From contig CALXOD010000026.1 of the NCBI GenBank assembly GCA_944389925.1, positions 1 to 62,938 of the forward strand: a DNA stretch of 62,938 bases. Reading direction: 5' to 3'. The notes below the pieces were generated by a model. That model saw only the letters and a list, made by a program, of their open reading frames with translations. It had not been told where the DNA came from and did no database searches. Shown piece after piece: positions 1 to 62,938 of the stretch. The first letter of the stretch is position 1. The number at the start of each line of letters is the position of its first letter. Source of the DNA: an uncultured Victivallaceae bacterium (GTDB lineage: Bacteria > Verrucomicrobiota > Lentisphaeria > Victivallales > Victivallaceae). The position numbers and the translations under genes are program-made.

Positions 1-1742
1 ATACCGCAACGGGCCAGGGCATTGCGGATGGCAATTCCGTGGGGATTCCAGGAAACCAGTACGGCTATGTCGGAAGGCCGGATCCGGCGTCCCCCGAGCT
101 GACAAGCCGGATCGTTCAAAAGGCGGCTGATTTCTGCCGCGGTTATGGCTTCGGCAAAAGCGTATCCGCCATCCTGTGTCCGCCCGAGTGTTTCAACCAG
201 TTTTTCATTGGGAAAAAGGAGTTTCAGTGGCCGGGGATCGGACTGTCCGTTGATTTGAAGTATCCGGCCGGCCGCTTCCGGTTTTCCTGAGGGATGGATC
301 GGGGGGCCATACGTGACTTCCCGGCTGGCGAACGGCGAGAAATCCGGACGTCCGAAAAGTTCATTGACTGCCGCGACCAGCCGTGCTTCCGAGCGGTAAT
401 TGGTATCCAGTGCCCAGTGGTTCGGCGTCTCCCGCCGGGCCCGGTCGTAGGTGAAAATATCCGCGCCGCGAAACGCATAAATTGCCTGCTTGGGATCCCC
501 CACCAGGATCAATGGAAAGTCACCGATCGCGAACAGCCGGTTGAAAATTCCGTACTGTACCGGATCCGTATCCTGGAATTCATCGATCAGGGCCGCCCGG
601 AACCGCTGCCGGATCGCCGCTGCCCCGCTTGCACCGTCCGGTGTCGCCGGATCCAGCGCTTCGTATAAATCGGTCAGGAGGTCGGTATAGGTGATGAATC
701 CGTCGCGTTCCCGGGATTCCGCCAGTTTTTCAGTAACAAATTTCCGACAGTCCAGCAGCAATGCCGCTCGCAGGCGGAGCAGTTCCTGTTTCCATTCTTC
801 TGCCAGATCGAAGAACGGATGCGCGGGGGGGCGATCCCCTTTGGCGAGGGCGGAGGGTTTGCTGCCGGCCAGCAGAGCGTTGGATGAGAAGGCGTCCAGC
901 GCCTTCAGTGCTATCCGGGACCAGAGCTGCTGTTCCGCCACATGGTCAAGCGCTCCGGCATATGCGGTGATATTGGCAGGGCAATAGGCTTTCTGGGCAC
1001 GCGACAGGACCGGGGATTCATGTAACAGCTCCAGAATCCGGTTACGGTCCTTGCGCCACTGATCGGCCAGCTTGGTTAGATACCGTTCGACGGCGGTGAA
1101 ATCCGGCGGCGGCAGGGGAGGGGATTCCAATGGAACTCCGGGGTGCTCCAGAATTTTCCCGATGAGGCCGGCCATGTTTTCCGGGGTGATGCCGGCAGCG
1201 GCGAGCACGGCAGCGGCGGTAGCTCCGGCATGATAGAAATGTATCCGCCAGTAATCCCGGACGATTCCGTCGAGGGTCTCCCGGCAATCGCCGGTCAGCT
1301 TCTGTTCGAAAAGTCTTCGGTTTTCAAAGGCAAATTCCCGCAGCATGCGTGAGCAGAAGCCGTGAATGGTGGCGATCATGGCCTCATCGAAGTCCCGGAG
1401 CGCCCGGCGCAGGCGTCGCCGCAGTTCGTCCGGAGCGGTGGTACTCAGCATGGCCAGCAGCTGATTTTCCACCGGGTCATCGGAAGGATGCCCGGTTTCC
1501 AACACTGTCAGCAGTGATTCCAGGGAGTTCCGGATGCGGTCCTTGAGTTCCCGGGCCGCGGCTTCGGTGTAGGTAACGGTCAGAATGGATTCCACCGGGA
1601 GGTGTTTTTCCAGAATCAGCCGGGCGAACAGAGTTTTGATGGCATGAGTCTTGCCGGTTCCGGCGGCGGCTTCCAGCAGATGCCGTCCGGAAAGCGGTAG
1701 CGCCAATGCGGGCGGTGTGGAGGTGTTCCGGTCTGTGTTCAT
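1..1742 (-). CDS. recB: RecB, UvrD-like helicase/nuclease subunit (partial, 3' end outside window)
   Basis: This is the N-terminal 580 or so residues of the RecB subunit of the RecBCD double-strand-break repair helicase-nuclease. A Walker A motif AAAGTGKT lies at residues 25-32. The helicase motif DEFQDTDPVQY and the motif LVGDPKQAIYAFRG follow in the order expected of superfamily 1A helicases. The start ATG overlaps the stop of recC in an ATGA arrangement (1739-1742), so the two subunits are translationally coupled. The reading frame stays open to the window edge, so the second helicase domain and the C-terminal nuclease are not visible. Whether recD follows cannot be seen. AddA is the main alternative, but the RecC neighbour favours RecB. 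Confidence 0.9.
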   Translation of the reverse strand, partial: MNTDRNTSTPPALALPLSGRHLLEAAAGTGKTHAIKTLFARLILEKHLPVESILTVTYTEAAARELKDRIRNSLESLLTVLETGHPSDDPVENQLLAMLSTTAPDELRRRLRRALRDFDEAMIATIHGFCSRMLREFAFENRRLFEQKLTGDCRETLDGIVRDYWRIHFYHAGATAAAVLAAAGITPENMAGLIGKILEHPGVPLESPPLPPPDFTAVERYLTKLADQWRKDRNRILELLHESPVLSRAQKAYCPANITAYAGALDHVAEQQLWSRIALKALDAFSSNALLAGSKPSALAKGDRPPAHPFFDLAEEWKQELLRLRAALLLDCRKFVTEKLAESRERDGFITYTDLLTDLYEALDPATPDGASGAAAIRQRFRAALIDEFQDTDPVQYGIFNRLFAIGDFPLILVGDPKQAIYAFRGADIFTYDRARRETPNHWALDTNYRSEARLVAAVNELFGRPDFSPFASREVTYGPPIHPSGKPEAAGRILQINGQSDPRPLKLLFPNEKLVETLGRTQDGGYAFAEAITAAEISRLLNDPACQLGGRRIRPSDIAVLVSWNPHGIAIRNALARCG

Positions 1743-4700
1743 GGCAAATCCTCCGCTTCGCCAAAGAAGGCCCGGGCGTTTTCCTGCCAACGCGGCAGTT
1801 CGCCGGATGCTTCCGGATTCTCCGGCACGAACAATCGGACGGTGAAATCATCGCCTTCTCCGGGGATACCGGTGTAAGTCGAATCCCAGGCCTGCCGGTA
1901 ATTCTGGTGCCGGGCCAGCAGGTAAGAGGTCCCAGGCAGGAAACGCAACGGTTCCTCCTGACCGGAATGGTACAATTTTCGAATTGTTTCCGCCCGTTCC
2001 CGGATCCGGGGAGAGTTTTCCCCAGGAAAACGGGCAATGCGGTCTGCGCAAACCAGAATGACGCCTTCCAGAGGCATTCCGGGCGCTTGCGCCATCCGGC
2101 GCAATCCCGCCAGAAGACGAAATAAAATGCCCAGTATGGCCATGCGGCCGTTCCATTTCCCGGGGAGGAGCAGGGCGGTGCAGTCATCGTGACGGGCGGC
2201 CGCGAGGATTTCTGAAAACTGCAGTTCCGGCGGCAGTTCCAGCCGTTTTTCGGAAAGGAAAAGTTGTCGGACCGTCGAGCCTCCGAACTCCTTTTTCGGC
2301 AAATCCAGCAACTCGCTGCATTCCCGCTCCAGAGACTCCAGTACCAGACGGTCGAAGGGAGCCGGCGGCAGGGATCCATCGGCCTGACGGCACTCCACCC
2401 AGTCGGTCCGGGGTAATCCGGAAAGCTCCAGCCGTAAGAGAGCGGAACGCAGTTGGCTGTATTGCAGCGGATCCGGTGAGAGTTTTTCCGTATCCTCCGG
2501 CAGTTCCGCTGTTTCAAACTGGTCCTGCAACCGCAGCGTCCGGCGGCAGAACCAGCGGAACGGATGGCGGAAGAAGGTGTACAAGGTTGTCGGATCCGGC
2601 AGTGTTTCCGGGGAATCGCCCGGCTCTTCCGGTGGTGGCTGCAGCGGTGTCGCTAAAAACGGGGGCGGGGCTATTTCGTTTCGTTCCATCAGCCGACGGG
2701 CAGTGCGGAAATTTTCCGGGGACCAGGAGTGCAGGGCCCCTCCGGTGAAATAATCCCGTGAATAAGCCTGCAGTGGATGTCGTTCCGTCAAAGGTCGCTT
2801 GCGGTCGGAAAGATCATACCGGGTGGTCAGATAATTGGTTAATTCCGACACCAGCGAGGACGGTGGACCGGGTTCATTGTCAATGATCGACTGTCCGACG
2901 TAACTGATGTAGAGCACTTCCCGGGCCGCCAGCAGGGATTCCAGAAAGAAATAACGGTCTTCCAGCCGGGGGGAACGGTCGCCCCGACGTGGTTGGCGCC
3001 AGATCAGATCCGGACCGAAGTGATTGGTCCGGCGTGGGAATGACGCTTCGTCCATGCCGAGCAGACAGATCATGCGGTGGGGAATGTTGCGCATCGGCTG
3101 CATGGCGCAGAACGTAACACCGCCGCGCAGAAAGCCGCCGCTGCTGCGGTCCTTCGAGCGGAGTTCCTGTTCAATCTCCGCAAACAACATTTCCGCCGCC
3201 ATGGGAAAATTGATTCCGGCCCGTTCGGCGTCGGTACAGACCGCGTCTGCCGCCTCCCGGATCTGGCGGATGGCAAGGTAGCGGAACCGGTCCGGCGAAA
3301 AAAACATCTCCGGAAGCCGGGACAATACCGGGCGCCACTCCGCCGGCGTGCGGGGACGGTTCAGCAGGGGGGCGAGCCGGAGCAGCTGTTCCAGAAATTC
3401 GTCAAGTCGCATGGCCAGCGCGGCGCGTTCTCCTGTCATGAAGCGGGCCGGTAAAATGCCGGAAAAGAGTTTTTCTCTGCCATTCATCTCCGGCCGCATG
3501 GCGAATCCGAGAAATAGTCGTTCCCGCCAGCGCTGCCATGATTGCTCTTCGAACGCCGGAACATGGCTGCCGAGCAGTTCGCTCCGGTGGGTGCCGTCGA
3601 TTCCCCACGCGACCCTGTTTTCGCGGAACAGAATCCGCAGCAGTTCGAAGTCGGCGGGCTCGAATCCGAATTTTTCCGCCACTGCCGGATTGCTCAAAAA
3701 GGTGAAAACCTCACTGAGCGTATAGCGACCGGAGGCCAGTTTCCACAACGAGAGAAATGCCTGATAGATCGCATCGTCGTTTTCCGGCAGACGGTCTCCC
3801 AGTTGAAACGGGATGTAACGGGGGGAATCCGGGGGAATGCTTTCAAAGACCGCCTTGATATAGGGCGCGTAGGCGTCGATGTCCGGCGCCATTACCATCA
3901 CGTCTCCCGCGCGCCAGTCCGAGTGGCGCGAGAAACGCGTCAGAAGTTCGTCGTGAAGAATTTCAATTTCCCGGAGCTGATGGTGACAGTTGACCACACA
4001 AATTGATTCATCTTCCGCTGCAACGGCCGGTTTCCCGGAACGGTTGACACCGTCGAGGATGTCCTGCTGAAGATGATGCAGCAGGGTGGTTCCATCCATT
4101 TCCGGTTCGTGGAAGTGATTTCGAGGATCGTCCGGATCATAGTCGGTATATTCCAGAATGGAGGCGAAAAATTCCCGGCCCAGGCGTCCGCAGGAGGTCA
4201 GCAGTACGTTGAAGTCGTCGTCGGATGCTTCCGGATTTTCCAGCGTGTCATCTGCTGTCCGGAGCAGCCGGTCCAGTGGACGGCGTTTCTTTTCGCAGGC
4301 GGGAATGGCGAAGCTCCATTCGGCACGGCAGGGGGTAAGATACAGGAAATGTACCGGGATAAATTCTGCCAGTTTCTGAAAAAACCACAGATACAGCGGC
4401 GGCATCGATCCCGATCCGAAGACGTGAAGCCGGTGAAAGCGGTTTCTGACTGCGGCAGCGCCGCGCAACTGGAAGAAGCGTTTGAAAATTTCTGCGCGCC
4501 CCCCCGTTCCACCGGAAATTCGTCGCCAGAGTTCCCGCTGTGCCGGGTCATCAGGCCCCCCGCGCAGCATCATTTCCGGCCGGTAAATCTGGTATTGGTC
4601 AAATACCCCCGCCAATTCACCGGCAAGCATCCGGGCTCGTTCCTCGCGGAGACCGCCGTCCAGGTAAGCGCGGTAAGCGGCAAATTCCTGACGCTCTTCC

Positions 4701-5017
4701 AGATTCAGCAAGGCGTCAAACAAACGAAAACGCATTTCTCGAGGGCGGAACCGGTCCAGTTCTGCAGTCAATTCCCGCGGCAGGGTCAGATGCAGAACGT
4801 CGTCAATCAGATGATTGAGGAAGGGGAAATCGATATTGCAGCAGATACCCAGCTTTCGCCCCAGGGCCTGTTGCAGAAATGTGGCGATGCCCCGGTTCTG
4901 CACCACGACGGTTTCCGGCAGGAAGGGGTCATCCGGCGGAACGGCCAGCAAGGCTGCCAGACGCTCCGACAAATCTTCCGGCCGGTTCCCGGCATACAAT
5001 TGAAAACGGTTTTCCAT
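1739..5017 (-). CDS. recC: RecC, exodeoxyribonuclease V gamma subunit
   Basis: A protein of 1092 residues, close to the roughly 1120 of E. coli RecC. It begins MENRFQLYAGNRPEDLSERL, which matches the RecC N-terminal pattern. It carries the inactive-helicase fold features of the family, including MVMAPDIDAY and LLGMDEASFPR. RecC recognises Chi and scaffolds RecB and RecD. The frame stays open upstream to 5215, but that extension is low-complexity and unlike RecC, so the ATG at 5017 is preferred, with a weak GGAG just upstream. It overlaps recB by 4 bp. About 220 bp separate it from the upstream TadE-like gene, room for its own promoter, though no convincing -35/-10 pair was found. Confidence 0.9.
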   Translation of the reverse strand: MENRFQLYAGNRPEDLSERLAALLAVPPDDPFLPETVVVQNRGIATFLQQALGRKLGICCNIDFPFLNHLIDDVLHLTLPRELTAELDRFRPREMRFRLFDALLNLEERQEFAAYRAYLDGGLREERARMLAGELAGVFDQYQIYRPEMMLRGGPDDPAQRELWRRISGGTGGRAEIFKRFFQLRGAAAVRNRFHRLHVFGSGSMPPLYLWFFQKLAEFIPVHFLYLTPCRAEWSFAIPACEKKRRPLDRLLRTADDTLENPEASDDDFNVLLTSCGRLGREFFASILEYTDYDPDDPRNHFHEPEMDGTTLLHHLQQDILDGVNRSGKPAVAAEDESICVVNCHHQLREIEILHDELLTRFSRHSDWRAGDVMVMAPDIDAYAPYIKAVFESIPPDSPRYIPFQLGDRLPENDDAIYQAFLSLWKLASGRYTLSEVFTFLSNPAVAEKFGFEPADFELLRILFRENRVAWGIDGTHRSELLGSHVPAFEEQSWQRWRERLFLGFAMRPEMNGREKLFSGILPARFMTGERAALAMRLDEFLEQLLRLAPLLNRPRTPAEWRPVLSRLPEMFFSPDRFRYLAIRQIREAADAVCTDAERAGINFPMAAEMLFAEIEQELRSKDRSSGGFLRGGVTFCAMQPMRNIPHRMICLLGMDEASFPRRTNHFGPDLIWRQPRRGDRSPRLEDRYFFLESLLAAREVLYISYVGQSIIDNEPGPPSSLVSELTNYLTTRYDLSDRKRPLTERHPLQAYSRDYFTGGALHSWSPENFRTARRLMERNEIAPPPFLATPLQPPPEEPGDSPETLPDPTTLYTFFRHPFRWFCRRTLRLQDQFETAELPEDTEKLSPDPLQYSQLRSALLRLELSGLPRTDWVECRQADGSLPPAPFDRLVLESLERECSELLDLPKKEFGGSTVRQLFLSEKRLELPPELQFSEILAAARHDDCTALLLPGKWNGRMAILGILFRLLAGLRRMAQAPGMPLEGVILVCADRIARFPGENSPRIRERAETIRKLYHSGQEEPLRFLPGTSYLLARHQNYRQAWDSTYTGIPGEGDDFTVRLFVPENPEASGELPRWQENARAFFGEAEDLP

Positions 5018-5236
5018 GCAACTCCATGTCGACAACGCGGCAACAGGACTTTGCTCCGGGGCTGTCACTGTTGCTTTTGCTTTGAAGATGATGAAGCAGG
5101 GGCCGCGGAGATTCCCGGAAGCCTCCGAGGACGGAGAAACGTATTCCGCAAGGTGAATCCTGTTGCACCTCCTGCGCGGATTATGATAGACCTGTTCCCG
5201 GAAAAATCCAGTCAAGTACCGTAAAAAAAGACAAAT

Positions 5237-5929
5237 TCATTGACCGGGAGCTGCAAATGCGGGATAGGCGACGCGGTTGGAACGCCATTGCAGAACATCA
5301 ATGGGACGGAAGTCGAACCAGCCGCCCAGTGCCAGTTTCTGTCGAAGGCGTTCTCCTTCATTGCCGCTGCGGTGCATCAGATAGTTCTGCTCGCTGCCAT
5401 GACGCAGAATCTCGTCGGGCAGACGACCGCTGCTGAATTCCAGGTTGGCCAGATCGAAAGAGCTGTCGCTCAACATTCGGGCGGGGTAAGGTAGTTCCTC
5501 CGTATCTTCCAGCGCGCGGAATTCGTACTGAGCCGTCCCCTGACTGTCCGGGTCCCGTTCACTCAGAGAGACGCTGCGGTCATAGAAATAATCCGTGGAA
5601 ATCCGTTCCCGGGCATTGAACGGTTCATCCGTCGCCAGAAATGGGATCCGGACCGTGCCGTCTACCTGATTTTTCTGGTACTGGACGTCTGTGTAATTCC
5701 AGTCTCCGATGTCGCTGCCCCCCTGGAAGCCGCTGGTGGTACGGGATGCCAGCGTTTCCGCATCAGCACGGGCGGAGAGCAACACCTTGATGCTGGTAAT
5801 ACCGATGCCGCCGACAAACAGAATTCCTACCGTGACGAAGGCGATCGCCAGAAGCGAAATAGCAACTTCCACCGTAGCCTGGCCGGATTCCCGGTTGGAT
5901 GGAGCGAACGAATTGTGTTTTGCGGTCAT
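5237..5929 (-). CDS. TadE-like pseudopilin or membrane-anchored surface protein
   Basis: A 230-residue protein with a short polar N-terminus, then ESGQATVEVAIS followed by a single hydrophobic helix (about residues 15-48). This is the TadE/pseudopilin layout, with a Gln/Glu-rich stretch ahead of the transmembrane helix. The rest is predicted to be exported and has no recognised domain. It is the last gene of a three-gene set: its ATG directly abuts the TAA of the upstream gene. The family suggests a role in Flp/Tad-type pilus or secreted surface assembly. No tad ATPase or secretin is present in the window, so that role is an inference. Confidence 0.6.
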   Translation of the reverse strand: MTAKHNSFAPSNRESGQATVEVAISLLAIAFVTVGILFVGGIGITSIKVLLSARADAETLASRTTSGFQGGSDIGDWNYTDVQYQKNQVDGTVRIPFLATDEPFNARERISTDYFYDRSVSLSERDPDSQGTAQYEFRALEDTEELPYPARMLSDSSFDLANLEFSSGRLPDEILRHGSEQNYLMHRSGNEGERLRQKLALGGWFDFRPIDVLQWRSNRVAYPAFAAPGQ

Positions 5930-7885
5930 TTATAACCTCGGTGGTCCGGAATTGGTGCCGGGGGGCAGACCGGGGCCACCGGGATAGTGGCGAGCCTGTC
6001 CGCAGGCAATGTCTTCATTGGTTAAAATTTTCCCGTTCCGGGTGAGAAAATAACGGTATCCGTCCTGGTCGTTTCCGAAATAGGTGCGTAATGCGCCATC
6101 CGGCTCCAGTACGACTTCAGTGACCTGGCGAACCACGTTCTCCTCGACCAGATATTTCCGTTCCATGGTGGGATTTTCAGAGTTTTCCGTTCCCGGGGCC
6201 GGCACCATGATGTAGGGACGGCTGCCCGTACGGCTGAGCCAGGCCTCCTGCAGCCAGCCGGCACCGGAAGGATCATTCGGGTATTTGTAAAGATCCGTGA
6301 AGAGCAGACGCGGGGCCAGCAGGTCCACACCGGAAAAATCAGGGTTGAAAATCCGATTCAGATAGTCTTTGCTTTCCAGTTTGAGCAGGGCTTCCCGATA
6401 TTGTTCGGTTCCGCTTGGCGGGACCCCGTCCAGCGACTGGTTCTCGGCCAGCCATTGTAGAAAGCGCTTCAGGTCATCATCGCCACTGGTTTGCATACGC
6501 AGATTGTAAGGCATGGCGCTGGGAATAATCGTCGGCTGTCGGAAAATCGGTAGAATCATCGGTACGGTAATGGGGGCATCATCCAGAGCGCGGCCATCTC
6601 CGAAAGATCCGAGCGGTTTGGCCACCACGCCGCGGTTTTCCGCATTGCCGGAGGGGGCGTGCCCGATGGTGGTGGTACGCAGGTCACGGTGGCTTCCGAG
6701 GGTACGGTTATTGATGCCATCGCCTCCCTGGCGCAGCTGATTTCCGTTCAATGGCGGATGGGCGATGGTACGGTTGTAACGGGGCAGTTCGATGAAATTA
6801 TCCACGGCGGCATACGGGCCTTCGTACAGGTAGCCGGGACGACGGTCTTCGCGCAGCCAACGGTTGCGTCGCCAGTTCTGCTGATCAGCGTTATACGCTT
6901 CAGCGGTATAACTTTCCGGGTACCATTGAGCATCATAGTTGCACCAGATGGTCTCATCCAGCCGGTCGTGGGGAGGCGCAGGCATTTCGCCACCGGGGTA
7001 AACAGTGTCTCGAATCAGGCTGGTCATGTCGGAGGCGCCGAATCGTACACCGAGCGTAAAAAGTTCGCTCTCTTCCACAAAGGGAGCATCAATGTACTGG
7101 ATAGCCCAGGCTTCGGGGGTGGCCGGAACTCCTTTTTTCGCCATCTGCATGAGTTGCCAGTAACAGTAGTTTCCGTCCTCGATGGCGGCATAGAGGTCAG
7201 GTTCACTCAGCAGCAGCCGGAAATCTCCGGTGATTGTCCGGCTCCAGACTTCCGGCAGGTCGGCGGCACGACTGTTGACCCGTACGGCAACTCCCTGTTT
7301 CAGAATCTGTTCGGCAAGGCGGGAAATGGGGGTATGCCAGAAATAGCCGTTGCAGGCGTTGTACCGCGAATCATGCAGCGGCAGATGCTGATCCACATAA
7401 TATTCGAAAGTCCGGTTGTTGGCGGGCATGCCGTTCTGCTTGGCCGTCTGCTGCGCGGCCAGAACACCGAGCATGGGGACGATGAATGCAATACGGGACT
7501 GGGTTTCCGTGAGGGTTCGCACCCGGGCGCGGAACTGGAGATCCCGCTTTCCCTGTTCTTCGGTGGCGTTTTGCGGCGTCAGGCTGTCGTAGGGAGTGGT
7601 GTAATCGCTGTCGTCCCGGGTCATCCATTCACAGGCCTTGATCAGGTTAATTCGGCCGATCAGGTTCAAGCCTTCCACCTGCCAGCCGGCGCCGGCCAGA
7701 GCGGCGGCCTGCTGCGCGGTTTCGACCTTGATTTTTGCGCGGATGGCATTATGCAGGTCGAAGAGCATCATCACGCCCAGTATCAGGCCGAAGAGGATGA
7801 CCACGGCCAGGACCAGCACCTGACCATGTTCCCGTTGCGACCGGAGAGAGCGGGGGCATTCAGTTTTCGAGCAGAAGTTTTGCAT
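5930..7885 (-). CDS. TadG-like large surface protein
   Basis: 651 residues from the ATG at 7885. The N-terminus has REHGQVLVLAVVILFG followed by a hydrophobic helix and then a helical segment (IRAKIKVETAQQAAALAGAG), as in TadG/Flp pilus-associated proteins. The remainder (about residues 70-651) is a large exported region with many Asn, Tyr and Pro and no domain I recognise. The start lies 26 bp inside the end of the upstream TadE-like gene, which indicates coupling. The open frame reaches 7984, but residues upstream of 7885 are Arg-rich and unlike a signal segment. Exact function is unknown. Confidence 0.55.
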   Translation of the reverse strand: MQNFCSKTECPRSLRSQREHGQVLVLAVVILFGLILGVMMLFDLHNAIRAKIKVETAQQAAALAGAGWQVEGLNLIGRINLIKACEWMTRDDSDYTTPYDSLTPQNATEEQGKRDLQFRARVRTLTETQSRIAFIVPMLGVLAAQQTAKQNGMPANNRTFEYYVDQHLPLHDSRYNACNGYFWHTPISRLAEQILKQGVAVRVNSRAADLPEVWSRTITGDFRLLLSEPDLYAAIEDGNYCYWQLMQMAKKGVPATPEAWAIQYIDAPFVEESELFTLGVRFGASDMTSLIRDTVYPGGEMPAPPHDRLDETIWCNYDAQWYPESYTAEAYNADQQNWRRNRWLREDRRPGYLYEGPYAAVDNFIELPRYNRTIAHPPLNGNQLRQGGDGINNRTLGSHRDLRTTTIGHAPSGNAENRGVVAKPLGSFGDGRALDDAPITVPMILPIFRQPTIIPSAMPYNLRMQTSGDDDLKRFLQWLAENQSLDGVPPSGTEQYREALLKLESKDYLNRIFNPDFSGVDLLAPRLLFTDLYKYPNDPSGAGWLQEAWLSRTGSRPYIMVPAPGTENSENPTMERKYLVEENVVRQVTEVVLEPDGALRTYFGNDQDGYRYFLTRNGKILTNEDIACGQARHYPGGPGLPPGTNSGPPRL

Positions 7886-8441
7886 AATTATACATAGGGT
7901 GTTCGCCGACCGGGTCGGGGGCTCCGTCCTCTCCGTTCTGGAGCGCCATGATTTTTCCCATGACGGGAAGAAGCAATGGTGCATCAGTGAGCCGTACCCG
8001 GGCAGTGGCGGTTTCGCTGTATCCGTCGAAATTCATATTCAGCTGCGTGTTACTGCCGAAGTCAGAGCGCCAGTATTCGAAATTGACTCCACTGCCTTCG
8101 CCCATTGTCATATAGCGCCGCGCCTGATGGCGCAATGCATCCTGAGTGGAGGACAGCAGCGATACCCGGCCGGAAGTGGAAATGTCGCGCCCGGAAATGC
8201 CGGTGGCACCGAGCCGGGTTGCTTTGCGGCAATTTTCTCCGGCATAACCGAGCGCCACCGCCTTGGCTCCGTAAAAAGCGGCATAATCCGTTACCATTTC
8301 CCGGGCGATCCATTGGAACACCTGGAGCAGACATCCGAAAACAAACAGCAGGAAAAAGATTCCGAACAAACTTTCCAGCATGGCGCTACCGCGCTGCCGG
8401 TGGCGGCAGACCGTACGGAATCGCTGCTGACGGTTATTCAT
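7860..8441 (-). CDS. TadE-like pseudopilin
   Basis: 193 residues. The N-terminus RQRGSAMLESLFGIFFLLF looks like a class III (type IV prepilin-like) signal: a basic leader, Gly, then a Glu at +5 within a hydrophobic helix. The rest is a globular exported portion. A good ribosome site (AGGAGA) precedes the ATG. It lies 73 bp downstream of ispG on the same strand and overlaps the TadG-like gene, so the three small-surface-protein genes form one unit. A processing peptidase is not in the window. Confidence 0.65.
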   Translation of the reverse strand: MNNRQQRFRTVCRHRQRGSAMLESLFGIFFLLFVFGCLLQVFQWIAREMVTDYAAFYGAKAVALGYAGENCRKATRLGATGISGRDISTSGRVSLLSSTQDALRHQARRYMTMGEGSGVNFEYWRSDFGSNTQLNMNFDGYSETATARVRLTDAPLLLPVMGKIMALQNGEDGAPDPVGEHPMYNYAKLLLEN

Positions 8442-8514
8442 TGTACAATCTCCTCTTCCTGCTGCGGCGGTTCGGGGGCTGAGAGCCTGACGGGAAAACG
8501 CCGGCGGCGAAAGT

Positions 8515-9636
8515 TTATTGCAATGACGAGTCGCGGACCGGAACCGCGTTTTTCAGAATCTCCAGTTTCAGATATTCAAACCCGGCATCCGGATCGAATG
8601 TTCCGAGAATTTCACCGAAACGGAAAACCACGACTTTGCCGTGTCCTCCTGCAAGTCCCAGGTCGGCATCACGTGCTTCACCGGGGCCGTTGACGGCACA
8701 GCCCATGACTGCGATTTTCCGCAGATTGATGATCTTGCCGTCGGCCTTGATCTGATGGACCAGTGTTTCCACGCGGTTGGCCAGTCCGATCAAATCAATT
8801 TCAGTACGGCCGCAGGTCGGACAGGAAACAATTTCCGGTGCTGCGTCGCGCAGGGCACAAGCCTCCAGAATTCTTCGTCCGGCAATCACCTCTTCGACCG
8901 GATCAGCGGTCAGACTGACCCGGATGGTATCTCCGATGCCTTCCAGAAGCAGCGTACCGATGCCGACCGCGGATTTGACGATGCCGCGTCCGGGGGTACC
9001 GGCTTCGGTGACTCCGATGTGCTGTGGATAGTCCGAGCGTTCTGAAAAGATGCGGCAGGCATTGACCGTTTCCGGAACCCCGGAGGATTTCAACGAGACT
9101 TTGATAGCCTGAAATCCGTACTTTTCCAGCTTGGCGCATTCGGCGAGTACGCTGCGGACCAGTGCTTCGCAGATGGCCTCGGATGGCGTCATACCGGAAC
9201 TCCGGAGTTCCCGGAGCAATGCAGGCCGGACACTGCCGGAATTGGCGCCGACCCGGATCGGAATGCCGGCGGTACCGGCTCGTTCTGCAACCTGGCGGAT
9301 TTCCTGTTCATCATGGAGGTTGCCGGGATTGAGCCGGATGGCGGCCACGCCGGCGTCAATAGCGGCCAGGGCCAGACGGTAGTCAAAGTGAATATCGGCA
9401 ATGACCGGAATGGGACTTTCGGCGGAGATCGGCGCCAGGGCTTCCGCCGCCCGCATGTCCGGCACGGCGACCCGGATAAGTTCGCAACCAAGCCGGGCCA
9501 GCGTGCGGATCTGAGCCAATGTCGCCGGAACGTTACGAGTGTCGGTGTTGGTCATCGACTGGAGCGATACCGGTGCTCCGCCGCCGATGACGACACCGCC
9601 GATGCGGATGCTACGGGTGGGGCGTCTTGTCGGCAT
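8515..9636 (-). CDS. ispG: IspG, 4-hydroxy-3-methylbut-2-en-1-yl diphosphate synthase
   Basis: 373 residues from the ATG at 9636. IspG reductively opens MEcPP to HMBPP in the MEP isoprenoid pathway, using a [4Fe-4S] cluster. The cluster ligands are visible as C272 and C275 in SCPTCGR and C313 in MGCAVNGPGE, with the family Glu at 320. The N-terminal TIM barrel carries SLQSMTNTDT, IADIHFD and RLNPGN motifs. The start lies 26 bp inside the end of rseP, so translation is coupled. The frame is open further upstream, but that stretch only re-reads rseP. The length is typical of the short (bacterial, two-domain) form. Confidence 0.95.
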   Translation of the reverse strand: MPTRRPTRSIRIGGVVIGGGAPVSLQSMTNTDTRNVPATLAQIRTLARLGCELIRVAVPDMRAAEALAPISAESPIPVIADIHFDYRLALAAIDAGVAAIRLNPGNLHDEQEIRQVAERAGTAGIPIRVGANSGSVRPALLRELRSSGMTPSEAICEALVRSVLAECAKLEKYGFQAIKVSLKSSGVPETVNACRIFSERSDYPQHIGVTEAGTPGRGIVKSAVGIGTLLLEGIGDTIRVSLTADPVEEVIAGRRILEACALRDAAPEIVSCPTCGRTEIDLIGLANRVETLVHQIKADGKIINLRKIAVMGCAVNGPGEARDADLGLAGGHGKVVVFRFGEILGTFDPDAGFEYLKLEILKNAVPVRDSSLQ

Positions 9637-11350
9637 GTTCAGAAGTCTCCTGGTTGGGCTCAGCTGGACTTTCCGGTGAAAGGGGGGCTGCGGAAACGGA
9701 GGCTGCCGCGTTTTCCGCCGGAGCGGTTTTGACCGGCAGCAGCCGCAAAATATCAAAGTAGGTAACATAGAGCATCAGAAGGACCAGCAGGCCGATGAAG
9801 AGTGCTGACAGAGCCTTGATTACCACTGTCGGCAGCGGTCTGCGGCAGATCAGCTCGATGACGGCAAAAGCGATGTGTCCGCCGTCCAGCACCGGCAGCG
9901 GCAACAGATTGAAGATTGCCAGTGCGAAGGAGATCATCACCACAAAATAAATGCCGGTAACCAGTGAAACATCTTTGACCGAACTGTAAAGAATTGTTCC
10001 CATACCAAGCGGTCCGGACATGTGACGAGGTTTGAGCGTGCTGGTTTCCTCGGTGAGTCCCAGCGCGTTTGCACCATTAACCAGCATTCCCCGCAGGGAT
10101 TTGTAACTGTTGATCAGGATGTTTTCAAACTGTTCGAAGGGAGTCGGATGGCTGAGCAGCATCAGTTCGACGCCGATGGTTCTGGGAACGATCTTCTCCG
10201 GCGCGATGGTCAGATCATGCTGTTGATCGCCCCGTTGCACTGTGAAGGTCATCGGTTTGGTGCCGTTCTGCCGGACGGCCTGAATCACCTGGGAGAAGTT
10301 GACCACCGGTTCACCGTTGACAGCGAGGATCAGGTCGCCGGGGGCGAGGTCGGTACCGACGGCGGGGGAATAGGGAAGAATTTCCAGCACAGTCGGTTTC
10401 TGATCGGATGCCTGAAAGCTCACACCGATGCGGTAGGTGATAAATTCCGGGGGGAGATCAGGAACCGGTTCCGCCTGAATCGGAATATCCAGTTTCTTGC
10501 CGTGCCGGTCGATTTGCAGATGCAGCGTCCGGTCACCCGCATTATTCAGCGTCATCTGAAATTCCAGGAAGGACGAGATGGGATTGCCGTCGATCGAATA
10601 CAGGATGTCGCCTTTACGGATTCCTGCCCGTTCCGCGATGGAACCGGGCAGCGGACGCAGTTCGATCGGCGTCAGCACGGTGAAAAAAGGATAGCCGATT
10701 TTTTCCTTGGCCAGTCGTCCGGGGGCGTTCGGGTTGTCGATGGGGGTGTAGGTGATCGGGATGATTTTGCCATTTCGCTCGACATCGAGTGTAATGTCTC
10801 CGACACTGAACATGATCTGTTCGACGAATTTGAGCCAGGTGCAGTGAAATTTTTCCCCGTTAAGCCGCACGATACGGTCGCCGGGGCGCAGCCCGGCGCG
10901 ATATTCCGGACTGTCTTCCGCTACCTTGGTGACCTCCATGACGCTCATTTTCGGAGATTCCTGAGGCAGACCCGCGATCCACACCACGCAGCCGAGCAGC
11001 AGTCCGAAAATCACATTGAACAGCGGTCCGGCGACGGCAGTGATGATTCGATCCAGCGGCTTCGCCCGCTGCAGCTCGGTGCCGTCAGCACTTTTAGGAA
11101 TTTCATCGGTGGCATCCACCTGAGGCAGTTCGACGTAGCCGCCGAGGGGAATGCAGCCGATCCGGTATTCAACTCCGTTGATTTTTTTTGCCCATACTTT
11201 ACGGAAGCCGATGGAGAAGGCGTCGATGTGCAGTTTTCTCCAGCGGGCCGCCAGAAAATGGCCGAGCTCGTGCGAAAAAATACACAAGCCAATAAAGAAT
11301 ACGACGAAAAACAGTGCCCCGATGGATTCGAGAATATTCAAAATATGCAT
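9611..11350 (-). CDS. rseP: RseP-family site-2 intramembrane zinc metalloprotease
   Basis: 579 residues. The zinc-binding HELGH is at residues 27-31 in the first transmembrane helix, and the third ligand region VLDGGHIAF is near the C-terminal membrane helices. Two PDZ-like regions lie between them (about 120-215 and 220-310). The family cleaves membrane-bound anti-sigma factors or signal peptides. It is longer than E. coli RseP (450 residues), partly because of a Pro/Ala/Ser-rich C-terminal tail of about 60 residues after the last helix. It sits between dxr (23 bp gap) and ispG (overlap), a widespread arrangement. Confidence 0.93.
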   Translation of the reverse strand: MHILNILESIGALFFVVFFIGLCIFSHELGHFLAARWRKLHIDAFSIGFRKVWAKKINGVEYRIGCIPLGGYVELPQVDATDEIPKSADGTELQRAKPLDRIITAVAGPLFNVIFGLLLGCVVWIAGLPQESPKMSVMEVTKVAEDSPEYRAGLRPGDRIVRLNGEKFHCTWLKFVEQIMFSVGDITLDVERNGKIIPITYTPIDNPNAPGRLAKEKIGYPFFTVLTPIELRPLPGSIAERAGIRKGDILYSIDGNPISSFLEFQMTLNNAGDRTLHLQIDRHGKKLDIPIQAEPVPDLPPEFITYRIGVSFQASDQKPTVLEILPYSPAVGTDLAPGDLILAVNGEPVVNFSQVIQAVRQNGTKPMTFTVQRGDQQHDLTIAPEKIVPRTIGVELMLLSHPTPFEQFENILINSYKSLRGMLVNGANALGLTEETSTLKPRHMSGPLGMGTILYSSVKDVSLVTGIYFVVMISFALAIFNLLPLPVLDGGHIAFAVIELICRRPLPTVVIKALSALFIGLLVLLMLYVTYFDILRLLPVKTAPAENAAASVSAAPLSPESPAEPNQETSEHADKTPHP

Positions 11351-11373
11351 GGGATAGGTCCCCTCTGTCTTCC

Positions 11374-12534
11374 TTATTTCCGGAAGAGTTGTGCGGCAAA
11401 GCTACGCGCCGCCCGGTCCGCTTCCAGGATCTGCGATAAACTTTCCTGCGGCTCTACACGATGTGCCGCCATGGTTTTTTCAATAATACTCCAAATTGCA
11501 GGAAATGCAATCTCGCCGCGGTGAAATTTTTCCACGGCGACTTCGTTGGCGGCATTCATGACCGCAGGCATGGTACCGCCGCGCCGCATTGCCTCTTCGG
11601 CAAAATCGAGCGAAGGGAAACGTTTCCGATCCGGTTCTTCGAACTGCAGCGTCAGACCTTGTGAGAAACTCAGTTTCGGCAGGTCTCCGGCGGTCCGTTC
11701 CGGATAGGTCAGAGCATACTGGATGGCAAAGCGCATATCCGGCTGCGACAACTGAGCCAGCAGCGCTCCATCCGCAAGCTCGACCATGGAGTGGACCACC
11801 GATTGCGGATGGATCAGCACCTTGAGTTTTTCCGGAGGCACGTCAAAAAGGTGGCGGGCTTCCACCAGCTCCAGAGCCTTGTTCATCAGCGAAGCGGAAT
11901 CGATCGTCACTTTGGGCCCCATTTTCCAGGTCGGGTGGGCCAGGGCACGCTGCCAGTCGGCGGCAGCAATCTCTTCCCGGGTGGCCGTGCGAAATGCTCC
12001 TCCGGAAGCCGTGAGTATTAATCCCGCGATTTCATCCGGTCGTCGTCCATCCAGGCATTGAAAGATTGCGCTGTGCTCGCTATCCACCGGCAGCAGGCGT
12101 CCGCCGGGGGAGGCGGCCAGCTCCCGGCGTACCAGTTCGCCGGCCATGACCAGCACTTCCTTGCTGGCCAGGGCAACCGTTTTTCCGGCGCGGAGCGCGG
12201 CCAGGACCGGCAGCAATCCGCCGGTACCGACCACGGCACAGAGCACTAGATCCACATCCTCCCGCTCTACCAGCCGGATCATGGCGTCCGGGCCGGCATC
12301 GGCCTCAACGCCGGGGGGCAGCCGCCGGGCAAGTTCGTCCCGGCGGGCGGGATCGGCGGTTACTGCGAGCCGGGCAGAAAGGCAGCGTGCCTGATCAGCC
12401 AGGCGATCGATACGGGAATTCGCGGCAAGCGCAGTGACTTCAAAGCGTTCCGGAAAAGCGCTCAGTACCCGGAACGTGCTTTCTCCGATGGATCCGGTTG
12501 AACCAAGTACGGCAATGCGTTTTCTGCACTTCAT
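11374..12534 (-). CDS. dxr: Dxr, 1-deoxy-D-xylulose 5-phosphate reductoisomerase
   Basis: 386 residues, the family length. It converts DXP to MEP with NADPH and a divalent metal. The N-terminal Rossmann motif [12 protein letters not shown] is at 9-20, ALASKEVL (K125) follows, and the metal ligands are D151 and E153 in [10 protein letters not shown]. The [11 protein letters not shown] motif is in the catalytic domain. The ATG overlaps the stop of dtd by 4 bp. Together with ispG it supplies two MEP-pathway steps in this operon. Confidence 0.96.
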
Positions 12535-12974
12535 GGTTTGGACTCCAGGAGCAGGGTAACGGGACCGTCGTTATGGATTTCCAGCTGCATGTCCGCACCG
12601 AAACGACCGGTTTCGGTCGCAATCCCGAGTGCGCGCAGGTGGGCGACAAAACATTCATAGAGTTTTTCCGCCGGCTCCGGCGCCGCGGCGGCAGTGTAGG
12701 ACGGGCGGCGTCCCCGGGTGGTGTCTCCGTACAAAGTGAACTGGGAAACCGTCAGGGCAGAACCTCCCATGTCGAGCAGCGACCGGTTCATTTTGCCGTC
12801 ATCATCCGGGAAGATCCGCAACGTTGCGCAGCGTTCCGCAAGATAAGCGGCGGCAGCCTCGTCGTCGGTATGGGTCACCCCCAGAAGGATCAGCAGGCCG
12901 CGCCCGGTCTGGCCGATGACGGCGCCGTCCACGGATACGGTGGCGCGGCTGACTCTCTGCAACAGCGCGCGCAT
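12531..12974 (-). CDS. dtd: D-aminoacyl-tRNA deacylase
   Basis: 147 residues, as usual. It hydrolyses D-aminoacyl-tRNAs to stop D-amino acids entering proteins. The two cross-subunit motifs are present: VSQFTLYGD (SQF motif) and the C-terminal NDGPVTLLL (the NxGPVT type, with Asp for the second residue). The N-terminus [17 protein letters not shown] is typical. It lies 4 bp downstream of folE and overlaps dxr. Confidence 0.95.
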
Positions 12975-12978
12975 GATG

Positions 12979-13554
12979 TCACCGGATCAGGCGGGTGAAT
13001 TCGTTGCGGGTGGCCAGCGAGCGGCGGAAGGTGCCGACCATGGAGGAGGTGGTCATGATCGAATGCTGTTTTTCCACACCACGCATCTGCATGCAGAGAT
13101 GCTGAGCTTCGACAACAACGCCGACGCCCGCTGCTTCGGTGATTTCCATGATGGCTGCGGAAATCTGCCGGGTCATACGCTCCTGGATCTGGAGGCGGCG
13201 GGCGAACATGTCGACGATTCGGGCCACTTTGCTGACGCCGAGGATTTTCTTTTTCGGGATATAACCGACGTGGCATTTTCCGAAGAAGGGCAACATGTGA
13301 TGTTCACAGAGACTGAAAAACTCAATATCGCGCACGATGATCATGTCGTCCGACTCGGCTTCAAAAAGCGCACCGTTGACGACCTCTTCCAGGTTCTGGC
13401 GATAACCGCGCGTTAGAAAACGCCAGGCTGCTTCCACCCGTTTCGGCGTATCAAGCAGACCTTCCCGTTCCGGGTCTTCTCCGATTTCCTCAAGAATATT
13501 CCGTATTTCCTGCTGCATACCAAAATCCATTTCCAGTCCGTATTGCTGTGGCAA
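12979..13554 (-). CDS. folE: GTP cyclohydrolase I
   Basis: 191 residues. It converts GTP to dihydroneopterin triphosphate, the first step of folate (or queuosine/tetrahydropterin) synthesis. The zinc ligands C83, H86 (in LCEHHMLPF) and C154 (in HLCMQMRGV) are all present, so this is the zinc-dependent FolE1 type. It is the first gene of the folE-dtd-dxr-rseP-ispG operon. A strong sigma-70-like promoter lies 50-85 bp upstream. Internal Met residues at 9 and 13 are alternative starts. Confidence 0.95.
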
Positions 13555-13609
13555 ACCACGAGCCCGGCCGTTTGTTTCAGGTTGATAAATTCATATCGGG
13601 TTGTTTTTT

Positions 13610-13638
13610 AATATACTGCCGATCCGGTCAGACGTCAA
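13610..13638 (-). promoter_or_regulatory. Sigma-70 promoter of folE operon
   Basis: On the minus strand: TTGACG at 13638-13633, a 17-bp spacer, then TATATT at 13615-13610. Spacing is ideal and five of six bases match at each element. The predicted start near 13603 leaves a leader of about 50 nt before folE. Confidence 0.65.
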
Positions 13639-13706
13639 TTCCCGTTGGTCATCGGTTTTTGATTCCGGGAGACCGAATGGCTGCAGCGAAGCATAGCTCA
13701 CATCAA

Positions 13707-14909
13707 TCAGTTGTTTTTCGCTGTTTTCGTATCCCGGTCCAGAAATAGATTTTTCACGCTTCGGAGCACACAAAGCATACCGCTGCGTAATTTGCGCATG
13801 GCGGTCCGGGGACCGGTATAAGACGCTGCGGCAGCGGAAAATCCATGTCGGCGCAATGCCCGGAAAAACAATTTCCGGTCAGGGTGGGCTCTTACGGAGA
13901 CAAAAAGCCGGCCGCGGTCACTCTCCAGGGGAGTGAACGGATGAATTTCCAGCTCCGGCTCCGCGCTTCGAAGCAGCGCATGGCCGCGCTCTGTATGGAC
14001 GAGTACGAGTACTTCGCTATGAGGCAGTTGTATCGCAGGAAGATTGCGGCAATACCGTCCTGAAACAATGGGCAGGTCGGTTTCACGTCTGGAGCCCGCA
14101 TAGGGACAGTTGACACACGAAGGACGAATGATCATGTGACTGAGGAGCAGTCGGCAATACGGATCGCTGCCGCATTCATCCCGATAGCGGGATCCGTCGG
14201 AAAACTCCGCTTCCACTTCGATTCTGGTTTCGGCGTAGACCGGGCGAAAGCGAACAGCGGTAAGTTCCGCATGGTGCGTTTCTGCCAGAAAACGACGGTA
14301 TTCCCGGAATACCAGAGGAGAGGGGGCCCCGTCACAGAGCCAGTCCATCGTGATCAAATGATCCGGATTCCGCCCGAGAAAAGAGTATAATGCCGCGATC
14401 TGGCAGGGGGTTCCGGAAAAAAGCAGCGGCCGTTCTTCCCGCAACAGCTCCGCCGCTGCTTCGAAGGCCTGAGAACTGTCGCTTTGGACGTATTTGGCAC
14501 CGCACATGGCGTCGCGCCCTTCCTGGTCGTAGGCGATAGAATGCAGGACACTGAAATCCGCCGTCCAGACCGCCCCGGCAACTGCACCGTCTCGGCGCAG
14601 GATCGCATTGCTTAAGGCAGTAAATACTCCACCGGAAGCACCGGCATGCCGGGTATCCGGAGAGGTTCGGCGACGGGCAAGAAAAAAATCTGTTTTGTTC
14701 GTTGTCGTAGAAGACAACGATAGTGTGTTTACCGGACATACTTTGATACAGCGCCGACAGCCGAAACAGGTGGAAAAATCAATTACGGGCAGCAGAAATC
14801 CCTCGGAATCCGGCTTCATCCGGATGCAGTTCTGCGGGCAGGCTGCGACACAGGCGCCACAGCCGAAACAACGGGTTTCACCGTTGATGTATTTGAGTGT
14901 CTTGTCCAT
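13707..14909 (-). CDS. Two-[4Fe-4S] ferredoxin / FrhB-type (F420-hydrogenase beta-like) oxidoreductase
   Basis: 400 residues from the ATG at 14909. Two ferredoxin-type clusters are visible at the N-terminus: C14, C17, C20, C24 (CFGCGACVAACP) and C48, C51, C54, C58 (CFGCRRCIKVCP). The rest resembles the coenzyme F420 hydrogenase/dehydrogenase beta subunit C-terminal domain (for example SGTPCQIAALYSFLG). Bacterial members of this family often sit beside polysaccharide pyruvyltransferase genes and have no proven F420 link. No such partner is next to it here. It appears monocistronic. Substrate is unknown. Confidence 0.75.
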   Translation of the reverse strand: MDKTLKYINGETRCFGCGACVAACPQNCIRMKPDSEGFLLPVIDFSTCFGCRRCIKVCPVNTLSLSSTTTNKTDFFLARRRTSPDTRHAGASGGVFTALSNAILRRDGAVAGAVWTADFSVLHSIAYDQEGRDAMCGAKYVQSDSSQAFEAAAELLREERPLLFSGTPCQIAALYSFLGRNPDHLITMDWLCDGAPSPLVFREYRRFLAETHHAELTAVRFRPVYAETRIEVEAEFSDGSRYRDECGSDPYCRLLLSHMIIRPSCVNCPYAGSRRETDLPIVSGRYCRNLPAIQLPHSEVLVLVHTERGHALLRSAEPELEIHPFTPLESDRGRLFVSVRAHPDRKLFFRALRRHGFSAAAASYTGPRTAMRKLRSGMLCVLRSVKNLFLDRDTKTAKNN

Positions 14910-15012
14910 ATCGGTCCTGAACCGGTCGGTACGGTGCGTCGCGGAGATTTTCCTCATTATGGGAAACGGAATCGGCGCGAGTCCGCTGCCGGACGGCAAT
15001 TTCACCGACTTT

Positions 15013-15041
15013 ACCATAGCACGGAAAGCTCCGATATGCAA
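15013..15041 (-). promoter_or_regulatory. Candidate sigma-70 promoter of FrhB-like gene
   Basis: On the minus strand: TTGCAT at 15041-15036, a 17-bp spacer, then TATGGT at 15018-15013. The transcript would start near 15006, about 97 nt before the ATG at 14909. It lies in a 249-bp gap between two minus-strand genes in which I see no coding sequence. Confidence 0.4.
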
Positions 15042-15158
15042 GGACGTATCTTTCGCCGTGCAGGGGGGCTCTCCATTTCGTTTGCCAAAGGGCTCACGAT
15101 ACAGGGACTGCTCCGTTACATTCTCTATGACGCTGCGAGGCGGAAACGGACCGTTCGT

Positions 15159-15962
15159 TCACAGATCAATCGTCCGGTAGGAGAAGGTTCGGCATGCCGG
15201 ATCGCAGGTGATTTCCACCATACTGCCGTTTCGGGTGACGGAACCGGCGCAGTTTTCTCCACGTCCATTGGCATCCGTCCGGTTGTAAGGGCGATGTACA
15301 TGACCGCACAGAGACAGGTCAATCAAGCCGGATTCGATCATTTTCCGAACCGGCTTTTCGCCGAAAAGACGATGCCGGGTTCGCAACAGAGGGTGATCTT
15401 CGAAAATCGGATAGTGATTGATCAAGATTCGTGGCCGTTCATGAGGCATTTCACATTGTTGCTGCAGCCACTTGGCATCACTCCCGGCGAGAAATCCCCA
15501 GGAGCAGAGCAGATTGGACGGGCGGCTGGTATTGATCAGCAGGAAGTCGCATCCCGCGTATTGCCGGAGAATCGGTAAATCGCTGAATTGATAATCGCTG
15601 CGGGAAAGATAGTCGACCATTTTCCGAACTGCCTCGACGCATTGGGGGCGTCGGACATAGCAGTCATGATTGCCCGGCGTATACAGGATCGGAATTCCGG
15701 AATCGCGCAGCGGTCGCAGGATCGGCAGCACCTTGGCAAATTCTCCCGGCTGGCCGGTACTGGTAAGGTCTCCAGTGCAGACCACAACATCGGGGCGGGT
15801 GTCGAGAATGTAAGCAACCGCCTGTTCCAGTTTCCGGAGATCGTGGCGGAAGCGGCGGCGGAAACGGTAATTGAAAACCCCGACCCAGCGTTTGTCGATA
15901 TAAGCGAGCACGTCTTCCGCCGGGCCGCCGGCGTGCGGATCGGAAAAATGAACGATTTTCAT
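15159..15962 (-). CDS. Calcineurin-like metallophosphoesterase
   Basis: 267 residues from the ATG at 15962. All family metal-site motifs are present in order: FSDPHAGG (DxH), VCTGDLTSTG (GD), YTPGNHDCY (GNHD) and LCGHVHRP (GHxH). No signal peptide or membrane helix is seen, so it is cytoplasmic. It is related to the 3',5'-cAMP phosphodiesterase/UDP-diacylglucosamine hydrolase-like group, but the substrate cannot be told from sequence. The frame stays open to 16067, yet the extra residues read through a promoter-like gap. It is divergent from the EamA transporter. Confidence 0.8.
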   Translation of the reverse strand: MKIVHFSDPHAGGPAEDVLAYIDKRWVGVFNYRFRRRFRHDLRKLEQAVAYILDTRPDVVVCTGDLTSTGQPGEFAKVLPILRPLRDSGIPILYTPGNHDCYVRRPQCVEAVRKMVDYLSRSDYQFSDLPILRQYAGCDFLLINTSRPSNLLCSWGFLAGSDAKWLQQQCEMPHERPRILINHYPIFEDHPLLRTRHRLFGEKPVRKMIESGLIDLSLCGHVHRPYNRTDANGRGENCAGSVTRNGSMVEITCDPACRTFSYRTIDL

Positions 15963-16136
15963 GCCCCGGATATTTCTCCTTCCTGCTTTCGCCTGGCAAT
16001 TCCGCCCTGTCGGACTGGTATAGATGAATGAAAAACATAGCACGGGTTGAGTGGTTTGTCCAGTCACGAGATTGTAAAAGCCGGTTTTTCCATTATATTA
16101 TTGGTTTATTCATGATGTTTTTCTGAGGTGATGAGC

Positions 16137-17027
16137 ATGGTGATCGGTATTGTTTTCGGACTGCTTACGGCGTGTTTTCAGGCGCTGGCGTACTTTTTTT
16201 CCAGGCATTTTCTGATGCGGCATGGAAGTCCTGCCCGGTTGCTGGTGGCGTCTCAGCTGGCGTTGGGGGCGATTTCTGCCGTGCTGCTGCCCTTGACGAC
16301 GCCGCCGGGAGCGGTGGGAACGGCGCAGATCGGGCCGTTGCTGCTGTGTTCGTTATGTTTCATCGCCGGCCAGGTCTTCTTTTTTCAGGCGTTGCGGCGG
16401 ATTGAAGCGTCGCGGATTGCGTCATTGCTGGGGTTGAAAGTGGTGCTGGTGCCGCTTTTTCTGTATATTTTTTTCGACCAGATGTTCAATCGGGGACAGA
16501 TTCTGGCACTGGTTCTGGCGGTACTGGCGGCCCTGTTGATGAATTATCAGGGCGGACGACGCTTCCAGTGGGAGGGAATGGGCGTCTGTGCGCTGGCTTT
16601 GCTGGGATATGCGTGGAGTGACATCGGCGTGCGGCTGCTGGTGGCGTCAATTCCGGTGGAAGGAATGCTGCGGGCCGCGTTGATTGGAACGAATCTCAAC
16701 AATGTTTTTGTCGCTTTGGTGCTGCTGCCGGCGGTGTGGTGGATGCGTCTGAAAGCGGGAACGATTCGGGACGCCCTGCCTTATGCGTTATGCTGGGGGG
16801 GCGGGGTGCTGTGTTTCTTTGTCTGTTTCGGGTATCTCGGAGCGGCATTCGGGAATATTGTACAGGCGGCGAGAGGGCCGGTGACGTTGGTATTGGGAAT
16901 TGTCCTGTCCCGCATGGGCTTCAGCTATCTCGAAGCAAAAGTGCCGGCGGCGGTATGGCTGCGTCGTGGTGCGGCGGCATTGCTGATGTTCGGCGCGATC
17001 TTGATTTATGCGTTCGCCAGCCGGTGA
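16137..17027 (+). CDS. EamA/DMT-family membrane transporter
   Basis: About 296 residues with roughly ten hydrophobic helices in two repeats, as in the drug/metabolite transporter superfamily. The ATG at 16137 is preferred because a GAGG site lies eight bases upstream; GTG (16128) and ATG (16131) also open the frame. Substrate is unknown; members export or import small metabolites. It converges on the araC-type gene with an 8-bp gap. Confidence 0.75.
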   Translation: MVIGIVFGLLTACFQALAYFFSRHFLMRHGSPARLLVASQLALGAISAVLLPLTTPPGAVGTAQIGPLLLCSLCFIAGQVFFFQALRRIEASRIASLLGLKVVLVPLFLYIFFDQMFNRGQILALVLAVLAALLMNYQGGRRFQWEGMGVCALALLGYAWSDIGVRLLVASIPVEGMLRAALIGTNLNNVFVALVLLPAVWWMRLKAGTIRDALPYALCWGGGVLCFFVCFGYLGAAFGNIVQAARGPVTLVLGIVLSRMGFSYLEAKVPAAVWLRRGAAALLMFGAILIYAFASR

Positions 17028-17035
17028 CGGCTGAT

Positions 17036-17887
17036 TTATTTCCGCTCGGCATTTTGAATGACGGTTTCCGGGGAAAAGCCGGCATCCGCTCCGGCGCGGC
17101 GGCGGTAGGCGCCGGGGGAGAGACCGGTTCGACGCTTGAAAAATTCGCAGAAATAGACGCTTTCTCTGAACCCAAGCTGTTCGGCCAGTTCCGCAATGTT
17201 AAGATCGGAATATTCCAGGTAATGCCGGGCCAGTTCGGTTCGTTCCCGGTCGATGAACGCTTTGGCCGTCAGCCCGGTTCGTTCCCGCAACAGCAAAGAG
17301 AAGTGGCCGGGTGAATACCCGAAGTGCCGGGCCAGCTCCGCGGCTTTCACCGGTTTGCCACGTCGAGTGGCGAGATAATGGCGGACCCGGGCGAGCAATC
17401 CCGGCGTTTCGTCGGGTACGGCGGCCAGGTGATATTCCAGAATGGCGGCGATCAGCTTCTCGATGAAAACGCTTCGGCGCCGGTCAGCGGGAGGCATCAA
17501 TTCCCGCTGGGTGTGTCGCCATTCTCCGGGCAGGAGAAAGCCGGAAATGGCAAAACGGGCCTGGGCGATGATACCGGCAGTTACCGGAGAAGAGGCCAGG
17601 TGTACGGCTTCGCAATTCAGCTCCGGCGGAGGATTGTCGAGCCGGAATTTCAGCGAAATCTGGCTCAACGCTCCATGAGGCAGATAGTGAAATCGGTGCA
17701 GGCTGCGTGGTGGAAAGATCAGGATGTCACCGGCATTGACCGACATGGTCTTCTCACCGGAAACCACTTCCATGCGACCGCCGTCGATCAGGTTGATTTG
17801 CCAGTAATTGTGCTGATGTGCCAGCGTGGCTTCTGCGCCGGGCGTCAGGCCGTAGCCCCAGATTTGCAGTTTGACGTCAAGATTCAT
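17036..17887 (-). CDS. AraC-family transcriptional regulator
   Basis: 283 residues. An N-terminal cupin-type sensor (about 1-110) contains the metal or sugar-pocket pattern HQHNYWQIN and FPPRSLHRFHY. A C-terminal double helix-turn-helix (about 180-275) has ELARHFGYSPGHFSLLLRE and the signature IAELAEQLGFRESVYFCEFF. It is divergent from the MDR dehydrogenase/Gfo-Idh pair at 18027 with a 139-bp shared upstream region. It is therefore the likely inducer-responsive regulator of that sugar or polyol operon (inference). Confidence 0.85.
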   Translation of the reverse strand: MNLDVKLQIWGYGLTPGAEATLAHQHNYWQINLIDGGRMEVVSGEKTMSVNAGDILIFPPRSLHRFHYLPHGALSQISLKFRLDNPPPELNCEAVHLASSPVTAGIIAQARFAISGFLLPGEWRHTQRELMPPADRRRSVFIEKLIAAILEYHLAAVPDETPGLLARVRHYLATRRGKPVKAAELARHFGYSPGHFSLLLRERTGLTAKAFIDRERTELARHYLEYSDLNIAELAEQLGFRESVYFCEFFKRRTGLSPGAYRRRAGADAGFSPETVIQNAERK

Positions 17888-17952
17888 GGGGCGATCGTGG
17901 ATTTTTATAATGAATCATGGAAAATACCCCTGTTTTTTCTTCTTTTATATGA

Positions 17953-17958
17953 TATAAT
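17953..17958 (+). promoter_or_regulatory. -10 box (TATAAT) upstream of MDR dehydrogenase
   Basis: A consensus TATAAT lies in the AT-rich divergent region, about 68 bp before the 18027 start. The matching -35 (CTGTTT at 17-bp spacing) is poor, as expected for a promoter that needs an activator such as the adjacent AraC protein. Confidence 0.4.
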
Positions 17959-18026
17959 AGTAATCGGAAAAAGCCAATCGAAATATGGCCTTTTCATGAA
18001 AAAAACAAGAATAAGGATCGATTATC

Positions 18027-19079
18027 ATGGCAGAACGCACTGTTGCCGTCATTACCGGAAAAGGGGAAGTGGTTGCTGTTCGGGAGAAAATTCCCGCGTT
18101 GAAGGAAGGAGAGGTGTTGATCCGTGTGCACGCCTCATTGATCAGCCCCGGCACGGAAATGTCTTCCGTAGCCAAACTTCGGCAGGAGCCGGATCCTAAC
18201 CGGAAAACCGCACCTTTCGGTTATGCTAATGCCGGTGAAATCATGGAAATTAACGGGCCGGCCCGCGATCTCAAAGTTGGTATGCGGGTGGCCGCCATGG
18301 GAACCAATGGCGCGTTTCATACCAATTATGCCTGCGTCCCGGTCAATATGATTGTGCCGATTCCGGACAATGTTTCCTATGAGCAGGCGGCTTACGCCTG
18401 TCTCGGCGCCACCGCGCTGCAGGCGGTCCGGCGGACGGAACCCCAGCTCGGCGAATACGGCCTGGTGCTCGGTCTCGGGATCGTCGGCAACCTGGCGGCA
18501 CAGCTCTATCAGCTCAGCGGCAGCCGGGTTTTCGCCTGGGAGGGACTGAGTAATCGCGTCCGGATCGCCCGCCGCTGCCGGATCGGAAACATTGCCGTCC
18601 TGAAAAAAGATGACGTAGTGGAAAAAGCCCGGGAATTTGCGGCGCCTTATGGCATGGATTTCGCGCTGTTCGCCTTCGGTGGCGAGGCGACGCCGGCCTG
18701 GGAACAGGTGAAACGCTGTATGAAGGTTTCCGCTGATACGCACGCCATGGGGCGGGTGGTGCTGGTCGGCGGTTGCAAGGTGACAGTCGGCGGCGGTGCG
18801 GCCTCCGGCAATCTTGATGTCCGGGCGGCTTCCCGTACCGGAGCCGGATACAAGGACTTGGATTACGAATATGGTCGGACGGAATATCCGGCGGCTCTGG
18901 TGCCGTTCACCACGCAGCGGAATCTGCGTGAAATCATTCAGCTGATCGCGGAAAAGCGTCTGATTGTCGATCCGATGACGACCCACCGGTTGCCGCTCGA
19001 GGAAATCGGTTCCGCCGCCGATCTCTTGATCAACACCCCGAACAAGGCGATGGGGATGATTATGGAAATGAAACACTGA
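18027..19079 (+). CDS. MDR-superfamily (zinc-type alcohol dehydrogenase-like) oxidoreductase
   Basis: 350 residues. An N-terminal GroES-like fold (about 1-140, with HASLISPGTEMSS and YANAGEIMEI) is followed by a Rossmann domain with GLGIVGNLAAQL. The structural four-cysteine zinc lobe of classical alcohol dehydrogenases is missing, as in the sorbitol or polyketide-type MDR branch often paired with Gfo/Idh proteins. It is the first gene downstream of the divergent AraC gene and lies 44 bp before a Gfo/Idh/MocA gene. It probably oxidises a sugar or polyol hydroxyl group; the substrate is not known. Confidence 0.75.
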   Translation: MAERTVAVITGKGEVVAVREKIPALKEGEVLIRVHASLISPGTEMSSVAKLRQEPDPNRKTAPFGYANAGEIMEINGPARDLKVGMRVAAMGTNGAFHTNYACVPVNMIVPIPDNVSYEQAAYACLGATALQAVRRTEPQLGEYGLVLGLGIVGNLAAQLYQLSGSRVFAWEGLSNRVRIARRCRIGNIAVLKKDDVVEKAREFAAPYGMDFALFAFGGEATPAWEQVKRCMKVSADTHAMGRVVLVGGCKVTVGGGAASGNLDVRAASRTGAGYKDLDYEYGRTEYPAALVPFTTQRNLREIIQLIAEKRLIVDPMTTHRLPLEEIGSAADLLINTPNKAMGMIMEMKH

Positions 19080-19123
19080 ATTTCCCGTCTGGGATGATCC
19101 AATCGTTTAAGGAGTAAATAAAG

Positions 19124-20065
19124 ATGGCATTCAAACTTGGTCTGGTCGGGTTGTGCACTTCGCATCCCGGCGCCTGGCTGCCGCTGATCAAAGAAATGAT
19201 CGATGCCGGCAAAGTGGATCTGGAGGTAGTGGCCGCCTGGGATTCCGGCGAAACCCGGCCTGCGGGATTTGCTGCAGAATTTTGCGCTCAGTATGGTATT
19301 CCGCACGCGGTCGAAAACATGACCGACATGCTGCCTTTGGTGGACGGTGTGATCGTACACACGACCAACTGGGACCGTCATGTGGAGCAGGCCCGGCCGT
19401 TTGTGGAGGCTGGCAAGTCCGTGCTGATTGACAAGCCGCTGGCTGGAAATCTGCGGGATCTTAATACCATTCTTGACTGGATGAAATCCGGACGGCGTGT
19501 CTGCGGTGGTTCCAGTCTGCGCTTCTGCAAGGGGGCTCTGGATTTCGTTGCGGAGCCGGAGGCCGAGCGGGGACGGATTCTGACCGCCTACACCACCTCG
19601 GGCGTAGACGAATTCAATTACGGAATTCACGCCTACGCCCAGGTCTGCGCGGTCATGGGCCCCGGAGCCCGTTCTGCCCGTTTCCTCGGTTCGTGCGGTC
19701 GCCAGAAGAATATCCTGCTGGAATGGAATCACGGCGGTGTCGCCATTATCACCATCGGACGCAGTTCCGCCTGGCTGCCCTTTATGCTGACGATCGTCAC
19801 CGATCGCAAGGTCGTGCAGATTCCGCATGACAATGTGAATCTTTACCGGAGTATGCTGGCTGCGCAGCTGCCGTATCTGACCGGTCAAACCGATGTGCCG
19901 CCGCTGCCCTGTTCGATGATTGCCGAACCGGAACTGCTGGCGCTGGCTGCCCGGAAGTCCTGGCTGACTGGCGGAAACACGGTTTTTCTGGATGATCTTC
20001 GAACTGATGATCCGGGATATGACGGGACGGAATTCGCTGTGGAATACCGCCGCGCACGGCTCTGA
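19124..20065 (+). CDS. Gfo/Idh/MocA-family oxidoreductase
   Basis: 313 residues. The N-terminal Rossmann fold (LGLVGLCTSHPGAW) and the family motif SVLIDKPLAGN (EKP-type loop with Lys) are visible, and the second half is the alpha/beta substrate domain. A strong ribosome site (AGGAG) precedes the ATG. The glycine-rich turn is atypical (GLCTSHPG in place of GxGxxG), so nucleotide preference is uncertain. It is co-transcribed with the MDR gene and ends just before a hairpin terminator. Confidence 0.8.
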   Translation: MAFKLGLVGLCTSHPGAWLPLIKEMIDAGKVDLEVVAAWDSGETRPAGFAAEFCAQYGIPHAVENMTDMLPLVDGVIVHTTNWDRHVEQARPFVEAGKSVLIDKPLAGNLRDLNTILDWMKSGRRVCGGSSLRFCKGALDFVAEPEAERGRILTAYTTSGVDEFNYGIHAYAQVCAVMGPGARSARFLGSCGRQKNILLEWNHGGVAIITIGRSSAWLPFMLTIVTDRKVVQIPHDNVNLYRSMLAAQLPYLTGQTDVPPLPCSMIAEPELLALAARKSWLTGGNTVFLDDLRTDDPGYDGTEFAVEYRRARL

Positions 20066-20093
20066 TCTTTGATCCTGAAAAACTGAAAAAAAT

Positions 20094-20128
20094 AAACGGG
20101 TCGCGGGATTTTATCTCGCGGCCCGTTT
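20094..20128 (-). terminator. Hairpin terminator between convergent genes
   Basis: A stem of about 15 bp (AAACGGG... with ...CCCGTTT) and a 4-nt loop lies between the Gfo/Idh gene and gcvT. On the minus strand it is followed by a T-rich run, so it is strongest as the gcvT terminator. It may also act for the plus-strand operon. Confidence 0.75.
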
Positions 20129-20155
20129 GTTTGGTGGAATTTCCGCTCCGGGAAT

Positions 20156-21286
20156 TTACCGGGGCGCCGCGCCGGTTCCGTTCAGGGGCATCCGGACGGT
20201 ACCTTCGGAATAAAACGGCAGCGGAACGACCTGCCCGGACAACCGGGCGCTGCCCGCATCGAGCGTCAGGGGCGTTCCTACCGCAGTGAATTCGGGGGTG
20301 ACATAGGCCATGGCCACCGCTGTTCCCACAGAGGGGGCAAATGCACCGGATGTGACAATTCCGGCCGGAGTATCCTGATGATACACTGTGGCTCCGGCCC
20401 GGGCGGCCCGGCGTGATTCCAGGCGGATGCCGACCAGCTGTCGGGTTACAGGACGTTTTTCCAGCGCGGCGCGCCCGGTAAATTCACGCTCCGGCATTTC
20501 CTGCAGTTTGAGCAGGGAGCCGAATCCGGCTTCGATCGGAGTGGTTTCCGGTGTAAGTTCATGGCCGTGAAGCGGGAGTCCGGCTTCCAGCCGCAGGGTG
20601 TCGCGTGCGCCCAGACCAGCCGGACGCACAGGCTGAGTTACCAGAAAAATATCCCACAGCTCCCCGGCGCGTTCCGCATCAAAATAGATTTCGAATCCAA
20701 GTTCACCGGTATACCCCGTCCGGCTCAGAATACAGGGAATGCCGGAAATCGCAATGGTACGGCAATGAAAATACCGCGGCAGTTCCGTATTCGGAATCCC
20801 CAGTTGATTCAATACCTCCGCGGATGCCGGTCCCTGAAGGTCGATTTTCGCAAGGTATTCGGAAAGGTCTTCCAGCTGTACTTTTTCGGGCAGGGCGGCG
20901 GCCAATTCTTCTCGATCGGCAGCGAGGTTGGCGGCATTGACGACGAGGAAAAAATCCTCTTCCGCCATTTTGTAGACAATGAGATCGTCGATGACGCCGC
21001 CGTTTTCGTTCAATAGAAAATTGTAGCGGCAGACGCCGAGTTTCTGGTCCAGCACCGGCCGGGCCAGCCGCCGGTCAAGCGCCGCCGCCGCTCCCGGACC
21101 GAAAATGCGCAGTTCGCCCATATGGCAGATGTCGAAGACAGATGCCCGGTTCCGGGTGTGCTGATGTTCAGCGATAATGCCGCCGGGATAATTGATCGGC
21201 ATATTCCACCCGGCGAACGGCGCCATCCGGGCGCCGGCGGCAATGTGGTTTTTGAATAATGGGGTAGAGCGCAGACCGCTGGCCAT
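20156..21286 (-). CDS. gcvT: GcvT, aminomethyltransferase (glycine cleavage T protein)
   Basis: 376 residues, typical length. The T protein transfers the methylene group from the H-protein-bound intermediate to tetrahydrofolate and releases ammonia. The start region RSTPLFKNHIAAGARMAPFAGW, VFDICHMGE and SRTGYTGELGFEIYF motifs are those of GcvT. gcvH and gcvP are not adjacent, so either they are elsewhere or this is a related folate-dependent aminomethyltransferase. It has its own promoter and terminator. Confidence 0.88.
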   Translation of the reverse strand: MASGLRSTPLFKNHIAAGARMAPFAGWNMPINYPGGIIAEHQHTRNRASVFDICHMGELRIFGPGAAAALDRRLARPVLDQKLGVCRYNFLLNENGGVIDDLIVYKMAEEDFFLVVNAANLAADREELAAALPEKVQLEDLSEYLAKIDLQGPASAEVLNQLGIPNTELPRYFHCRTIAISGIPCILSRTGYTGELGFEIYFDAERAGELWDIFLVTQPVRPAGLGARDTLRLEAGLPLHGHELTPETTPIEAGFGSLLKLQEMPEREFTGRAALEKRPVTRQLVGIRLESRRAARAGATVYHQDTPAGIVTSGAFAPSVGTAVAMAYVTPEFTAVGTPLTLDAGSARLSGQVVPLPFYSEGTVRMPLNGTGAAPR

Positions 21287-21336
21287 GGAGAACCTCCTTG
21301 TGGGGGGATTGGTGTTTCCGGATTGAACGTTTTTTC

Positions 21337-21365
21337 AATATACATGTCCTGGCGTGTCGCCGCAA
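21337..21365 (-). promoter_or_regulatory. Sigma-70 promoter of gcvT
   Basis: On the minus strand: TTGCGG at 21365-21360, a 17-bp spacer, then TATATT at 21342-21337. The predicted start is near 21330, about 44 nt before the gcvT ATG. No glycine riboswitch-like sequence was seen in this leader. Confidence 0.5.
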
Positions 21366-21397
21366 CCGCGAAAACCCGAAAAAAAACGTTCCGGGGT

Positions 21398-21425
21398 TTG
21401 ATTTGACGACGGGTGGAAATATAGT
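21398..21425 (+). promoter_or_regulatory. Sigma-70 promoter of the TIM-barrel isomerase operon
   Basis: TTGATT (21398-21403), a 16-bp spacer and TATAGT (21420-21425). The start near 21432 leaves a leader of about 40 nt before the ATG at 21472. Confidence 0.5.
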
Positions 21426-21471
21426 TACCTCGTATGCGTTTGTCGAAAAATCAGCGAAAGGAACCGGAATC

Positions 21472-22329
21472 ATGAAAATCGGTGTGATTGTCGAGACATT
21501 GCGGAAACCGCTTCGGGAGGGTATCCGGACCGCGGCGGAATTGGGATGCGAGGGGATTCAGTTTTACGGTATCAATCCGGAATTCAGTTTGTTGGAAGCA
21601 GCGCCGGAACAGGTGCGGGAGCTGCGGCGGTATGCGGCGGATTGCGGTCTGGTTTTCTCCGGGGTGTGCGGCGATATGGAGGGGCATGGCTACTCCCGTC
21701 CGGAAGAGGTGCCCGCCCGGGTAAAGAACGTCAGCCGGATCATCGACATGACGCTGGAGCTGGATTGCCGGGTGGTGACCAACCACATCGGCGTGGTTCC
21801 GTCCGATCCGTCGGCGCCCGAATACGCGGTCATGGTGGACGCTGTGGGACAGGTGGCGGAACATGCCGCCCGGGCCGGCAGCTGCATTGCAATCGAAACC
21901 GGTCCGGAGTCGGCCGAGACGTTGCTGCGGCTGCTGCAGGATGTAGGGTCGCCCGGTCTGGGAATCAATCTGGATCCGGCGAATTTCCGCATGGTGCTGA
22001 ATTACGATCCGGTTCGGGCGGTGGAAGTGCTGGGACCTCATATCGTTCACACGCACGCCAAGGACGGGGTGCATTACCGGGCTTGTGATCCGGCGGTGGT
22101 GTACGATGCTTTTGCCGAAGGTGGATTTGAAGCTCTGGTGGCGCAGACCGGGCAGCTTTTTGAAGAAGTGCCGCTGGGGCAGGGACAGGTGGATTGGGAT
22201 GCTTATCTGGCGGCGTTGCGCCGGGTTGGATATGACGGTTTCCTGACGATTGAACGGGAAGTGGGGGCCGATCCTGCGGCGGACATTGCCATGGCAGTGG
22301 CTTTCCTCAAGCAAAAGCTTCAAGCATGA
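21472..22329 (+). CDS. Sugar phosphate isomerase/epimerase-like TIM-barrel protein
   Basis: 285 residues from the ATG at 21472 (a GAAAGGAA site is upstream). It is of the xylose-isomerase-like TIM-barrel (AP endonuclease 2) family. Visible metal-site motifs include AIETGPES (Glu), GINLDPANF (Asp), IVHTHAKDG (His, Asp) and a final LTIEREVG (Glu). These proteins isomerise or epimerise sugars, inosose or hydroxypyruvate. It is followed after 7 bp by the nitrilase-GDPD gene. Substrate is unknown. Confidence 0.8.
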   Translation: MKIGVIVETLRKPLREGIRTAAELGCEGIQFYGINPEFSLLEAAPEQVRELRRYAADCGLVFSGVCGDMEGHGYSRPEEVPARVKNVSRIIDMTLELDCRVVTNHIGVVPSDPSAPEYAVMVDAVGQVAEHAARAGSCIAIETGPESAETLLRLLQDVGSPGLGINLDPANFRMVLNYDPVRAVEVLGPHIVHTHAKDGVHYRACDPAVVYDAFAEGGFEALVAQTGQLFEEVPLGQGQVDWDAYLAALRRVGYDGFLTIEREVGADPAADIAMAVAFLKQKLQA

Positions 22330-22336
22330 CAGGAAT

Positions 22337-23950
22337 ATGAGGCTGGGTGTCCTTCAAATTCCGTATGCAAATACTGAAGACGGAGCGGAGGCGGCCGTTG
22401 CTGCGGCGATTGATGCCCTGAATGGCTGCCATGAGGCATGCGATGTGATTCTGACGCCGGAGTACACCAATGCGCCTGCCCATTTTAACGCGGGGTGTAT
22501 GATGCCTTTTGCTGCTGCTCATACGGAAGCGTTGCTTCAGGCGGCCCGTGCTGCGGCGTGCCGCTGTCATGCCGTAGTGGCGATGAACTATCTGTGTGAA
22601 ACGGAACCCGGTGTTTTTCGCAATACTACGGAAATACTGGATCGCAGCGGCCGGAGTGCAGGACGTTTTTTCAAGCAGCACTTGACGGAGGCGGAGCAGG
22701 AAATTGCCGGGTTGGACAGCACCTATACCCGGCAATTCCGACCGCCGACGGTGGTGGAGGTGGATGGAATCCGTTTTGCCTGTGTAATCTGTTATGATAT
22801 TTACTTCAGTGAATATGTTTCTCAGATTGCTCATGGAAGGCCGGATGTGATTCTTGTGCCGTCATTTCAGCGGGGAGAACGCAAAGAGATCATCCGGATG
22901 CAGAACCAGTATCTGGCTTTTCGATGCAACAGTTTTGTGGTTCGCGCATCCGTGTCTATGGGGGCCCGTGCCCGGCTGGGGGGCATGTCGTTGATTGCCG
23001 CTCCTGACGGGCGCATCCTGAAGGAATGGAGCAATCGCTGCGGGCTGTTCTTCTGTGAAGTGGGGGATATCAAACAAAAATATATGCGCGGAAATGGTTT
23101 CGGAGGAAAAATGATTGCCGGAGATCGATTTGTGGAACAATCCCGTGAAACGTGGGCGTACCGCCCTTGCGGCAGCATGACGGTTGAATCGGAAGCGTGT
23201 ATGGGATATCCCCGAATCTGCGCTCATCGCGGGTTCAATACGGTGGCTCCGGAAAATTCTCTGGCTGCATTTGGCGCGGCAATAGCGCTGGGGGCGCCGG
23301 AAATAGAGCTGGATGTCCGCTTTACCCGGGATGGAATTCCGGTGGTGGCGCATGATAGCGAATTGCAGCGTCAGGCCGGCGTACCGGGGACGGTCGAAGA
23401 AAAGACGCTTGCTGAATTGGAGCAACTGGATTTCAACCATGGAGGGAACCGGCATTTTGCTCATACGAAGATTGCCACGCTGGAGCAGGTGCTTGCCCAG
23501 TTTGCCCGGCATGTCATCATAAATCTCCATTTGAAAAGCGGGGAAGGGGAATATCCCAGATCCTGGATGAAGAAGATTCTGGATCTTCTGGAATCATATG
23601 ACCAGCAGGAACACATCTATTTCATGGGGGATCCGGATGTGATGCGGTGTGCCCGGGAATGTGCGCCTTCGATTCCACGTTGCATGGGGGCATTCCCTGA
23701 GCCGTGGAAAATTGTGGAACGGGCCATTGAATATGAATGCACCAAGGTGCAATTTTTCACTCCCTATTATGATCAGAAAATGATTGATCAGGCCCATGAG
23801 GCCGGGTTGTGTTGCAATTTATTTTTCTGTGATGACGCTGCCGCGGTCAAACAGCATCTGACATCAGGGATTGATACCATTTTGACGAATGACTACTGGT
23901 CGATTGCCCGGGCTGCGGCAGAGTGGGTCCAGGAGCAGCGGAAAAAATGA
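22337..23950 (+). CDS. Nitrilase-family amidohydrolase fused to glycerophosphodiester phosphodiesterase
   Basis: 537 residues from the ATG at 22337. Residues 1-285 are a carbon-nitrogen hydrolase with the full catalytic triad E42 (LTPEYTNAP), K113 (RFFKQHLTE) and C152 (VICYDIYF). Residues from about 292 to the end are a glycerophosphodiester phosphodiesterase domain. That domain shows HRGFNTVAPENS (H297, R298), the metal residues in EIELDVRFTRDG and a following VVAHD. No signal peptide is seen, so it is predicted cytoplasmic. The two domains share one frame with no stop or frameshift between them. The joint substrate could be an amide-linked phosphodiester, but this is a guess. Confidence 0.85.
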   Translation: MRLGVLQIPYANTEDGAEAAVAAAIDALNGCHEACDVILTPEYTNAPAHFNAGCMMPFAAAHTEALLQAARAAACRCHAVVAMNYLCETEPGVFRNTTEILDRSGRSAGRFFKQHLTEAEQEIAGLDSTYTRQFRPPTVVEVDGIRFACVICYDIYFSEYVSQIAHGRPDVILVPSFQRGERKEIIRMQNQYLAFRCNSFVVRASVSMGARARLGGMSLIAAPDGRILKEWSNRCGLFFCEVGDIKQKYMRGNGFGGKMIAGDRFVEQSRETWAYRPCGSMTVESEACMGYPRICAHRGFNTVAPENSLAAFGAAIALGAPEIELDVRFTRDGIPVVAHDSELQRQAGVPGTVEEKTLAELEQLDFNHGGNRHFAHTKIATLEQVLAQFARHVIINLHLKSGEGEYPRSWMKKILDLLESYDQQEHIYFMGDPDVMRCARECAPSIPRCMGAFPEPWKIVERAIEYECTKVQFFTPYYDQKMIDQAHEAGLCCNLFFCDDAAAVKQHLTSGIDTILTNDYWSIARAAAEWVQEQRKK

Positions 23951-24065
23951 ATGCCTCCTGTGGACAGAAGATGAGAAAATAGAAAGTGCTCTTGAAAGTT
24001 TCCCAAGAAGAATCGTTGGATGCGGGAGATACGATCCTGATACAACTTGAAAAAAAGAGGTGAGG

Positions 24066-24917
24066 ATGATGAAAAAAATTGGATTTATTGACTTTTTCAT
24101 AGATGAGTGGCATGCCAATAATTATCCCGGTTGGATCCGGGAAGCCGCCCGTAGCGGGGAGTTTGAACTGGCACTGGCCTGGGAGGAGGCACCGCGGAAT
24201 GGGCGTCCCCTGACGCAGTGGTGCGCGGAAATGGGGTTGAAGCCCGCTTCCAGTATCGAACAGCTGGTGGAGGCGTGTGACGCCATTTGCGTATTGGCTC
24301 CTTCCAATTCGGAAGTGCACGAGCGTCTGGCGGAAATTCCGCTGGCATCGGGCAAGCCGGTCTACATTGACAAGCCGTTTGCGCCGGACCGTGCGGCTGC
24401 GGAACGGATTTTCGCACGTGCGGAAAAATTCGGGACGCCTCTGTTTTCCTCTTCGGCACTGCGGTTCGGCGATGAATTGATTGCCGCCCGGAAGGAATTT
24501 TCTTCGCCTGAAGCCGTGGAAATGATGATCACGCGCGGTGGCGGCAGCAGTTTCTGGGAATACAGCATTCACCAGATCGAAATGATCGTTTCGACCATGG
24601 GCATCGGCATTGAACGGGTTATGCAGTGCGGATACGGCGCGACTGCCCAGACCATTCTGGAATATCGGGACGGACGCCGGGCGGCGATGACGTTGCATCC
24701 GAAATTGGGATTTGCCGCTTCCCTCTGCGGACGGGAACAGGCGGTGAATGCCGATACCATGAATAACACCTTTCAAAATCTGATTGCTGCCATGCTCGAC
24801 TTTTTTGCCGGTGGCCCCGCTCCGGTGGATCGCCGGGAAACGATCGAGATTGCCGGGGTGGTCGCTGCCGCGATCGATGCGCAGAAATGCCCCGATGTCT
24901 GGTGCAAGGTGAATTGA
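24066..24917 (+). CDS. Gfo/Idh/MocA-family oxidoreductase
   Basis: About 283 residues. It has the family layout: an N-terminal Rossmann fold (KIGFIDFFIDEW, again without a classical GxGxxG) and VYIDKPFAPDRAAAE with the conserved lysine. It has an AGAGG ribosome site. ATGs at 24066 and 24069 are both possible. It shares its atypical N-terminus with the protein at 19124, so they may be paralogues acting on related substrates. The 115-bp gap before it has no gene. Confidence 0.75.
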   Translation: MMKKIGFIDFFIDEWHANNYPGWIREAARSGEFELALAWEEAPRNGRPLTQWCAEMGLKPASSIEQLVEACDAICVLAPSNSEVHERLAEIPLASGKPVYIDKPFAPDRAAAERIFARAEKFGTPLFSSSALRFGDELIAARKEFSSPEAVEMMITRGGGSSFWEYSIHQIEMIVSTMGIGIERVMQCGYGATAQTILEYRDGRRAAMTLHPKLGFAASLCGREQAVNADTMNNTFQNLIAAMLDFFAGGPAPVDRRETIEIAGVVAAAIDAQKCPDVWCKVN

Positions 24918-24945
24918 AGGAGCAATGACCGTCAGGAGGTACCAT

Positions 24946-26418
24946 ATGGACGGCTGGGACCGGGATTTTCTGCGTCGAAAGATGATGGGATGTTTTCTCG
25001 GCAAGGCGGCGGGCGGTACTCTGGGCATGCCGTATGAGGGAGTGCCGGGGCCGCTGCAACTGAATTATTATGCGCCTGTGCCGGAGGATATGGCACCAAA
25101 CGACGATCTTGATTTGCAGGTTTTATGGGCCTGTCTGCTGGCGTTGCAGGAGGAGCCGGTGGTGCGTCATGATTTCTTTGCGGAAGCCTGGTTGCACCAT
25201 GTCCGATTTGCCTGTGACGAGTACGGGGTGTGCATCCGCAATCTGCGCAACGGAGTTCCGCCACCGTATTCCGGAAGTTATGATAACTGGTTTGTGAACG
25301 GATTGGGCGCGGCGATCCGCAGCGAAGTCTGGGCCTGTCTGGCACCCGGAAATCCGGGGCTGGCAGCCCGGTACGCCGGAATGGACGGCAGTCTGGATCA
25401 TGCCGGAGACGGACTTTATGCTGCCCGGTTTCTTGCTGCGCTGGAAAGTGTTGCATTTACCTGCGACGATCGGGAACGTTTGATTGATGCGGGGCTCTCC
25501 GTGATTCCCGCCGATTGTCGTCTGGCCGCGGTTATCCGGGACACCCGGGACTGGTGCCGACGTTATGGGAATCCGGATGGGGTGCGCCGCATGATTCTGG
25601 AACGGTACGACAGCGGGAATTTTACCGACGTCATGCCGAATCTCGGTTTTGTGGTCATGGCGCTGCTGTTGGGCGGTGGGGATTTCGGACGCACAGTCTG
25701 CCTGGCGGTCAATTGCGGTCTGGACACCGATTGTACGGGAGCCACGGTCGGAGCGATTATGGGATTGATGGCGCCGGAACACATTGGCGAAGAGTGGCTG
25801 CGTCCCATCGGACGGCGGCTGGTGCTCAGTCCGGAAATCATCGGAGTGACTGCCCCGGAAACGCTGGATGGCTTTGTGGAATTGCTGCTGGATTTACGTG
25901 AGAAGGTCCGGTTGCAGGAAGAGGGGACTGTCGCGGAACCGGACTGGCGGCGATGGGAGATTCCGGCCCGGGGCGGAGCCATGACGAAGTTTCATCGCAA
26001 CTGTTGTTACCGGGAGGCGCCGCCGATGCCGGAATCGGTGGAAGAGTGGCGATTCCCCGGAACCATGGGAGGACTGGATGCAACACGGGTGCCGGAATTC
26101 GGCGTCTATATGCTGCAGTTTCGATTCCGTATGGACCGACGGAGACGGGTCCGGGTGATGTTTGCGACGGAGTCGATCTGCCAGGCATGGGTGGACGGCC
26201 GGTTTGCTTTCGGACGTTTCGGCGGGGTGCAGACGAATCCCTCCTTCCATCGGGCCGCGCTTAATACATTTGCCGAACTGGAGCTGGAAGCAGGAGTTCA
26301 TCAACTGCAGGTGGCCGTAGCTCCCGCTGCCGGAGAACCGGAAATTCGCTGGGTGCTCGGTGTAGGGGATGCCATGGACTGGCAGTGGTTGCCTGATGCA
26401 TTTTATGAATGGGAATAA
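24946..26418 (+). CDS. ADP-ribosylglycohydrolase-fold protein with C-terminal beta-sandwich-like domain
   Basis: 490 residues from the ATG at 24946 (AGGAGG site). The ADP-ribosylglycohydrolase fold covers about 1-330: the first metal motif is PNDDLDLQ (residues 51-58) and the second is DTDCTGATVG (D260, D262). Residues of about 345-490 are rich in beta-strand pattern (YMLQFRFRMDRRRRVRVMF) and resemble a PA14- or CBM-like sandwich, which is not part of the usual ARH fold. The neighbours are carbohydrate genes, so an N- or O-glycoside, not ADP-ribosylated protein, is a reasonable substrate guess. Confidence 0.8.
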   Translation: MDGWDRDFLRRKMMGCFLGKAAGGTLGMPYEGVPGPLQLNYYAPVPEDMAPNDDLDLQVLWACLLALQEEPVVRHDFFAEAWLHHVRFACDEYGVCIRNLRNGVPPPYSGSYDNWFVNGLGAAIRSEVWACLAPGNPGLAARYAGMDGSLDHAGDGLYAARFLAALESVAFTCDDRERLIDAGLSVIPADCRLAAVIRDTRDWCRRYGNPDGVRRMILERYDSGNFTDVMPNLGFVVMALLLGGGDFGRTVCLAVNCGLDTDCTGATVGAIMGLMAPEHIGEEWLRPIGRRLVLSPEIIGVTAPETLDGFVELLLDLREKVRLQEEGTVAEPDWRRWEIPARGGAMTKFHRNCCYREAPPMPESVEEWRFPGTMGGLDATRVPEFGVYMLQFRFRMDRRRRVRVMFATESICQAWVDGRFAFGRFGGVQTNPSFHRAALNTFAELELEAGVHQLQVAVAPAAGEPEIRWVLGVGDAMDWQWLPDAFYEWE

Positions 26419-26433
26419 GGAAAGAAGTGGAAA

Positions 26434-28212
26434 ATGACTGAAAAAGTACAATTACCGGGCTGGGATCTGGAGGCGATCTACCCGGATGCGGCGGCCTGGG
26501 AAGCGGATTTTGCCAAGATCCGTCCGTTGGCGGACCGGTTTGCGGCCTATCGGGGAAAACTGGCGGAATCGGCGGCGATGCTGGCAGAGGCGATTGCGGC
26601 GCTGGATGATTTCGAACGTCTGGGGGAAAAAGTGTATGTCTATGCACATTTGCGCTCAGACGAGAATACGGCGGACTCCGCCAATCGGGCCCGGGTGGAT
26701 CGGGTTTGCGGACTCTTCGCCGAACTTTCGGAAATTTCCGCCTGGTTCGAACCGGAGATCATGGCGATTCCGGCGACGAGAATGGCGGAGTTCCTGGAGG
26801 CGGACGAACTGCGGCTGTATCGTAGAAGTTTGCAGGAGTTGCTGCGGGAAAGACCGCACACACTGTCCGAGCCGGAGGAGAAGATTCTCGGGATGTTCTC
26901 GGACGTGCTGGCCGCGCCGGGGCGCACTTTTGAAATGATGAACGATGCCGATATGGATTTCGGAAAACTGACGGACGGCGCGGGACGGCGGGTACCGCTG
27001 ACGCACGGTTCCTATCGCCGATTCATGGAGGATGGCGACCGGGAAGTCCGGCGGCGGGCGTTCCGCCGGATGTTCGGGGCGTATCGGAAACAGCGCAACT
27101 CCTTTGCTTCCACGCTGGATGCCACGGTCAAACGGCACGTTACCTCCGCGCGGGTCCGGCATTATCCCTCGGCGCTGGCGGCGGCCCTGTTCCCTGATCA
27201 GGTGCCGGAGACGGTTTATCATCAGCTGATTGCGACGGTACACGAAGAGCTGGGGGCGCTGCACGATTATCTGGAGCTGCGCCGGGAGGTGCTGGGACTG
27301 GACCGGCTGGATATGTATGACCTGTACAATCCCTTGCTGCCGGAGTGTCGGTGTGACTATACCTGGCGTGAGGCATTTGATACGGTGAAGGCGGCACTGC
27401 GCCCGCTGGGCGAAGAATATGGTGCGACGCTGGAGCTGGCGGAGCGACAGCGCTGGATGGATGTGCCGGAGCGGCGGGGAAAGCGCTCCGGAGCATATTC
27501 CGGCGGGTGCTATGACACCTATCCCTATTTGCTGTTGAATTTCAACGGGACGCTCAACGATGTGTTCACACTGGCGCATGAACTGGGGCACTCGCTGCAT
27601 TCGTATTATTCGAATCGGACGCAACATTATCATTATGCTGATTACAGCATTTTTGTGGCGGAAGTGGCATCGACCACCAATGAAATTCTGCTGTTCGAAC
27701 ATCTGCTGGCTCACACCCGGCAGCCGGAACTGCGCGCATTTCTGCTGTGTCATCTGGCTGATGAGATCCGCGGTACGATTTACCGCCAGACCATGTTTGC
27801 GGAATTTGAACTGGCCATTCACCGTCTGACGGAGGAACATACCCCGCTGACCGCCGATCTGCTGGATGATACCTATTTTCAGCTGAATGCCCGGTATCAT
27901 GGGCCCAAGGTGCAGGCGGATCCCCTGATCGCTTGCGAATGGGCGCGGATTCCGCACTTCTATTACAATTTCTACGTCTACAAATACGCAACCGGTATGT
28001 CGGCGGCGATTCGGCTGGCGGATCGGATTTTGCGTGGAACGGCGACGGACCGCGAAGCCTATTTCGGTTTTCTGAAGGCGGGCGGCAGCCGGGATGTGCT
28101 GGACATCATGCGCGACGCCGGAGTGGATCTCTCCACGCCGGAACCGGTAAGGGCGGCACTCCGCTACTTCCGTCGGACGGTGGAACAGCTCCGGCGTGAA
28201 CTGGGACGCTGA
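26434..28212 (+). CDS. pepF: Oligoendopeptidase F (M3B)
   Basis: 592 residues, typical for PepF. It cleaves short peptides in the cytoplasm. The zinc motif HELGH is at 382-386 (LAHELGHSLHSYY), and a conserved Glu and the EVASTTNE region follow. It starts 15 bp after the ADP-ribosylglycohydrolase-like gene, so it may be co-transcribed, but function does not suggest a link. It ends before a strong terminator. Confidence 0.93.
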   Translation: MTEKVQLPGWDLEAIYPDAAAWEADFAKIRPLADRFAAYRGKLAESAAMLAEAIAALDDFERLGEKVYVYAHLRSDENTADSANRARVDRVCGLFAELSEISAWFEPEIMAIPATRMAEFLEADELRLYRRSLQELLRERPHTLSEPEEKILGMFSDVLAAPGRTFEMMNDADMDFGKLTDGAGRRVPLTHGSYRRFMEDGDREVRRRAFRRMFGAYRKQRNSFASTLDATVKRHVTSARVRHYPSALAAALFPDQVPETVYHQLIATVHEELGALHDYLELRREVLGLDRLDMYDLYNPLLPECRCDYTWREAFDTVKAALRPLGEEYGATLELAERQRWMDVPERRGKRSGAYSGGCYDTYPYLLLNFNGTLNDVFTLAHELGHSLHSYYSNRTQHYHYADYSIFVAEVASTTNEILLFEHLLAHTRQPELRAFLLCHLADEIRGTIYRQTMFAEFELAIHRLTEEHTPLTADLLDDTYFQLNARYHGPKVQADPLIACEWARIPHFYYNFYVYKYATGMSAAIRLADRILRGTATDREAYFGFLKAGGSRDVLDIMRDAGVDLSTPEPVRAALRYFRRTVEQLRRELGR

Positions 28213-28275
28213 CCGGCAGGCAGCGCGGGCGGCATTCCGGGTGTGAGGAAGATCGCCGCAGTGTTTGAAAAGGAA

Positions 28276-28314
28276 AGGCTCCCCGCAGGATGAAATCCTG
28301 CAGGGAGCCTTTTT
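28276..28314 (+). terminator. Rho-independent terminator after pepF
   Basis: A stem AGGCTCCC-GCAGGAT with the complementary ATCCTGC-GGGAGCCT arm and a 3-nt loop is followed by TTTTT. It lies between the convergent pepF and D-hydroxyacid dehydrogenase genes and may work in both directions. Confidence 0.85.
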
Positions 28315-28334
28315 GCTGGGGATGGACAGCCGGA

Positions 28335-29363
28335 TCAGGCCTTGTGCAGGGCGCAATCCGGACAGATGCTGTTGACCAGCGGGCGGCCGAGTTCGAAATC
28401 ACGGATGTTTCCGAGCGTGATTTCCGCAATGTTGTTGACTGCCTCGCGGGTGAAGAAGGCCTGATGCGAAGTGACCAGAACGTTAGGGAAGGTCAGGAGC
28501 CGTGCGAGGACATCGTCGTCGATGGCGCTGCCGGAACGGTCTTCGAAGAAATAATCTGCTTCTTCCTCATAAACGTCGAGTCCGGCGCCGCCGACTTTTT
28601 TCGATTTCAACGCCTGAATGAGTGCGGCGCTGTCGATCAGCTTGCCGCGGCTGGTGTTGAGAATGATGACGCCGTCTTTCATCTGGGCGATGCTGCGGCG
28701 GTTGATCAGGTGGCGATTTTCCGGAGTCAGCGGGCAGTGCAGGGAAATGATGTCGCTTTCGCGGTAGAGCTGTTCCAGCGGGACGTATTGCAGCTGCAGT
28801 TCCCGGGCCGCGTCTTCGTTGGGGTAGGGATCGAAGGCCAGCAGACGGACGCCGAAACCTTGCAGAACCCGGGCAAAGGTGCGGCCGATTTTCCCAGTGC
28901 CGATGATGCCGATGGTTTTTCCGTGAAGATCGAAGCCGAGAAAGCCGTTGATGGAAAAGTTGTTTTCCCGGATGCGGCAGAAGGCGCGGTGGAGACAGCG
29001 GTTGAGACAGAGGAGCATGCCGACGGTGTATTCCGCCACCGCGTAAGGGGAATATTCGGGTACGCGCACGACCGGCAGTTTGCCGCAGGCGGCGGTCAGG
29101 TCGACGTTGTTGAACCCGGCACAGCGCATGGCGAGCAGGCGGACTCCTTCCGCAGTGAGTTTGCGGATAGTGGCGCGGCCGATGTCGTCGTTGACGAAGG
29201 CGCACACGACGTCACAGCCCGCGGCAAGCCCGGCGGAATCGGCGTTCAATCGGCTTTCAAAATAATGCAGCTGGTACCCGAAACTCTGATTGGCCCGGTC
29301 GAATGAGAGCCGGTCATAGGGTTTGGTGTCAAAGAAGGCGATTTTCAATTTTGATTTTTTCAT
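28335..29363 (-). CDS. D-2-hydroxyacid dehydrogenase (D-lactate dehydrogenase type)
   Basis: 342 residues from the ATG at 29363, which has a GGGGGAAG ribosome site. NAD-binding GIIGTGKIG is at 152-160. The catalytic triad is visible as R239 (NTSRGKLID), a Glu at about 266-268 (VYEEEAD) and H300 (TSHQAFF). Length and the SHQAF motif match the fermentative D-lactate dehydrogenase subfamily, though other 2-ketoacids are possible. The frame continues to 29432, but the extra residues look non-coding. Confidence 0.9.
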   Translation of the reverse strand: MKKSKLKIAFFDTKPYDRLSFDRANQSFGYQLHYFESRLNADSAGLAAGCDVVCAFVNDDIGRATIRKLTAEGVRLLAMRCAGFNNVDLTAACGKLPVVRVPEYSPYAVAEYTVGMLLCLNRCLHRAFCRIRENNFSINGFLGFDLHGKTIGIIGTGKIGRTFARVLQGFGVRLLAFDPYPNEDAARELQLQYVPLEQLYRESDIISLHCPLTPENRHLINRRSIAQMKDGVIILNTSRGKLIDSAALIQALKSKKVGGAGLDVYEEEADYFFEDRSGSAIDDDVLARLLTFPNVLVTSHQAFFTREAVNNIAEITLGNIRDFELGRPLVNSICPDCALHKA

Positions 29364-29456
29364 GAATTCTTCCCCCTGGTTGATCCGTTTCCCGATAAAA
29401 CAGGAAAATATCCGTTCATTTACCCCATACAAGCATCAAACAGCTTTTTTTTGCAG

Positions 29457-29495
29457 AAAAAAGCCGGAACGGGGGATGTTACTCCACCCGTTCCG
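29457..29495 (-). terminator. Rho-independent terminator after AGE-family gene
   Basis: On the minus strand a perfect 9-bp stem (CGGAACGGG with CCCGTTCCG) is followed by GC and six Ts. It ends the transcript of the 29551-30876 gene before the D-hydroxyacid dehydrogenase. Confidence 0.75.
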
Positions 29496-29550
29496 TTCGG
29501 ATACGGTCTCCTATCGATTCCGGCGATCGGAAATTTTTGCAACAGCAACC

Positions 29551-30876
29551 TTACAGATCCAGCTCGCGAATGACCGGCAATGCATCGATAATCGAGAGAT
29601 TGGTGTGATAGCCCGGGTCCGCATCCGGTGTAGCGGGAATGACCGGCACCACTTTACCTTCCGCCGACCGGGTCTGCACCGCCATCTGATGGCATTCCGG
29701 CCGGACGTAGCCGTCGAAGAAGGCATGGGAGCACCGGGTGATGATTTCAGCCACCGAACGGTCTCCGGTGAAACGGAAGGTCAAGGCGGCAGCCCGGATG
29801 GTTTCGGGCAGACTCCACCAAGGCATGTCGGTATTGACCGGCTGCCGGGAGACCAGGTCGAAGCTCTTAATGATTCCGCCCGGTCCCGGGGCAAAACCGA
29901 TCTGGAACTGATGACGCAGGAAATCCGCGTAGAATTTCTGCAGTTTCGCAGCATTGCGTTTACCGGCGGGCGTTTGTACTGCGAGGAGATTTTTCAGAGA
30001 AAGTCCCACAAATTCCAGGGCGTGTCCGGGGTCACAGATGAGCTTGCCGTTTTCTCGCCACGGCGTCCGGTCGGTGTGAACCGCTTCCCAGAAGTCAAAG
30101 TGCTGAAGATCCGCCGGGGTTTCAGAAAGTTTGACATGATAACGGAATACGTGATCCAGCAACGCCTTCCCCCGACGTTCCCAGTAAGCGGGATCACTGC
30201 CGTAATGCATACCGAGCGCGGTGCCGGAAAGCGCGATCATTTTGGGCCCCTGAAGTAATTTTCCAGGGACGGCAAGCACCGGATTTTTAGGATCGAACAT
30301 CTGTTGGTCGGTCACAAAGCGTTCCGCAAGAATGGCAGTAACCACCCGGCGGAAGTATGATTCCCCGCGTTTTCTCCAGAGTTCATTGCCAAGTACGGCG
30401 CCGGCGGCGAAAAGTCCTTTGGAATAAAACAGATCACTGAAATTGGCGTCGCCGGGGATTTCGGCCAATGGTTCCGGGCGAGCCTGTTCGTTCATTCGGA
30501 GGAAACGTCCATCTTCAGTCATCAGGAAGAACATGCGCCCATGGTTTTTCCGGCGCAACCGTTCCATATTGGCGGCGACCTCGGTCATGATGCGTTCGAG
30601 TTTTTTCCGGCGGGCAGTTCTGCCGGCTGCCGGGAGAATGGTGCAGTCCGCGAGCCAGCGCCAGTGCCCGGCCAGCGCTTCGAGGGCGCGTCCCTGAATC
30701 CACGGATAGATGGTTTCCCGGCGCTGATACCAGGCATCTTCCGGACCAAAATCGCGTCCGGTCAGCAGATCCAGTTTGGTGTCGATAAAGTGGTAGTCGG
30801 GATTCCGATCGTAGCGGTCGATCAGTTCATCGAGAATGGCGAGCAGCATGTGCTCGAAACGGGATGCCAGTTTCAT
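29551..30876 (-). CDS. N-acylglucosamine 2-epimerase (AGE)-family protein
   Basis: 441 residues with the pattern of an (alpha/alpha)6 barrel. The AGE family hallmarks DPGHALEF (the PGHxxE site) and MPWWSLPETIRAA are present near the middle and C-terminal third. Family members interconvert N-acylglucosamine and N-acylmannosamine or isomerise mannose or cellobiose. No signal peptide is seen. It is divergent from the membrane glycosyltransferase gene, and a 15-bp palindrome lies between them. Substrate is not predictable. Confidence 0.7.
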   Translation of the reverse strand: MKLASRFEHMLLAILDELIDRYDRNPDYHFIDTKLDLLTGRDFGPEDAWYQRRETIYPWIQGRALEALAGHWRWLADCTILPAAGRTARRKKLERIMTEVAANMERLRRKNHGRMFFLMTEDGRFLRMNEQARPEPLAEIPGDANFSDLFYSKGLFAAGAVLGNELWRKRGESYFRRVVTAILAERFVTDQQMFDPKNPVLAVPGKLLQGPKMIALSGTALGMHYGSDPAYWERRGKALLDHVFRYHVKLSETPADLQHFDFWEAVHTDRTPWRENGKLICDPGHALEFVGLSLKNLLAVQTPAGKRNAAKLQKFYADFLRHQFQIGFAPGPGGIIKSFDLVSRQPVNTDMPWWSLPETIRAAALTFRFTGDRSVAEIITRCSHAFFDGYVRPECHQMAVQTRSAEGKVVPVIPATPDADPGYHTNLSIIDALPVIRELDL

Positions 30877-30891
30877 GATGTCAAAAACCTC

Positions 30892-30906
30892 AATTCAAGT
30901 TGAATT
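30892..30906. promoter_or_regulatory. 15-bp perfect palindrome, possible operator
   Basis: AATTCAAGTTGAATT is a perfect palindrome about a central G. It lies 16 bp upstream of the AGE-family gene and within the 142-bp region shared with the divergent membrane-protein gene. Confidence 0.3.
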
Positions 30907-31018
30907 CTCTGCGACAACAGGAATATACCACCAGTCCGGAGGGAATGCCAGCGGAAAAATACCGCAGCAGGTTTTTCCGATCTTGAATTTCTATCCGGAA
31001 ACGAGTATTTTTAGCATC

Positions 31019-32734
31019 ATGAAATCATTTACTCCATCTGTCGCAGGTCATATCCGAAGTCTGTCTGTTTTCGCCGGACTCTCTTTGCTGCTGCTCGCGG
31101 GACTCTTCTGGTTTCCACGGGAAGCCTTCTGGATTACCGATGGCGGCAATAAATTCATGGTGATGCAGGAATTTCTGCGCAGCGGTTCAGTGACTTTAAC
31201 GGTACCGGCTTCAGACCGGGCCTTTTTCCCAACCGGAGAGTTTCATTTTTTGCCCTGGGGGGAGGGGGGATTCCGGTCGGTTTTTCCGGTGTTTTTCCCG
31301 GTGATGTGTTCCTGGTTGTTCCGCTGGTTCGGCGATGTTGGACTGTATCTGCCGTCGGTCTTCGGTACGGCGGCGATCGGGTGGATTTTATGGCACCGGA
31401 GCATGCGGGAGAAAGAGGCGAATGGTTGCTGGCTGCTGCTTGGAATAGCGATGGCGGTATTTGCCACGCCGCTGGCATTTTACAGCTGGACCTTCTGGGA
31501 GATGGCCTTGTCGGTAACTGTTGCCACGGTGGCATTGGTGCTGGCGATGGACGGCAGAAGCAGCGGGGCCGGGGTGGTGTTGGGCGCCATGCTGTGGATT
31601 CGCCCGGAAGGCTATTTTCTGGCGGCGGCACTCGGTATGGCGCTGTGGGTACGGGAGGGAAAGGGACGGTCGGCCTTTTTTTTATGGGGGACGTTCGCAT
31701 TGACGGCATTGCCGCTCTGGATCTGGCAGTATTGGGACAGCGGGCATTGGCTGGGGCTGCACGGTGCGCTGTATCATCAGCACAATGCCGTTGACGGCGA
31801 ATCGCTGTGGCGCCGGATTGGAGAGCAACTGGGCAATTATCCCTATTACTGGTTCAGCTTCCGGGGGATCTCCGATTCATACGGGGCCTGGTTGCAGACG
31901 GGGTTGACAGGGGTGATCGCAGCAGCGGCTGCTGCTGGAATTGGATTTGGTTTTTTTCGGCAGGGGCGACGGCTCAAACTGGCGATCGGCAGTACTGCTG
32001 CGGTGCTCTGGGCGATAGCCGGATGGCGATTATGGGAAGAGCCGGAACCGGTCTTGTCGTCCATTTTTACCGTGGGGTTGTGGAGTTCCCAGCCGTTTTT
32101 GCTACTGATTCTGCTGAATCTCCGGCCTCTGTGGCGCAGTCGGCGCGGAATGATCGGATTGAGCACAGTGGTATTGATTGTTTATGCGGTTCTGGTGCCA
32201 CCGCTCCTGACCAGTCGGGACCTGGGAATTATCTGGGGGCCGCGGCATTTTCTATTGCTGCTGCCGGTAACGGTGTGGCCGGCACTTTATGCTGCGCAGC
32301 GGATGCGTGCCGCCGGGTTGATGGTGGTCTTGCTGGTGTTGTCAGTGGGAATCCAGGTCTGCGGCTGGCGGGCACTGCGGATGATGAAAGAGAACAGCAT
32401 GCGGCTTTCGACGTTTCTTCAGGAAGAAACCGGGCCGGTGGTGGTCAGTGACGTTTATTTCCTGCCGATGCAGACGCCCCGGCTGTTTGCTGAGAAACGT
32501 TGGCTGTATGTTTCGGATGACCATGCGATGGCGGAATTGCTGCGGCAGTTGCGACGGGAATCCTGTCGGGAGTTTTCAATGGTCGTGTCTGTTTCGGATC
32601 AATATCGCCGGGTCAGCAATCCGGCGTTGCGGAAGCTGTTGGAAGATGCGGAGATTGTCCGGGCTCCGGTGACGTTGTCGCTGCCGGGAACGAGTTTTCT
32701 GGAAATGCGGGTTTTTGATTTCCGGTTACGCTGA
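31019..32734 (+). CDS. GT-C-like polytopic membrane protein
   Basis: 571 residues from the ATG at 31019. About ten to eleven hydrophobic helices are spread over residues 20-480, followed by a soluble tail of about 90 residues. The first helix is followed by a long loop with ITDGGNKFMVMQEF. This resembles the acidic loop motif of GT-C lipid-linked-sugar glycosyltransferases (ArnT/PMT-like). Longer upstream starts exist but read through the divergent promoter region. It converges on the CoA-transferase gene with a 9-bp overlap. The acceptor is unknown. Confidence 0.55.
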   Translation: MKSFTPSVAGHIRSLSVFAGLSLLLLAGLFWFPREAFWITDGGNKFMVMQEFLRSGSVTLTVPASDRAFFPTGEFHFLPWGEGGFRSVFPVFFPVMCSWLFRWFGDVGLYLPSVFGTAAIGWILWHRSMREKEANGCWLLLGIAMAVFATPLAFYSWTFWEMALSVTVATVALVLAMDGRSSGAGVVLGAMLWIRPEGYFLAAALGMALWVREGKGRSAFFLWGTFALTALPLWIWQYWDSGHWLGLHGALYHQHNAVDGESLWRRIGEQLGNYPYYWFSFRGISDSYGAWLQTGLTGVIAAAAAAGIGFGFFRQGRRLKLAIGSTAAVLWAIAGWRLWEEPEPVLSSIFTVGLWSSQPFLLLILLNLRPLWRSRRGMIGLSTVVLIVYAVLVPPLLTSRDLGIIWGPRHFLLLLPVTVWPALYAAQRMRAAGLMVVLLVLSVGIQVCGWRALRMMKENSMRLSTFLQEETGPVVVSDVYFLPMQTPRLFAEKRWLYVSDDHAMAELLRQLRRESCREFSMVVSVSDQYRRVSNPALRKLLEDAEIVRAPVTLSLPGTSFLEMRVFDFRLR

Positions 32735-34036
32735 GCGCCGGTTGCGAAAGTGGGGGCCGAAACGCTCGAAGGCGGCTTTTTCCAGAGTCTCCCGGTGATC
32801 CGGATGGGCAACGCTGATGATGAGTCGGGCACGTTCCTGAAGCGATTTCCCGTAAAGTTCGACTGCACCGTATTCGGTAACGAGGTAATGGATGAGGTTA
32901 CGGGGCGTGACCACCCCCGCGCCGGGAGTAAGGGTCGGGACGATTTTGCTGATGCCTTTGCTGGTGGTGGAGGCCAGGGCGATGATCGCTTTGCCGCCCG
33001 GCGAGCGAAAGGATCCATAAATGAAATCCAGCTGGCCCCCCACACCGGAATACATCCGCGTGCCAAGGGAGTCGGCACAGATCTGTCCTGTCAAGTCCAC
33101 TTGGAGTGCGGAATTGATCGCAGTTACTTTCGGATTGCGGGAAATGATGAACGGGTCGTTGGTATAGGCCGCGTCTTTCATAAGCACCATCGGGTTACGA
33201 TCTACGAAGTCATACAAATGCCGCGATCCGGCCAGGAAGGTGACCACCAGTTTGCCGCGATCGATCATCTTGTGTTTGCCGGTGATGACACCGCGCTCAA
33301 CCAGCTCCAGAACACCGTCGGAGAACATTTCCGAATGAATGCCGAGATCTCTGTGACCGACCAGCTGGGACAGCACCGCATTGGGAATTGCGCCGATGCC
33401 GAGCTGCAGGCAGGCTCCGTCCTCAACCAGGTCGGCACAATGGCGACCGATGGCGATCTCAACCGGACTCGGGTGGGATGGCGGGGTGGTATCGATGGGG
33501 GAATCATCCCGGACCACGCAATCGAGTTTTTCCAGCGGGATCAGCGCATCTCCCAGGGTGTGGGGCATATGGGGATTCATGACAGCCAGCACTTTGCCGG
33601 CGCACTGCACCGCTGCCAGTGTGGTATCGACGCCGGTACCGAGAGATACCATCCCGTTTTCATCCGGTTCCGAAACCTGGATTAACGCGACATCGCAGCG
33701 CAGATAGCCGCCACGGTATAACCCCGGTGTTTCCGAAAGCGAAATCGGGATATAATCCGCATATCCCCGGTTCACGTTATGGCGAACGTTATCTCCGATG
33801 AAAAAAGAATCGGATTGAAAAATACCTTCGAATTCCGGTCCGGAATAATCTTCCGTCGGTCCAGTCAGGATATGGCGCAACGTCACCTGGCGCAGTTCGC
33901 CCCGTCGTCCCCGTTCGCAAAGCGCCCGCACCAGCAGTTTCGGCACGCCGGAGACACTGCCCAGATGGAGTGCGTCACCGGAACGGATACAGCGAACCGC
34001 CTCTTCCGCAGATACGAACAGGGGCGTTTTTGCCAT
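32726..34036 (-). CDS. Acetyl-CoA hydrolase/4-hydroxybutyrate CoA-transferase family protein
   Basis: 436 residues, the normal length. The family moves CoA between acetyl-CoA and short-chain acids (4-hydroxybutyrate, butyrate, succinate). The catalytic glutamate is E236 in IHSEMFSDG, and LGIGAIPNAV (212-221) forms the CoA site. A single-gene unit with its own promoter. A fermentative role is likely in view of the D-hydroxyacid dehydrogenase and Fe-ADH in the window, but the acid is not determined by sequence. Confidence 0.88.
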   Translation of the reverse strand: MAKTPLFVSAEEAVRCIRSGDALHLGSVSGVPKLLVRALCERGRRGELRQVTLRHILTGPTEDYSGPEFEGIFQSDSFFIGDNVRHNVNRGYADYIPISLSETPGLYRGGYLRCDVALIQVSEPDENGMVSLGTGVDTTLAAVQCAGKVLAVMNPHMPHTLGDALIPLEKLDCVVRDDSPIDTTPPSHPSPVEIAIGRHCADLVEDGACLQLGIGAIPNAVLSQLVGHRDLGIHSEMFSDGVLELVERGVITGKHKMIDRGKLVVTFLAGSRHLYDFVDRNPMVLMKDAAYTNDPFIISRNPKVTAINSALQVDLTGQICADSLGTRMYSGVGGQLDFIYGSFRSPGGKAIIALASTTSKGISKIVPTLTPGAGVVTPRNLIHYLVTEYGAVELYGKSLQERARLIISVAHPDHRETLEKAAFERFGPHFRNRRSA

Positions 34037-34074
34037 ATATTTCCTTTATGAGAATGGATTTCTATGATTTTCAT

Positions 34075-34103
34075 ACGATAGTTCCGATTCCGGTGTTTTA
34101 CAA
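34075..34103 (-). promoter_or_regulatory. Sigma-70 promoter of CoA-transferase gene
   Basis: On the minus strand: TTGTAA at 34103-34098, a 17-bp spacer, then TATCGT at 34080-34075. The leader would be about 32 nt. Confidence 0.4.
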
Positions 34104-34153
34104 GTGTCTTCACCGGTAACGATACAAAATAGACGAAAAAAAATCGTATTTTG

Positions 34154-34453
34154 TTAACGGTCGTCCGCCTGTGAAGCGATACGTGCGGGATCCTGCGGTA
34201 CTTCTATGGCAGTGACGTCGATGACATCTTCTCCGGCCGGAGGGGGCGTTGTCGCCGCGGGTTCCGCATCCGGGCGGGGCGGTGGCGGTGAAACGCGCAC
34301 GTGCCGGACTCGAACGGCGGAGCCGTTGAAAAGCAGGTACAAGATCACTCCCAGGAGCAGAAACGGCAGCAGAAACAGGCCGATGGAAATCACCAGAATC
34401 AATCCGGCCGCTCCCAGAAACAGGATGAACAACAGTTTCAATAATTCCCCCAT
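34154..34453 (-). CDS. Small membrane protein, hypothetical
   Basis: 99 residues. Two closely spaced hydrophobic helices fill residues 5-42, followed by a basic turn (RVRHVRV) and a Pro/Ala-rich acidic tail. It is the last gene of the long minus-strand train, 13 bp after trmL. No family was recognised. Confidence 0.5.
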   Translation of the reverse strand: MGELLKLLFILFLGAAGLILVISIGLFLLPFLLLGVILYLLFNGSAVRVRHVRVSPPPPRPDAEPAATTPPPAGEDVIDVTAIEVPQDPARIASQADDR

Positions 34454-34466
34454 ACGGTCTCCTTCG

Positions 34467-34946
34467 TCATGAATTCATGCGCGCCTGCCGGAGCGCTTCG
34501 TACAAAGCGATGGCTGCGCTGTTGGCCAGATTCAGGCTGCGGTGAAATTTCCCTTCCATCGGGATCAGTCGCAACCGCTCCGGATAACGGTCATAGAGTT
34601 CCTGCGGCAATCCCGAGGATTCCCGCCCGAAAACCAGATAACAACCGGGTGCATATTCCGTATCCCAGTACGTCCGGGTCCCGTGTGTGGAGAGGAAAAA
34701 CAATTCCGCTCCCGGATTGCGGTCCAGGAACTCCTCCCAGTTGTCGTAAATACTCAAGTCAAGATGCGCCCAGTAATCCATGCCCGCACGCCGGACATAT
34801 TTATCGTCCAGCGAGAATCCCAGCGGGCGGATCAGGTGCAGCCGTGTTCCGGTCGAGACGCAGAGACGGCCGATGCCGCCGGTATTCTGCGGAATTTCCG
34901 GATGTACCAATACAATGTTATAGGGAATATGACTCATTTTTTTCAT
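34467..34946 (-). CDS. trmL: TrmL, tRNA (cytidine/uridine-34 2'-O)-methyltransferase
   Basis: About 159 residues, equal to E. coli TrmL (157). SPOUT-fold motifs are clear: HPEIPQNTGGIGRLC near the N-terminus, YLVFGRESSGLP in the middle and SLNLANSAAIALYEA near the end, which form the knot and SAM site. It methylates the wobble ribose of tRNA-Leu. The ATG at 34946 overlaps the TAA of the upstream gene (TAATG), although the ATG at 34937 is also possible. Confidence 0.92.
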   Translation of the reverse strand: MKKMSHIPYNIVLVHPEIPQNTGGIGRLCVSTGTRLHLIRPLGFSLDDKYVRRAGMDYWAHLDLSIYDNWEEFLDRNPGAELFFLSTHGTRTYWDTEYAPGCYLVFGRESSGLPQELYDRYPERLRLIPMEGKFHRSLNLANSAAIALYEALRQARMNS

Positions 34947-35884
34947 TATTTTTTGCAGTCTTCCGCGAAAATACACGAGCCGCAATCGCCTTCTCGCGGC
35001 GGAAAATCCTCTTCCCGCACGGAACCATCCGGCAATAAATATTCAGTCATGGCCGCCGCTCCGTTCAGAATACGGTCAATGGCTGCACCCGGGTTGCCGG
35101 CGTTTTCGCTGTTTCTGACAGCTCCGTCCCGGAAACGGATATAACGGGAACATACTCTATCCGGTGGAAAATTCAAGCGCTCCCATGCATGATAACGATG
35201 AATCAGCGTTCGGATATCCGCGTCTTCCGGAGACGGAAGTTCCCGGCAGAGTTCGATGAATATCAGCCGCCCGTCCCGCAGAAAGAGGAGGGTGGGCGCC
35301 CCGTAGATCGTCAGGCGGTTCAAATTGATTTTCACCGGCAACGACAACGGCAACCGGGCGGGAAATGGAATCCGGCTCAGTTCTGCCAGCAATGCGCTCA
35401 TTCCCGGTGAACGAACCGCATTTTTTAGTTGCCGCTCCAGATTCCGGATGGCGGGCCAGAGCGGCCCGTCGGAAAAATATGGCAGTGGCAGAGCGTGATC
35501 CGTATCCGCTGCTCCGCTGATCCAGGAGTGCAGCAAACGCCGACAGCGTCGCAGCAGAGTGCTCTCCACTGGACCGGGCTCCAGCGGCAGATCGTGATAG
35601 AAATGCTCCCGCAGTACGTCAGCCGTCAATTCTGCGGCCCAGAATTCCGGGAGGCGCATCCGTTTCCGATGATCCCGGGAACGAATCGCCGGAGGCGCAT
35701 TTTCGTCATGCCCTCCGGTACATCCGTAGTAGTAAAGGAAGTAGCCGCGACGGCAGAAATCAAAGCGTTTCTGTCGTCGCAATGACCAAAAGAACGGTCT
35801 GACCGGAAAGGATGAATGATCAGAGAATGACGTCAAGTTTTTCCCGCATCCGCATGACTTTGGCGACAGCATCTTCAACGTCAT
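34946..35884 (-). CDS. Cas4/AddB-like Fe-S nuclease-fold protein, possibly inactive
   Basis: Up to 312 residues. [19 protein letters not shown] (about 37-54) matches the N-terminal Cys-containing motif of Cas4/AddB-type PD-(D/E)XK nucleases. The C-terminus [10 protein letters not shown] supplies three more cysteines (C301, C304, C310), as in their [4Fe-4S] cluster. The catalytic strand, expected as D...ExK, reads [15 protein letters not shown], so the lysine appears replaced. The listed start overlaps purT by 65 bp; a TTG closer to the motif (about 35773) could be the true start. The neighbours give no clear role. It is not a CRISPR cas4, being 26 kb from the array. Confidence 0.55.
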
Positions 35885-37004
35885 TTCCCCGGGCGAGGAG
35901 TACGCCCAGCCGGCGATGGCCGTTTAATTCGGGTTTTCCGAACAAACGCAGATTCGTTTCCGGTTCCGCCAGCACTGCCGCCAGATTGCCGAAGGTCACC
36001 CGGTCGGAATGGCCGTCCGCTACAATGGCTTTGGAGGCGGAGGGGCCGTAAAAGGTAATGCTCGGAATGGGCAATCCCAGCACCGCCCGCGCATGAAGAT
36101 CAAATTCAGAAAGATCCTGGGAGATCATCGTAACCATGCCGGTGTCGTGCGGGCGGGGACTGACTTCACTGAAGATGACCTCGTTGCCGCGCACGAAGAG
36201 TTCAACTCCGAAAATTCCACGTCCGCCCAGCGCCCCGGTAATCGCTCCGGCAATCCGCTGTGCTTCGGCCATAGCCGTGGGCGTCATCGGCTGCGGCTGC
36301 CAGGATTCCTGATAGTCACCGTCCACCTGATGATGGCCGATCGGCTGAAGGAACGAGACGCCGTCTACATGGCGGACGGTCCGCAGGGTGATCTCGTAGT
36401 CAAACTGAACAAAGCCTTCGACAATGACCTTGCCGGCCCCGGCGCGGCCGCCTTCCTGGGCGATTTTCCAAGCTTTTTCCACGTCGGCGGCACACCGGAC
36501 GATGCTCTGGCCGTGACCGGAGGAGCTCATGATCGGCTTGACCACGCAAGGCAGACCGATGGCTTCGACCGCGGCCTGGAATTCCGGATAGTCGGCGGCG
36601 AAACGGTAGGGGGAGGTCGGCAGCCCCAGCTCTTCGGCGGCGAGGCGGCGGATGCCTTCGCGGTTCATCGTGAGCCGGGTGGCGCGGGCGGTGGGAATGA
36701 CGTGGTAGCCCTCCTGTTCCAGTTCCAGAAGGGTGTCGGTGGCGATGGCTTCCACTTCGGGGACGATATAATCGGGTTTTTCCTCTTCCACTACGGCGCG
36801 CAGCTGCGCGCCGTCGAGCATATTGATGACGTGGGCACGATGAGCCACCTGCATGCCGGGGGCGTTGGCGTAACGGTCCACCGCCACGACTTCCACGCCG
36901 AGTCGCTGCATGGCGATGATCACTTCTTTTCCGAGTTCTCCGGCACCACAGAAAAGCACCCTGGTGGCGGAGCCGGTTAAAGCGGTTCCGATGGTATGTT
37001 TCAT
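35820..37004 (-). CDS. purT: PurT, formate-dependent GAR transformylase
   Basis: 394 residues from the ATG at 37004 (AGGAAA site). An ATP-grasp enzyme that formylates GAR with formate and ATP in purine synthesis. [17 protein letters not shown] begins the N-terminal domain, [13 protein letters not shown] is the ATP-grasp loop and [24 protein letters not shown] is split around the metal site. The length matches E. coli PurT (392). It lies 16 bp after the PfkB-like kinase in the same direction. Confidence 0.95.
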
Positions 37005-37020
37005 AATCGTTTCCTTTTTT

Positions 37021-37971
37021 TTATTTGAACTTTTCTTTTGTAATACCGATGTTCCGGGTAAAGGCTTGCGCCATATCCGGTTCAAAATCGCCACAGCGCG
37101 GACTTCTGCAGTTGGCCATGGCCGCACCGAGTGCCCGGGCAAAAGCATCCTGCGGCGGTTGGCCGGCAAGCAGTTCCGCTCCGAAGACGGCACTGGCAGT
37201 ATCTCCGCTGCCAATAGAATTGACGATGCCCTCCAGGTACGGCAGCCGGTATCGGTAAAGAATGCCGTTTCCCAGCAGCCAGGCGTCGGCAGCTCCGGCG
37301 GTGATGGCGATCTGTTGCAGCGGGTATTCCTGCGACAGGTTGTGCAAAGCCTTTTTCAGGTCATTTTCACCGGTGAGCGCAGTCAGTTCATCCTGATTGA
37401 TTTTCACGGTTACCTGACCACCGGCTTTGAGAATCCGGTCAAGGTGTTCCCAGCAATCCGCCAGCAGGGGTTTGCCGGCCGCGGCAGTCAACCGGGCCGC
37501 TTCTTCGTATAAGAATGGATCTGTGCCCGAGGGCAGTGTCCCGCACAAGGCAACCATATCACAGTCGAGCAGGGTGTGCCGCAGACAGGCCAGCAATTCT
37601 TCGACCGCATGGGAGGTCGCGGCCTCTGACGGTTCGATCACCTCGGTGATGGTTCCGGTTTTTCGGCAAATGCAGGTTGTACAGCCCCGGGTAGGGGCGG
37701 TGACGAAAACGGTATGGTGCGAAATGTTTTCCTGCTGTAACCCAGTAATGAGCAGACGACCAGCCTCTCCGCCCGCGAATTGCAACAGCCGGGTTGTCGT
37801 TTTTCCGTGGCATCGGGCAGCTCGACAAAAGTTGATGCCTTTTCCGGAGGCGAACGCCAGACATTGCCGGGCCCGGTTGATGCCGCCGGGCTGAAAATGC
37901 TCGAAAAACAAAACTTTCTGCCAGGCTGGATTCGGCCCCAGCACGGTCATGGTCGGGACGGAGGCGGTCAT
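37021..37971 (-). CDS. PfkB-family 1-phosphofructokinase-like sugar kinase
   Basis: 316 residues. PfkB fold: N-terminal [15 protein letters not shown] and [10 protein letters not shown] (substrate binding), and the C-terminal anion-hole signature GSGDTAS with catalytic D257. Members include FruK and tagatose-6-phosphate kinase. It overlaps the Fe-ADH gene by 4 bp, which suggests joint work on a phosphorylated or phosphorylatable sugar. No PTS gene is present in the window, so the substrate is unsettled. Confidence 0.8.
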
Positions 37972-39044
37972 GTCAGTGTCTCCAGAATGCGTACGATTTC
38001 CTCATCCGCAAGCGGAATCGGATTACATTTCATACTGCTCGAACGGCAGTGCCGCAGTACAAACGGATAATGAGATGCGTTCAGACCGAACGCCCGGAAG
38101 GTTGCCGGAAGATCCAGATCTTGACGCAGCTTTTCCACCCGGGCGATGAATGTCTCCGGATGCTCGCCGCCAGGCAGAAGTCCGAGACAGTCGCGATTAT
38201 GGCGCAGGATTTCCGGAAGCAGAATGGCACAGCAAACACCATGAGGCACGTGCAGCAGACTGCCCAGCGGGTGAGCCAGTCCGTGAACTGCGCCCAAACC
38301 GGATTGGGCAAAGGCCATGCCGGTCATCATGGAGCCTTCCGCCGCTGCCGCCCGGGCCGGATGTTCATCGCGCATGGCGCCGGGGAGGGCGGCAAGCAGC
38401 AGCTGCAGTGCCTCTCCGGCCAGAGCGCGGGTGCAGGCGGTGGCCCGATTGGAAAGCACAGATTCCACCGCCTGGGGCAGGGCGTCGAATCCGGAGGCAG
38501 CGGTGAGTGCCGGCGGACATCCCCAGGTGAGACATGGATCCGAAACGGCCACGTCAGCCATCATACCTGGATGGCGCAAAGATTGTTTGATGCCGGTTTC
38601 CGGATCGCGCAGAACAGCGTTGGCAGTCATTTCCGCTCCGGTGCCGGCTGTGGTCGGCAGGGCGGCGAAAAAGGCCCCTTTGCCGGGAATTGTCCGACGA
38701 TTGTAAAAATAATCGGCCGTCATTCCTTCCAGTGGCAGCAAGGCGGCAACGGTTTTTCCCTGACCCATGACGCTGCCGCCTCCGACGGCGACGACTGCTT
38801 GGGCGCCGATCCGTCGGCCCTCCTGCAGTACCCGGTCCGCATCCGTCAATGGCAGTTCCGGCTGAAAACCGGTGAGCAAAAGTCCCCGGCACTCTTCCTG
38901 CAGCAAGGTGCGCCGGGCCCATTCCGCGTGGCTGCGGGCACTGACGATCAGAAGCGGGCCCGCTGCGGGCAGGAGGGCCGGCAGACGTTCCGCACTGTTT
39001 TCGCCTGATAGAATCAGGCCGGGCAGACGAATTTCGCAGTTCAT
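37968..39044 (-). CDS. Iron-type alcohol dehydrogenase family protein
   Basis: 358 residues. The NAD-binding GGGSVMGQGKT (88-98) and the metal-site region are present: D187 in SGFDALPQAVES, H254/H258 in VHGLAHPLG and H268 in HVPHGVCC. The family motif DALxHAxE has its histidine replaced by Gln191. It overlaps rnc and the PfkB gene by 4 bp each. It probably reduces an aldehyde or oxidises an alcohol linked to the kinase's pathway. Confidence 0.82.
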   Translation of the reverse strand: MNCEIRLPGLILSGENSAERLPALLPAAGPLLIVSARSHAEWARRTLLQEECRGLLLTGFQPELPLTDADRVLQEGRRIGAQAVVAVGGGSVMGQGKTVAALLPLEGMTADYFYNRRTIPGKGAFFAALPTTAGTGAEMTANAVLRDPETGIKQSLRHPGMMADVAVSDPCLTWGCPPALTAASGFDALPQAVESVLSNRATACTRALAGEALQLLLAALPGAMRDEHPARAAAAEGSMMTGMAFAQSGLGAVHGLAHPLGSLLHVPHGVCCAILLPEILRHNRDCLGLLPGGEHPETFIARVEKLRQDLDLPATFRAFGLNASHYPFVLRHCRSSSMKCNPIPLADEEIVRILETLT

Positions 39045-39739
39045 TTGAGTTCATTCTCCCGGGTCAGATGATTCAGAAGCAACTGTGCCGCCCGGGTTTC
39101 CGCGGCGCGCCGTCCGGCGGCCCGGCCGATGGCGACGAATCCATGCAGGCGGACTTCCACTTCATAGGTGGGCTGGTGTTCGGGGCCGGACACATGGGTC
39201 ACGATGTACTGCGGTTGTTCTCCCCAGCGGCTCTGAGAAAATTCCTGCAGGGCCCCCTTGGGATTGATTTCCGTCAACAGGCGCCGGGGATCTGGAAATT
39301 CCGCTTCGATCAACGGCAGGAGAAAGGAACGGACCGCATCAAATCCCGCCCCCAGATAAAAGGCTCCCAGAACCGCTTCAAAGAGATCCGCCAGCGTAGA
39401 TTTCCGCTCGGCCCCTCCGCTTTCCTGTTCTCCCCGGCCAATGCGCAGGTAACGCCCCAGATTGATTCGGCGTGCCAGCACGGCCAATGCGGATTCCCGG
39501 ACCAGGGCGGAGCGCATTCGGGTCAGCTCTCCCTCCGCCGATTTCGGGTAGCGCCGAAAGAGGTGTTCGGTCAGCACGATCTCGAGAACCGCGTCTCCCA
39601 GAAATTCCAGACGCTGATTGTCATAATCCAGGTTATGCTCCACCGCGTAAGAGCGATGCGTCAGCGCTTCCAGCAGCAGCTGATCTGCCGCAAAAGGTAC
39701 GGGCAGAAGCGCTTTTAATTTTTCGATTTCATCCGGCAT
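39041..39739 (-). CDS. rnc: Ribonuclease III
   Basis: 232 residues from the ATG at 39739. It cuts double-stranded RNA for rRNA and mRNA processing. The signature NQRLEFLGDAVLEIV holds catalytic E45 and D49, and a second acidic pair is in ADLFEAVLGAF. A dsRNA-binding domain follows from about residue 155 (NPKGALQEFSQ). The start lies 11 bp inside the end of lplA. Confidence 0.95.
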   Translation of the reverse strand: MPDEIEKLKALLPVPFAADQLLLEALTHRSYAVEHNLDYDNQRLEFLGDAVLEIVLTEHLFRRYPKSAEGELTRMRSALVRESALAVLARRINLGRYLRIGRGEQESGGAERKSTLADLFEAVLGAFYLGAGFDAVRSFLLPLIEAEFPDPRRLLTEINPKGALQEFSQSRWGEQPQYIVTHVSGPEHQPTYEVEVRLHGFVAIGRAAGRRAAETRAAQLLLNHLTRENELK

Positions 39740-40436
39740 ATTTTTCTCGATTCCATGATGTTCCGGCATATTGTTCGGCAGCCAGCACGGCCGCTCGTTG
39801 GAGCCACTCCGAATCCGGGCTCCAGAGTTGCCAGGTGAAGTTGAACCGGCGTGACAGCGCGGCTGGCAGCAGTTGTTCAAGCAGTTCCCGATTGCCTTGA
39901 ACTGCACTTAACTGAATGCTTCCCTGATGCAGAAGTCCCTTCCGGGTTCTCCGCTGGGCGGCTCCGGCGTATTTCCCCCCATCCGGCGCAATGACATCAT
40001 AACGGCTGGGGGAAACGAAACAACGCATTGTACGACGATCGACATTTTCACTCTCGCATTCCTGCAGCCGGGCCGGTACGGTCAGAGCATCTTGCAACGC
40101 TTCATGAATGATCCGGTAGCTTTCCTGCCGGTTCAGCCGGGTGATCCGGTGTCCCGCGGGGAAAACGAGGGTGTAGGTCAGGTCGGCGTCGTGAAAGACG
40201 ACTCCGCCACCGGTGGGACGCCGGATTACTTCATAAGTGCCGGTCAGTTCTTCCGGAAAACGTTGAGCACGCCCGATTGTCACCGCAGGTCGATCCCAGC
40301 GATAGAGACGCAGCAGCGGCAGTGCCCGTTCCGGAAGGGTTTCCAGAAGCAGGTCGTCAATGGCCATGTTGCAAGCCGGAGTGCGGGCGGTGTCGCGCCA
40401 CAGCAGCCAGATTTCGGAAGGGGAGGGCGGAGTCAT
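39729..40436 (-). CDS. lplA: Lipoate-protein ligase A-family protein
   Basis: 235 residues. It has the biotin/lipoate ligase fold: RRPTGGGVVFHD at 72-83 and a conserved lysine in the GGKYAGAAQ loop. It attaches lipoate (or octanoate) to E2 or GcvH lysines. It lacks the C-terminal accessory domain of E. coli LplA, so it may need a partner or be an octanoyltransferase (LipM-like). It may relate to the gcvT in the window. It overlaps its neighbours on both sides. Confidence 0.82.
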   Translation of the reverse strand: MTPPSPSEIWLLWRDTARTPACNMAIDDLLLETLPERALPLLRLYRWDRPAVTIGRAQRFPEELTGTYEVIRRPTGGGVVFHDADLTYTLVFPAGHRITRLNRQESYRIIHEALQDALTVPARLQECESENVDRRTMRCFVSPSRYDVIAPDGGKYAGAAQRRTRKGLLHQGSIQLSAVQGNRELLEQLLPAALSRRFNFTWQLWSPDSEWLQRAAVLAAEQYAGTSWNREKYAG

Positions 40437-41290
40437 CGGGCGCGGATCCGGTTGGTCAGGTATTCGGTCCGCTGCCGCAGCAATGCGGCATCGAGCCGGA
40501 TCCCGGTTTTGTTTTCATAGGGTTCGACGAAACTGCGGGCAAGCGCCGGGTAGTCCGGCTCCGGGAGATTGCCCGCCCGGCGGTAGCGCAGATAAGATGA
40601 AAGAATCCGGGCCGCTTCCCGGCAGCGCCGTCCCGGTGGTACGCCGTGGCGGTGGAAACAACAGCCATCCAGATCAATCAGCCCCGGAACGAAAGAGGGA
40701 GTTCCATGGCCTCCGTTCAGAAGATATAGATTACGCAGACTCAGGTCACCATGTTCCATGCCGCTGTCATGCATGGTTGCGACGAGTTCTGCCAGTGCCT
40801 GCAGGAGCGGCTGTGTGGGAAACTCCGGATGATCTTCGACCAGTCGTGAAATGAGTCTGGCATCAGCGGGCAGCGGGGCGGTGATCAAAGTTTCCCGGAT
40901 GGTCAGCAGATGGTCCCGGCAGCGTTCCGCGAAAAACACTTCCGGCGTTGGAATCCCGATCCGCTGCAAATGCAACGCCCCGGCCAGACAGCGGAAGGGC
41001 CGCGGCAACTGAAAATACCGCTTCAAGCCATGCAGTACGCCGCGCGGCCGGTAATATTTAATGAACAGTTCATCGTGCAAACCGGCCTGAACCGATCGGG
41101 AGTTTTTCAATAGATGTTCCGGAGCGGATTCCCGTATGCAGGCCAGAGTTCGACGGAACCGCTCTCTTTCCTCCTGACAGGAGGTCAGAATGAAAAAAGA
41201 GCCGTGTGGTTCCGTTACGAAAAGATACCCATTGCCGCCGGAGCGGCAATGGTTCGGACTCCTTTTCAGGTATGTCGAAAAGGAAGCCAT
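40433..41290 (-). CDS. Kdo/WaaP-type lipopolysaccharide core kinase-like protein
   Basis: 285 residues with the compact eukaryotic-like kinase fold of the lipopolysaccharide kinase family. The catalytic loop HGDLSLRN (180-187) and the metal loop LIDLDG (D206) are clear. It probably phosphorylates a Kdo or heptose of the LPS core on the cytoplasmic side, which supports an outer membrane. It overlaps lplA by 4 bp and lies 11 bp after leuB. Confidence 0.75.
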   Translation of the reverse strand: MASFSTYLKRSPNHCRSGGNGYLFVTEPHGSFFILTSCQEERERFRRTLACIRESAPEHLLKNSRSVQAGLHDELFIKYYRPRGVLHGLKRYFQLPRPFRCLAGALHLQRIGIPTPEVFFAERCRDHLLTIRETLITAPLPADARLISRLVEDHPEFPTQPLLQALAELVATMHDSGMEHGDLSLRNLYLLNGGHGTPSFVPGLIDLDGCCFHRHGVPPGRRCREAARILSSYLRYRRAGNLPEPDYPALARSFVEPYENKTGIRLDAALLRQRTEYLTNRIRAR

Positions 41291-41301
41291 CTGAAGGTAT
41301 C

Positions 41302-42414
41302 TCAGAGGTTTTCGACAACGAGATCGCCGACTTCGGAAGTGGAGTATCCCATCTTGCCGGCGGCCACGGATTTGAGCTTGTTGCCGGTGACGTAGGCAAT
41401 GCTGCGCTCAATGGCGGCTGCCGCTTCTTTTTCGCCGAGGAAATCCAGCATCATGGCACCGGCGCCGATGGCGGCGAGCGGATTGATGACGCCGAGTCCG
41501 GTGTATTTCGGGGCGGATCCGCCGATCGGTTCGAACATGCTGACGCCTTCCGGGTTGATATTGCCGCCGGCGGCGGTTCCCATGCCGCCCTGCGTCATGG
41601 CGGCAAGGTCGGTGATGATGTCGCCGAACATGTTGCTGGTGACCAGCACGTCAAACCATTCCGGATTTTTGATCATCCACATGCAGGTTGCGTCCACATG
41701 GCAGTAGGCGGTTTTGACATCGGGATAATCGGCGGCGACTTCGTGGAATACCCGTTCCCACAGTCCGAAGACATAGGTGAGCACGTTGGTTTTGCCGCAG
41801 AGCGTCACCTGGGCGATCTTGCCGGCGGCGATATCTTCGGGGGAGAGGCCGCGCCAGGGATTATCCTTGCTGTGACGCCGACGGGCTTCTTCGAATGCAA
41901 AACGGATGCAGCGTTCCACCTGAAAATAGCTGTAGACCATTTCCTGTACCGCCACTTCCTGTTTCGTTCCCTGCTGTGAGGTGCCGCCGATACCGCAATA
42001 GACGTCGCCGACGTTTTCTCGGACGACGACATAATCAATATCCTCCGGTCCCTTGTTGGCCAGCGGGGTTTCCACACCGGGATAAAGTTTGACCGGCCGC
42101 AGGTTGATGTACTGGTCCAGATCGAAGCGCAGTTTCAGAAGAATGCCTTTTTCCAGCACGCCCGGTTTGACTTTCGGGTGGCCGATCGCCCCGAGGAAGA
42201 CGGCGTCATATTTTTTGAGGGTTTCCGCCGCATCTTCCGGCAGAACGCTGCCGGTGGCCAGGTAACGTTCGCCGCCCCAGTCAAAGGTGTCGGATTCCAG
42301 CTGGAAGCCGAATTTCTTCGCTGCAGCGTTCAGTACTTTCATGCCTTCCGCCACGACTTCCGGGCCGGTACCGTCTCCGGGAAGTACGGCGATCTTGTAG
42401 GTTTTGTCCGCCAT
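41302..42414 (-). CDS. leuB: 3-isopropylmalate dehydrogenase
   Basis: 370 residues. It oxidatively decarboxylates 3-isopropylmalate with NAD in leucine synthesis. The N-terminus KIAVLPGDGTGPEVVAEG, FLGAIGHPKVKPGV, the metal and NAD region NMFGDIITDLAAM and GSAPKYTGLGVINP are typical. Tartrate or isocitrate-type decarboxylating dehydrogenases are the alternatives. It is 81 bp downstream of thiE; the gap could hold a promoter. Confidence 0.9.
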   Translation of the reverse strand: MADKTYKIAVLPGDGTGPEVVAEGMKVLNAAAKKFGFQLESDTFDWGGERYLATGSVLPEDAAETLKKYDAVFLGAIGHPKVKPGVLEKGILLKLRFDLDQYINLRPVKLYPGVETPLANKGPEDIDYVVVRENVGDVYCGIGGTSQQGTKQEVAVQEMVYSYFQVERCIRFAFEEARRRHSKDNPWRGLSPEDIAAGKIAQVTLCGKTNVLTYVFGLWERVFHEVAADYPDVKTAYCHVDATCMWMIKNPEWFDVLVTSNMFGDIITDLAAMTQGGMGTAAGGNINPEGVSMFEPIGGSAPKYTGLGVINPLAAIGAGAMMLDFLGEKEAAAAIERSIAYVTGNKLKSVAAGKMGYSTSEVGDLVVENL

Positions 42415-42495
42415 TTTGTTCTCATCTCCTTATGGCTGTCATCATTGAAAGCCGATTGATTCCGAAAATCTTTTCATTCCGGCAATATACCGCCA

Positions 42496-43167
42496 TCATG
42501 GTTGCTTGTCAATCATCAAAGAGCGCAGCTCCCGTACTTTCTCCTCAATATCCGGTGCCGTGGTGATTTCCGTCACCATGGCGATCCGTTGTACTCCGGC
42601 CGCGCGCAGCTCCGCAATGTGGCGGGCCTTAATACCGCCCATCACCGTGAACGGGAGACCGGCACGTGGCGCGATTTCGAGGATGGCTTCCACGCCGAGA
42701 GCGCCGCAGGAGACCTGTTTGGTGCCGGTCGGATAAATCGGTCCGATATTGATGTAATCGGCTCCGGCGGGGCCGGCCGCGAGGGCTTCGTCCAGATTAT
42801 GGGTGGAGTTGCCGAGCAGCAGTTCCGGGGCGATCCGCCGGGCGGCGGCAAGCGGAAGGTCTTCCTGCCCGAGGTGGACGCCATCGGCTCCGGCGGCCAG
42901 AGCGACATCCACGTGGTCGTCAATCAGCAGCAGCACGCCGAACTGATTGGCCAACGGTCGACAGGCCACAGCCAGTTCATACAGGAACTGTTTGCCGCGA
43001 TTTTTCTCCCGGAGCTGTACCAGTCGGGCTCCGCCGTGGACTACGGCGGCAAAGACCTCTTCGACCGGGCGGCCCAGGGTAAATTCGGACGACAATACCG
43101 GATACAGATCGGCTTCGGCAAAGGCCGCGCGCCGTTCCTGACGGTTTTTGAAAACGGATGCGATCAT
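42496..43167 (-). CDS. thiE: Thiamine-phosphate synthase
   Basis: 223 residues from the ATG at 43167. It joins HMP-PP and thiazole phosphate to make thiamine phosphate. Pattern: VQLREKNRGKQF (the usual QLR-K), LLIDDHVDVALAAGADGVHLGQED and NIGPIYPTGTK. It lies 10 bp after the zinc-ribbon gene. No TPP riboswitch was seen. Confidence 0.9.
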   Translation of the reverse strand: MIASVFKNRQERRAAFAEADLYPVLSSEFTLGRPVEEVFAAVVHGGARLVQLREKNRGKQFLYELAVACRPLANQFGVLLLIDDHVDVALAAGADGVHLGQEDLPLAAARRIAPELLLGNSTHNLDEALAAGPAGADYINIGPIYPTGTKQVSCGALGVEAILEIAPRAGLPFTVMGGIKARHIAELRAAGVQRIAMVTEITTAPDIEEKVRELRSLMIDKQP

Positions 43168-43177
43168 GATTCTATTC

Positions 43178-43585
43178 CTATCTGGCAGCTTCGGCCGGCG
43201 TATCGTCCGCCTTTTTCGGTGTGAAATCGGGACAGTCGCCCATCGGATCGGCATCGCGGCCGTGCCGCTGGCAGCGGGAAAGAAAAGGATGGGCAATAAA
43301 CTCGGCGCAGTCCCGGCAGAAATGCGCCCGGGGACCGCGGTCATCCAGGCGGAGTTCCGGCGGCGGCGGGGTGGCGTTCAGCAATGCGGCCAGCTTGCCG
43401 ATGGAGGGGCGAGTTTGTGAATCCTCCATTTCAATGGCCTGGACGGGGCCGAGGGAGCGGGTGCAGAACATGCAGAAATATTCCTGTCCGGCGCTTTTCC
43501 ACCCATCGTCGTTTCTGACAGCGCGGGTTTTTACGATGATATGTTCTCCGCAGTGCGGGCAGAGGATCCGGTCTCCGGTGTGCAT
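43178..43585 (-). CDS. Zinc-ribbon protein, hypothetical
   Basis: 135 residues from the ATG at 43585 (GGAG site). Several Cys pairs are visible: LCPHCGEH, FCMFC and HFCRDC with a later Cys, suggesting two small zinc sites. The C-terminus is short and charged. No family function was recognised. It leads the minus-strand train of at least ten genes ending near 34154. Confidence 0.55.
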   Translation of the reverse strand: MHTGDRILCPHCGEHIIVKTRAVRNDDGWKSAGQEYFCMFCTRSLGPVQAIEMEDSQTRPSIGKLAALLNATPPPPELRLDDRGPRAHFCRDCAEFIAHPFLSRCQRHGRDADPMGDCPDFTPKKADDTPAEAAR

Positions 43586-43971
43586 GATGGCTTTCTCCAT
43601 TGGGTTGGCATTATTAATGTACCAGTTGCATGGGAGCTTTGCAAATGCCGAAGGGGATATAATGGGGGACGGATGAGAAGAACTGACACGGATTCGGGAC
43701 TTTTTGGCACGGGAGAGCGCCAAACCGTCTCACTTCTTCTGCGGGACTGGGAGGGGGAGGAGGCTGGCATGGTTTTTGCTCCTTGAGAAAGTGCGATCGG
43801 AAGAAAGGAGCTGAACGCAGGGAGCGGCTTCAACAAACTGTCAAAATCAGATTCCGGTGAGGAACGAACCTGTACCGCAGGGCACCGAGGCCCGTGACCG
43901 ATACGAAGCGAATGCAAGGTTCAGTCATCAGGTACGGTAAGTAATTTGCCGGGACAACAAGAGGAGGAAAT
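43586..43971. other. Intergenic region between divergent zinc-ribbon and hsp20 genes
   Basis: This 386-bp gap must hold promoters in both directions. I see no open frame with a good start and no clear sigma-32 or CIRCE heat-shock site. A GAACCT at about 43868 and an AGGTTC at about 43917 could pair to fold a structured hsp20 leader. Confidence 0.4.
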
Positions 43972-44433
43972 ATGATGAGAAACAACAGTCGTTATGGTCT
44001 CGTTCCGCAATCCTGGTGGGGGAGCGTGGGAATTGATCTTCCCCGTGATCTGATGAATCTGCTGGATTTTTTCGGGGACAATACCCGGGAACTGCGTCAG
44101 GTGACTCTGCCGCGAATGACGATTGATGAGGAAAAAGATGCTTATGTCGTCAAGGTGCTGATGCCTGGCTTTGATCCGGGAAAGATTGACGCCGAAGTAG
44201 TCGGAGATTTTCTGACCGTTCGCGGGGAAAGACCCGGAACTGTGCTGGAAGACGGTGAACGCTTTATCCACCGTGAACGTTCTTCGGATCACATTGAGGA
44301 AACGATCAAGTTGCCCGGTCGGGTGACTCCTGATCAGGTAGCCGCCAAATATGTCAATGGCGTCTTGACCGTAACGTTGCCGCGTGAAGAGGAACACAAA
44401 CCGCAGGCGATCAAAGTTCAGGTGGGTAAATAA
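43972..44433 (+). CDS. Hsp20/alpha-crystallin small heat-shock protein
   Basis: 153 residues. The alpha-crystallin domain spans about 45-145 (LPRMTIDEEKDAYVVKVLMPG to the VNGVLTVTLP beta-strand motif), ending with a short IxI-type motif (AIKVQV). It binds unfolding proteins without ATP. It has a very strong GAGGAGG ribosome site. It is followed by a second Hsp20 gene and, further on, by clpB, making a protein-quality-control block. Confidence 0.92.
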   Translation: MMRNNSRYGLVPQSWWGSVGIDLPRDLMNLLDFFGDNTRELRQVTLPRMTIDEEKDAYVVKVLMPGFDPGKIDAEVVGDFLTVRGERPGTVLEDGERFIHRERSSDHIEETIKLPGRVTPDQVAAKYVNGVLTVTLPREEEHKPQAIKVQVGK

Positions 44434-44459
44434 TTAGGATCGGGAGAGAGGAGGATATT

Positions 44460-44819
44460 ATGGATATGGAAAAAAATGATGAAAAGAATGTGACCCAGGC
44501 CGTCCCGGTGGAACCGGTAACGCATACCCCTGCGTGCGATGTGATTGAGCAGGCCAACGGCGTCCGGGTTTTGCTGGATATGCCGGGGGTGGATCCCGAT
44601 CAGGTGGACATTGACGTGAATAACCGGATTCTAAAGGTTACAGCATGCAGTCCGTTCATCTGGCGTGGGCGTCCGGTCCGTTACTGCCGGTCGTTTCAGT
44701 TGTCCGACGACATCGACAGTTGCCGAATCTCCGCCAGCTTCAAGCATGGGGTGCTGGATCTGTCCATGCCCAAGACTGAATCGGCAAAAGTTCATAAGGT
44801 GAAGGTTGAGACAGCTTGA
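44460..44819 (+). CDS. Second Hsp20-type small heat-shock protein (short)
   Basis: 119 residues. The domain is recognised by DVIEQANGVRVLLDMPGVDPDQVDI and FKHGVLDLSMPK, but the N-terminal arm is very short and the loop after NRILKV is reduced. It has its own ribosome site (GAGAGGAGG) 26 bp after the first hsp20. The two probably form mixed oligomers. It converges on the membrane phosphoesterase gene with a 1-bp gap. Confidence 0.85.
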   Translation: MDMEKNDEKNVTQAVPVEPVTHTPACDVIEQANGVRVLLDMPGVDPDQVDIDVNNRILKVTACSPFIWRGRPVRYCRSFQLSDDIDSCRISASFKHGVLDLSMPKTESAKVHKVKVETA

Positions 44820-44820
44820 T

Positions 44821-45789
44821 TCACCGGTTGTGAAGAGGAGTTTTCTTTGAGCCGCGCCTCTCCGTCTCCGGACGGGGGAGCGCGGCTCCCTTTTCTTCAG
44901 ACATCGGGCGCAGTGTAAGAAACAGAACTTCCGGCGGACAATTCCAGCGAAGCGGCAGCAAACTGGTGCCGAGACCGCTGGTGACGACGAGCTGCTGTCC
45001 ATTTTTATAGAAAAGTCCCCGGTCAAAAAACTCTTCCGCCCGGCGCGGCAGATAATTGACTCCGATCAGGGGCAGGCGGATTTGGCCGCCATGGGTGTGG
45101 CCGCTGATCGTCAGATCCGCCGCATTGTCCGGCATGACAAACAATTCCGGATTGTGCGCCAGCAGCAGAATGGGAAGGCTCCGATCCAATCCGGCAAATG
45201 CCCGCGACAGGCAGTTTGGATCGGTATGAAAGTCATTGATGCCGGCCAGTTGCAAGGGATGACCGCGCAGAAGAACAGTGGTGTTTTCATATTCCAGCAG
45301 GCGGATTCCGGAATTTTGAATGGCTTCACGTAATCCCTTGTTCATGACAGGTGTGTCATGGTTTCCGGTGACGGCGAATGTCCGTCCCGGAACCAGATGA
45401 AAACGCTGCAGTTCCCGGGTGATCTCCGACATGGAGAGGTTACCGAACAGGGGATAGCGGTTGTAATAATCTCCTGCCAGCAAAATCAGATCCGGCTGTT
45501 CCCGTTCAATCAGCGCGGCTGCGCGGGGTAACAGGTTGTTTCGGAGCAGGGCAGGGCGCAGATGCAAATCGGAGAGCACGGCGATTTTGATTCCGTCCTG
45601 TTCCTCCGGCAACCCGGGCAGATGGATTTCTCGATAAACGGCGACCAGTTCCGCGGGTTCAGCCAGCATCGTTCGGATCCAGTGCCACCCGGACCCTATT
45701 AATAACACACCCGCAGCCACCGGAAGCCAGATACGACGCAACAACCGGCGGGTAGCAGAGAAAAATAGATTTTTTTTTATAAATTTCAT
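44821..45789 (-). CDS. Membrane-anchored metallophosphoesterase (YkuE-like)
   Basis: 322 residues from the ATG at 45789. One N-terminal transmembrane helix (about 22-40) is followed by a calcineurin-like domain. Metal motifs are VLSDLHLRP, LAGDYYN, TGNHDTP and ISGHTHGGQ. These proteins act outside the inner membrane, some on UDP-sugar or phospholipid intermediates. It is divergent from clpB by 83 bp. Confidence 0.82.
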   Translation of the reverse strand: MKFIKKNLFFSATRRLLRRIWLPVAAGVLLIGSGWHWIRTMLAEPAELVAVYREIHLPGLPEEQDGIKIAVLSDLHLRPALLRNNLLPRAAALIEREQPDLILLAGDYYNRYPLFGNLSMSEITRELQRFHLVPGRTFAVTGNHDTPVMNKGLREAIQNSGIRLLEYENTTVLLRGHPLQLAGINDFHTDPNCLSRAFAGLDRSLPILLLAHNPELFVMPDNAADLTISGHTHGGQIRLPLIGVNYLPRRAEEFFDRGLFYKNGQQLVVTSGLGTSLLPLRWNCPPEVLFLTLRPMSEEKGAALPRPETERRGSKKTPLHNR

Positions 45790-45806
45790 GGAAATAAGAT
45801 AGCATT

Positions 45807-45823
45807 TTGGCACATCTTTTGCT
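45807..45823 (+). promoter_or_regulatory. Sigma-54-type (-24/-12) promoter of clpB
   Basis: TTGGCAC at 45807-45813 and TTGCT at 45819-45823. The critical GG (45809-45810) and GC (45821-45822) dinucleotides are exactly 10 bp apart, as sigma-54 requires. The transcript would start about 39 nt before the clpB ATG. An enhancer-binding protein site was not identified. Confidence 0.6.
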
Positions 45824-45872
45824 ATTTTTTTTTACGAAATACAAATACTTCGATTGAAGGGAGGAACATTTT

Positions 45873-48446
45873 ATGAACACTGAAAAATTTACCAATCGTA
45901 CTCGGGAGGCGTTGAACACCGCCTACATGTTGGCCACGGAAAACGGCAATACCGAATTGAAGAACATTCATGTGCTGGCCGCTCTGCTCAAACCTGACGA
46001 CGGGCTGGCCGCTTCGCTGCTGGAACGGCTCGGTGTCAGCCGCAAACTTTTCACCGGCAAGGTGGACGAGGCATTGCGGAAACTGCCCAAAGTGACCGGA
46101 CAGAGTGAAGTGTACAATTCCCGTGAATTCAGCCGCTTGCTGGTGGATGCCGCCAAACAGGCGGAGAATATGGGCGATGAATTCGTCAGTGTCGAGCACT
46201 TGCTCCTTGCCATCGCCGCGGACGGCGGGGAGGGCGCCGCATTGTTGGAATCCGCCGGGATTACCGCTGACCGGATTCTGGAGGCACTGAAACAGATTCG
46301 CGGTAATCAACGCGTTACTTCCGCTGATCCGGAAAATACGTTTGAGGCACTTAAAAAGTATGCCCGCGACTTGACCCGGCTGGCCATGCAGGACAAAATC
46401 GACCCGGTGATCGGTCGGGATGAGGAAATCCGGCGTGTGATCCAGATTCTTTCCCGTCGTACCAAGAACAATCCCGTGCTGATCGGGGAGCCGGGGGTCG
46501 GTAAAACCGCCATCGTAGAAGGACTGGCCCGTCGGATCGTTCGCGGCGACGTGCCGGAAAACCTCAAGGACCGACAACTGGTTGCTCTGGATATGGGCGC
46601 CCTGATCGCCGGGGCCAAGTTCCGTGGCGAATTCGAAGAACGGCTGAAAGCAGTGCTTAAGGAAGTGACGGAGTCCGAAGGGAAAATCATCCTCTTCATC
46701 GACGAACTGCATACCGTCGTCGGGGCCGGGGCTGCCGAAGGGGCGATGGACGCCGGTAATCTGCTCAAGCCGATGCTGGCGCGGGGAGAATTGCATTGTA
46801 TCGGCGCCACCACGCTGGACGAATACCGCAAGTATATTGAAAAGGATGCCGCGCTGGAACGCCGTTTCCAGTCGGTGATGGTCAATCCGCCTTCGGTGGA
46901 GGACACGATTTCGATCCTGCGCGGTTTGAAGGAACGGTATGAAATTCACCATGGGGTGAAGCTGCGGGACAGCGCACTGGTTGCTGCCGCGGTGCTTTCG
47001 GACAAGTACATTGCCGACCGTTTCCTGCCGGACAAAGCCATTGACCTGGTGGACGAAGCCGCCGCCGCGTTGCGGACGGAAATCGACAGTTCGCCGGTCG
47101 AACTGGATGAAAATGAACGGCGTGTCATGCAGTTGGAAATCGAGATCACCGGCCTGAAAAAGGAAAAGGATCCCGCTTCCATCAAGCGTCGGGAAGCCCT
47201 TGAAGCCGAGGCTGCCGAGCTCAAGAGCGCCGGCAAGGAATTGCGTGCTCGCTGGGAAAACGAAAAGAAGGCGATCAGCGATCTGCGTACCTTGCGTGAA
47301 TCGCTTGACGTAGCCCGTACCAAACTGGAAAAGGCCGAACGGGAATACCAGCTGGAGGAAGCCGCGAGATTGCGTCACGGAGTGATTCCCGGCATTGAAA
47401 AACAGATCCATGAAGCCGAGACCGCCATTCGCAACGACGACGGTACCCGGATGCTCAAGGAAGAGGTGGACGACGAGGACATCGCCGCCATCGTCAGCCG
47501 CTGGACGCACATCCCGGTCAGCAAACTCGTGCAGAGCGAAAAGCTGAAACTGCTGGCGCTCGGCGACAAGCTGCATGAGCGGGTGGTCGGCCAGGATGAA
47601 GCCGTCACCGCAGTTGCGGACGCGGTTTTGCGGGCCCGGGCCGGGCTGCAGGATCCGAAACGTCCGATCGCCTCGTTCATCTTTCTGGGGCCGACCGGGG
47701 TCGGGAAAACCGAATTGGCGCGGGCGCTGGCCGAGGATCTGTTCGACGATGAGCGGGCGATGGTGCGGATCGACATGTCGGAATACATGGAAAAATTCAG
47801 CGTGTCGCGTCTGGTCGGGGCTCCTCCCGGATATGTGGGATACGAAGAAGGCGGCCAGTTGACCGAAGCGGTTCGGCGGCGGCCTTATTCGGTGGTGCTG
47901 TTCGATGAAATCGAGAAGGCGCATCCGGATGTGTTCAACATTCTGCTGCAGATTCTCGAAGACGGGATCGTGACGGATTCCCAGGGGCGTACGGTTTCGT
48001 TCAAGAACACGATCATCATCATGACCAGCAACCTCGGCAGCGACCTGATTCTGGCCCACAAAGGCAATGCCGATGCGCTGCGTGATCAGCTGATGGTGGA
48101 GCTGCGGCGTCATTTCCGTCCGGAATTTCTGAACCGGGTGGATGAAACGCTGGTCTTCCACGGACTGGACAAGCGGCACATGGTGGCGATTGTGGACATT
48201 CAGCTGCGCCGTTTCGCGGCCCGGCTGCGTGATCAGAACATCGGGTTTGAAATCGACCAGGCGGCGAAAGAGTTCATCGCGGAAGACGGGTATGATCCGT
48301 CCTTCGGGGCACGGCCTCTGAAGCGGGCGGTGATCCGGCTGCTGGAAACGCCGGTGTCGCGGTTGATACTTGAAGGCAAACTGTCCGAAGGGATGGTGCT
48401 GAAGGTGACGCGCGGCGATGACGCACTGAAGTTGGAATGCATCTGA
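45873..48446 (+). CDS. clpB: ClpB disaggregase
   Basis: 857 residues, the same length as E. coli ClpB. This AAA+ hexamer pulls proteins out of aggregates with DnaK. Two nucleotide-binding domains are present: the first Walker [10 protein letters not shown] starts at residue 205 and the second GPTGVGKTE at residue 606. The coiled-coil middle domain lies at about 400-530, and the N-terminal Clp-N repeat domain at 1-145. The two hsp20 genes are neighbours on the same strand. It is the only gene between a sigma-54-like promoter and a strong terminator. Confidence 0.98.
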
Positions 48447-48470
48447 TCGATTGACTGACCGAACGAAGGG

Positions 48471-48501
48471 AGCGGCGGATTTTTCCGCCGCTCTTTTTTT
48501 T
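48471..48501 (+). terminator. Rho-independent terminator of clpB
   Basis: An 8-bp all-GC-rich stem AGCGGCGG with CCGCCGCT and a 6-nt loop, followed by C and eight Ts. Confidence 0.92.
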
Positions 48502-48533
48502 ATGGGGAATCTAAGGTAATGTTCCCTGATGAC

Positions 48534-48562
48534 TTGACATGCGAATGTATTGTTAGTATAAT
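48534..48562 (+). promoter_or_regulatory. Consensus sigma-70 promoter
   Basis: TTGACA (48534-48539), exactly 17 bp, TATAAT (48557-48562): a perfect match at both elements. Nothing conventional lies immediately downstream; see the candidate small RNA. Confidence 0.8.
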
Positions 48563-48568
48563 CTTCAG

Positions 48569-48704
48569 CAGTCATCCGCCATTACAAATCCTGACCGTGC
48601 TGAAGCAAGGAGGGGAAGCAAGCTGCATGGGAAGATATTTTTCGAAAAAGGTTTCAAAGGCATGATGAAAGCCATTCTCCTGCAGACTAGTCTGGATTTT
48701 TTTT
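48569..48704 (+). ncRNA. Candidate small RNA (about 136 nt)
   Basis: The predicted start of the perfect promoter is near 48569. An 8-bp arm CTTCAGCA overlaps this start (from about 48563) and pairs with TGCTGAAG at about 48598. Transcription could end at a weak CAGA-CTAG-TCTG hairpin followed by eight Ts (48697-48704). A ribosome-site-like AGGAGG and a 12-codon frame (MGRYFSKKVSKA) lie inside, so a leader peptide or small toxin is an alternative to a regulatory RNA. No known RNA family was recognised. Confidence 0.35.
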
Positions 48705-49066
48705 AGAGTAAATGCGATGAATTGGGTTTGCTGTTCTATTTTACCAAAGGTTATATGGGAGATCTGATAACAAAATGGGCCGGATGCGGACGATTCTGGC
48801 GGTGGTTACGGGGGGATTGCTGATAGTTGCTGTGGGGGAATTGCTGTTTGGACTGTACCATTTCCCTAGGCAGCACCTGCATTCTTTGATGAGAGTTCTG
48901 GCAAAAATTTTCTCTATTGCTCTAAGTGAATAATTGCCAATTAAAGAGACGACTTCATAATAGTTTGAGATATAGAGCCGTGTATTTGAGTGGCGTGAAT
49001 ATTTAAAGCGGAACTGCTTCAGTTTTCGCCATAAGTATACGCGGCGAATGAATTTTTACAAATCGC
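48705..49066. other. Intergenic mosaic region with one possible tiny membrane-peptide frame
   Basis: Between the candidate RNA and the 49067 gene there is no convincing gene. One frame at 48775-48933 (+) would encode 52 residues with a hydrophobic segment (ILAVVTGGLLIVAVGELLF) but has no good ribosome site; confidence in it is low. The composition becomes AT-rich towards 49000. Confidence 0.3.
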
Positions 49067-49387
49067 TTACACTGGTTTCGCCGTTCGGGCGAGCGCTTCC
49101 CGGCGCTCCCGGATGATCGCCCGGAGTTTCCGGTTCGCCCGGCGGATCATCGCCGGAGTGCAACCTTCCGCAGAGGAGGCGGCATCCTCATCCGACAGAA
49201 TGATGGTACCGCGCTCGTCGAAAAGGTCCCGTGCATATTTCCCACCGAACTTTACCGCCGCATACGGCTGGTAGAATTCATCGATCACCGCATCACACCG
49301 GATTCGCCGGATTAGACCGAACAGGTCGAAGAATACCGGAAATGTCAGCGCCAGCGTGTATTCAATACTCCAGCCGAATTCCTTCAT
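49067..49387 (-). CDS. Hypothetical protein, possibly a truncated gene
   Basis: 106 residues from the first ATG. It has EFGWSIEYTLALTFP then a Phe/Leu-rich helical part and an Arg-rich C-terminus (MIRRANRKLRAIIRERREA). No family was recognised with certainty. The same frame continues upstream without a stop (ISEYDFLACRI), and an ATA lies where a start could be expected. The gene may therefore have lost its true start at the junction with AT-rich DNA. Confidence 0.4.
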   Translation of the reverse strand: MKEFGWSIEYTLALTFPVFFDLFGLIRRIRCDAVIDEFYQPYAAVKFGGKYARDLFDERGTIILSDEDAASSAEGCTPAMIRRANRKLRAIIRERREALARTAKPV

Positions 49388-49650
49388 GATCCGGCAGGCG
49401 AGAAAATCATACTCCGATATTTCGGTACGTCCCTTTGTATTGTAATCCCAGCACGGTAATGGTTGCTTGTTTGGGGAATTTGAATATTTCTAATACGAGA
49501 GTTGTATTATCATTTTGTATGATTATTTTATGGATGTAATTAAATAATTGATTTTCTTCTTTTGTGGGGTGATTTTGTGAGATTAAAAGCATTTGTTTAT
49601 TCTTGATTTTTAGTTGAATGTATTTTTTTTAAGATGGATGGAGGCTTGGG
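49388..49650. other. AT-rich region upstream of the CRISPR-Cas operon
   Basis: The stretch from about 49470 to 49640 is strikingly AT-rich against GC-rich surroundings and contains the likely promoter(s) of the cas operon. On the minus strand a frame of 61 codons (49407-49592) looks more like random AT-rich translation than a gene, though it cannot be excluded. Confidence 0.35.
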
Positions 49651-50790
49651 GTGAATAGTAAAGAAGATAAGCGAACTCATGTTCTAATTTCTCTCTGTGG
49701 TATGTCGCCTGCTGTGATTACGGAAACTGTTTTTGCTCTGACCGAGTCTGGAGATCCACCTGAACAGGTGATTGTCATTACTACCAGCGCCGGAGCAGTT
49801 GGCCTTCGTGAAAAACTTTGGAATTCCGGAGTATGGACCACACTGATGAGGCGATTGCCATATAAGATCGATTTTTCTTTGAATCAGAAACATTTGCGCT
49901 TACTGCCAGATGGTGATCGTGACGCTGCGGATGTGGTTCATTCTCCGACAGTGGAGAATGCTGCTTCTTTCATTCTGGATGTATTACGGCAATATACTGA
50001 AAATCCCGATACCCGGATTACCTTTTCAATCGCCGGAGGGCGCAAAACCATGAGCGCACTCGGCGCATTGTGTATGAGCTTGCTCGGACGGCATGATGAT
50101 CGACTCTGCCATATTCTGGTGAATCCGCCATTTGACGACCCGATGCTGAATCCCGTATTTTACTTTCCCCAGCCTGGACGGATTCACACAGACCGCAATG
50201 GGAATGTGTATGATTCCGGAACCGCCGAGCTGACGCTGTCGGATCTCCCGTTCGTGCAGTGCAGATATTTGTTGGCCAACGAGCTGGGGCGACTTCCTGG
50301 TGACTATGTACGGATGGTTGAGTTGGCGAACCGCACGGTGACGCGGCTGAAACCTTCGGAAAAACTCGAACTGGTGCCAGCACAGTTGACCGTCCGGATT
50401 GGGAATGGGGCTTTTCGACTTCAATTCCGGCAATTTCTGCTCTATTGGATGCTGGCCGAACGGCGCAGCAGGGGGCTGGATCATTTGTATCACCGCAAAG
50501 ACCTCTATGAGGAATTCGTGGGGTTTGTCGAACACGTGCAGAAAAAAGTGCCGCAACGCTACTGGTATTCCTGCTCCGCTCTGCAGGAGAATGATAAAAT
50601 CCGGGAGGATACTTTAAACAAAAGAGTATCCGACCTTGCCGCTGTGCTGAAGAAACGAAATGTGCCGGAATCTTTTCTGCCGACGCGGGGAAGAGGGATT
50701 TACGGTCTCGGGCTGGAGCCGGGACAAATCCACATCCGGACATCCGGCGGAAGTCCGGAAAGTGGTTCTGCCGATCGGACCGAATTATAA
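49651..50790 (+). CDS. CARF-domain CRISPR protein (NE0113-like) with winged-helix-like C-terminus
   Basis: 379 residues starting with GTG, supported by a GGAGG six bases upstream. The N-terminal half has the layout of the NE0113/Csm6-type CARF family: ISLCGMSPAVITETVFAL at 13-30 and SIAGGRKTMSALGAL at 126-140, the latter typical of cyclic-oligoadenylate pockets. The C-terminal part (about 300-365, NKRVSDLAAVLKK then TRGRGIYGL) looks like an OmpR-type winged helix. I see no HEPN RxxxxH motif. It could therefore be a ring nuclease, a cOA-responsive transcription factor, or both. It is 70 bp before cmr2 and probably in the operon. Confidence 0.7.
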   Translation: MNSKEDKRTHVLISLCGMSPAVITETVFALTESGDPPEQVIVITTSAGAVGLREKLWNSGVWTTLMRRLPYKIDFSLNQKHLRLLPDGDRDAADVVHSPTVENAASFILDVLRQYTENPDTRITFSIAGGRKTMSALGALCMSLLGRHDDRLCHILVNPPFDDPMLNPVFYFPQPGRIHTDRNGNVYDSGTAELTLSDLPFVQCRYLLANELGRLPGDYVRMVELANRTVTRLKPSEKLELVPAQLTVRIGNGAFRLQFRQFLLYWMLAERRSRGLDHLYHRKDLYEEFVGFVEHVQKKVPQRYWYSCSALQENDKIREDTLNKRVSDLAAVLKKRNVPESFLPTRGRGIYGLGLEPGQIHIRTSGGSPESGSADRTEL

Positions 50791-50860
50791 TAATTGATGA
50801 AGTCAAAAAAGTGAATCATTTCGTTTTCATCAGCTTTTGCTAAATCAACAGGGAGGAAAG

Positions 50861-53434
50861 ATGGACAAACGGGAAGAACAATTCAAACGGATGGTTCTGG
50901 CGTATCTGCACGATCCGCCGCATAAGGTACTGGACCTGCTCAGGCATGAGGAGTTTGCGGCGGCCTTTATCCGGACCGTATGGGTGGATTGTCCGACGGG
51001 CAGCGAGGATCTGCGGTATGAGCGGTTGGCGGAAGACGGCGATCCTTATTTCTGGGAAAACACGCCGGATCACGCCGCCGCGGCGGCGGACCGGGTGATT
51101 TTCCCGAACCACTCGGCCGGAGCGGGCGGTTGTTTTTCTGATCGGAACAGCCACCGGGGAACGATCAAGCATCCGCTTGGGGCGGGAGAACGGCAGATCG
51201 TCTGTCCGGTTACCGCGGCAAAGGCGGAGGAGCAGTTGCAGGACAGCTTCGGGGGGATCAAGGCGGAGTCGTGGCGGGAATTCTTCTTTCTGCTCTGGCG
51301 GCGCTGGCGGGAGGCGAGTGCGGCGATCAATCCGGCGCTGGCGGCGTTGCCTGCAGATTCCAGAATTCCCGATCATACGATATGGCTGCATGCGGATTTG
51401 ACCGCGGCGTTCGAAGCGTGCAGAACCGGTGGCGGTTCCCGGCTTGAACCGGCGTTTCTGCTGTTTCAGCTCGGACCGGTCCAGGAATGGATTGCGGCAG
51501 CGCGTTCCACGCGGGATTTGTGGAGCGGCTCGTATCTGATTTCGTGGTTGACGGGGCAGGCGATCAAAGCGGTGACCGACGAGATCGGGCCGTCGGCGGT
51601 GATCTTTCCCGCATTACGCGGACTCGGAATTTTTGACGCGGTCAACCGGGAATTTTTCGAGCACGTTTTCTACCAGGGAAAAGACGGTCAGAGCGACTCC
51701 CTGTGGCAGCGGCTGTACGGAACATCCCGGGAAACGGAGAATGCAGACAGTGCGTTGTTTCATCCGACCATTCCGAATCGTTTTCTGGCGCTCGTTCCCG
51801 CCTCGCGGGCGGCGGAACTGGCAGGCCGGGCGGAACAGGCGGTACGAGACGAGTTGAAAAAAATCAGCGACCACTGTTTTAAGGAGCTGAAGAAGCTGGC
51901 ACAACGGGATATCTCCTCCTGGCGGCCGCGTTGGGAGAAACAGGTGGAACTCATGCCGCAGATCACCTGGCAGACGCTTCCTTTTCATACGGATCTAGAT
52001 CAGGCGCTTGCCGTGTTGGAGAAGATAGATCCCGCGCAGGCGGAACGGATGCGGCAGGTCCGGCGCCTGGCGGAAGAACTTATTCCGGAAAAACAGCGCG
52101 ACGGCCGTTACTATCGCAGGTGCGAGCGTTGCGGAGAACACCCGGACCGCTGCTCCCATGCGGAGAAGAGATGGAGCCTCAATCGACCGGAATTGGCCTG
52201 GGGGGCGAATTTTGCGGAAGTGAGCCTGCGCCTGGCGGCCCGCCGCAACACGCGCGACTTTGCCGCGTTCGTTACCGATGACCATCAGGAAGGCGTTCCG
52301 AAGGATATGCTGACCGGTAAAGAAGAGGCGGTCGGAGACGAGGCGTTTTGGAAAAATCCCCCCGGGATTTTCAAGGACAATGAGGGACCGTATGGTGCCA
52401 TGAACATCATCAAGCGCCTCTGGTGTGCCCCTGACTGCGGTTATCTGGTTCGGGCGCTGAATTTTCCTCCCCAACGGGTTAATGCGTTTCTGCGTTTTGA
52501 ATCGACACCGGAACTGGCGGGGAAGCGCGGCTATTTCGCGATTCTCGCACTGGACGGCGACGAGATGGGCAAATGGATCAGCGGAGAGAAGACGCCGGGG
52601 TTTCTGGAACAGCTCCGGGAAAATACGCGGGTGTATTTTGAGCGGCTCGGCGTAACGCCGGATTATCGGCGTCAGGTGACGCCTGGCTACCATCTGCAAT
52701 TCAGTGAAGCTCTGGCAAATTTTGCTTCAAAATTTGCGGGACGGATCGTCGAAGAGCACGGCGGCTGTCTGATCTATGCGGGCGGCGATGATGTACTGGC
52801 GGCGCTGCCCGCAGAGAAGGCGCTGGATTGTGCCGAGGCGCTGCGGAAAGCTTTTCACGGAGACGGCGGCTGGCAGGACGGAATTCTGGTACCGGGTGGC
52901 CGGGCCGAGGTTTCCTGCGGGATTGCCATTGCCCATGCGCATCATCCATTGCAACAGGTTGTAGCAGAAGCACGCCGGGCAGAACACCGGGCGAAGCACG
53001 ATTACGGACGGAGTGCCTTTGCCGTGTCGTTGCTCAAACGCGGCGGAGAGATCATCCATTGGGGCGCGAACTGGCAGGATGGGGCATTGCCACTTTTCCG
53101 GAAGTTTCTGGAGATGACGTTGCAGGAAAAAGTTTCCAAGCGTTTCCCCTATGTACTCGCAGGACTGCTGGCGCCGTACCGGCTGCAGGACGGGGCGGAG
53201 AAGTTTGCTCCGGAATTTCATCCGCGCGAGGTAATTGCCGGTGAACTGGAGCAGGTGCTGGCCAGGCAGGTGGAGGATAAGGAGCAGAGACCATTGCTGC
53301 GGGAAATGAGCCTGGCTTATCTGGATGCTCTGGACAGGAAAAAGCGCTGGGGCGATTTTGAAAAACTGTTTTTGTCGGCGGCATTCATCGGGCGCGGTCA
53401 TTCCGATGATGGCAAGGAAGGGGGGCAGGCATGA
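50861..53434 (+). CDS. cmr2: Cmr2/Cas10, type III-B large subunit and cOA synthase
   Basis: 857 residues from the ATG at 50861 (GGGAGGAAAG site). It senses target RNA and makes cyclic oligoadenylate. An N-terminal HD motif is at 17-18 (YLHDPPHK), as in Cmr2. The palm domains have LDGDEMGKW (D565, D567) and an intact GGDD at 641-644 (YAGGDDVLAAL), so cOA synthesis is expected. A zinc knuckle is at C421, C424, C431 and H433. It overlaps cmr3 in ATGATGA. Confidence 0.93.
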   Translation: MDKREEQFKRMVLAYLHDPPHKVLDLLRHEEFAAAFIRTVWVDCPTGSEDLRYERLAEDGDPYFWENTPDHAAAAADRVIFPNHSAGAGGCFSDRNSHRGTIKHPLGAGERQIVCPVTAAKAEEQLQDSFGGIKAESWREFFFLLWRRWREASAAINPALAALPADSRIPDHTIWLHADLTAAFEACRTGGGSRLEPAFLLFQLGPVQEWIAAARSTRDLWSGSYLISWLTGQAIKAVTDEIGPSAVIFPALRGLGIFDAVNREFFEHVFYQGKDGQSDSLWQRLYGTSRETENADSALFHPTIPNRFLALVPASRAAELAGRAEQAVRDELKKISDHCFKELKKLAQRDISSWRPRWEKQVELMPQITWQTLPFHTDLDQALAVLEKIDPAQAERMRQVRRLAEELIPEKQRDGRYYRRCERCGEHPDRCSHAEKRWSLNRPELAWGANFAEVSLRLAARRNTRDFAAFVTDDHQEGVPKDMLTGKEEAVGDEAFWKNPPGIFKDNEGPYGAMNIIKRLWCAPDCGYLVRALNFPPQRVNAFLRFESTPELAGKRGYFAILALDGDEMGKWISGEKTPGFLEQLRENTRVYFERLGVTPDYRRQVTPGYHLQFSEALANFASKFAGRIVEEHGGCLIYAGGDDVLAALPAEKALDCAEALRKAFHGDGGWQDGILVPGGRAEVSCGIAIAHAHHPLQQVVAEARRAEHRAKHDYGRSAFAVSLLKRGGEIIHWGANWQDGALPLFRKFLEMTLQEKVSKRFPYVLAGLLAPYRLQDGAEKFAPEFHPREVIAGELEQVLARQVEDKEQRPLLREMSLAYLDALDRKKRWGDFEKLFLSAAFIGRGHSDDGKEGGQA

Positions 53435-54612
53435 TGAATTACGAACTTGAATTGCAGCCGCGAGACGTACTTTATTTTCGGGACGGGCGTCCGATTGGGG
53501 GAAGTGCCGAAGGAAGTGGGGCCGTGTGGCCGCATCCGGCATTGTTTCACTCGGCGTTGCTGGCGGCGCTGCAACGTCGATTTTCGGAGCGACTGGGAGA
53601 ATGGGAGAGTGAACATCACCGCCTGACAGATTCCGAAAAACGGAAACAGGAACGGGGCAAGGTCCGATTTCATCTGGGCGGTCTGAAGAGCTGGGGGCCG
53701 TTTCCGAAAACAGACGAGGGGATTCTGGTCGCGACTCCGGCCGACCTGTTGGCACAGGGGGGCGTTGCGGCACCGCTGCTGCTGCCGGAACGGGGAGGGG
53801 TATCGAATCTGCCGGAACCGCTGAAATATCCGGTCGGCAGTTTTGACGGGGCGACGAAAGAGAAACCCGGCGAGTGGCTGTTTCTCTCGGAGCTTTCGCG
53901 TTACCTGGCGGGAGAGACGGAAAAGTTGCGGACGGTCGCTTCCCGGGAGCTGTATCTTTCCGAAGCGCGTCCGGGGATCGGGATCGATGCCGAACGACGG
54001 GTGGTGGCGGAGAGCCGGTTTTACAGTGCGGAGTATCTGCGGTTGAGGCAGGGCGTTTCGATGGCGGCGTTTGCCTCCTGCACGGCGAAAAAATACAACG
54101 GCGCTGAAACCGACATGCTTGAAGAACTTTTCCGGGAAACGAACCGTTGTGATCTGATTTTCGGCGGGCAGCGCGGCACCGCCCGGTTGGAATGTTGTCG
54201 CCGCTTGACGGCACTGGTAGCGGCGCCACCGGATTCATTTCCGGAAAACCGGGTGAAATGGGTATTGCTTTCGCCGGCGTTTTTCTGCAACGGATGGATC
54301 CCGGGATGGCTGGATCGCCGGAGCGGCGCGGTGATGCTCCGGGAGAACAAGAGCGAAACGGTCGATGCCCGGCTGGTGGCGGCCTGTATTCCGAAACCGC
54401 AGGTGGTTTCCGGCTGGAATCTGGCGACGAATGTGCCGAAGGTGACTCGGCTGCTGGTGCCGGCGGGAGCGGTTTATTACTTCGAATGCAGGACGCAGGA
54501 GGATGCGCGGCGCCTCTGCCGGATCCTGCATGGTAGAACCAAGCCTGATGCGTTGGGTGAACAGGGGGTCGGGCTTGGAGTCTGCGGCCGATGGGATTTT
54601 ATGAAACTGTAA
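53431..54612 (+). CDS. cmr3: Cmr3, Cas5-like subunit
   Basis: 393 residues. The Cmr3 N-terminus LELQPRDVLYFRDGRPI and GSGAVWPHPALFHSALLAAL are characteristic, and a RAMP glycine-rich loop follows near the C-terminus (GEQGVGLGVCGRW). It caps the crRNA 5' handle in the complex and contacts Cmr2. Confidence 0.9.
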   Translation: MMNYELELQPRDVLYFRDGRPIGGSAEGSGAVWPHPALFHSALLAALQRRFSERLGEWESEHHRLTDSEKRKQERGKVRFHLGGLKSWGPFPKTDEGILVATPADLLAQGGVAAPLLLPERGGVSNLPEPLKYPVGSFDGATKEKPGEWLFLSELSRYLAGETEKLRTVASRELYLSEARPGIGIDAERRVVAESRFYSAEYLRLRQGVSMAAFASCTAKKYNGAETDMLEELFRETNRCDLIFGGQRGTARLECCRRLTALVAAPPDSFPENRVKWVLLSPAFFCNGWIPGWLDRRSGAVMLRENKSETVDARLVAACIPKPQVVSGWNLATNVPKVTRLLVPAGAVYYFECRTQEDARRLCRILHGRTKPDALGEQGVGLGVCGRWDFMKL

Positions 54613-54652
54613 CGATTTGCACAGATCATCAAAAAAATAGAAAGGATGAAGA

Positions 54653-55504
54653 ATGATGGAAAAACAGATTATTTCGATTTTCACGCGTACGCCTCTGCAT
54701 GTGGGAGCGGGTAATTCCGTGGGCGCGGTTGATTCCCCGGTCATGCGCGAACGGCATACCCGGATTCCGATCATTCCCGGCAGCAGCCTGAAGGGGGTAC
54801 TGGCCGATCTCTGGAATGATGAGCAATTCAAGCGGACCGAAGAGGGGAAAAAACTGTTCGGTGAGGATGCACAGAATTCGGCTGGAGCGAAAGCCGGACA
54901 ACTGCTGGTCGGAGAGGCACGGGTGCTGGCGTTCCCGGTACGCTCCGCGAAGGGGTCGTTTGCCTGGATCAGCTGTCCGCTGGCGTTGCGGCGTCTGGAG
55001 CGGGATGCCGAACTGATGCTGAATGTGGCGCAGTTCGACGATTTGACGGAGGACCGGTGTGCCGCGGTTTCCGACGCTGTGACGCTCAGCGGCGGCAGAG
55101 TGGTACTTGAGGAATATCAGTTCTCCTGTCAGCAGAAGGATCTTGGTGTGATTGCGGAAAATCTGGCGGCGCTCAGCGCGGATCCGGTCTGGAAGGAGAT
55201 TGGGAAACGGCTGGTAGTGGTGAACGACGAGATGTTCAGTTATTTCGTTGAACAGGCCTGCGAGGTGGTGTCGCGGATCCGGGTGAACGACGCAACCGGC
55301 ACGGTCGATGCTGGGGGATTGTTCAATCAGGAACAGGTGCCGTCGGAGACGATGTTCTACGCGGTGCTGGGGGCGGAGACGAAGAGGGCGGCTTCTGAGG
55401 TTCTGGACCAGGTACGGAAGAAACTGGCATCGGTCGGGAATGTGCTGCAGATCGGCGGCGACGAGACGATCGGTCTCGGGTATTGTACGGTAACGCTCAA
55501 CTGA
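54653..55504 (+). CDS. cmr4: Cmr4, Cas7-like backbone subunit and RNA nuclease
   Basis: 283 residues. The catalytic aspartate is in GAVDSPVMRERHT, position 27 by the first ATG and 26 by the second, the same place as the known RNA-cleaving residue of Cmr4. GSSLKGVLADLW and GLGYCTV complete the RAMP fold. Several copies form the backbone and cut target RNA at 6-nt steps. It follows cmr3 by 40 bp. Confidence 0.93.
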   Translation: MMEKQIISIFTRTPLHVGAGNSVGAVDSPVMRERHTRIPIIPGSSLKGVLADLWNDEQFKRTEEGKKLFGEDAQNSAGAKAGQLLVGEARVLAFPVRSAKGSFAWISCPLALRRLERDAELMLNVAQFDDLTEDRCAAVSDAVTLSGGRVVLEEYQFSCQQKDLGVIAENLAALSADPVWKEIGKRLVVVNDEMFSYFVEQACEVVSRIRVNDATGTVDAGGLFNQEQVPSETMFYAVLGAETKRAASEVLDQVRKKLASVGNVLQIGGDETIGLGYCTVTLN

Positions 55505-55520
55505 GGGGGGAGGGAAAACT

Positions 55521-55916
55521 ATGAAAAATCTCGATCAGATCCGCGCCGCGAACGCGATCCGTTTTCAGAATACTGTCTTTCCCGGAGCAGAAGGCGGTGA
55601 AGTGGTAAAAAAAGTGCCGACGATGATTCGAGACAATGGAATGCTTGCGGCTGCCGCCTTTGCCGCTGAGCCCAAGGGAACTGGAAACTATAAGAATCCC
55701 GGTCACAAGAAAGTATTTGACTGCATCATCGAGCACCTTGCTTCCAATGGTGTAAAATTGCTGAGCAAAACCATGTCTCTTGAGGAGTTTATTCAATATC
55801 TGGCGGGCGGGGATTCCGCTATATTGCGGCATGTGACGGCAGAAAGTATGGAGTATTTGAACTATCTGCGTCGTTTTGCCCGCAAAAAGGAGGGAGAAAA
55901 CCATGGCAGGGAATAG
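55521..55916 (+). CDS. cmr5: Cmr5, small subunit (Cas11)
   Basis: 131 residues, mostly helical, with the Cmr5 pattern RAANAIRF near the start and VPTMIRDNGMLAAAAF (the family IlqnGLaqalaF-type motif). It stacks along the inner face of the complex. It lies 16 bp after cmr4 and overlaps cmr6 by 14 bp. Confidence 0.88.
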   Translation: MKNLDQIRAANAIRFQNTVFPGAEGGEVVKKVPTMIRDNGMLAAAAFAAEPKGTGNYKNPGHKKVFDCIIEHLASNGVKLLSKTMSLEEFIQYLAGGDSAILRHVTAESMEYLNYLRRFARKKEGENHGRE

Positions 55917-57042
55917 TGCGATTCTTTCGGTTCAGCGTGGTGTGGTCGATGTTCTCGGAGGAACAGATCTGCCGAAACTGGAATCCATTTCGCTGCGTTT
56001 GCGGAAAATGGTGCTCGTGGGGCAGCGGGTTTCCGATAAAGAGTTGAAAAAGGTCTGCTCCGTAGCGGAGAGAAACAAACAGTGTTTGAAAAGCATACCG
56101 ATATCAACGTGTACAATTCCCGGGATGGTGACGTTTATGTTGCAACTCGGGGGACGAATGATGGTGGATCAGGCGGGGGGAGTGCTGGAGAACGCCAATC
56201 TCTGTCTGCACCGGAATCTGGGATTTCCGATGATTCCCGGTTCGGCGTTGAAAGGGATTGCCCGCCATGCCGCCTGGTGCCAATGGGTGGAAAGGTTGGA
56301 GGCGGGGAAAACGGCGGAGGCGAAACACATTGCCGGATTGCTGGCCGCAACTTTCGGCTACCCTACCGGAGACTCGCTCCCTGCAAATGACGCGATCCGG
56401 ACTCGCGAACCGGGACGTTATCTGGATGCGTATCTCGCCCGTGAATTTCCGGATGATTACGGGAAGGACGGCCGTAAAACCACATGGGCGGGGGCGGTTT
56501 CGTTTCTGCCGGCAACGCCGGCCGACGGGAAATGGAAGCTGGTGGTGGATGTGTTGAATTTCCATCAGAATAGCGATTGCAGGAATCCGGTTCCGGTTTT
56601 TTTCCCAGCGGTGGAGCGAGGGACGAAGTTTCGATTTGTCGTCGCTCCTATAGCCGGAAGGTGTACCCCAGAGATACTAAATTTCGCGGTGGAAATGCTG
56701 AAAATGGGGCTGAGCACCGGAGGTGTCGGCGCCAAGACCGCCGCGGGATACGGCTGGTTCGATCCTGCTTCAGAGGAGAAGGTGGTTGACCATTCCACCT
56801 GTTCCCGGGAGGAACTCGAGGCGATTTCCCAGCAAGAGGTGAATCAGCTTTCATTCATGGGCTTGGAGGACACGGTGGATTCGCTGGCATCCCGAGATGA
56901 GTTGTTTCAGCGGCTTTATCTCATCCGTCTGACGAAAGAAAAAGCAAAAGTCATGCGCCGATGGGAGAAGAAGGGCGATTCCCGTCTGCAACAGGTGCTG
57001 GAGATTGCCGGAAAACTCAATATGGAGCTTACGTACAAATGA
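55903..57042 (+). CDS. cmr6: Cmr6, Cas7-like cap subunit
   Basis: 379 residues from the ATG at 55903, which has an AGGAGGGAG site. RAMP features are GFPMIPGSALKGIARHAAW, WAGAVSFLPA and LSTGGVGAKTAAGYGWF (glycine-rich loop). It is longer than archaeal Cmr6, with an N-terminal helical addition of about 70 residues. The stop overlaps the cmr1 start in ATGA. Confidence 0.88.
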   Translation: MAGNSAILSVQRGVVDVLGGTDLPKLESISLRLRKMVLVGQRVSDKELKKVCSVAERNKQCLKSIPISTCTIPGMVTFMLQLGGRMMVDQAGGVLENANLCLHRNLGFPMIPGSALKGIARHAAWCQWVERLEAGKTAEAKHIAGLLAATFGYPTGDSLPANDAIRTREPGRYLDAYLAREFPDDYGKDGRKTTWAGAVSFLPATPADGKWKLVVDVLNFHQNSDCRNPVPVFFPAVERGTKFRFVVAPIAGRCTPEILNFAVEMLKMGLSTGGVGAKTAAGYGWFDPASEEKVVDHSTCSREELEAISQQEVNQLSFMGLEDTVDSLASRDELFQRLYLIRLTKEKAKVMRRWEKKGDSRLQQVLEIAGKLNMELTYK

Positions 57043-57869
57043 AAGACCAGTATGAGTTCGAGTTGTTGACGCCGTGTTTCTGCCATGGTGCATTTCCGGA
57101 GGAGGTGGCGGAAATGCGCGTTCCATCGATTCGCGGTCATCTTCGGCGCTGGCATCGGTTCCTCTATGGAGAAGAGGATATGAAGCAGACCTGGGGAACC
57201 GCGGGCAGGGAAGTGGTCAGCAGCCGGGTAATCCTGCGTCTTATGACCAGTGACGGGAAGGCCGAGGAGTGGGAACCGCAGCAGGTCCTCCCGCATGCGA
57301 AACGCGAACTGTATGGGAAACGCGAACCGCATGCGAAACGCGAACAGAAGACTTTTTCTCGTAGTGCATTGAAAAGCGGAATGAGTTACCGTTTGCTGGT
57401 TTCTTTTCGTCCGCTGACTTCGGAGCAGGTGCGGGAGCGGGTGGATCAGGTTATCACGAGCTGGCTTTATCTGGGATGTGTCGGGATGAGGAACACCCGG
57501 GCGTTTGGTTCGGTCTGGCCGAAGGACAAGTCCCCAGATTTGATTGAATTCTCCCGAACGGTGAAAACAGCGGCGGAAAAACTGGCGATAAAGGTTTCCG
57601 TAAAAACGTTGTCGAGCCCCAATCTGGCCATCTGCTCGGATACATTGAGCGGGGCGGAAAATGAACAGTATTTCGGTTATGTCCATGGAAAAGAACGGTT
57701 GACATCTCCTCTGAAAATGAAGTACATTCGCCTTGCCGACGGTTTCCATCTGGTACTGTATGCGGAATGCGACGCAATCATTTCCGGGGCGCTGATGCAG
57801 TTGCGTGAACATAAAAAGCCTTTGGGGGGGATGGAGTTCAAATCCATTTCTGCGGAGGTTCGGCGGTGA
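57039..57869 (+). CDS. cmr1: Cmr1, RAMP subunit
   Basis: 276 residues from the ATG at 57039. The N-terminus FELLTPCFCHGA, then MRVPSIRGHLRRWHRFLYG, are Cmr1 motifs, followed by a later glycine-rich turn YLGCVGMRNTRAFGSVWP. It caps the crRNA 3' end. A run of three 18-bp units (57292-57345) gives HAKREL, YGKREP, HAKREQ in series, an insertion in the first domain. Confidence 0.88.
   Translation: MKDQYEFELLTPCFCHGAFPEEVAEMRVPSIRGHLRRWHRFLYGEEDMKQTWGTAGREVVSSRVILRLMTSDGKAEEWEPQQVLPHAKRELYGKREPHAKREQKTFSRSALKSGMSYRLLVSFRPLTSEQVRERVDQVITSWLYLGCVGMRNTRAFGSVWPKDKSPDLIEFSRTVKTAAEKLAIKVSVKTLSSPNLAICSDTLSGAENEQYFGYVHGKERLTSPLKMKYIRLADGFHLVLYAECDAIISGALMQLREHKKPLGGMEFKSISAEVRR
57292..57345 (+). repeat. 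Three tandem 18-bp units inside cmr1
   Basis: Units 1 and 3 are identical (CGCATGCGAAACGCGAAC) and unit 2 differs at three positions. The set keeps the frame and adds 18 residues. Confidence 0.95.
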
Positions 57870-58249
57870 TGGAGTCGATGCTGATCGGGAATACGTTTCC
57901 GCTGACCTTGATGCGGCGGCGCCTGACGGTGGACGTCGTGCCGCTGACGGAACTGCTGCGGGCGGTGAAGGGAAAACGGATCGCCTCTTTCTGGGGACAC
58001 GCCAATACGCTGCGCGCAGCTTCGGCGGCGGTGGGCGTGGATCTCACTCCGGCGACGGAACGGCCGGTGCTGACGCTTTCCCCGGAAGGATTGCCCATGC
58101 TGGACGGTGAGGTGTTCCGCGAGTGCTGGATTCTCTCGCCGGACTGCCGTCGGAATTTCCGCCCGTCCATCGGAGAGGAACTAAAACCCGAAGAAATCCG
58201 CGGCTGGCAATGTTTGCGGCTTATCTGGCAAATATCAGAATCAAAATAA
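57869..58249 (+). CDS. DUF1874/AcrIII-1-like protein, candidate ring nuclease
   Basis: 126 residues from the ATG at 57869, which overlaps the cmr1 stop (TGATG). By eye it follows the plan of DUF1874 proteins (viral AcrIII-1, Crn2, YddF). It has GNTFPLTL near the start (Asn-Thr/Ser site), ASFWGHANTL with the putative catalytic His44, GVDLTPATERP (cf. GVDVEMNRI in YddF), and GEELKPEEI (cf. GKILTIEEI, with the conserved Glu). AcrIII-1 cleaves cyclic tetra-adenylate. Placed between cmr1 and the cA4-type nuclease Card1, an off-switch role is likely (inference). Overall similarity is distant. Confidence 0.6.
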   Translation: MESMLIGNTFPLTLMRRRLTVDVVPLTELLRAVKGKRIASFWGHANTLRAASAAVGVDLTPATERPVLTLSPEGLPMLDGEVFRECWILSPDCRRNFRPSIGEELKPEEIRGWQCLRLIWQISESK

Positions 58250-58260
58250 AGGAAAGAAAT

Positions 58261-59388
58261 ATGTGCTCATTTACCACTCAGGTCGTCATCGTTTCTGCCC
58301 AGGCCACCCCCAACGTGCTCGCAGTGATGGACGAGTCCATCCGCCCGAAGGAAGTCATTCTCTGCGCCACGGATCAGATGCGCGGGAAGGCCGAGGTGCT
58401 GCAGGCCTATTTTAAACGAAACCAGATTGCAGCGTGGATATTTGACCTCGGGAATGCGTATGATTTCGCGCAGCTTCAGGATAAATTCCTGGAACTGGCT
58501 GTGAAACTGGCGAGCAGGAAGGCGGAGGTCGGAGTCAATCTGACCGGCGGGACCAAGCTCATGACCATGGCGGCGCAACGAGTTTTCTGGGATGATTTCT
58601 CCTGTTTCTACGTCAATCCGGAGCGGAATGCCATTCAGTATATTTCAGAGGAAGGCACCCCGGAACATCAGATGAAAGAACAGTTGAAAATCCGTGATTT
58701 TTTCGCGATCCACGGCTATGAGGTTACCCATTCTGAAAAGAAAAAGGTTTCTGACAAGACCAGAGCGCTCTGCCGGGAACTCCTGCGGAATCATCAGCAG
58801 TATGCATCGGCCCTGGGCACCCTCAACTATCTGGCTGGAGAAGCTGCCAAGGCGAAAGATCTGACTGTACATAACAACATTCCGGAAAAATCATGGAATC
58901 TGCTCAAACTCTTTCAGGATCACGGTTATATTTCCTATTATGATGATCGGAAAATCCAGTTTGCCGACGAGGAGAGCCGCCGTTTCTGCCAGGGGTTCTG
59001 GCTGGAGGACTGGGTGGCCTGCGCGCTGGAGGAGCTGAACCGACAGCTGGAGCTGCAGGACTACGCATCTTCCATCAGGATCAAGAGTCAAAACGATGCC
59101 GAAAACGAGATCGACGCGGCGTTTCTGTACCGGAACCGGCTGTACCTTGTCGAATGCAAAACCGCCGATTTGTCGGAGGATGTCAAAATCGCTCCGCCGC
59201 TCTATAAACTGGACAGCCTGCATCAGTTGCCGGGCTTTTTTACCCGGATGATTCTGGTGAGTTATCAGGCGCTGGATTCCCACGGTAAGCAGCGGGCCGA
59301 GGATTTGCGTGTGACGGTGGTGGAGCCGAAAAATCTGCTGGGATTAGCTACCGTTTTGAAGAAAATGCTGCAACCGGAGGCGCGTTGA
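58261..59388 (+). CDS. card1: Card1/Can2-type CARF nuclease (DUF1887)
   Basis: 375 residues from the ATG at 58261, the length of known Card1/Can2. The N-terminal CARF domain has the hallmark VNLTGGTKLM (92-101). A C-terminal PD-(D/E)XK nuclease has NEID (D285) and VECK (E298, K300). Family members are switched on by cyclic tetra-adenylate and then cut DNA and/or RNA. It has an AGGAAAG site 11 bp after the DUF1874-like gene and lies 4 bp before cas1. Confidence 0.88.
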   Translation: MCSFTTQVVIVSAQATPNVLAVMDESIRPKEVILCATDQMRGKAEVLQAYFKRNQIAAWIFDLGNAYDFAQLQDKFLELAVKLASRKAEVGVNLTGGTKLMTMAAQRVFWDDFSCFYVNPERNAIQYISEEGTPEHQMKEQLKIRDFFAIHGYEVTHSEKKKVSDKTRALCRELLRNHQQYASALGTLNYLAGEAAKAKDLTVHNNIPEKSWNLLKLFQDHGYISYYDDRKIQFADEESRRFCQGFWLEDWVACALEELNRQLELQDYASSIRIKSQNDAENEIDAAFLYRNRLYLVECKTADLSEDVKIAPPLYKLDSLHQLPGFFTRMILVSYQALDSHGKQRAEDLRVTVVEPKNLLGLATVLKKMLQPEAR

Positions 59389-59392
59389 CCTG

Positions 59393-60421
59393 ATGCCGTC
59401 GCTGGTGATCACCCGGGATACCATTTCAGTGCGGCTGCAGTCGGACCGACTGGAACTGATCCGACATGCGGAAACGGATACGGAGCGTCCGGTGCGGCTG
59501 GAGGTGCCGCTGCACGATCTGGAACGGGTGGTCATCTGCGGGCGGCCCATCGTCACTTTGCCGGTGCTTCACAAGCTGATGGACCGACATATACCGGTTA
59601 CATTTCTCAGTTCCCGGGGGCGATGGCTGGGAGCGATTGACTCCGGGAATCAAACCCATGCCGCGCGCCGTATCCGGCAGTACCGGCTCTTTGAGTCGGA
59701 ATCCGTTCGCAATGCGGCGGCTTCCCGCCTGATTTACGCGAAGATCCGCAATTCCCGGCGGGTGCTCCAGCGGTTGTCTGCTGCGCGTCATGAATCGGAT
59801 TCTCCGAAACAGCGGGAGGCAGCGGCGTTTCTGCGGCGTTCCTGTACGGAGGTGCGGCGGATCCGTCCTGCGGGGGATGTGCTCCGGGGGATGGAGGGGA
59901 TGGCGGCGGCTTGTTATTTCCGTCGTCTGGGAGATTTCTTTCCGCCGGAACTGCCTTTTGTGGAACGGTCCCGGCAGCCGCCGCTCAATGCGGCCAACGC
60001 CATTCTCTCCTGGAGTTACACCATTGTTCTAAGTGAGATCGAAACCTGTCTGCGGCTGCACGGATTGGAACCGGGGATCGGGTTTCTGCATACGGTGGCT
60101 TACAGCATGCCGTCATTGGCGCTGGATCTGCTGGAGCCGTTGCGGGCGCCGCTGTGCGACATGCTTTCGCTGCATTTACTGAATCATCGGATTCTGCGTG
60201 CGGAACACTTTCGATTTGATGCGGAAGATGGGGGCACCTACCTGACGGATGACGGAAAGAAGCTGTTTTTTACGGCATACGAGCAGACGATGGCGCGCAA
60301 ATTCTCGCTGAAATCCGGAGGGGAACACACGGATTTCCGGCAGGTGATCGAGCGTCAGGTGGGGGCGGTGATCCGGATTCTGGAGGGTGGGGAGGATGTC
60401 GAATTTTTCCACATGCCCTGA
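59393..60421 (+). CDS. cas1: Cas1 integrase
   Basis: 342 residues. It inserts new spacers with Cas2. The metal ligands are visible as E168 (RGMEGMAA), H233 (GFLHTV) and D245 (LALDLLEP). An N-terminal beta-domain covers the first 80 or so residues. No reverse transcriptase or Cas6 is fused to it. It overlaps the likely cas2 start. Confidence 0.95.
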   Translation: MPSLVITRDTISVRLQSDRLELIRHAETDTERPVRLEVPLHDLERVVICGRPIVTLPVLHKLMDRHIPVTFLSSRGRWLGAIDSGNQTHAARRIRQYRLFESESVRNAAASRLIYAKIRNSRRVLQRLSAARHESDSPKQREAAAFLRRSCTEVRRIRPAGDVLRGMEGMAAACYFRRLGDFFPPELPFVERSRQPPLNAANAILSWSYTIVLSEIETCLRLHGLEPGIGFLHTVAYSMPSLALDLLEPLRAPLCDMLSLHLLNHRILRAEHFRFDAEDGGTYLTDDGKKLFFTAYEQTMARKFSLKSGGEHTDFRQVIERQVGAVIRILEGGEDVEFFHMP

Positions 60422-60761
60422 GTTGGGGGAGTACGGGATCGGAGAGTCGGCCGGTTATGATCCGGCGAAGGAGGTTTTCCGCAATATGCTGCGTCTGGTG
60501 GCTTATGATGTGACGGATGCGCGTCGGCTGCGCAAGGTGGCGCAGGTCTGCAAAGATTATGGATTGCGGATCGAATACAGTGTATTTGAGTGTGATCTGG
60601 AGGAACGGGTTTTTCTGGAGTTCTGGAGGCGTCTGCTGATGTTGATTGATCCGGAAAAGGATCGTTTGATCTCCTACCGGATTTGTGCGGGATGTGTGGC
60701 GGAGATTCGCAGTGCGGGGGTGCTGGAGCATCCGAAGAAGGTTTTGTTGTATATTTTATAA
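60396..60761 (+). CDS. cas2: Cas2
   Basis: 121 residues from the ATG at 60396, or 91 from the ATG at 60486. The core MLRLVAYDVTDARRLRKVA is the Cas2 ferredoxin-fold start with the metal Asp, and SVFECDLEE is the second half. The 60396 start has a GGAGGG eight bases upstream and the extra region has high GC at third positions, so an N-terminal extension of 30 residues is plausible. The shorter form has the usual Cas2 length. Confidence 0.85.
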   Translation: MSNFSTCPELGEYGIGESAGYDPAKEVFRNMLRLVAYDVTDARRLRKVAQVCKDYGLRIEYSVFECDLEERVFLEFWRRLLMLIDPEKDRLISYRICAGCVAEIRSAGVLEHPKKVLLYIL

Positions 60762-60776
60762 TGAGGGGAAAGAAAA

Positions 60777-60933
60777 TCGGCATGGGATCGGAAACATCCT
60801 CAAGAGGGGGTCTCATGCCGAAATGATGGAAGCCTTTGGGTGGCAATGGGAAAAGAAATAAAATTTCTGGTCTTGGGTACGGATGTAGTCATAAGCAAAG
60901 TTGGTGGAGAGGGGGGCCCATGCCGAAATGGGC
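60777..60933 (+). promoter_or_regulatory. CRISPR leader with repeated CATGCCGA motif
   Basis: Between cas2 and the array. CATGCCGA occurs inverted at 60777-60784 and direct at about 60814 and 60919. The two direct copies sit in 22-nt blocks (60804-60825, 60909-60930) matching at 19 of 22 positions. The second block is the arm and loop of a perfect 6-bp hairpin (GCCCAT/ATGGGC, 60916-60933) just before the -35 box. Confidence 0.6.
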
Positions 60934-60962
60934 TTGCAAAGTTCTGGTGGGCAAGCTATATT
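60934..60962 (+). promoter_or_regulatory. Leader promoter of the CRISPR array
   Basis: TTGCAA (60934-60939), a 17-bp spacer, TATATT (60957-60962). The transcript would start within a few bases of the first repeat at 60973, in the same direction as the cas genes. Confidence 0.65.
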
Positions 60963-60972
60963 AATAGCCGCT

Positions 60973-61838
60973 ATCTAAAACCCCTCCAAAGCCGAAAGGC
61001 GTTTGAGACGAAAGGGCGACCAGTGATTTCTGTTGCAGGTACCGGGCATCTAAAACCCCTCCAAAGCCGAAAGGCGTTTGAGACGTTTTCTGTACCTGTT
61101 TTTGTTTACTTTTGTCCAACCACATCTAAAACCCCTCCAAAGCCGAAAGGCGTTTGAGACTTCTTTTTCGATCCGAACAACGTTTATTTTTACGTCAGTA
61201 TCTAAAACCCCTCCAAAGCCGAAAGGCGTTTGAGACCCAACGGATATTTTTCATTCCCCCACTGAATTATTCCATCTAAAACCCCTCCAAAGCCGAAAGG
61301 CGTTTGAGACATACGGCCATGCGGCCGTCTTTCAGCTTTACCACACGGATCTAAAACCCCTCCAAAGCCGAAAGGCGTTTGAGACCTTCCCCTTTCATTG
61401 TCTGAAAATTCCCCGGTCTATCAATATCTAAAACCCCTCCAAAGCCGAAAGGCGTTTGAGACTTGGTAGCGTCGAACGCTACCATGGCCGAACCGTCAGG
61501 CATCTAAAACCCCTCCAAAGCCGAAAGGCGTTTGAGACCTGGCGTGAAAATCGTGGCAGTCGGTTTCTTCCACGACGATCTAAAACCCCTCCAAAGCCGA
61601 AAGGCGTTTGAGACGACGTCCTTCCCCCAACGGATTTTTCCGGCCATGTCAATGATCTAAAACCCCTCCAAAGCCGAAAGGCGTTTGAGACGCAATCGGG
61701 AATATCTCCGGAAGATGCGACCTGCACTTCCGATCTAAAACCCCTCCAAAGCCGAAAGGCGTTTGAGACAACGGTTTATTGCGTTCCACCTTGTCCGCGA
61801 TTACATCATCCATCTAAAAGCCGAAAGTCGTTTGAGAC
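60973..61838 (+). CRISPR. CRISPR array, 12 repeats and 11 spacers
   Basis: The repeat is 37 nt, beginning ATCTAAAACCCCTCC and ending GGCGTTTGAGAC, with an internal GCC-GAAA-GGC hairpin (GNRA-type loop). Eleven copies are identical and start at 60973, 61048, 61124, 61200, 61274, 61349, 61426, 61502, 61578, 61655 and 61733. The twelfth (61812-61838) has lost 10 nt (CCCCTCCAAA) and has one G to T change, so the trailer end is on the right. Spacers are 38, 39, 39, 37, 38, 40, 39, 39, 40, 41 and 42 nt. The crRNA 5' handle would be TTTGAGAC. Adjacent to cas1-cas2 of a type III-B locus. Confidence 0.98.
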
Positions 61839-61877
61839 TTATGAGAGAGGTGCTTTAACCTGCTTAGCTAACGGCCT
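61839..61877 (-). other. tRNA-Met(CAT)-like 5' half abutting the last repeat
   Basis: On the minus strand, TAGCTAAGCAGGTTAAAGCA matches the D-arm of a typical tRNA-Met at about 17 of 20 positions, including the conserved A14, G18-G19 and A21. It is preceded by a 7-nt acceptor-like arm and followed by a 5-nt stem arm and the loop CTCATAA, with anticodon CAT, T33 and A37. It ends precisely where the CRISPR repeat begins; no 3' half follows. A 39-nt length is also that of a spacer. Confidence 0.6.
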
Positions 61878-62016
61878 ATCTCTTCCTCCTCAAGCCGCAG
61901 GGGGTTGGACCAATAAAAGTTTGCATAAATATTTTTACTGTCTTCTCGACCGTGATTGAAGCCTTTGGGGGAATATGATATAGTAGCCGGAAAAGAATCA
62001 GAAGGAATTGCCGGAT

Positions 62017-62763
62017 ATGAAGTATCAGGATATCAATGCCAGGACCATTGACCTTTGGGTTGAGAATGGATGGGAATGGGGACGGCCGATCTCTCATGAA
62101 GTTTATGAAAAGGCAAAAAAAGGGGAATGGGATGTTTTTCTGACACCGGTACAGACGGTTCCACATGCGTGGTTCGGAGCGTTGGCAGGGAAAAAAGTGC
62201 TGGGACTTGCAAGTGGCGGTGGACAACAAATGCCGATTTTCGCCGCACTGGGGGCGGAGTGTACCGTGCTGGATTATTCTCGGCGTCAGCTGGAGGCGGA
62301 ACGCATGGTGGCGGAAAGAGAGGGATACCGGATCACCATTGTTCATGGTGATATGACCCAACCGCTGCCGTTTGAGGCGGATAGCTTCGATCTGATTTTT
62401 CATCCGGTCGCCAATTGTTATGTGGAAAATGTGCGCCCGATCTGGCATGAGTGCTTTCGCATATTAAAGAAGGGGGGATTTCTCCTGGCGGGAATGGATA
62501 ATGGCACCAATTTTATTTTTGACGAAACGGAAACGAAAGTTGAATATACGCTGCCGTTCAATCCGCTTGTTTGCGAAGCACACAGGAAAAGTCTGGGGGA
62601 GGACGGAGGCATCCAGTTTTCTCATACGATAGAGGATCTGATTGGTGGCCAACTTGCCGCAGGGTTTCGGCTTATGGATATTTACGGAGATACCAATGGA
62701 CGCGGAAATCTGCATGAACATCATATTCCAACATTCTGGGCGACCAGGGCCATGAAGGAATAG
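62017..62763 (+). CDS. Class I SAM-dependent methyltransferase
   Basis: 248 residues from the ATG at 62017 (AAGGAA site). The SAM-binding motif is the unusual VLGLASGGGQQMPIFA (61-76), followed by CTVLDYSRRQLEAE (acidic loop) and the later SFDLIFHPVANCYV. Substrate is unknown; sugars, quinones and small metabolites are all possible. It stands apart from the cas operon, about 180 bp after the array end. A TTG at 62008 is an unlikely alternative start. Confidence 0.78.
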   Translation: MKYQDINARTIDLWVENGWEWGRPISHEVYEKAKKGEWDVFLTPVQTVPHAWFGALAGKKVLGLASGGGQQMPIFAALGAECTVLDYSRRQLEAERMVAEREGYRITIVHGDMTQPLPFEADSFDLIFHPVANCYVENVRPIWHECFRILKKGGFLLAGMDNGTNFIFDETETKVEYTLPFNPLVCEAHRKSLGEDGGIQFSHTIEDLIGGQLAAGFRLMDIYGDTNGRGNLHEHHIPTFWATRAMKE

Positions 62764-62861
62764 GCAAGCATTGGTGGCAGCAGGGAACGGGAAGAGAAGT
62801 GGAAAGCGGTACAATTGCTATTGATTGCTGAAAAAAGACCATTTTTCAGATTCCTAGTGAG

Positions 62862-62880
62862 TTGCACCGCTGCAATTTTT
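62862..62880 (+). terminator. Weak hairpin and T-run after the methyltransferase
   Basis: A 5-bp stem TTGCA/TGCAA with a 4-nt loop is followed by TTTTT, about 100 bp after the methyltransferase stop. Confidence 0.3.
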
Positions 62881-62938
62881 ACAAATTCATTGCACAAATA
62901 ACTTTCATCTCTTTTGAATAAACGATTCTCTTTTTACC

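Follow-up and report, generated by a model that had tools for sequence, protein, structure and literature searches.

Which protein, if any, removes the signal of a type III-B CRISPR system whose own effector is not expected to do so, and can a small gene without annotation lying inside the operon be the one? We address this question for a locus of an uncultured Victivallaceae bacterium, carried on a single contig of 62,938 nucleotides (CALXOD010000026.1, hereafter the window) from a genome of 2.80 Mb that is 97% complete. A reading of this contig from its letters alone, to which we will refer as the sequence-only reading, had pointed to a small protein without standard annotation, which we call P0001, and had proposed that it has the DUF1874 fold and acts as a ring nuclease on cyclic oligoadenylate. 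It had placed the gene between cmr1 and card1 in a type III-B operon, and profile searches confirmed these neighbours. The III-B locus is complete and consists of an uninterrupted and co-directional set of genes, which runs from a CARF5 protein through cas10/cmr2, cmr3, cmr4, cmr5, cmr6, cmr1, P0001, card1, cas1 and cas2, followed by the array:

49651..50790, + strand: CARF5, an NE0113/Csx14-type CARF protein of 379 aa, extended at its C-terminus (PF09623, TIGR02584, PDLC01904)
50858..53434, + strand: cas10/cmr2, cyclase motif GGDD (642) intact, N-terminal HD motif (18) (profile searches)
53431..54612, + strand: cmr3 (profile searches)
54653..55504, + strand: cmr4 (profile searches)
55521..55916, + strand: cmr5 (profile searches)
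55906..57042, + strand: cmr6 (profile searches)
56961..57869, + strand: cmr1, its stop overlapping the P0001 start (profile searches: RAMP, Cmr1)
57869..58249, + strand: P0001, 126 aa, candidate ring nuclease from a divergent branch of DUF1874, with H44 as candidate catalytic residue and with invariant R65 and R98 (homologue alignment, fold, profile comparison)
58261..59388, + strand: Card1/Can2-type effector, CARF and PD-(D/E)xK nuclease, EID (283-285) and ECK (298-300) (PF23400, PF09002; PADLOC CARF4--CARF_PDDEXK)
59393..60421, + strand: cas1 (profile searches)
60387..60761, + strand: open reading frame with cas2, start probably near 60474 (homologues adjoin cas1 in related loci)
60973..61840, no strand assigned: CRISPR array with 12 repeats of 37 nt (ATCTAAAACCCCTCCAAAGCCGAAAGGCGTTTGAGAC) at a spacing of 69-78 nt, the final one degenerate

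The cyclic oligoadenylate signal presumably originates from Cas10/Cmr2. Two minor features of the locus can be mentioned here. The Cmr1 protein contains an imperfect short tandem repeat (around 57330-57400; HAKRELYGKREPHAKREQ), possibly a variable linker, and the gap between cas2 and the array (60803-60930) holds two 23-nt direct repeats, 91% identical to each other and unlike the CRISPR repeat, which are possibly part of the leader. A search of the window with Rfam returned no RNA family.

A gene without profile matches

P0001 is an open reading frame of 126 codons plus stop on the forward strand. Its ATG overlaps the stop codon of cmr1 (TGATG; cmr1 stop at 57867-57869), and card1 starts at 58261, 11 nt past the end of P0001 and after the sequence AAAGGAAAG. 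Compared with an orthologue of 83% identity, P0001 shows a dN of 0.10 and a dS of 0.81, and the differences fall on the first, second and third codon positions in the proportions 13/12/47, so that it can be considered a real gene under purifying selection.

The lack of a standard annotation was borne out, since searches of P0001 against the Pfam, NCBIfam and PADLOC profiles gave no match. In particular, it is not matched by the DUF1874 profile itself (PF08960, STIV_B116-like), which among 15 homologues gave a single match at an E value of 0.22. No CARF profile of the PADLOC search matched P0001, and the Csx16 profile (PF09652, Cas_VVA1548) matched neither P0001 nor any of 15 members of the family. 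With the single sequence as query, no convincing relative was found among viral contigs, phages or plasmids. A few candidates were set aside: phosphomannomutase, an unrelated weak match (E 0.58) and the sole phmmer result for the single sequence against the PDB; the PF16827 zinc finger, matched by 2 of the 15 homologues (best E 6e-4), with one conserved Cys only, P0001 itself unmatched and the fold contradicting it; and PHROG matches, which were weak and disregarded.

Fold and remote homology

The AlphaFold2 model of P0001 (pLDDT 88.9, pTM 0.82) was compared with the PDB by Foldseek, and the first 15 ranks were all occupied by DUF1874 structures (6SCF, 2X4I, 2J85, 2J6B and 8Y7G/8Y7F). The best match was AcrIII-1 (6SCF; E 3.4e-6, TM 0.60/0.66), whereas the first match outside DUF1874 had an E value of 0.17 and a TM of 0.18; no CARF or Csx3 structure stood among the PDB matches listed. 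The model of the phage homologue described below (pLDDT 92) retrieved the same set of DUF1874 matches with weaker E values. Thus the structure search, which the sequence-only reading had suggested as a check and which we repeated with this phage homologue, agrees with the fold that had been guessed, as far as predicted models go: DUF1874, AcrIII-1 and Crn2 are what it returns.

Profile comparison supports the relationship independently of structure. Searched against 177,635 PDB sequences, the profile of the P0001 family had only two matches, both weak, SIRV1 114 and STIV B116 (2X4I, 2J85; E 0.036 and 0.21). Aligned by hhalign with a set of 13 viral DUF1874 proteins, the family reached a probability of 91 (P 1.1e-6), the score being 43.7, while the highest among 200 column shuffles was 18.4 and the reversed profile scored 11.6. 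With a TM of about 0.6, about 15% identity and a longer hairpin, the relationship is a remote one; nevertheless, judging from these profiles and models, P0001 is almost certainly a homologue of DUF1874 and a distant cousin of AcrIII-1.

The sequence-only reading had also wondered about a new branch, and this idea held: PF08960 is blind to P0001 and matches nothing in the genomes sampled from the phylum, and the position of Glu88 is changed. Because neither the profile nor Glu88 is matched, we placed P0001 on a distant branch of the superfamily, outside Crn2 in the narrow sense. What is new here is a divergent branch within a known kind, the DUF1874 ring nucleases, and not the kind itself.

Conserved residues and the putative active site

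The motifs that had been named in P0001 are all present, namely LIGN-TFP (N8, F10), G43-H44-A-N-T47, GVD...R65, GEELKPEEI (102-110) and GWQCLRLIW (112-120), and they go beyond chance, many of their positions being invariant in 32 homologues. The invariant residues are G7, F10, P11, S40, W42, G43, H44, T47, R65, P66, P76, R98, P99, G102, W113 and L116; N8, whose DUF1874 counterpart is also N8, is kept in 29 of the 32. The second half had been called divergent, which is true with respect to DUF1874 and does not hold within the family of P0001, where it is strongly conserved.

In the viral DUF1874 set, G46, H47, R66 and R85 are invariant, and N8, N65, E88 and G89 nearly so. G43-H44, invariant in 32/32, are aligned by hhalign to G46-H47 of AcrIII-1, and the profile alignment brings R65 at or beside R66. 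The joint MAFFT alignment with DUF1874 failed over the C-terminal half, so that R98 (with G102) is equated with R85 (with G89) from two features, its location following the penultimate strand and the R-x3-G spacing, not by superposition. Between R65 and R98, the hairpin exceeds that of AcrIII-1 by about 14 residues.

The AcrIII-1 mutant H47A is inactive and still binds cA4 (PMC7213978), and the matching His of a Csx1-Crn2 fusion, H495, is essential to cA4 cleavage (PMC7293037), which makes His44 a strong catalytic candidate.

If R98 corresponds to R85, the Glu88 position (R+3, residue 101) is occupied by I, V, P or L in the 32 homologues, hence not by an acid, and catalysis may therefore be altered, in rate as well as in specificity. 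The viral DUF1874 protein SRV ORF148 is also devoid of this Glu. An acid is found at E104 in 27 of the 32 homologues.

Distribution and association with Cas10

The neighbourhood survey, another check suggested at the outset, was run on 388 genomes across Verrucomicrobiota, including Victivallaceae, so that the searches covered one phylum. The family is phylum-wide, being found in 27 of them, which belong to 19 genera, and in 10 of the 78 Victivallaceae genomes; the relatives come from Victivallis, Victivallaceae, Lentisphaerae, Kiritimatiellae and Verrucomicrobia MAGs. None of these 388 genomes gave a match to the canonical PF08960 profile. The Csx16 search gave none in the genomes of the phylum, and none in the control genomes either.

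A Cas10 match is present in 25 of the 27 carriers against 37 of the 361 non-carriers (Fisher p 2.7e-20, a nominal value since the genomes are related). The carriers without one are G064 and G404, the latter 72% complete. At the level of the loci, 32 besides the window, Cas10 lies within the fetched stretch in 25, other cas genes in 3, whose contigs end nearby, while 3 members are solitary and 1 belongs to a phage. The survey thus shows the family to be a genetic partner of Cas10.

Its members usually sit inside a cmr or a III-D operon. Their place is not fixed: they follow cmr1, precede cas10, or adjoin card1, cas6 or CARF-RelE. As members occur in operons of both types, III-B and III-D, and at variable positions, a role as a Cmr subunit is unlikely and a shared role in signalling is likely. 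Two effectors recur beside them, CARF-PD-(D/E)xK (Card1/Can2-like) and CARF-RelE. In the window, the context proper to a ring nuclease is found, that is, a cyclase-competent Cas10 together with an effector, the GGDD and Card1 motifs being intact.

Proposed function

We consider it probable that P0001 is a host ring nuclease which removes cA4 to switch Card1 off. The Cas10 of the III-B system would sense foreign RNA and make a cyclic oligoadenylate, most likely cA4, which would activate the neighbouring nuclease Card1. By analogy with its relatives, P0001 would bind cA4 as a dimer, with the ring held in the interface, and would cut it in a metal-independent manner to A2>P, H44 serving as general acid and R65 and R98 binding the phosphate. 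With the loss of cA4, the alarm would decay and Card1 would be turned off. Effectors of the Can1/Can2 type have no ring nuclease activity of their own, and 66% of their loci include a known ring nuclease (PMC12409355). What we observe directly is the gene, its family, the homology of fold, the conserved residues and the association with Cas10, and we infer from these the dimer, the substrate, the chemistry and the role as off-switch. We counted against a ring nuclease the missing match to a curated profile, the change at Glu88, the remoteness of the similarity, the 2 carriers out of 27 without Cas10 and the 3 solitary members.

The same fold could also serve a ring nuclease that prefers another ring (cA3, cA5, cA6 or several of them) in a pocket remodelled by the invariant W42, the extended hairpin and the missing Glu88. 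The position following the invariant Arg is indeed remodelled, the R65-R98 hairpin is longer by the 14 or so residues mentioned above, and the small ring nuclease Crn4 has a broad specificity (PMC12830947). However, the recurrent effectors, CARF-PD-(D/E)xK and CARF-RelE, are of kinds with known cA4-activated members, and the DUF1874 enzymes described in the papers that we consulted act on cA4, so that we hold a non-cA4 preference to be improbable. We give slightly less credit still to a catalytically dead P0001 that would bind cyclic oligoadenylate without cutting it, as a sponge or buffer. The loss of the acid at the Glu88 position would fit such a protein, but SRV ORF148 lacks this Glu likewise, and His44, the equivalent of the essential H47 of AcrIII-1, is invariant in all 32 homologues, including the phage copy, although a pure binder would not need it. 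Finally, that the fold was kept for another CRISPR role unrelated to cyclic nucleotides, as a Cmr accessory subunit or a regulator, is very improbable, for if the gene is co-encoded with cmr1 and overlaps it, and if some DUF1874 relatives are tagged 'DNA binding protein' in phage records, the position nonetheless varies between loci, including III-D operons without a Cmr complex, a phage without any Cas10 has a member, and the putative catalytic residues are invariant.

If P0001 is the ring nuclease that we favour, it may not be the sole off-switch, because the CARF5 protein that opens the III-B locus belongs to a family which NCBI names ring nuclease. A homologue of this protein is encoded directly upstream of the DUF1874-like gene in L015, L056, L058 and L064; in several relatives, therefore, two putative signal-handling proteins travel together.

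Comparison with known ring nucleases

AcrIII-1 (SIRV1 gp29; 6SCF, 2X4I), the viral anti-CRISPR ring nuclease of DUF1874/PF08960, resembles P0001 in fold, order of motifs, GH motif, size and profile-level homology, and probably in the two Arg positions. P0001 differs from it by the roughly 15% identity, the unmatched PF08960, the lost Glu88 and the longer hairpin, and also by its conserved Trp-rich C-terminus and by being host-encoded in Cas10 operons. Moreover, the family has SFWGH where DUF1874 has S/N-x-I/V-GH. The title of the 6SCF entry concerns the degradation of cyclic oligoadenylate, and 8Y7G is a Csx1-Crn2 fusion with cA4. Crn2, including this fusion from Marinitoga, is like P0001 host-encoded, linked to type III systems and of the same fold; P0001, in contrast to the fusion, stands alone.

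Csx16, which acts on cA4, is small, stand-alone and of type III as P0001 is, yet its profile matches none of the 15 members of the family; a weak structural similarity of Csx16 to 2J6B, and a DALI Z of 4.8 to a Crn2 homologue, have been reported (PMC12409355). Crn4 is small and type III-associated too, and has one His and one Arg as key residues (PMC12830947), but its fold is unique, with no significant DALI match, and its T13/H15 lie near the N-terminus, whereas the invariant His of P0001 is residue 44 in a DUF1874 fold. Crn1/CARF and Crn3, with their CARF/Rossmann and Csx3 folds, are unlike P0001, for which no such structure stood among the PDB matches listed and no CARF profile matched.

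A cellular branch and its phage copy

In a published survey, Crn2 was counted at only 7 loci of prokaryotes and in 36 phages, and a viral origin was argued for (PMC12409355), whereas the P0001 branch occurs in 27 of the 388 genomes sampled from a single phylum. This branch adds a sizeable cellular population, one that published Crn2 profiles may not see. As it is present in 25 of the 62 genomes with a Cas10 match, it probably closes much of the 'no known ring nuclease' gap in the phylum. The literature that we searched, which left aside most subscription journals and supplements, yielded no paper on it. The family alignment provides a better search profile, and the family itself is a natural active-site variant, without Glu88, for dissecting the mechanism.

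The phage member is found at 10001-10354 of a 69-kb IMG/VR contig (L072, IMGVR_UViG_3300005613_000049), a tailed-phage contig with terminase, portal and tail genes on which no Cas10 was found. It is 46% identical to P0001 and keeps the His and both Arg; Cys86 and the terminal Trp are changed. By analogy with AcrIII-1, we regard it as a candidate anti-CRISPR for these hosts, for which, to our knowledge, none is known. More speculatively, one could picture a separate and mainly cellular DUF1874 lineage as a common type III ring nuclease across the phylum. Its active site would be rearranged (Glu88 missing, an invariant Trp ahead of GH), its substrates would possibly differ, and phages would have taken it as an anti-CRISPR; the traffic between hosts and viruses would then have gone both ways, and not only from virus to cell. 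We put this broader picture forward tentatively, as a possibility that we would not bet on.

Unusual members of the family

The solitary copies are chromosomal and away from cas genes (L044 2127-2492, L051 9848-10225, L059 3212-3574), and two of these genomes are without Cas10. Their neighbours are housekeeping genes: a non-ribosomal peptide synthetase, NADH-dehydrogenase-like/radical SAM and ZIP transporter genes. The member of L061 (77-2470) has cas1, cas2 and a reverse transcriptase/PrimPol-like adaptation protein in its vicinity. Finally, a subgroup (L065 9874-10263, L067 895-1275, L068 9854-10282) carries a short insertion near G56 (e.g. GLPAGALEPR), has E for N46 and no E104, and is always located directly upstream of a short Cas10.
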